19,743 nt of DNA from Candidatus Eiseniibacteriota bacterium. GTDB taxonomy: Bacteria; Arandabacterota; Arandabacteria; JAGLYR01. The notes under the pieces were generated by a model. The model saw nothing but the letters and a program-made list of their open reading frames with translations. It ran no database searches and was not told the origin of the DNA. Below are positions 1-19,743 of this stretch, in pieces. Position 1 is the stretch's first letter; each line of letters starts with the position of its first letter. The position numbers and the translations under genes were made by a program. The stretch is taken from positions 1 through 19,743 of the forward strand of contig JAGLYR010000254.1 in NCBI GenBank assembly GCA_023132135.1, read 5' to 3'.

Positions 1-24
1 CAGGGATTCATGAATAATCCAGGC

Positions 25-52
25 TTGACCTTGAGGACTAGGCCGATATACT
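25..52 (+). promoter_or_regulatory. Candidate promoter of the AOR operon
   Basis: A TTGACC -35 box (25-30) and a TATACT -10 box (47-52) are separated by 16 bases. This would start transcription near base 59 and leave a leader of about 60 bases before the ferredoxin gene. The match to a housekeeping sigma consensus is good, but it is made by eye only. Confidence 0.5.
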
Positions 53-64
53 GAGGCGTTCGTC

Positions 65-98
65 CGCCGGGTACACGCCCGGCGTTGCCCGCGACGGG
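65..98 (+). other. Leader hairpins ahead of the ferredoxin gene
   Basis: A 7-bp stem (65-71 pairing with 78-84, 6-base loop) is followed directly by a 4-bp stem (88-91 with 95-98, 3-base loop). Both lie in the predicted leader of the AOR operon, about 10 bases before the ribosome site. They may affect translation or mRNA stability. They are too small for a molybdenum-cofactor riboswitch, and GC-rich DNA often forms such stems by chance. Confidence 0.25.
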
Positions 99-118
99 AA
101 TATGGAACGAGGTGAATG

Positions 119-511
119 ATGAGAGTTCTCATGACCAGACCCGAGATCTGCAAGGGAGTCCGGGCGTGCGTGACAGCGTGCTCCAAGTACCTCTTCAAGG
201 AGGAGAATCCCGAGAAATCCGCCATCCGGGTGGACGGGAACCCCGGCGGACCTTTCACGATCCAGGTCTGCAACCAGTGCGGCGAGTGCATAGCCGTCTG
301 TCCGACCCAGGCGCTGTACCGCGACAAGGCCGGCGTCGTGAAAATCGACAAGGACAAATGCGTGGGCTGTCTTTCCTGCGTTGGATTCTGTCCCCACGGT
401 GCGATGTACTTCCACGCGGACTACACGGAGCCTTTCAAGTGCGTCGCCTGCGGATCCTGCGTCAAGGCATGTCCAAACGGCGTCCTTTACCTGGAAAACG
501 TAAACCAGTAG
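119..511 (+). CDS. Polyferredoxin, [4Fe-4S] electron-transfer subunit of the AOR system
   Basis: This 130-residue cytoplasmic iron-sulfur protein very likely carries electrons for the AOR-family enzyme encoded next. Three complete C-x2-C-x2-C-x3-C-P motifs are visible, at Cys51-61, Cys81-91 and Cys108-118. An irregular N-terminal set follows the pattern Cys11-x5-Cys17-x3-Cys21, giving 15 cysteines in all. That supports three full clusters; a fourth would lack one ligand. The layout resembles the HycB/NrfC/AorA class of polyferredoxins, in which small subunits pair with molybdenum or tungsten enzymes. Two ATGs overlap at 116 and 119. I prefer 119 because GAGG at 109-112 then sits 6 bases away. 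The AOR gene starts 46 bases after the stop, so the two are probably cotranscribed. Confidence 0.88.
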   Translation: MRVLMTRPEICKGVRACVTACSKYLFKEENPEKSAIRVDGNPGGPFTIQVCNQCGECIAVCPTQALYRDKAGVVKIDKDKCVGCLSCVGFCPHGAMYFHADYTEPFKCVACGSCVKACPNGVLYLENVNQ

Positions 512-557
512 AGAATCATCGCGTCGGGCCGAATCCCGTCGTTCCCGGAGGGAAATC

Positions 558-2726
558 ATGAGTGCTTCGAGACTGTCTGTCGAAGAGATCAGGAACCAGC
601 ACAACGTGCTGGCCGAGTTCGGCTACGAACCCGGCCATGTGGACCGGGGATACACCAACCGCACACTCCACATCAACTTGTCCGATGGCTCAATCCGGAC
701 GAAGCCCGTCACAGACCAGATGAAGGAAATCTTTGTCGGCGGGAGAGGTTTCGGCCTCTGGCATCTCTGGCATGCTGTCACTCCAGAGACCCGGTGGAAC
801 GATCCCGAGAATGAGATCATCTTCTCGGCCGGTCCCATCGGCGGGATTACGCAGTACCCGGGGGCGGGCAAGATGCTTGTGGTCTCCCTCTCGCCGACTA
901 CCGGGATAGTCATCGACTCCAATGTAGGCGGCTACTTCGGCCCACTCCTCAAGTTTGCCGGGTGGGACGCGCTGGAAGTGCAGGGCAAAGCCGAGAAGGA
1001 CGTAATCATCGTGATTGACGGCAACCAGTCCCGCGTTACCGTCGAAGAGGCCCCCGCCGAAGAGGTCGACGCTCATCTCATCAGCGAGCAGCTGACGGAC
1101 ATGTACGCGGACTCTCCGGATTCCAAGAGGGATATCTCGGTAGTTTCCGCCGGAAAGGGGGCGGAGCACGGCCTCATCGGGTGTCTCAACGTTTCCTTTT
1201 ATGACGTTCACCGGAAGGCGCCTCGGATCAAGCAGGCCGGGCGCGGGGGAATCGGGACCGTCTTCCGCGACAAGAAGATCAAGGCCATCGTTGTGAAGTA
1301 CAGCGGCGTCCGGGGCGACACCAATCACCCTGCGGATCTGGAACGAATCAAGAGGGCAGGCGTCCGCCTCCACAGGGAAATCCACGACAACGATCACCTT
1401 CAGTGTCACATGCGAACCGTTGGCACAGCCCATCTGGTGGAGGTCATGAACGACTACGACCTCCTCCCCGTCCACAACTACAGGTTCGGAAGCCATCCCG
1501 ATACCGGGAAAATCGCCTCCCCGGTCTGGAAGAAGAAGTTCACGCAGGGGATTCCGGACGGGTGCTGGTACGGCTGTACGATGGCGTGTGCCCATGCCAT
1601 CGACAAGTTCAAGCTCCGGACCGGTCCGTACAAGGGCGACCGCGTGATTGTCGACGGCCCCGAGTACGAAACGGTGGCCGGGGTCGGGTCCAACTGCGGC
1701 ATCTTCAACCCGGCCGATGTGGCGGAGCTGAACTTCTACTGCGACACCTACGGCATCGACACTATTTCCTGGGGTACCTCCATGGCCTTTGTGATGGAAT
1801 GCTACGAGACCGGGATCCTGAACAAGGAGATCACCGGGGGCATCGAGGCCGCCTTCGGAAACGCCGGCGCGTCCCTGGAGTTCCTGCATCAGCTGGCCCG
1901 GGGAGAAGGCTTTGGAGTGACAGTGGGCCAGGGCATTCGCAGGATGAAGGCGCAATTCGCCAGGGAATACGGCGCGGATCCGGGGTTTCTCTTCGACATC
2001 GGTATGGAATGCAAAGGCCTCGAGTACTCCCAGTACATGACCAAGGAATCCCTGGCGCAGCAGGGCGGGTTCGGGCTGACCAACAAGGGACCCCAGCACG
2101 ACGAGGCCTGGCTCATTTTCATGGACATGGTGAACAACCAGATCCCGACCTTCGAGGACAAGGCCGAGGCGTTGCACTACTTCCCCCTCTTCCGAACCTG
2201 GTTCGGCCTCAACGGTCTGTGCAAGCTCCCGTGGAACGACATCGAGCCCGCCAACAACGCGGAGACCGACGAGCCGGCCAAAGTCCCCGAGCACGTCCAG
2301 AACTACGTCGATCTCTTCTCGGGTGTGACCGGCCGGAAGATCGCGAAGGAAGACCTTATCACGATGTCCGAGGGGGTCTACAACTTCCAGCGGGTGTTCA
2401 ACCTGAGGATGGGAAAGGGACGCCGCGAACATGATGACATCCCCTACCGCTCCGCCGGGCCCGTGACCGTCCAGGAATACGAATCCCGGCATGATCGCTA
2501 CGACAAACAGATGCGAGACAAAATCGGCGTGGATCCAGAGGGGAAATCGACCGAGGAAAAGGTTGCGATCACGCGGAAATATCGCAACGAGCAGTATGAC
2601 AAGCTGAGAGATTCCGTCTACAGGAGACGAGGCTGGACGAAGGATGGTATCCCAACGCTCGAGACCTTGAAGAATCTCAAGGTCGATTTTCCGGAAGTGG
2701 TCGAGGTCGTGAAGGCGCACCTGTAG
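558..2726 (+). CDS. aor: Aldehyde:ferredoxin oxidoreductase family protein (tungstopterin enzyme)
   Basis: The 722-residue product matches the AOR family, which oxidises aldehydes or reduces carboxylates with ferredoxin at a tungsten-bis-pterin centre beside one [4Fe-4S] cluster. Family landmarks are GGRG at 61-64, the stretch SPTTGIVIDSNVGGYFG (112-128) and AGRGGIG (227-233). Candidate cluster ligands are Cys336, Cys340, Cys344 and a late Cys555 in a GLC-K context, matching the three-plus-one arrangement of Pyrococcus AOR. The first three are spaced C-x3-C-x3-C rather than the usual C-x2-C-x3-C. The protein is about 100 residues longer than classical AORs (about 605), with roughly 30 extra residues at the N-terminus and a charged C-terminal extension. 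GGAGGGA at 547-553 supports the start. The substrate cannot be read from sequence, and a carboxylate-reducing or class II benzoyl-CoA-reductase-like role remains possible. Confidence 0.9.
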   Translation: MSASRLSVEEIRNQHNVLAEFGYEPGHVDRGYTNRTLHINLSDGSIRTKPVTDQMKEIFVGGRGFGLWHLWHAVTPETRWNDPENEIIFSAGPIGGITQYPGAGKMLVVSLSPTTGIVIDSNVGGYFGPLLKFAGWDALEVQGKAEKDVIIVIDGNQSRVTVEEAPAEEVDAHLISEQLTDMYADSPDSKRDISVVSAGKGAEHGLIGCLNVSFYDVHRKAPRIKQAGRGGIGTVFRDKKIKAIVVKYSGVRGDTNHPADLERIKRAGVRLHREIHDNDHLQCHMRTVGTAHLVEVMNDYDLLPVHNYRFGSHPDTGKIASPVWKKKFTQGIPDGCWYGCTMACAHAIDKFKLRTGPYKGDRVIVDGPEYETVAGVGSNCGIFNPADVAELNFYCDTYGIDTISWGTSMAFVMECYETGILNKEITGGIEAAFGNAGASLEFLHQLARGEGFGVTVGQGIRRMKAQFAREYGADPGFLFDIGMECKGLEYSQYMTKESLAQQGGFGLTNKGPQHDEAWLIFMDMVNNQIPTFEDKAEALHYFPLFRTWFGLNGLCKLPWNDIEPANNAETDEPAKVPEHVQNYVDLFSGVTGRKIAKEDLITMSEGVYNFQRVFNLRMGKGRREHDDIPYRSAGPVTVQEYESRHDRYDKQMRDKIGVDPEGKSTEEKVAITRKYRNEQYDKLRDSVYRRRGWTKDGIPTLETLKNLKVDFPEVVEVVKAHL

Positions 2727-2729
2727 GAT

Positions 2730-3542
2730 GTGAGATTGCGGATTCTGCTGAACGAACGCCCCAGGGAAATCCCGGATGGGTCCACCCTGTTCGAGCTGAG
2801 GGACAAACACAAGCCCGGTGCGGACGTGGTCATCCTTAATGGGTTCCCCTTGGAGGAGGATCGAATCCTCGCTCCAGGGGATTCGGTTGTCTTCATCCGC
2901 CGTGGTGAAATACCGGGCGAGTCGGAGATGGAGGCGCTCCTCGCAGCACGGCATTCGCCGGGTATTCACAAAAAGCTGAAAGAGAGCGCCGTCGGGATCG
3001 CCGGACTGGGGGGACTCGGCTCAGCTGTGGCCACAGCGCTGGCGCGTGTCGGGATCGGCCGACTGATCCTTGCGGACTTCGATGTCGTCGAGCCCAGCAA
3101 CCTGAATCGCCAGCACTACTTCATCGACCAGATCGGTGTCCCCAAAGTACGGGCGATCTCGGAAACCCTCGGGCGGATCAATCCCTATGTCTCCATAGAG
3201 ACTCACGAGATCCGGCTGGACGAGGAATCGATTCCCCGGGTATTCGCCGGCGCGCAGGTTGTTGTCGAGGCTTTCGACCGAGCCGAGGCAAAGGCCATGC
3301 TCATTGAGACGGTCCTGGAGAGAATGCCGGACGCCTTCGTCGTGGCGGCCTCCGGAGTGGCCGGGTACGGCGAGAACGAGGCGATCCATACGCACCGGTC
3401 GGGAAATCTGATTATCTGCGGGGACGAGAAAACGGCAGCGGCGCCCGGGATGGGACTGATGGCCCCTCGCGTGGGCGTGGTGGCTCACCTGCAGGCTAAC
3501 CTGGTGATGGAAATCCTGCTCAATGATCACAGTAAACGGTGA
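2730..3542 (+). CDS. ThiS-like domain fused to a ThiF/MoeB-type adenylyltransferase
   Basis: This 270-residue protein has two parts. Residues 1-62 look like a ThiS/MoaD beta-grasp domain but lack the terminal Gly-Gly. Residues about 76-265 are an E1-like adenylyltransferase: GLGGLG nucleotide loop (92-97), Asp116 and Asp118 at the end of the second strand, SNLNRQ (123-128) with the conserved Arg127, and Lys139. Family members adenylate the C-terminal glycine of a small sulfur-carrier protein, here most likely the product of the overlapping downstream gene. The zinc-binding CxxC pairs of MoeB are absent, and Cys230 is the only cysteine. The start is GTG, 3 bases after the AOR stop, with no strong ribosome site, which implies translational coupling. 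The operon context points to tungsten/molybdopterin cofactor synthesis, but a thiamine role cannot be excluded. Confidence 0.82.
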   Translation: MRLRILLNERPREIPDGSTLFELRDKHKPGADVVILNGFPLEEDRILAPGDSVVFIRRGEIPGESEMEALLAARHSPGIHKKLKESAVGIAGLGGLGSAVATALARVGIGRLILADFDVVEPSNLNRQHYFIDQIGVPKVRAISETLGRINPYVSIETHEIRLDEESIPRVFAGAQVVVEAFDRAEAKAMLIETVLERMPDAFVVAASGVAGYGENEAIHTHRSGNLIICGDEKTAAAPGMGLMAPRVGVVAHLQANLVMEILLNDHSKR

Positions 3543-3720
3543 AAGCGTCGAATGGGAAGAAGGGATGACCGTGTCATCCCTTCTCGAAAAGCGCCGCTAT
3601 ACCTTTCCCTTGATCATCGTCAAGATCAACGGAACGCTGGTGCCCCGCCGCGAGTTCGGACAGCATCCCGTGGCCGACGGGGATCGGGTGGAAGCCATTC
3701 ACCTGATGAGCGGCGGCTAA
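3523..3720 (+). CDS. ThiS/MoaD-family sulfur-carrier protein
   Basis: This 65-residue beta-grasp protein ends in Met-Ser-Gly-Gly. The terminal diglycine is the residue pair that is adenylated and then thiocarboxylated in ThiS and MoaD. The body (ITVNGE at the start, a DGDRVEAIHLMSGG-type end) fits ThiS slightly better than MoaD. It overlaps the adenylyltransferase gene by 20 bases, so the two are probably translated together and act as partners. In an AOR operon the likely job is to supply sulfur for the pterin dithiolene. The sequence alone does not separate this from thiamine thiazole synthesis. It is the last gene of the operon and converges on the minus-strand lipoprotein gene 14 bases away. 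Confidence 0.82.
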   Translation: MITVNGESVEWEEGMTVSSLLEKRRYTFPLIIVKINGTLVPRREFGQHPVADGDRVEAIHLMSGG

Positions 3721-3734
3721 GGCCCCGTGCCGGC

Positions 3735-4160
3735 CTATGGAGTCGTCGTCTGAAGGCTCCGGCCCGCATCCGTCAGTGCCTCGCCCAGCTCCTTGCGGAC
3801 CGAACCTCTCAAGTCCGCCTGCACTCTTCGGATGTCATCCCGGACAGCCGTCACATCTGCGCGGACACTTTCCATCGTGACCTTCAGGCCACTCATTGAG
3901 GCCAGTGTCTCTTGCAGATCAGCCACCTGCCCGTCCAGCGCGGAAAGACGCAGATCGGCCTTCTCAATGCGCCCCGCCAGATCTTCATTGTTCGCAGCCA
4001 TCTCCTGCCGGAGCGTTTGATCCCGAGCGTCCAGGCCTGATTGTATCTGGTTTGCCGTCCGAGGCATGTAGCCGCATCCCGCAACCAGCGCCGACACGAC
4101 CAAGACCAACAGCAGGCGCGATGCCGTGACGCTGCCGGATCCCATTCTTCTTTGATCCAT
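3735..4160 (-). CDS. Small coiled-coil lipoprotein
   Basis: The 141-residue product has a signal sequence (hydrophobic from Leu16 to Ala27) and a lipobox, Val-Ala-Gly-Cys, with Cys29 as the lipid-modified residue. The mature part is about 110 polar residues with heptad-like spacing (repeats such as LDARDQTLRQEM and LDGQVADLQETL) and no further cysteines, so it is probably an elongated coiled coil anchored in a membrane. I chose the ATG at 4158-4160 because GGAGG lies 7 bases upstream on this strand. The reading frame stays open for 67 more codons upstream, but that part is arginine-rich and reads as noncoding. No specific function is recognised. Comparison with Lpp-like or periplasmic spacer lipoproteins is only structural. 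Confidence 0.75.
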   Translation of the reverse strand: MDQRRMGSGSVTASRLLLVLVVSALVAGCGYMPRTANQIQSGLDARDQTLRQEMAANNEDLAGRIEKADLRLSALDGQVADLQETLASMSGLKVTMESVRADVTAVRDDIRRVQADLRGSVRKELGEALTDAGRSLQTTTP

Positions 4161-4612
4161 CTTCACACCTCCCCCAATCGGTAGAATCACCTCACGTCGA
4201 TGCAGACCCCCTTTTACTTCATTCCGTTCTGTGTTGCAACGCCTTTCGTGATCTTGTCCCCATTTTGGGAAGCAGGCGATTGGTTTGCTGCCTCGACGCG
4301 AAAGTGCGCGGGATCTGCGCGGTTTCGGGAAGTCCCCATCAAATAATGCTTGCCGGATCACTTCGGCTGAGCATATTTCGTATTTGTCGCGCGCGTGAAT
4401 GCGGGGAGGGCAGTCACTGCAAACTTAATCCTTGACCTGCGCGTTCGCCGTGTGATACCATCCGTGTGGCTAATAGATCTGGTGGCCTCTGGATGTTGAA
4501 AGTAAGGGGGTGGTGGAGTCTGCGTATTGCTATGGAAGATATGAAGCAAAGATGTGAGGTAAGGATAGGAGTGGCTTGTCCGGCAAACCGTCCGGAGAAA
4601 GGGAGTCCAGCC
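4161..4612. other. Gene-free divergent region
   Basis: This stretch of about 450 bases separates the minus-strand lipoprotein gene from the first secreted-protein gene. Open frames here (4358-4549 and the start of 4414-4704 on the minus strand, and the upstream extension of the 4613 frame) lack ribosome sites or credible products. It is locally richer in A+T around 4330-4460. A promoter candidate facing right lies at 4432-4461. I could not find a convincing promoter for the minus-strand gene, although one must lie here. Confidence 0.6.
4432..4461 (+). promoter_or_regulatory. Candidate promoter upstream of the first DYWGF-family gene
   Basis: TTGACC (4432-4437) is followed after 18 bases by TACCAT (4456-4461), preceded by TGTGA. 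The same layout, TTGACG-N18-TACCAT, occurs at 6219-6248 ahead of another secreted-protein gene. Transcription would start near 4468, giving a leader of about 145 bases. Confidence 0.5.
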
Positions 4613-5290
4613 ATGAATGTGAGAATGGTGATTGTTGTCGGTTTCATTGCGAGCGCTGTGTGTCTCGTGCCCTCAGTCTGGGCCCAGCAGAGCCAGTTCT
4701 CCATGGACTACTGGGGCTTTACGCATGAGGAGAGCGGCGTGTTGTCCGGGTTGGGCTTCATCCCGCTCATCGAACCCCCGCTCGTGGTTGATCTGGAGAA
4801 CTACCAGTACACATGGGTGATTGAAGATGCGGTCCTTGATTCGTCGCGTGTCGACGGTGGGATCGAGTATTACTACTACTCGGGGGGAACGTTCAAGGTC
4901 TACGAGGACACAGTGGAGCCCTGGAACGCGGTCTACAGCGATGCGGACTGCCAGGATCCCGAATGGGTGGGATCCATCTCCGAACCCTGGACTTTCCAGG
5001 ACGGTGAACTCTTTCTGCTGGCTGAGTTCCAGTACCTGAATCGTACCTACTACACCGACTATCAGTTCGGGGACTATGAAGGCATGATGGATCTGACGGG
5101 CGGGACCCACCTGGACGACATTCCGCCGTTGCTCCGGCACGGCTGGACGTTCGGTGGAGCTACCGACCAGCCGTGGGCCTGCATCCCGGAGGACTACGAG
5201 TATCGCTGGGACGGGCAACTGTTTCTCGTAGAAGACCCGACGCGGACGGAGTCGACCACCTGGAGCGGAATCAAGTCCTTCTACCGGTAG
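4613..5290 (+). CDS. Secreted protein of an unrecognised DYWGF family, paralogue 1, with Trp...Lys C-terminal tail
   Basis: The 225-residue product starts with a clear signal peptide, and cleavage after Val-Trp-Ala (residue 24) would expose Gln25. The mature protein begins with MDYWGF and is rich in Tyr, Trp, Gly and acidic residues. It contains SEPWTF, GGTHL and GWTFGG motifs, then PWACIP and DGQLFLVEDP. It ends exactly at the tail TTWSGIKSFYR before the stop. Two mature cysteines (in DADC and ACIP contexts) recur in the other paralogues and may form a disulfide. No membrane segment follows the signal peptide. The closest relative here is 9425-10093, with 43 of the last 63 residues identical. 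I do not recognise the family, and a beta-rich extracellular or periplasmic fold is only inferred. GGGAG at 4601-4605, 7 bases before the ATG, fixes the start. The 5346 gene follows 55 bases on and is probably in the same unit. Confidence 0.82.
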   Translation: MNVRMVIVVGFIASAVCLVPSVWAQQSQFSMDYWGFTHEESGVLSGLGFIPLIEPPLVVDLENYQYTWVIEDAVLDSSRVDGGIEYYYYSGGTFKVYEDTVEPWNAVYSDADCQDPEWVGSISEPWTFQDGELFLLAEFQYLNRTYYTDYQFGDYEGMMDLTGGTHLDDIPPLLRHGWTFGGATDQPWACIPEDYEYRWDGQLFLVEDPTRTESTTWSGIKSFYR

Positions 5291-5345
5291 GCCGCCAGCC
5301 AATTGGCTTGACGCGACGTGAGTAATGAGATCAAGGAGGTTAGCA

Positions 5346-5990
5346 ATGAGAACCGCGATCGGCTTGGCTCTTCTACTGAGCGTACTGCTGAGCGGGGTCC
5401 CCGGTACCGCCCAGATTGTCGACTACTGGGGGTTCTCGGATTTCCCGCAGACTGTGGGCTCCGGAATTGTGGAGGTGGGTTTCGCCATCGAGATTCACGC
5501 GCCCCTGACGTATGATCCGGAGGGTTTCCAGTATACCTACGCCTTCGAAGAACTGATGCTGGCAGAGGTCGTTCCGATGGGACCGGCTACTGTCTACACC
5601 TACCTAGGCGGCTTCTTCAACGTGTATGAGGATGCGTCATTCAACGCGACATATGACGACGCGCAGTGCCTGGTCAGCGACCCGGCCACGTTCACCGACG
5701 GTAGCCTCTACCTGCAGGCCGAGCTGGATACGCTTACCTGGATCTACAACTCCATGACCGGCCGCGGCAGCTACGACGCCGTGATGACCTACACTGGCGG
5801 AACGCACATCGATGAAATCCCCCTCGACTGTCGAGAGGGAATGATGTTCGGCGGCACCACCGACCTGTCTTGCACGGTGTGCATTCCGGAGGGCTATGAT
5901 CACCGGTGGGACGGGCAGGCGTTCACGATCCAGGGACCCTCGGCTGTTGACAGCAGCACCTGGGGATCCGTGAAAACCCTGTTCCGGTAG
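5346..5990 (+). CDS. Secreted protein of the DYWGF family, paralogue 2, with Trp-Gly...Lys tail
   Basis: The 214-residue product has a signal peptide ending Gly-Thr-Ala (residue 22), so the mature protein starts with Gln23 and then IVDYWGFSDF. It keeps the family outline: an FQYTY(A/V)FE strand, VYEDASFNATYDDAQC, FTDGSLYLQAELD, GGTHIDEIP, FGGTTD, CIPEGYDHRWDGQ and the tail STWGSVKTLFR at the stop. It is the most divergent of the three paralogues, with extra cysteines (LDC and SCTVC). The start at 5346 is preferred over 5325 because AAGGAGGT at 5333-5340 sits 5 bases upstream. It is followed 24 bases after the stop by a strong hairpin terminator, so it likely closes a two-gene unit with 4613-5290. 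The function is unknown. Confidence 0.82.
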   Translation: MRTAIGLALLLSVLLSGVPGTAQIVDYWGFSDFPQTVGSGIVEVGFAIEIHAPLTYDPEGFQYTYAFEELMLAEVVPMGPATVYTYLGGFFNVYEDASFNATYDDAQCLVSDPATFTDGSLYLQAELDTLTWIYNSMTGRGSYDAVMTYTGGTHIDEIPLDCREGMMFGGTTDLSCTVCIPEGYDHRWDGQAFTIQGPSAVDSSTWGSVKTLFR

Positions 5991-6014
5991 ACCAGGGAAT
6001 ACTGATCATAATCG

Positions 6015-6041
6015 GCGGGGCCGTGACCTTCACGGCCCCGC
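6015..6041 (+). terminator. Hairpin terminator after the first two DYWGF genes
   Basis: A perfect 12-bp stem (GCGGGGCCGTGA at 6015-6026 pairing with 6030-6041) has a 3-base loop and is followed by TTCT. It is strongly GC-paired but has only a weak T-run, so it may rely on the stem alone or on Rho. It has the same geometry as the hairpin at 14356-14382. Confidence 0.7.
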
Positions 6042-6218
6042 TTCTGCGCGCAACCGATTGGATTGCCAGTAATTAGCACGGTTCAGCCATCATTCTCTGT
6101 ATACCCGTGTCTGTGCAAAGATATGCAGTTGATAAGGGAAGAAATATCACCACCACATGGCTCAGCCGAGTTTGTTGTTACTAAACCCAAAAAAATCATG
6201 TATTTCACAGATTTCCGC

Positions 6219-6248
6219 TTGACGTCGCGGCGCTGGATTTGTTACCAT
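6219..6248 (+). promoter_or_regulatory. Candidate promoter of the cohesin-like gene at 6372
   Basis: TTGACG (6219-6224) and TACCAT (6243-6248) are separated by 18 bases, the same layout as at 4432-4461, and follow an A+T-rich stretch. Transcription would begin near 6255, about 117 bases before the start codon. The shared layout upstream of two secreted-protein genes raises confidence in both. Confidence 0.5.
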
Positions 6249-6371
6249 ACTGAAGCATTTCGACCGCTACCGACCACCGAAGGGTGTGAATCCGGCGCCT
6301 CGCGCACACTGTTCACGCTTGGGATGAGGTGCCCTCGGGTGGTTGCTGCTTTTCACTGCGCGGAGGTTGCA

Positions 6372-6983
6372 ATGGTTCTGCGATACGCGGTCTGCCTCCT
6401 ATGGCTGCTCTTCCTTGTTCCAACAGCGGCGGCCCCACAGTCCGCCACCCTTTCTCTCCAGTTTTTTCCTGACCCCCCGGCCAACGACATCTTCATCGGG
6501 GACACCACCAGAGTATCCATCCATGTGAACGATCCGGGCGTGACTATTCGCGCATTTACCTTCTGTCTGACGTTCGCGCCGGCAGTTGTGCAACTCGGCA
6601 GTGTGCTGCCTGGAACGATCCTGACAAGCCACGGATATCCCTACTTTTTCCTGGACGAAGTGGTTCCCGGGATCGGGGTCGACACGCTCAAAGTGGATGC
6701 CGGGATAGCAGGTCCGTCCTATGGGCCCGGGAGTCTGGCCACCGTGGATTTTGTCGGCGCCACCGCAGGCATGAGCCCTCTCCACTTTGTCCAGTGGGAC
6801 CTGTGTACCGAGGTAGGCGATTCCTGCGTTTCGATTCCGACGACCGCGGTGGATGACACGCTGTTCGTCCGCTATCCGACTTCAGCGGACGGTATTACTC
6901 TCGGGGAGTTGAAGGTTCTGTTCCGCGGCACTGCGGTTGAGCTCGACCGAGGGAAGTGCAAGCCGAATACGGCGGGCGGGTGA
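6372..6983 (+). CDS. Secreted cohesin-like domain protein with a variant Trp-Gly...Lys-type tail
   Basis: The 203-residue product has a signal peptide (hydrophobic residues 5-17, then Pro-Thr-Ala-Ala-Ala). A single cohesin-like beta-sandwich spans about 24-168: a DTTRVSIHVND strand, then RAFTFCLTFAPAVVQLGSV, then GPGSLATVDFVGATAGMSPLHF, the G-x-G-x-(I/L)-(A)-x-(V/I)-x-F signature shared by other modules in this window. Residues 176-185 (TLGELKVLFR) resemble the C-terminal tails of the DYWGF paralogues, but Trp is replaced by Leu and 18 further residues follow. Cohesin-like folds usually bind other proteins or act as structural units, and no enzyme signature is visible. The ATG at 6372 is preceded by GGAGG at 6362-6366, 5 bases away. 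It appears to be transcribed from its own promoter at 6219-6248. Confidence 0.78.
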   Translation: MVLRYAVCLLWLLFLVPTAAAPQSATLSLQFFPDPPANDIFIGDTTRVSIHVNDPGVTIRAFTFCLTFAPAVVQLGSVLPGTILTSHGYPYFFLDEVVPGIGVDTLKVDAGIAGPSYGPGSLATVDFVGATAGMSPLHFVQWDLCTEVGDSCVSIPTTAVDDTLFVRYPTSADGITLGELKVLFRGTAVELDRGKCKPNTAGG

Positions 6984-7020
6984 GTGAATCTGCCTTTTCA
7001 CCTGTGAGATTACAAGGAGA

Positions 7021-7077
7021 CGGTAGCGACCGCGGTCGAAGCATTGCCCATGATCTGATTGTCGTTGGTCGCTACCG
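7021..7077. promoter_or_regulatory. Inverted repeat upstream of the 7195 gene
   Basis: An 11-bp perfect inverted repeat, CGGTAGCGACC at 7021-7031 and its complement at 7067-7077, encloses 35 bases. It lies between the stop of the 6372 gene and the start of the next. It could be a regulator site, a leader stem or a weak terminator. Nine-base direct repeats TTGTACCGC follow at 7085-7093 and 7118-7126. The role is not known. Confidence 0.4.
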
Positions 7078-7194
7078 CTCCGGGTTGTACCGCTTACAGA
7101 AGGCGATACTCTATTGATTGTACCGCGGGTTCGGTGTCGGCGTCAAGCTGCCGGGCACTGCGGGGATGGAGTTCCCGTCTTCCGGGAGACCTCT

Positions 7195-9399
7195 GTGAAG
7201 CATTTGTTGCTCATCGCTGTTCTTGCTCTTTGCATCGCCCCCCACACTTCCGCATCAGCTTCTTCCGCAGGCATCGCAATCTTTGAGTTCGACGAGGACG
7301 GCGGGGATTGGTTTGTTCTCGAGGACTGCTGCCGGAGCGTGGCCAGCGTGAGCTGGGATTCTCTGGACTGGGCCGGACCCCATACTCAAGGGTCTCTCCT
7401 TCTCGAGGCGGATCTCATCGACGGAAGCGATTTGACAGACTGCGGGATTGCCATTCAGTCCGCCGCGTTCAACGACTCTCTTCCTCCGGGAACGGGACTG
7501 TTAGGGGATTTCTCCTCGGGGTTCGGAGCCTTTACCTGTTGGTTATTCGTACCGGATACAACGGCCATCGGGCCCGAAGGTCTGAAAGCCCGTCTCTTCG
7601 CTCGAACCGGCGATGCCGAGAACCATCCCGCCTGGGGCGATTTCCTGGGATGGGATCGTTACGACGGATCCTGGGTCTCCCTGATTCACGGCTGGAATCG
7701 AGTCTGGGTGCCGATGGACAGCGCCTGTCACCATGAGTCGGGAGAACCGCACTGGGGGAGCATCGAGTACCTCGACATTCTCCAGGCCCTGGGAGTCGAG
7801 GTTGCCTCGACGGTTGATCAAGCAGTCCGGGTTCACGTCGATCATTGCATCGCCACGGGAGCCTGCGGCGCCGTGATCGAGTCGGTCACCTGGTGTGGTG
7901 TGCCCGCCCATGACTGCTACGGAGTGGATGAGCCCTTCGGTGTGCGCCTTGAATTCGGCCCCACCCTGCCGGACACCCTGTATCTCAAGGGCGCGTCGAT
8001 CTCCATTCGCTGGTTTCCTCACCAGCTGGAGATGCTGACCATCCTGGAGGGAGACGTCTGGGACGCCGCTTTCCGCACAATTGACAACGCCCAGGGAATG
8101 GCTCAGATCGATCTCGTTTCCTACGAGCCGCAGGGGGTACGCGCCTCTCCCGAGGATCTTGTGGCAAGGTTCTTCTTCATGGCCGAGCGATCCGGACGCG
8201 CCCCCTACTGGATCACGTCCATCGAGTTGCGAGACGCCGAGAACTTCGACGTTCTGCCGGATACCAGCTACGGAGATCTGGCGGGAGACTTCTGGTATTA
8301 CCTCGGAGACTTCACAGAGGATGTCTACGGTGGATATCTCTGGAGCGAGTGTCCAGATCGGGACATCGACGTTTTCGACATCAACGCCTTTTCCATCCAC
8401 TACGGGTTGGTGGAAGAAGACAGCCTTTTTGATTGCCGCGTGGACATCGGCCCCACTTCAACAGGCTGGATCCACGGCATCCCCACTCCCGATGGCGTCA
8501 TCGACTACGACGACCTGGCCATCTTCGCTGCGGCCTACGCGTACCAGGAGGGCGAACTGAACCTGCCGTTGCCGCCTCCTGCTGAGAGCTGGGACGAATT
8601 GAGATCTCTCGTTGTCGAGGCCATGGCGAGCCGGAGGCGGCCCGGCCCCGGGCAGCGCCAGACCGTTGATTACCACTTCTCCCCTTCCGACACCTCGATT
8701 CTCCTGGACGACTCGGTGTGGGTTGACGTCCGGGTCGGCGGTGATGTGGCGGACTTCAAGACTTACCGGGTCCTCATGGAATACGATCCCGAGATCGTTG
8801 AACTTCTGACCCTACGGCAGGGGCCTCTCCTCTTCGAGAGCCCTCACCAGACTTTTTTCCGGAACCGGTCCGAGGGAGACTCTCTCAATGTCCTGGATTC
8901 TATCCTCGGCGCGGGCCTGACCGTGAGCGGACCGGGGAGCATCATCCGCATGTTGTTCAGAGCGGTCGGGCACGGAACGAGCCCCCTGCATTTCAACGAC
9001 GTGCGGCCGGCCGACGTCTGGGGATTGGGCATGGCTGCGACGGCTACGGACGGTTCCATCCAGGTTATTGATCCCACGGGTGTGACCCTTGACGAAGGAA
9101 CCGAGGCGCCCGCGGCGCCGGGTCCCATTACGGTGAGTCCCAACCCATCGGATGGGATATGCCGGCTCCGGTTTTCGAGACCGGACGACGGGCTGTCTCG
9201 CAGGCTGGAGATCGAGATCTTCGATGTCCGGGGGCGCCGGATTCGGTCCTTGAGACCGGGGCCGTCCCCGTCCGGGCAACTTTCGGTGGAATGGGACGGC
9301 AGAGATACGATGGGCAGGCGAGTGCCTGCCGGCGTGTATTTCGCAGTCCTGCGGGCAGGATCGGAGAAGCTCCATGCAAAAATCATCCTGGCCAACTAG
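7195..9399 (+). CDS. Large secreted protein: N-terminal beta-sandwich, two cohesin-like domains, dockerin-like segment, FlgD-Ig/T9SS-like C-terminus
   Basis: The 734-residue product starts at GTG 7195, with GGGAG at 7184-7188, and has a signal peptide (hydrophobic residues 3-15, then HTSASA). Residues about 25-225 form an unassigned beta-rich domain that could bind carbohydrate. A first cohesin-like domain covers about 227-372. A dockerin-like segment with two EF-hand-like loops (DRDIDVFDINAF and TPDGVIDYDDLAIF) covers 386-453. A short polar linker follows, then a second cohesin-like domain (about 490-629, with GPGSIIRMLFRA). The last 90 residues (645-734) have SPNPSDG and WDGRDTMGRRVPAGVYF, typical of FlgD-Ig/type IX-like C-terminal domains that direct or anchor secreted proteins. 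No catalytic motif is visible. The next gene is 25 bases downstream, so both probably share a transcript. Confidence 0.83.
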   Translation: MKHLLLIAVLALCIAPHTSASASSAGIAIFEFDEDGGDWFVLEDCCRSVASVSWDSLDWAGPHTQGSLLLEADLIDGSDLTDCGIAIQSAAFNDSLPPGTGLLGDFSSGFGAFTCWLFVPDTTAIGPEGLKARLFARTGDAENHPAWGDFLGWDRYDGSWVSLIHGWNRVWVPMDSACHHESGEPHWGSIEYLDILQALGVEVASTVDQAVRVHVDHCIATGACGAVIESVTWCGVPAHDCYGVDEPFGVRLEFGPTLPDTLYLKGASISIRWFPHQLEMLTILEGDVWDAAFRTIDNAQGMAQIDLVSYEPQGVRASPEDLVARFFFMAERSGRAPYWITSIELRDAENFDVLPDTSYGDLAGDFWYYLGDFTEDVYGGYLWSECPDRDIDVFDINAFSIHYGLVEEDSLFDCRVDIGPTSTGWIHGIPTPDGVIDYDDLAIFAAAYAYQEGELNLPLPPPAESWDELRSLVVEAMASRRRPGPGQRQTVDYHFSPSDTSILLDDSVWVDVRVGGDVADFKTYRVLMEYDPEIVELLTLRQGPLLFESPHQTFFRNRSEGDSLNVLDSILGAGLTVSGPGSIIRMLFRAVGHGTSPLHFNDVRPADVWGLGMAATATDGSIQVIDPTGVTLDEGTEAPAAPGPITVSPNPSDGICRLRFSRPDDGLSRRLEIEIFDVRGRRIRSLRPGPSPSGQLSVEWDGRDTMGRRVPAGVYFAVLRAGSEKLHAKIILAN

Positions 9400-9424
9400 G
9401 AAGTTTGGGGAAAGGGGAAGAGAC

Positions 9425-10093
9425 ATGAACAGATTCGCGTTGGTGTGTCTTGCGGGTGTTGTGCTGGGTATCGCCCTGCCGGCCCAGGCCCAGAACAGCC
9501 AGTACTCCATGGACTACTGGGGCTACACTCACCAGGAAGGAGGGTTGCTGGGCGGGCTTGGATTTGTCGACGACATCCAGCCGCCCCTGACGGTGGACCT
9601 TGAGAATTTCCAGTACACCTGTGTCTTTGAAGGGCTGCACCTCGACTCGCTCGTCGTCGACGAGTTTGGATACGAGCACTACTACTACACGGGGGGCACC
9701 TTCCGGGTCTACGAGGACGCGTCCTGGAACGCTATTTACGACGACACCTGGTGCCCGGAGCCCTACGACTCGACCTACATCAGCGAACCATGGACCTTTT
9801 CGGACGGCGAGATGATTCTGGGAGGCGAGTTCGACCACCTGCTTCTCGACTACTTTCCCCAGTTCCAGTTCGGCAATTATGACGGGACCATGGACCTGGT
9901 GGAAGGCACACACCTGTACGAGATCCCTGAGATACTCAGGAATGGCTGGACCTTCGGCGGCGTCACAGACCAGCCGTGGGCGTGCATCCCGGATGGCTAC
10001 GAGCATCGCATGGACGGACAGCTGTTTCTCGTAGAGGATCCGACCGCAACGGTGGAAGCAACCTGGGGTGGAGTGAAGTCCCTGTTCAAGTAG
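9425..10093 (+). CDS. Secreted protein of the DYWGF family, paralogue 3, with Trp-Gly...Lys tail
   Basis: The 222-residue product has a signal peptide ending Ala-Gln-Ala (residue 22), so Gln23 becomes the first mature residue. The mature sequence opens with SMDYWGYTHQEGG and follows paralogue 1 closely: PPLTVDLENFQYT, YYYTGGTFRVYEDASWNAIYDD, ISEPWTFSDGEM, GTHLYEIP, GWTFGG, TDQPWACIP, DGQLFLVEDP and the terminal tail ATWGGVKSLFK. The cysteines in TWC and ACIP contexts are conserved with paralogue 1. The start at 9425 follows a purine-rich AAGGGGAAGAG stretch. It lies between two large cohesin-like proteins, 25 bases after one and 35 before the next, so it is probably made in fixed association with them. 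Binding, structural and surface roles are all possible, and none can be chosen from sequence. Confidence 0.83.
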   Translation: MNRFALVCLAGVVLGIALPAQAQNSQYSMDYWGYTHQEGGLLGGLGFVDDIQPPLTVDLENFQYTCVFEGLHLDSLVVDEFGYEHYYYTGGTFRVYEDASWNAIYDDTWCPEPYDSTYISEPWTFSDGEMILGGEFDHLLLDYFPQFQFGNYDGTMDLVEGTHLYEIPEILRNGWTFGGVTDQPWACIPDGYEHRMDGQLFLVEDPTATVEATWGGVKSLFK

Positions 10094-10128
10094 TCACTGT
10101 GAATCCTCTTCAGAAAGGAGTGTCTCAA

Positions 10129-13100
10129 ATGAGAAACTCGCTACCAATCTGCATGCTGGTGGGAGCGGTTGTGTTGCTCGGTGTTGCGCCCGCGTTGGCG
10201 GCGGACATTGACGTCAGCCAGCCCGTACAGGTCACCAACAGCACGTACTACGAGCGCGGCAACAGTATCCTCGAGGACAGCTACGGCAACTTCTGGCTGT
10301 TCTGGGGACAGTCCTACGACTACACCGGGAACTACGCGGGGCCTGGAAATCCCGACAACCACCACTACGAGATTTTCTACAAGACGGCCGGATCGATCGC
10401 CGCGTTGGCCGGAGCAGCAGTCCAGCCGGTCGGCAGCATGCCTACCACGGCTGACCGGATCTACCAGGGCCAGACCTCCTGTGTGGAGTACGGCGGTGAC
10501 GTCTGGGTCTTTGCAGTGGACAGGGGAGATGGCGGAGGCCAGGTCAAGGCATGGACCATCCCGGTCACCGGGGGAACCTGGTCCGTTGCCGACGTCCTGC
10601 CGGATGCTGTGGATCCCTTTGAGGGCACCCACCTCTGGGCCACGGTCCACGACAGCAAGATCCTCCTGGTCGTGAACCGCGGCGGCGATCTTGATGTCTG
10701 CAGCTACAATGGCGTTTCCTGGTCCGGTCTCCACGAGGCCGTGGATCACGAGGGCATGCCCCGTCTCTACGTTGACGGCGGGAATCTCTACCTCTACTGG
10801 TGCAGCTGGGGTTCCCCCGCCTACCACATTCTCCAGTACAGCGCGCCCAGCACGTGGACCGAGATCGCAGCGATAGCCGGAACGCCTGATGATGACTGCG
10901 ACCCGATGCTCACCAAGGTGGGCAGTGACTACGTCTTCATCTTCGCCCCATGGAACGGCACCGTGCAGTTCCTGAAATACTGGACCGCATCTTCACTCGC
11001 CGGGTTCCACGGCCTGGATCAGACCACGGCGAAGATCATGACTGCGGGCAGCTACGGAACCACGTATTGGGTGGATATGTGGCCGGCCACCATCACCGAC
11101 GGCAGTGATGTCTACATGTTCTATGGCTCAGAGGCCAGCGGCACCACCAGCGGCACGGGCAATATCCAGATGCTGGCGCTGGACTGGACAGTCGGCAACG
11201 ATCACTATTGTTACATTCAGAATGCAGTCAATGCGGCCTCGTCGGGCGACGCCATCAGCATCGCCTCCGGGACGTACCCTGAAGGATTGGTCACCATCAC
11301 AACGAGTCTCTCGTTGATCGGGGACACGGGCAGCCGGCCGGTCATCACGCCCGTGGAGGACACCGATCACTCGACGCACCGTGGTTGGTTCCAGATTGAA
11401 GGCGCCTCGACCGTCTGCGACATCAGGAATCTGGTGTTCAACGGCTCCGGCAAGGCAATTGAGAACTGTATCCGGTACCAGGAAGGACCCACGGGAACGG
11501 TGGAAAACTGCGACATCTTAAATATCGACTACACGACGTATGTCGCGTTCGGCATTGTTATTGTTGACTATACAGCGTGGGGCGGCGGTTCCCCCCTGGA
11601 CATCTCCCCGGATTTCTATGTGAAGGATTGCATCTTCAGCAGCATCAAGCGCGTGGGGATCAGCGTGTTCGGAGTGGACCGAGCCTACATCCAGAACTGC
11701 ACCTACACGGGCAAGGGTGACGGTGACTGGCTGGACTATGCAGTTGAAGTCGGCGGTGGCGGGTACGGCGTCATCGAGGACGGATGCGAGATCACCGGCT
11801 GCACCGGTCTTGCCCTGTCGGACAGCTCGACTTCCGCGGGTATTCTCGTAACCGACTACTACGGAGGCCCGAGTCTCGCCGTGATCGACGACAGCGACAT
11901 CCATGACAACACGATGGGGATCGCAGTGGGATACGGAACGACCGACGCGTCGACAGTAACGGTGACGGACAGCGACATCTACGCCAACGAGTACGGCGTC
12001 TCCACCTCATCGAGCCCGGGAATCACGCTCACCGTCACGGGCAACAAGATCCACGACAACACGACCGTGGGGCTCGAGAACGACTGCGACAATCTCGTGG
12101 CCTACAGCAACAAGTTCTACAGGAATGGTCAGAACGCCGAGGATAACGGATCGGCGCCCAACCAGTGGAACCACAGCTCCCCCCCGGGAAACTACTGGGA
12201 TGACTACCTGTTGAACCCGGGGCACCCGAGCGGCTGGTATGAGATCGAGGGGCCGGCAGGCAGCAAGGATGACTCCCCGCTGTCCATTGGCGTTACCCTG
12301 GATCCGGCCACCGCGCTTCTCGACTGCGGCGATCCGATCACCTTTGAGGTGGAGGTAGACGAGTTCGCGCTGGATCTCATGGGCGCCAACTACAAGATAA
12401 ACTACGACGACACGAAGCTGACCTTCGTAACCGCCACTGTGGGCGATCTTCTGAACACCGGCTCCGGCCAGTACATCTTCACGTACTTCGACCTCGGAGG
12501 CGGAGTGATCATCATCAACTCCGCACACCTGGGAACGGGCGTGGATGGTCCGGGTGTGATCGCGGAGATCGCGTTCAACGCCATCGCATCCACAATTCCG
12601 GGGACCACCCCCGTGACCTTCTCAGACGCGGAGCTCCGGAACAGCACTAACCAGGAGATTCCCACCACGTGGACGGGCGCTGATGTCACGATCGACTGCG
12701 ACGACCCCACCATCACGGTCACGCTGGATGCTCCGCCGAGCCCGTGGACATGCTACAACACCACACCCACGGTGGACATCAGCGCTACAGACAACTACGA
12801 CCTCGACTGCGTCAAGTACAACATCGATGGCGGGTCGTGGGTCGACATCGCATGCGGGATCTCGGGACCGTCGTACACCAATAACGACTGGCCTCTGCCC
12901 GGTTTCGGCACGTTGAGCGAGGGTCCGCACACCTACTACTTCAAGGCTACCGATGATGCCGGCAATGAGAGCGCTGAGACATCCGTCACCTTCACCAAGG
13001 ACACCATCAAGCCGGATGCAGTCACGGACTTCACCTCTACGGTGGGTCACAACAGGATCTCTCTTGCCTGGACGAATCCTGGAACGGATGTGGACCGGAT

Positions 13101-14340
13101 CTACGTCTACCGGAACGACTGGACGGACTATCCCGAGTACGTTCCCACCGGGCCCGGCTATCCGACCGTGGGCTCGTACGATTTCCTCGATCCTGGCTAC
13201 GTCTGGACGACGTATGTAGACGCTTCATTCGACAACACGTCCCGGGGAATCTATGCGTACCGCGCGGTGGTCTACGATTGCGCGGGGAACTGGGCCGATC
13301 CAACCGCGCCCTACGAGAGCGATCACGACCGCTCCACTTCCTACTACCTCGGAGATGTGGCTTCCAACGCGGGATCGTGGGGACCCAACTACGACGGTCT
13401 CGTGAGCCAGTTCGACTACAACCCGTTCTCGGGCTGCTACTGGCAGTCGCCTCCCGTGGGCAGTTGCAACGAGGCGGACTTCGGACCGACCATCGAGCCG
13501 GTCCGGGGCCGGTTTGGAATCCCCACGCCTGACGACTACATCGGTTTCGAGGATCTCATGATCTTTGCCATGAACTACGGGAACGTGACCAAGACCGGCG
13601 AACCCGTGGTTGCCGTTCGTCTGGCTGGCTCCAGCGCCGCGGGACACGCGGCGGGCTTCAACCTGGCGCTGTGCGAGACAGCTGATGAGAACGAGTGGAT
13701 GCGCGTGAGCCTGGTGGTCCAGGGAAATGACGCATTCAAGGGTCTGACTGCCGAGGTGGAGTACGATCACGCAGGCCTTGAACTCGTTTCCGTCGCCCCG
13801 TCGGAAGCTCTCATGTCGGGTGATGCGCCCGTTCTCTTTATGGGCGATGAGATCGACGGTACTGTGAGGGTCGACCTTGCCGCGCTGGGAACCGATGTCG
13901 CCATCGGCGGCAATGGTCCCGTGGCAACGCTGACCTTCCGCAGAACGGGCAGCGGCGTGGCAACCGTCCGTGTCGCTCAGGCCGAGGCGAGAGATGCAGA
14001 GAATAGCTCGCTGATGCTGAGCTTCGACGACTCAGGCGGAATATTCGCGAGCGGAACACCCAAGGTCTTCGCGCTCCGGTCCAACACGCCGAACCCGTTC
14101 TCGACCTCCACGATGGTTCACTACGACATCCCGAAGACCGCATCAGTTGCACTCACAATCTACAACATCCGCGGTCAGGTGGTTCGCACGCTCATCCGGG
14201 AGGTTCGCACAGCGGGCAGCTACACCGAGTCGTGGGATGCCCGGGATGCAAACGGGCAAACGGTCTCGCCCGGGATCTACTTCTGTGAGCTGAGGAGCAG
14301 GGACTTCGTCGCTACGCACAAGATGTTGATCACCCGGTAG
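10129..14340 (+). CDS. Giant secreted protein: propeller-like domain, beta-helix, cohesin-like, Ig and Fn3-like, dockerin-like, FlgD-Ig/T9SS-like C-terminus
   Basis: The 1403-residue product has a signal peptide ending Ala-Leu-Ala (about residue 24). Residues 26-357 are rich in short YxxWxF/GNxWLFWG strands and resemble a sialidase-like beta-propeller. Residues 358-718 form a NosD-like right-handed parallel beta-helix (repeated GNKIHDN, NYWDDY). A cohesin-like domain (about 721-857), an Ig-like domain (858-962) and an Fn3-like domain (963-1060) follow. A dockerin-like segment (about 1074-1156) ends GIPTPDDYIGFEDLMIFAMNYG; its first EF-hand loop is degraded. A second cohesin-like domain (1157-1304) and a FlgD-Ig/T9SS-like end (1315-1403, with NTPNPF and WDARDANGQTVSPGIYF) complete it. 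AAAGGAG, 8 bases before the ATG, supports the start. A surface adhesin or polysaccharide-binding role is inferred, and no catalytic residues are identified. The gene at 15312 is a paralogue. Confidence 0.85.
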   Translation: MRNSLPICMLVGAVVLLGVAPALAADIDVSQPVQVTNSTYYERGNSILEDSYGNFWLFWGQSYDYTGNYAGPGNPDNHHYEIFYKTAGSIAALAGAAVQPVGSMPTTADRIYQGQTSCVEYGGDVWVFAVDRGDGGGQVKAWTIPVTGGTWSVADVLPDAVDPFEGTHLWATVHDSKILLVVNRGGDLDVCSYNGVSWSGLHEAVDHEGMPRLYVDGGNLYLYWCSWGSPAYHILQYSAPSTWTEIAAIAGTPDDDCDPMLTKVGSDYVFIFAPWNGTVQFLKYWTASSLAGFHGLDQTTAKIMTAGSYGTTYWVDMWPATITDGSDVYMFYGSEASGTTSGTGNIQMLALDWTVGNDHYCYIQNAVNAASSGDAISIASGTYPEGLVTITTSLSLIGDTGSRPVITPVEDTDHSTHRGWFQIEGASTVCDIRNLVFNGSGKAIENCIRYQEGPTGTVENCDILNIDYTTYVAFGIVIVDYTAWGGGSPLDISPDFYVKDCIFSSIKRVGISVFGVDRAYIQNCTYTGKGDGDWLDYAVEVGGGGYGVIEDGCEITGCTGLALSDSSTSAGILVTDYYGGPSLAVIDDSDIHDNTMGIAVGYGTTDASTVTVTDSDIYANEYGVSTSSSPGITLTVTGNKIHDNTTVGLENDCDNLVAYSNKFYRNGQNAEDNGSAPNQWNHSSPPGNYWDDYLLNPGHPSGWYEIEGPAGSKDDSPLSIGVTLDPATALLDCGDPITFEVEVDEFALDLMGANYKINYDDTKLTFVTATVGDLLNTGSGQYIFTYFDLGGGVIIINSAHLGTGVDGPGVIAEIAFNAIASTIPGTTPVTFSDAELRNSTNQEIPTTWTGADVTIDCDDPTITVTLDAPPSPWTCYNTTPTVDISATDNYDLDCVKYNIDGGSWVDIACGISGPSYTNNDWPLPGFGTLSEGPHTYYFKATDDAGNESAETSVTFTKDTIKPDAVTDFTSTVGHNRISLAWTNPGTDVDRIYVYRNDWTDYPEYVPTGPGYPTVGSYDFLDPGYVWTTYVDASFDNTSRGIYAYRAVVYDCAGNWADPTAPYESDHDRSTSYYLGDVASNAGSWGPNYDGLVSQFDYNPFSGCYWQSPPVGSCNEADFGPTIEPVRGRFGIPTPDDYIGFEDLMIFAMNYGNVTKTGEPVVAVRLAGSSAAGHAAGFNLALCETADENEWMRVSLVVQGNDAFKGLTAEVEYDHAGLELVSVAPSEALMSGDAPVLFMGDEIDGTVRVDLAALGTDVAIGGNGPVATLTFRRTGSGVATVRVAQAEARDAENSSLMLSFDDSGGIFASGTPKVFALRSNTPNPFSTSTMVHYDIPKTASVALTIYNIRGQVVRTLIREVRTAGSYTESWDARDANGQTVSPGIYFCELRSRDFVATHKMLITR
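10213..10239 (+). repeat. 27-base exact repeat, copy 1
   Basis: Identical to 15393-15419. It encodes the shared VSQPVQVTN stretch just after the signal peptide of the two propeller/beta-helix paralogues. It lies inside coding sequence and marks recent duplication or gene conversion rather than a mobile element. Confidence 0.85.
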
Positions 14341-14355
14341 GCAGCGGATAGATCG

Positions 14356-14382
14356 GGGAGGGGCGCCTGAGGCGCCCCTCCC
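14356..14382 (+). terminator. Hairpin terminator after the 10129-14340 gene
   Basis: A perfect 12-bp stem (GGGAGGGGCGCC at 14356-14367 pairing with 14371-14382) has a TGA loop and begins 15 bases after the stop codon. There is no T-run. It has the same stem and loop size as the hairpin at 6015-6041. Confidence 0.68.
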
Positions 14383-14425
14383 ACCGCTCCACCCTGTGCA
14401 ACACAGTTTGGAGATGGAGGGAACC

Positions 14426-15241
14426 ATGAAACATCACCCAGGATTGCTGGGTGGAATACTCACGGTACTGCTCTTGATGGGCGCCGGCACCGCCGCCGCT
14501 TCCTTGAGCGTTTCCGTCCAGCCTCCTGTGAGCTACGTCGCTCTTGGTGACACCGTAGAGATCGCCATTCACATGGAGGGCCCGGATTCCATTGGTTGGT
14601 ACTGGGTGCAGATCCGCGTCAACGAACAGGTTCTGGCGTTCCTGGACTGCTCTACGGACGTCATGGACGGATGTCCCAACGGTTCCTGGTGCCCGGACTG
14701 TGGTCCCACCGGAGACCCGGGCGTCGTCTCGATCTGCTGCGCCTGTTTCGGGACGCACACCTGCGTAGGCATACCGGCAGATGTTGCCGTGATCCGGTAC
14801 ACCGTGACCGGCATCGGGATCTCGTCGGTGGTCTTCGAGGAAGCTCACGCCAGCGATTGTGACCGGGACATGATCGGGATCGATTCGGTGGAGAATGGGC
14901 TGGTGATCGTGGCAGGTGCAGGCGTGGACCGGGAACCTCCTGGCCTCCCTTCCCCCACCCTGTTTTGCTATCCCAATCCCTTCATGAACTCGATCACGCT
15001 GGAATACATTATTCCTTCATTCCAGAAGGGAATCACGCCCGCGGAAACAGCGGAACTCAGGATCTTTGATTGTCGAGGGCGGCAGATCCGGAACCTTCCT
15101 CTTGACTTTGAACCCGGGGAGCACCGGGCGGTGTGGGACGGGTTGGACCAGAGGGGGCGTCCGGTGCCCTCCGGTGTGTATTTTTGCCGAATCGGGACAG
15201 ACAGGAGCGTGAGCATTCAGAAGATCATGAAACTGGAATAG
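14426..15241 (+). CDS. Secreted cohesin-like protein with a cysteine-rich insert and FlgD-Ig/T9SS-like C-terminus
   Basis: The 271-residue product has a signal peptide (hydrophobic residues 7-18, cleavage near Ala25). Residues about 26-170 follow a cohesin-like pattern (GDTVEIAIHMEG, then IGWYWVQIRVNEQVLAFLDC, then VAVIRYTVTGIGISSVVFEEA). The middle is interrupted by a cysteine-dense loop with eight Cys between 75 and 113, including CPDC and CCAC. This could form disulfides or bind a metal. Residues about 185-271 are a FlgD-Ig/T9SS-like domain (YPNPFMNSITLEY, then VWDGLDQRGRPVPSGVYF). GGAGGG at 14416-14421 supports the ATG at 14426. The gene begins only 44 bases after a terminator hairpin, so it is probably reached by partial readthrough or by a promoter I could not see. 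A small adaptor or binding protein is likely. Confidence 0.8.
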   Translation: MKHHPGLLGGILTVLLLMGAGTAAASLSVSVQPPVSYVALGDTVEIAIHMEGPDSIGWYWVQIRVNEQVLAFLDCSTDVMDGCPNGSWCPDCGPTGDPGVVSICCACFGTHTCVGIPADVAVIRYTVTGIGISSVVFEEAHASDCDRDMIGIDSVENGLVIVAGAGVDREPPGLPSPTLFCYPNPFMNSITLEYIIPSFQKGITPAETAELRIFDCRGRQIRNLPLDFEPGEHRAVWDGLDQRGRPVPSGVYFCRIGTDRSVSIQKIMKLE

Positions 15242-15311
15242 CGGCGACCCGGTGAGTACACCGGACTCTGTTCAGCGTTCCACTAATTCTTCCACGAAAG
15301 GAGTTCTTACC

Positions 15312-18300
15312 ATGCGGGACAAGGTATCTATTTTTCTGGCAATCGTTCTTCTCGGCCTGGGAACGACGTCTCTCTGGGCAGCCGACCTTGAGGTCAGCCA
15401 GCCCGTACAGGTCACCAACGACACTTACTACGAGAGAGGACAGTCCGTCGTCTACGACGGGACGAACTACTGGCTTTTCTACGGACGCTCGGCTACCTGC
15501 GAAGTCCCCTACTCGGGTGGGAATCCCGACGTCAATGATTACAAGCTTTACTACAAGAAGGCCGGGTCCATCGCAGGGTTGGCATCGGCCAGCGCCACGG
15601 CTGTTCAGGTTTCGGGATCGCCCGTGGACGACTGCTACCTGGGAGAGACAGGAGCAGCCTACATCGACAGCAAGGTCTGGGCCTTCGTGACGATCCACGA
15701 CGGTGTCAGCAATACGGATCTCTACGGCTACTACACCTCTGATGGCGGAGCTACATGGACCGAAGTCGGGCCTTACGTGGAAGACATGAGTGGTGGCCAA
15801 GGCCATCACGACGAGGTGGTGTTTGGTGGAGAGCTCTGGATCCTCGAGGGCTCCGGCAACTACCACACGATGCACTCTTCCACTCCTACCAACACGGGGT
15901 CCTTCAGCACACCCCTGCAGGTGGGCGCCACCGAATCTCTTACCGGCGGAATGGGACATTTCTTTGTGGATAGCTCTGATCTGTATCTCGCCTTGGGATC
16001 CGGAGACACATACTACATCTACAAGTACAACAGCGGCACCACCTCGTGGGACCTGATCGACAGCAAAACCATAGCCGGATACTACGATCCGACTCTCTAC
16101 AAAGTCGGCTCCAACTACGTGTTCCACTGCGCGCCGTACAGCGGCGGACGCCAGTGGATCGTCGGGTGGACCGGCACGACCCTCGACGGCAGCTTCTTCG
16201 ACGGCGATGAGCTCGATGTCATCGAAGGACGCTACGGCGCCAACGTCTGGGTCGACATGTGGCCCATCGGGTTCACCTCCGGCGGATCTAGCTATCTCTT
16301 CTACACCTCCGAGCGCGACGAGCCCGATGCTGAAGGCACCGGGAATATCTGGTACCTCGAGGTCGATTGGGATGTCACGCTCGATCACTACACCTACATC
16401 CAGGAAGCCATCGATGAGGCCACCGGTACTACTATCAATGTAGCGGCGGGAATCTACGCAGAGTACCTCTACATCAACAAGGACAACCTGTCCATCGAGG
16501 GTGCGGGGATTGACCAGAGCATCCTTGACCTCGACGGGCTGGTTCCCTACTGGCACTACGGCATGTTGAGCAGCTCGTTCGCCGGCAGGGGCGGCGTCAC
16601 CATCGACGGATATCAGAACACCGGCGGTGAGGCAGATCTGATTGAGAACGTGACCTTCAAGGGTTTCACGGTGAAAAACGCCGGGGAGAATCCTCCCGTC
16701 ATTACCGCAACCCACACGGGCCCGGACAATGCGGCGAACCTGACGGACAATACTGCCTCATGGACCCCGAACTCGCTGGTCGGTCAGTGGATCACAAACG
16801 CCGGCGACTACATTGACAACAGTGGCGGCAGACAGTTCTTCCGCGCGGAAATCACCGCCAACACCGCCACGACCATCACTGCGACGTACATATCGGGAGG
16901 CGATGAGCAGGACTGGGACATTGGTGACACTTACGTAATCTCGCCATACCGAGAGTGGTACGATGGAGCACTCGAAGGGAGAGATGACGTTCGGGGAATC
17001 AGAATCGTCTCAGGAAAGAACATCACCATCGAGGATTGCAAGGTCCAATACTGTGGCGACCGTGCAGTAAGTTCCGGAAGGTCCCGGTTCGATCTCCGGA
17101 AACCCAGCGAAAATATCACAATTCACAACTGCACCCTTTCAGACAACCACGACGCTGGGATCGGAGTTGGCGATACTCATGGCACGATTACCATCACGGG
17201 CAACACGGTTTCCAACAACAGCAACCCCGCTACCGAAGGTTGCACCTACAGCGGTTCTGTCGGTCCCCCAGATTGCCATGTTGGCGGGATGCATATCGGC
17301 GGCAGAAGCTCGACCCAGACCCTCACGGGAACCATATCCGGCAACACCGTCAGCGGCAATGCCTACCACGGCATCGATGTCTACAAGTACACGGATGGGA
17401 TTGTCGTCAATAACAACACTGTCACCGGCCACAACCTCAACCCCGAAGGGGCGGGCATCTTCGTCAGCACAGGGTGGGAGTTCACCAAGACCTGCAAGAA
17501 CCACACGGTGAGCGGCAACATAGTGACCGGGAACATCCGGGGAATCATCGCCTACTACGCCTGGGGCGATAACCCCGGGGATCTCACCATTGAAGACAAC
17601 ACGATCACAACGGACTCCGGCACCTTCGATCCGGGGCAGGCAGCCATCAAGATCGACCATGCCTACAACCTCGAAGTCATCGACAATGATATCAGCTGCG
17701 ATGGAACCGGGATCCGCGTTCACAGTAGCGATTCCTACGACAACAGCTTCGTCGACAACACCATCGACGGGGCGATATTTGCAGGCGTGTACATCACGTC
17801 CGGCGCTCACGACAACACATTCACCGACAACACCATCACGGGCACTACTAGCGATACCTTCACGCAATACGCCGATTGGGGAAGCCATAGCGGTGGAGAC
17901 AATGTTGCCGTGCTAACCGACGGGACCAAGGCTTGGACCCCCGGCGCCTTCGTCGGTTTCACGGTCCTCAATCTCACGGACGGCAGTTCGGGGACCGTCA
18001 CAGCCAACGATGCGACAACGGTGACCGCCGCACTCTCCGGCGGTACGGACGATGACTGGGACACCGGTGACGAGTACGACATTGTGTACGACGAGACGAA
18101 AGCCGCCGGCGTCTTCCTTCGCGGCGGGTCCTGCTACGCCGGAGGACACGCCGGTACCGGGAATACCTTCCAGTACAACAGCATCTACGGCAATGGCGGA
18201 GACGGGATGGAAAATCAGACCGTCACCGCGGCTGACGCCGAGTTCAACTGGTGGGGCGATGCGAGCGGGCCGGACGGCGAAGGTCCCGGCACCGGCGACG

Positions 18301-19743
18301 CTGTTTCGACCTACGTGGATTACTCGCCGTGGCTGGGCTACACTCCGGGCACGAGCCCGATGCTCTGGGGCACCGACGACTGTATTCAGGATGCGATCGA
18401 CGAGGCTTCGAGCGGCGACGCGATCAATGTTATTGATGGCTCCTACGGCGCAGATCCCGTCACCGGCAGGTGCGCCTACATCACGAAGGACGGCTTGAGC
18501 CTCATCGGCGAGTCCGAGTCCGGCACAATCATCGACGGAGCTATCGGCGGTGTTGGGAGCTCCGGTTCGTATTGGCCCAAGGGCATCCACGTCCAGGCCA
18601 ACAATGTCACGATTCAGAACCTCACAGTCCAGGGATTCACCGGCGAGCTGGTGAGCCCGGGGGGCTACGGGATCCTCTTCCGCGACTATGCGCATGACAC
18701 GCCGGGCGAAGGCTACATCTTCTACACCGGCGGCACGGTCCGGAACGTTACCTCGCAGAACAACTGCTACCCGATGTACGCGCTCGTACATCAGTACCTG
18801 ACAGTTGACAACTGCCTGATCCAGAACAACCTCAGCGACGGCATGTTCATCGCGCGTGAATCCGACTATGCCACCATCACGGACAACACGGTGCTGAACT
18901 CGGGCGATCACGGCATCTGGGTCGGGAAATGCTGGACGGGCCTCGGCCCTTCGGACGACGCCGTCATTACGGGCAACACGGTGGACGGCGCGCGTGAAGG
19001 TGGAATCTCGTTCGTTGCCTCCGACGGGGCCACAATCGAGGGCAACGTCATCACTAATGTTGCCGGCGAGGGCTATTCGAAAGGAGCATTGAATCTGAGG
19101 GATAGCCCATCAAACGTCACCGCCCGCTACAATATCATCTACGGGAACGACGGCAGCTGGGGAGGGTACGGCGGCACCGGCAACGGTGTCAGCATCGTCG
19201 GTGGGACACCCTCGGGCATTGTCCTGAACTGGAACAGCATCTACGGCAATACCGGCTACGGGTGCTACAACTACTCGACAACGACGGTCGATGCTCAGTT
19301 CAACTGGTGGGGGGATGCGAGCGGTCCGACGCCCGCGAAGGCAGGCGACAGGGTCACCGACTACGTCGACTACGATCCGTGGATCGGCAAGACCGGCAGC
19401 GAGAACATCATCTGTGATCCTGATCCACAGTATCTGACCAACGCTGTACCGACCAACACGGTGGACGTGAACTACCTGGGCGGCGGATCTGGTCTGGTCT
19501 ACGGCTACTCCGTCTCTGTGTCCTGGGATGCGGCCAAGGTGAACACGCCCACCATCACCGAGGGTACGTTGCTTTCGGGTGGTGTATCGGGCACGACCTA
19601 TTTCTCTGCAAACGGGACGGGCAACTCCCTCACTATTGACTGCGTGCTCCTGGGTGATGTGGACGGGGTGACCGGCCCTGGCACCATGTTCACTATCAGC
19701 TACACTGGAGCAGGGTGCGGTACCGACGTGGTTCAGCTGACCA
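15312..19743 (+). CDS. Giant secreted propeller/tandem beta-helix protein, 3' end beyond window
   Basis: I translated this frame by hand: it stays open from ATG 15312 to the window end, giving at least 1477 codons. AAAGGAG, 8 bases upstream, matches the start of its paralogue at 10129. A signal peptide ends Leu-Trp-Ala (residue 23). Residues 25-357 repeat the propeller-like domain of the paralogue, and both reach the DHY motif at exactly residue 358. Two beta-helix modules follow (about 358-1010 and 1022-1370). Each ends with FNWWGDASGP (978-987 and 1330-1339) and a VDYxPW segment. They contain many GNTV/DNTI coils typical of NosD-like helices. Two related inserts of about 55-65 residues interrupt the first helix. 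A cohesin-like domain begins near 1375 and is cut off. By analogy a dockerin-like segment and a FlgD-Ig end should follow outside the window. Carbohydrate binding or surface display is inferred. Confidence 0.85.
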   Translation, partial: MRDKVSIFLAIVLLGLGTTSLWAADLEVSQPVQVTNDTYYERGQSVVYDGTNYWLFYGRSATCEVPYSGGNPDVNDYKLYYKKAGSIAGLASASATAVQVSGSPVDDCYLGETGAAYIDSKVWAFVTIHDGVSNTDLYGYYTSDGGATWTEVGPYVEDMSGGQGHHDEVVFGGELWILEGSGNYHTMHSSTPTNTGSFSTPLQVGATESLTGGMGHFFVDSSDLYLALGSGDTYYIYKYNSGTTSWDLIDSKTIAGYYDPTLYKVGSNYVFHCAPYSGGRQWIVGWTGTTLDGSFFDGDELDVIEGRYGANVWVDMWPIGFTSGGSSYLFYTSERDEPDAEGTGNIWYLEVDWDVTLDHYTYIQEAIDEATGTTINVAAGIYAEYLYINKDNLSIEGAGIDQSILDLDGLVPYWHYGMLSSSFAGRGGVTIDGYQNTGGEADLIENVTFKGFTVKNAGENPPVITATHTGPDNAANLTDNTASWTPNSLVGQWITNAGDYIDNSGGRQFFRAEITANTATTITATYISGGDEQDWDIGDTYVISPYREWYDGALEGRDDVRGIRIVSGKNITIEDCKVQYCGDRAVSSGRSRFDLRKPSENITIHNCTLSDNHDAGIGVGDTHGTITITGNTVSNNSNPATEGCTYSGSVGPPDCHVGGMHIGGRSSTQTLTGTISGNTVSGNAYHGIDVYKYTDGIVVNNNTVTGHNLNPEGAGIFVSTGWEFTKTCKNHTVSGNIVTGNIRGIIAYYAWGDNPGDLTIEDNTITTDSGTFDPGQAAIKIDHAYNLEVIDNDISCDGTGIRVHSSDSYDNSFVDNTIDGAIFAGVYITSGAHDNTFTDNTITGTTSDTFTQYADWGSHSGGDNVAVLTDGTKAWTPGAFVGFTVLNLTDGSSGTVTANDATTVTAALSGGTDDDWDTGDEYDIVYDETKAAGVFLRGGSCYAGGHAGTGNTFQYNSIYGNGGDGMENQTVTAADAEFNWWGDASGPDGEGPGTGDAVSTYVDYSPWLGYTPGTSPMLWGTDDCIQDAIDEASSGDAINVIDGSYGADPVTGRCAYITKDGLSLIGESESGTIIDGAIGGVGSSGSYWPKGIHVQANNVTIQNLTVQGFTGELVSPGGYGILFRDYAHDTPGEGYIFYTGGTVRNVTSQNNCYPMYALVHQYLTVDNCLIQNNLSDGMFIARESDYATITDNTVLNSGDHGIWVGKCWTGLGPSDDAVITGNTVDGAREGGISFVASDGATIEGNVITNVAGEGYSKGALNLRDSPSNVTARYNIIYGNDGSWGGYGGTGNGVSIVGGTPSGIVLNWNSIYGNTGYGCYNYSTTTVDAQFNWWGDASGPTPAKAGDRVTDYVDYDPWIGKTGSENIICDPDPQYLTNAVPTNTVDVNYLGGGSGLVYGYSVSVSWDAAKVNTPTITEGTLLSGGVSGTTYFSANGTGNSLTIDCVLLGDVDGVTGPGTMFTISYTGAGCGTDVVQLT
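15393..15419 (+). repeat. 27-base exact repeat, copy 2
   Basis: Identical to 10213-10239 and located in the same coding position, right after the signal peptide of the second propeller/beta-helix paralogue. Confidence 0.85.
16746..16940 (+). repeat. Inserted module in the beta-helix, copy 1 (protein-level repeat)
   Basis: Residues 479-543 of the 15312 product begin DNTASWTP, continue through ITANTATTITATYISGG, then DEQDWDIGDTYVI. The same order of motifs recurs at 17919-18083. The module interrupts the beta-helix coils and looks like a small separate beta domain. Confidence 0.6.
17919..18083 (+). repeat. Inserted module in the beta-helix, copy 2 (protein-level repeat)
   Basis: Residues 870-924 of the 15312 product begin DGTKAWTP, continue through TANDATTVTAALSGG, then DDDWDTGDEYDI, matching copy 1 in motif order and length. 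The two copies differ enough to be an old duplication or separate insertions of one mobile domain. Confidence 0.6.

Follow-up and report, generated by a model that had tools for sequence, protein, structure and literature searches.

A short C-terminal tail shared by unrelated exported proteins, probably an undescribed sorting signal

Several secreted proteins encoded in one 19,743-nucleotide stretch of bacterial DNA (hereafter the window) close on much the same short peptide, which raises the question of whether this peptide is merely the end of one protein family or a portable label carried by many. Entire enzyme systems (sortase, exosortase, rhombosortase, and T9SS) have come to light through C-terminal sorting signals. 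The tail analyzed here has a core of approximately ten residues, Thr-Trp-Gly-x-Ile-Lys-x-Leu-Tyr-Arg, and probably represents an undescribed address label for moving proteins to the outer surface or fixing them there. Hundreds of exported proteins that otherwise defy annotation carry it, in phyla of which few or no members have been cultured, and it provides a simple rule for surface-proteome prediction in these phyla.

Tailed proteins of the window

The features of the window that bear on this question are listed below.

4613–5290, + strand: secreted YWGF-family protein, W-tailed, with signal peptide MNVRMVIVVGFIASAVCLVPSVWA; no Pfam or NCBIfam match
5255–5290, + strand: C-terminal tail TTWSGIKSFYR and TAG stop
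5346–5990, + strand: secreted YWGF-family paralog, W-tailed
5955–5990, + strand: C-terminal tail STWGSVKTLFR and TAG stop
6372–6983, + strand: secreted cohesin-like protein whose tail is a non-terminal variant (PF00963, weak, below cut-off)
6897–6926, + strand: TLGELKVLFR, a variant (W to L) or decayed tail with 18 further residues after it; such variants are rare
7114–9399, + strand: neighboring secreted protein with an alternative T9SS-type FlgD_ig C-terminal domain (PF13860, E=3e-8)
9425–10093, + strand: secreted YWGF-family paralog, W-tailed
10058–10093, + strand: C-terminal tail ATWGGVKSLFK and TAG stop
9976–14340, + strand: beta-helix and cohesin-like protein with a FlgD_ig/Por_Secre_tail C-terminus (TIGR04183, 34.6 bits, cut-off 23)
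14396–15241, + strand: small secreted protein with a FlgD_ig/Por_Secre_tail C-terminus (TIGR04183, 25.8 bits, cut-off 23)

The three terminal tails lie exactly where the earlier note had placed them, and each ends its open reading frame (ORF) at TAG, nine codons after the W codon (5261, 5961, and 10064). Their carriers are 46%–62% identical and are paralogs of one family (YWGF), which has no match in Pfam or NCBIfam and for which AlphaFold2, with only five sequences available, gave a pLDDT of 48. The fourth case put forward, TLGELKVLFR, is present as described, but it is of little use as evidence, since it lacks Trp and is located 18 residues ahead of the stop codon (6981–6983); we class it as a variant or decayed form of the tail. 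Because the three tailed proteins are paralogs and the fourth case is weak, portability cannot be read from the window by itself. The claim that the tail sits on two different folds has only weak support within the window; it holds genome-wide, where approximately 14 groups carry it, and it is at the genome level that portability is decided.

The real start of the 9976–14340 ORF is probably near 10129, and the product of 14396–15241 is cohesin-like by inspection. By inspection only, positions 116–3542 probably encode a ferredoxin, an aldehyde ferredoxin oxidoreductase (558–2726), and a ThiS-ThiF-like fusion (2730–3542); these genes are unrelated to the tail.

Position, composition, and range of the tail

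Genomes were searched at the DNA level with the stop-free pattern W-[GS...]-x-[IVLM]-K-x-[LF]-[FY]-[RK...], and the reversed pattern served as the control. In the 3.4-Mb genome of the window, the pattern matched 26 times and the reversed control not once. When all matches were translated, 24 of the 26 ended exactly at a stop codon, one had a single extra residue, and one had four; a signal peptide was present in all 23 tailed ORFs whose start lies on the contig. Across eight genomes of the window's phylum, 119 stop-free matches were obtained (none in the reversed controls), with a stop codon directly after the match in 114. Four of the five exceptions end within one to four residues, and the fifth (G003:C42) is a non-consensus match. 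Overall, signal peptides were called by a crude hydrophobicity rule in approximately 150 of 172 complete tailed ORFs. The earlier note had conceded that a pattern equally common at internal positions or in cytoplasmic proteins would refute a portable signal, and the terminal matches and signal peptides remove this objection.

With the stop codon included in the pattern, the tail was found in all eight genomes analyzed from the window's phylum (114 matches). It was also present in 40 of the 47 genomes from the Eisenbacteria phylum (399 matches) and in 74 of the 80 from a third phylum (681 matches), whose MAGs were deposited as Krumholzibacteriia, Latescibacterota, and others. Within Eisenbacteria, G053, G078, G079, and G083–G085 hold almost no tails, in contrast to their tail-rich sisters. 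Together, the three phyla yielded approximately 1,190 tail matches without a control match in any genome, and G018 is among the genomes holding more than 40 tails. Since the patterns are exact, these counts are lower bounds; many of the genomes searched are also incomplete. In a scan of GTDB species, the matches listed with a phylum name came nearly all from Eisenbacteria, Krumholzibacteriota, Latescibacterota, and similar uncultured phyla, and none of the matches so listed came from Bacteroidota or Proteobacteria. A few were labelled Planctomycetota, Rokuibacteriota, or Gemmatimonadota and may derive from mislabelled or contaminated bins.

The consensus of 194 tails is P-[STV]-[PAG]-[VTA]-E-x-[ST]-[TS]-W-G-x-[IV]-K-[AS]-L-Y-R-stop, or in short form P-x-P-V-E-x-S-T-W-G-x-I-K-A-L-Y-R-stop. 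The invariance of W and K in this set is built in by the search pattern; other positions reach 91%–95% (G in 181, L in 181, Y in 177, and R in 184). A linker with P at −8 and E at −4 (E in 101 tails) is also conserved, and because it lies outside the search pattern, a common element of approximately 17 residues is independently supported. Replacing Trp by F or Y in the same motif gave a single match in 16 genomes, whose W tails number roughly 300; variation at Trp is otherwise almost absent. Rare W-to-F variants were observed (SFGSVKALFR, TFGEIKALYRR, and SFGEIKALFR in L133, L062, and L225). At the fixed residues, third codon positions are free to vary and the three stop codons are interchangeable. 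Because synonymous codons vary freely, selection acts on the peptide.

The tail is predicted to be a flexible appendage outside the fold. For a W-tailed family of 13 sequences, AlphaFold2 gave a pLDDT of 86 overall, with about 90 for the core, modelled as a cohesin-like beta-sandwich, and less than 50 for the tail, where a helix is placed with low confidence. The absence of a membrane segment and of an Ig-like C-terminal domain, both noted earlier, was confirmed: no hydrophobic stretch is found in the last 25 residues of tailed proteins, and Lys and Arg lie inside the motif. An amphipathic helix or strand was considered and rejected, as the hydrophobic moment of the consensus is unexceptional and is reached by 22%–23% of permutations.

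When the cores were compared by BLAST, 178 tailed proteins fell into 79 clusters, and the 27 tailed ORFs of the window's genome fell into approximately 14 unrelated groups. Pfam identified 41 families among 124 of the tailed proteins, including beta-helix, cleaved-adhesin, pre-peptidase, lamin-tail, CHRD, PKD, NHL propeller, and thioester domains. NCBIfam identified choice-of-anchor J (five tailed proteins) and choice-of-anchor V, as well as families defined by rhombosortase, myxosortase, or PEP-CTERM dependence. The members of a family that NCBI names "choice-of-anchor" end in different, interchangeable anchors. No model of the tail itself appeared in the Pfam or NCBIfam results, and in the literature searched, neither the tail nor any sorting signal of Eisenbacteria, Krumholzibacteriota, or Latescibacterota was the subject of a paper. 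We consider it firm that the tail exists, that it is terminal, that it is portable across unrelated exported proteins, and that it is absent from the libraries and papers searched. The proposal of a portable C-terminal signal is well supported by the unrelated groups, the terminal position, and the signal peptides, and the outcome that would have refuted it, a tail confined to one family at one alignment position, did not materialize. A lipobox (LGC, VGC, or PGC) was seen in some W-tailed proteins (L062:5283–6597 and L124:5814–6479), and the tail is probably found on lipoproteins as well.

Phages encode the tail too. Among 2.9 million viral contigs, the strict pattern matched six and a second pattern matched one more. 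Two related phages (L226 and L227) encode a metallophosphoesterase ending in STWGQVKSLYR together with a phage DNA primase and phage tail genes; L226 also encodes a family A polymerase, and L227 an endolysin. L229 and L230 combine phage tail or endolysin genes with a tailed secreted protein, and in L231 a tailed ORF lies beside SSB, exonuclease, and Erf genes. Another phage contig, L232, also encodes a W-tailed protein. Since phage contigs carry tailed proteins, phages seem to use the sorting tag of the host. No cleavable signal peptide is obvious in the metallophosphoesterase, a fact for which the sorting model does not account.

Candidate readers of the tail

Tailed genomes hold from 22 to at least 150 FlgD_ig domains, many of which are T9SS-like C-terminal domains, and three of these lie in the window. 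When searched with an HMM of the window's FlgD_ig tails, none of 181 tailed ORFs from the fetched loci showed such a domain, and 17 of the 181 have a core homologous to that of a FlgD_ig-tailed protein. In L072 and L155, a homologous pair of the two kinds shares a locus, and in G003 (L037/L045) a pair shares a contig. The median length is 252 residues for W-tailed ORFs versus 513 for FlgD_ig-tailed ORFs. In the ORFs examined, homologous cores carry the W tail or the T9SS-type Ig-like domain, never both, and the two modules behave as alternatives. This exchange and the choice-of-anchor cores strengthen the idea of sorting or anchoring raised in the earlier note. It remains an inference, and we judge it probable that the tail is a portable C-terminal sorting tag.

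The T9SS translocon SprA was matched in 32 of 33 tail-bearing genomes (31 over the cut-off) and in none of 14 control genomes. PorV-family proteins were found in all 32 genomes tested (4–16 per genome and 12 in that of the window), as were C25/PorU-like peptidases (2–29 per genome). Gingipain-like C25 peptidases gave 27 matches in the window's genome (e.g., G000:C141:3114–4223) versus 2–6 in most Eisenbacteria tested. A C25/PorU-like ORF adjoins a PorV-family ORF at G000:C141 and at G018:C22:320405–323567, and this pair is a probable T9SS attachment operon outside Bacteroidota. By inspection, the sprA-like gene adjoins two LptF/LptG-like ORFs, upstream of RimP-/NusA-like ORFs, in three genomes (L178, L179, and L181).

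However, tail-less Eisenbacteria possess SprA, PorV, and C25 proteins equally, so that co-occurrence is not diagnostic of the tail reader, and all three were rejected as discriminating partners. The suggestion that the tail might track with a particular transpeptidase, protease, or secretion gene did not hold, as none of those examined was specific to it. A conserved neighbor was likewise rejected as the machinery: when 783 ORFs from the surroundings of tailed genes were clustered, no family other than cargo recurred. No SprA match was obtained in G029, a Cloacimonadota genome that bears tails, and G020, G050, and G051 had none at E≤1e-10; incompleteness is not excluded in these cases.

Taken as a whole, the explanation that we favor, if only slightly, is a portable sorting signal for which a T9SS-type shuttle is the best candidate reader. 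The tail ends the chain, and a short linker joins it to small proteins that are unrelated to one another and mostly have an N-terminal signal peptide. Tailed proteins would first be exported by Sec to the periplasm, where an envelope receptor would bind the last ten or so residues of P-[STV]-[PA]-[VT]-E-x-[ST]-[TS]-W-G-x-[IV]-K-[AS]-L-Y-R-COOH; the "PVE" linker might be where recognition or cleavage takes place. The best receptor candidate would be a PorV-type shuttle together with SprA and a PorU-like sortase; the tail would then be a minimal alternative to the Ig-like T9SS C-terminal domain (CTD) of approximately 80 residues, and the small proteins would be placed on, or released at, the cell surface. 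That T9SS reads the tail is inferred rather than demonstrated, and to us the chances appear even.

A minimal T9SS signal is plausible in light of three findings: the minimal region with which a GFP fusion is still secreted comprises the last 22 residues of the HBP35 CTD (PMC3120885), short CTDs of 40–55 residues are predicted to bind PorV in the same way as long ones (PMC11969387), and Flavobacterium johnsoniae uses different shuttles for different signals (PMC12618676). By inference, the many PorV paralogs would fit a dedicated W-tail shuttle. Contrarily, the tail is without T9SS CTD motifs (no GxY motif D and no three-strand sheet), and the tail-less relatives with SprA, PorV, and C25 proteins, the SprA-negative G029, and the lack of a recurrent neighbor gene count against the favored explanation as a whole.

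It is conceivable, though rather unlikely, that a dedicated route distinct from T9SS and from all transmembrane CTERM systems reads the ten-residue peptide in several uncultured phyla, and that the phages of these bacteria encode proteins with the same peptide to use this route. We are comparably doubtful that the tail sorts or anchors proteins without T9SS, as a peptide that docks Sec-exported proteins to an undescribed envelope receptor such as an outer-membrane protein, peptidoglycan, or an S-layer or vesicle component. Such docking would suit a tail with no sequence resemblance to T9SS CTDs, the extreme conservation of W, K, L, Y, and R (as in a groove-binding peptide), the few lipoprotein-like tailed proteins (L062 and L124), and the tailed genomes without detectable SprA; yet no candidate receptor emerged, homologous cores bear the tail in place of T9SS-type domains, and T9SS parts occur in nearly all tailed genomes. 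An assembly peptide, a mini-dockerin that binds cohesin-like modules and builds extracellular complexes, is improbable. Tailed genes do adjoin cohesin-like proteins in the window, cohesin-like modules are common in these genomes, and one W-tailed family has a cohesin-like fold, but cohesin-like proteins themselves carry the tail, which is found on every kind of protein and has none of the duplicated calcium loops of dockerins. Ordinary shared ancestry, with the tail as the C-terminus of one expanded family, would account for the three paralogs of the window but is refuted by the 79 clusters without detectable core similarity (14 in the window's genome) and the 41 Pfam families, and we give it almost no credence. 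Least credible of all is a DNA or RNA signal near the stop codon (a terminator or regulator) that happens to encode a peptide, as its position at the gene end is countered by fixed residues, free third positions, and interchangeable stops. As a portable sorting signal, the tail is small enough to serve as a practical minimal tag if its receptor is found.

Comparison with known systems

Like dockerins, the tail is a small C-terminal module of secreted proteins in genomes with cohesin-like domains. It is far shorter than a dockerin and lacks the duplicated EF-hand loop, and no dockerin family is among the 25 Pfam families listed for tailed proteins. The signals of the PEP-CTERM/exosortase, LPXTG/sortase, GlyGly-CTERM/rhombosortase, and MYXO-CTERM/myxosortase systems resemble the tail as short C-terminal homologies of otherwise unrelated exported proteins, and they also occur on choice-of-anchor cores. 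Unlike them, the tail has neither a transmembrane helix nor a C-terminal basic cluster and implies no intramembrane processing enzyme; the succession of signature motif, transmembrane helix, and basic cluster that defines PEP-CTERM, LPXTG, and GlyGly-CTERM signals is not met.

The T9SS type A CTD (TIGR04183 and PF18962, including the short CTDs of Prevotella intermedia) is likewise C-terminal on Sec-exported proteins of many folds, is present in dozens of copies per genome, and ends hydrophobic-hydrophobic-basic; SprA, PorV, and PorU-like proteins are encoded in the same genomes as the tail. In contrast to these CTDs of 40–80 residues, the tail spans about 10–18 residues, lacks the GxY motif and the beta-sandwich, and alone conserves Trp-Gly and Lys. 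No CTD family is among the 25 Pfam and 25 NCBIfam families listed for 124 tailed proteins, and the tail does not fulfil the definition of a T9SS CTD (40–80 residues, at least three beta-strands, and motifs B, D (GxY), and E). The genomic requirement for T9SS substrates (SprA, PorV, and a C25 sortase) is met, as it also is in tail-less relatives. If T9SS reads the tail, it would be a signal much shorter than the shortest described T9SS signals that we found (40–55 residues); if it does not, the tail would point to a new pathway.
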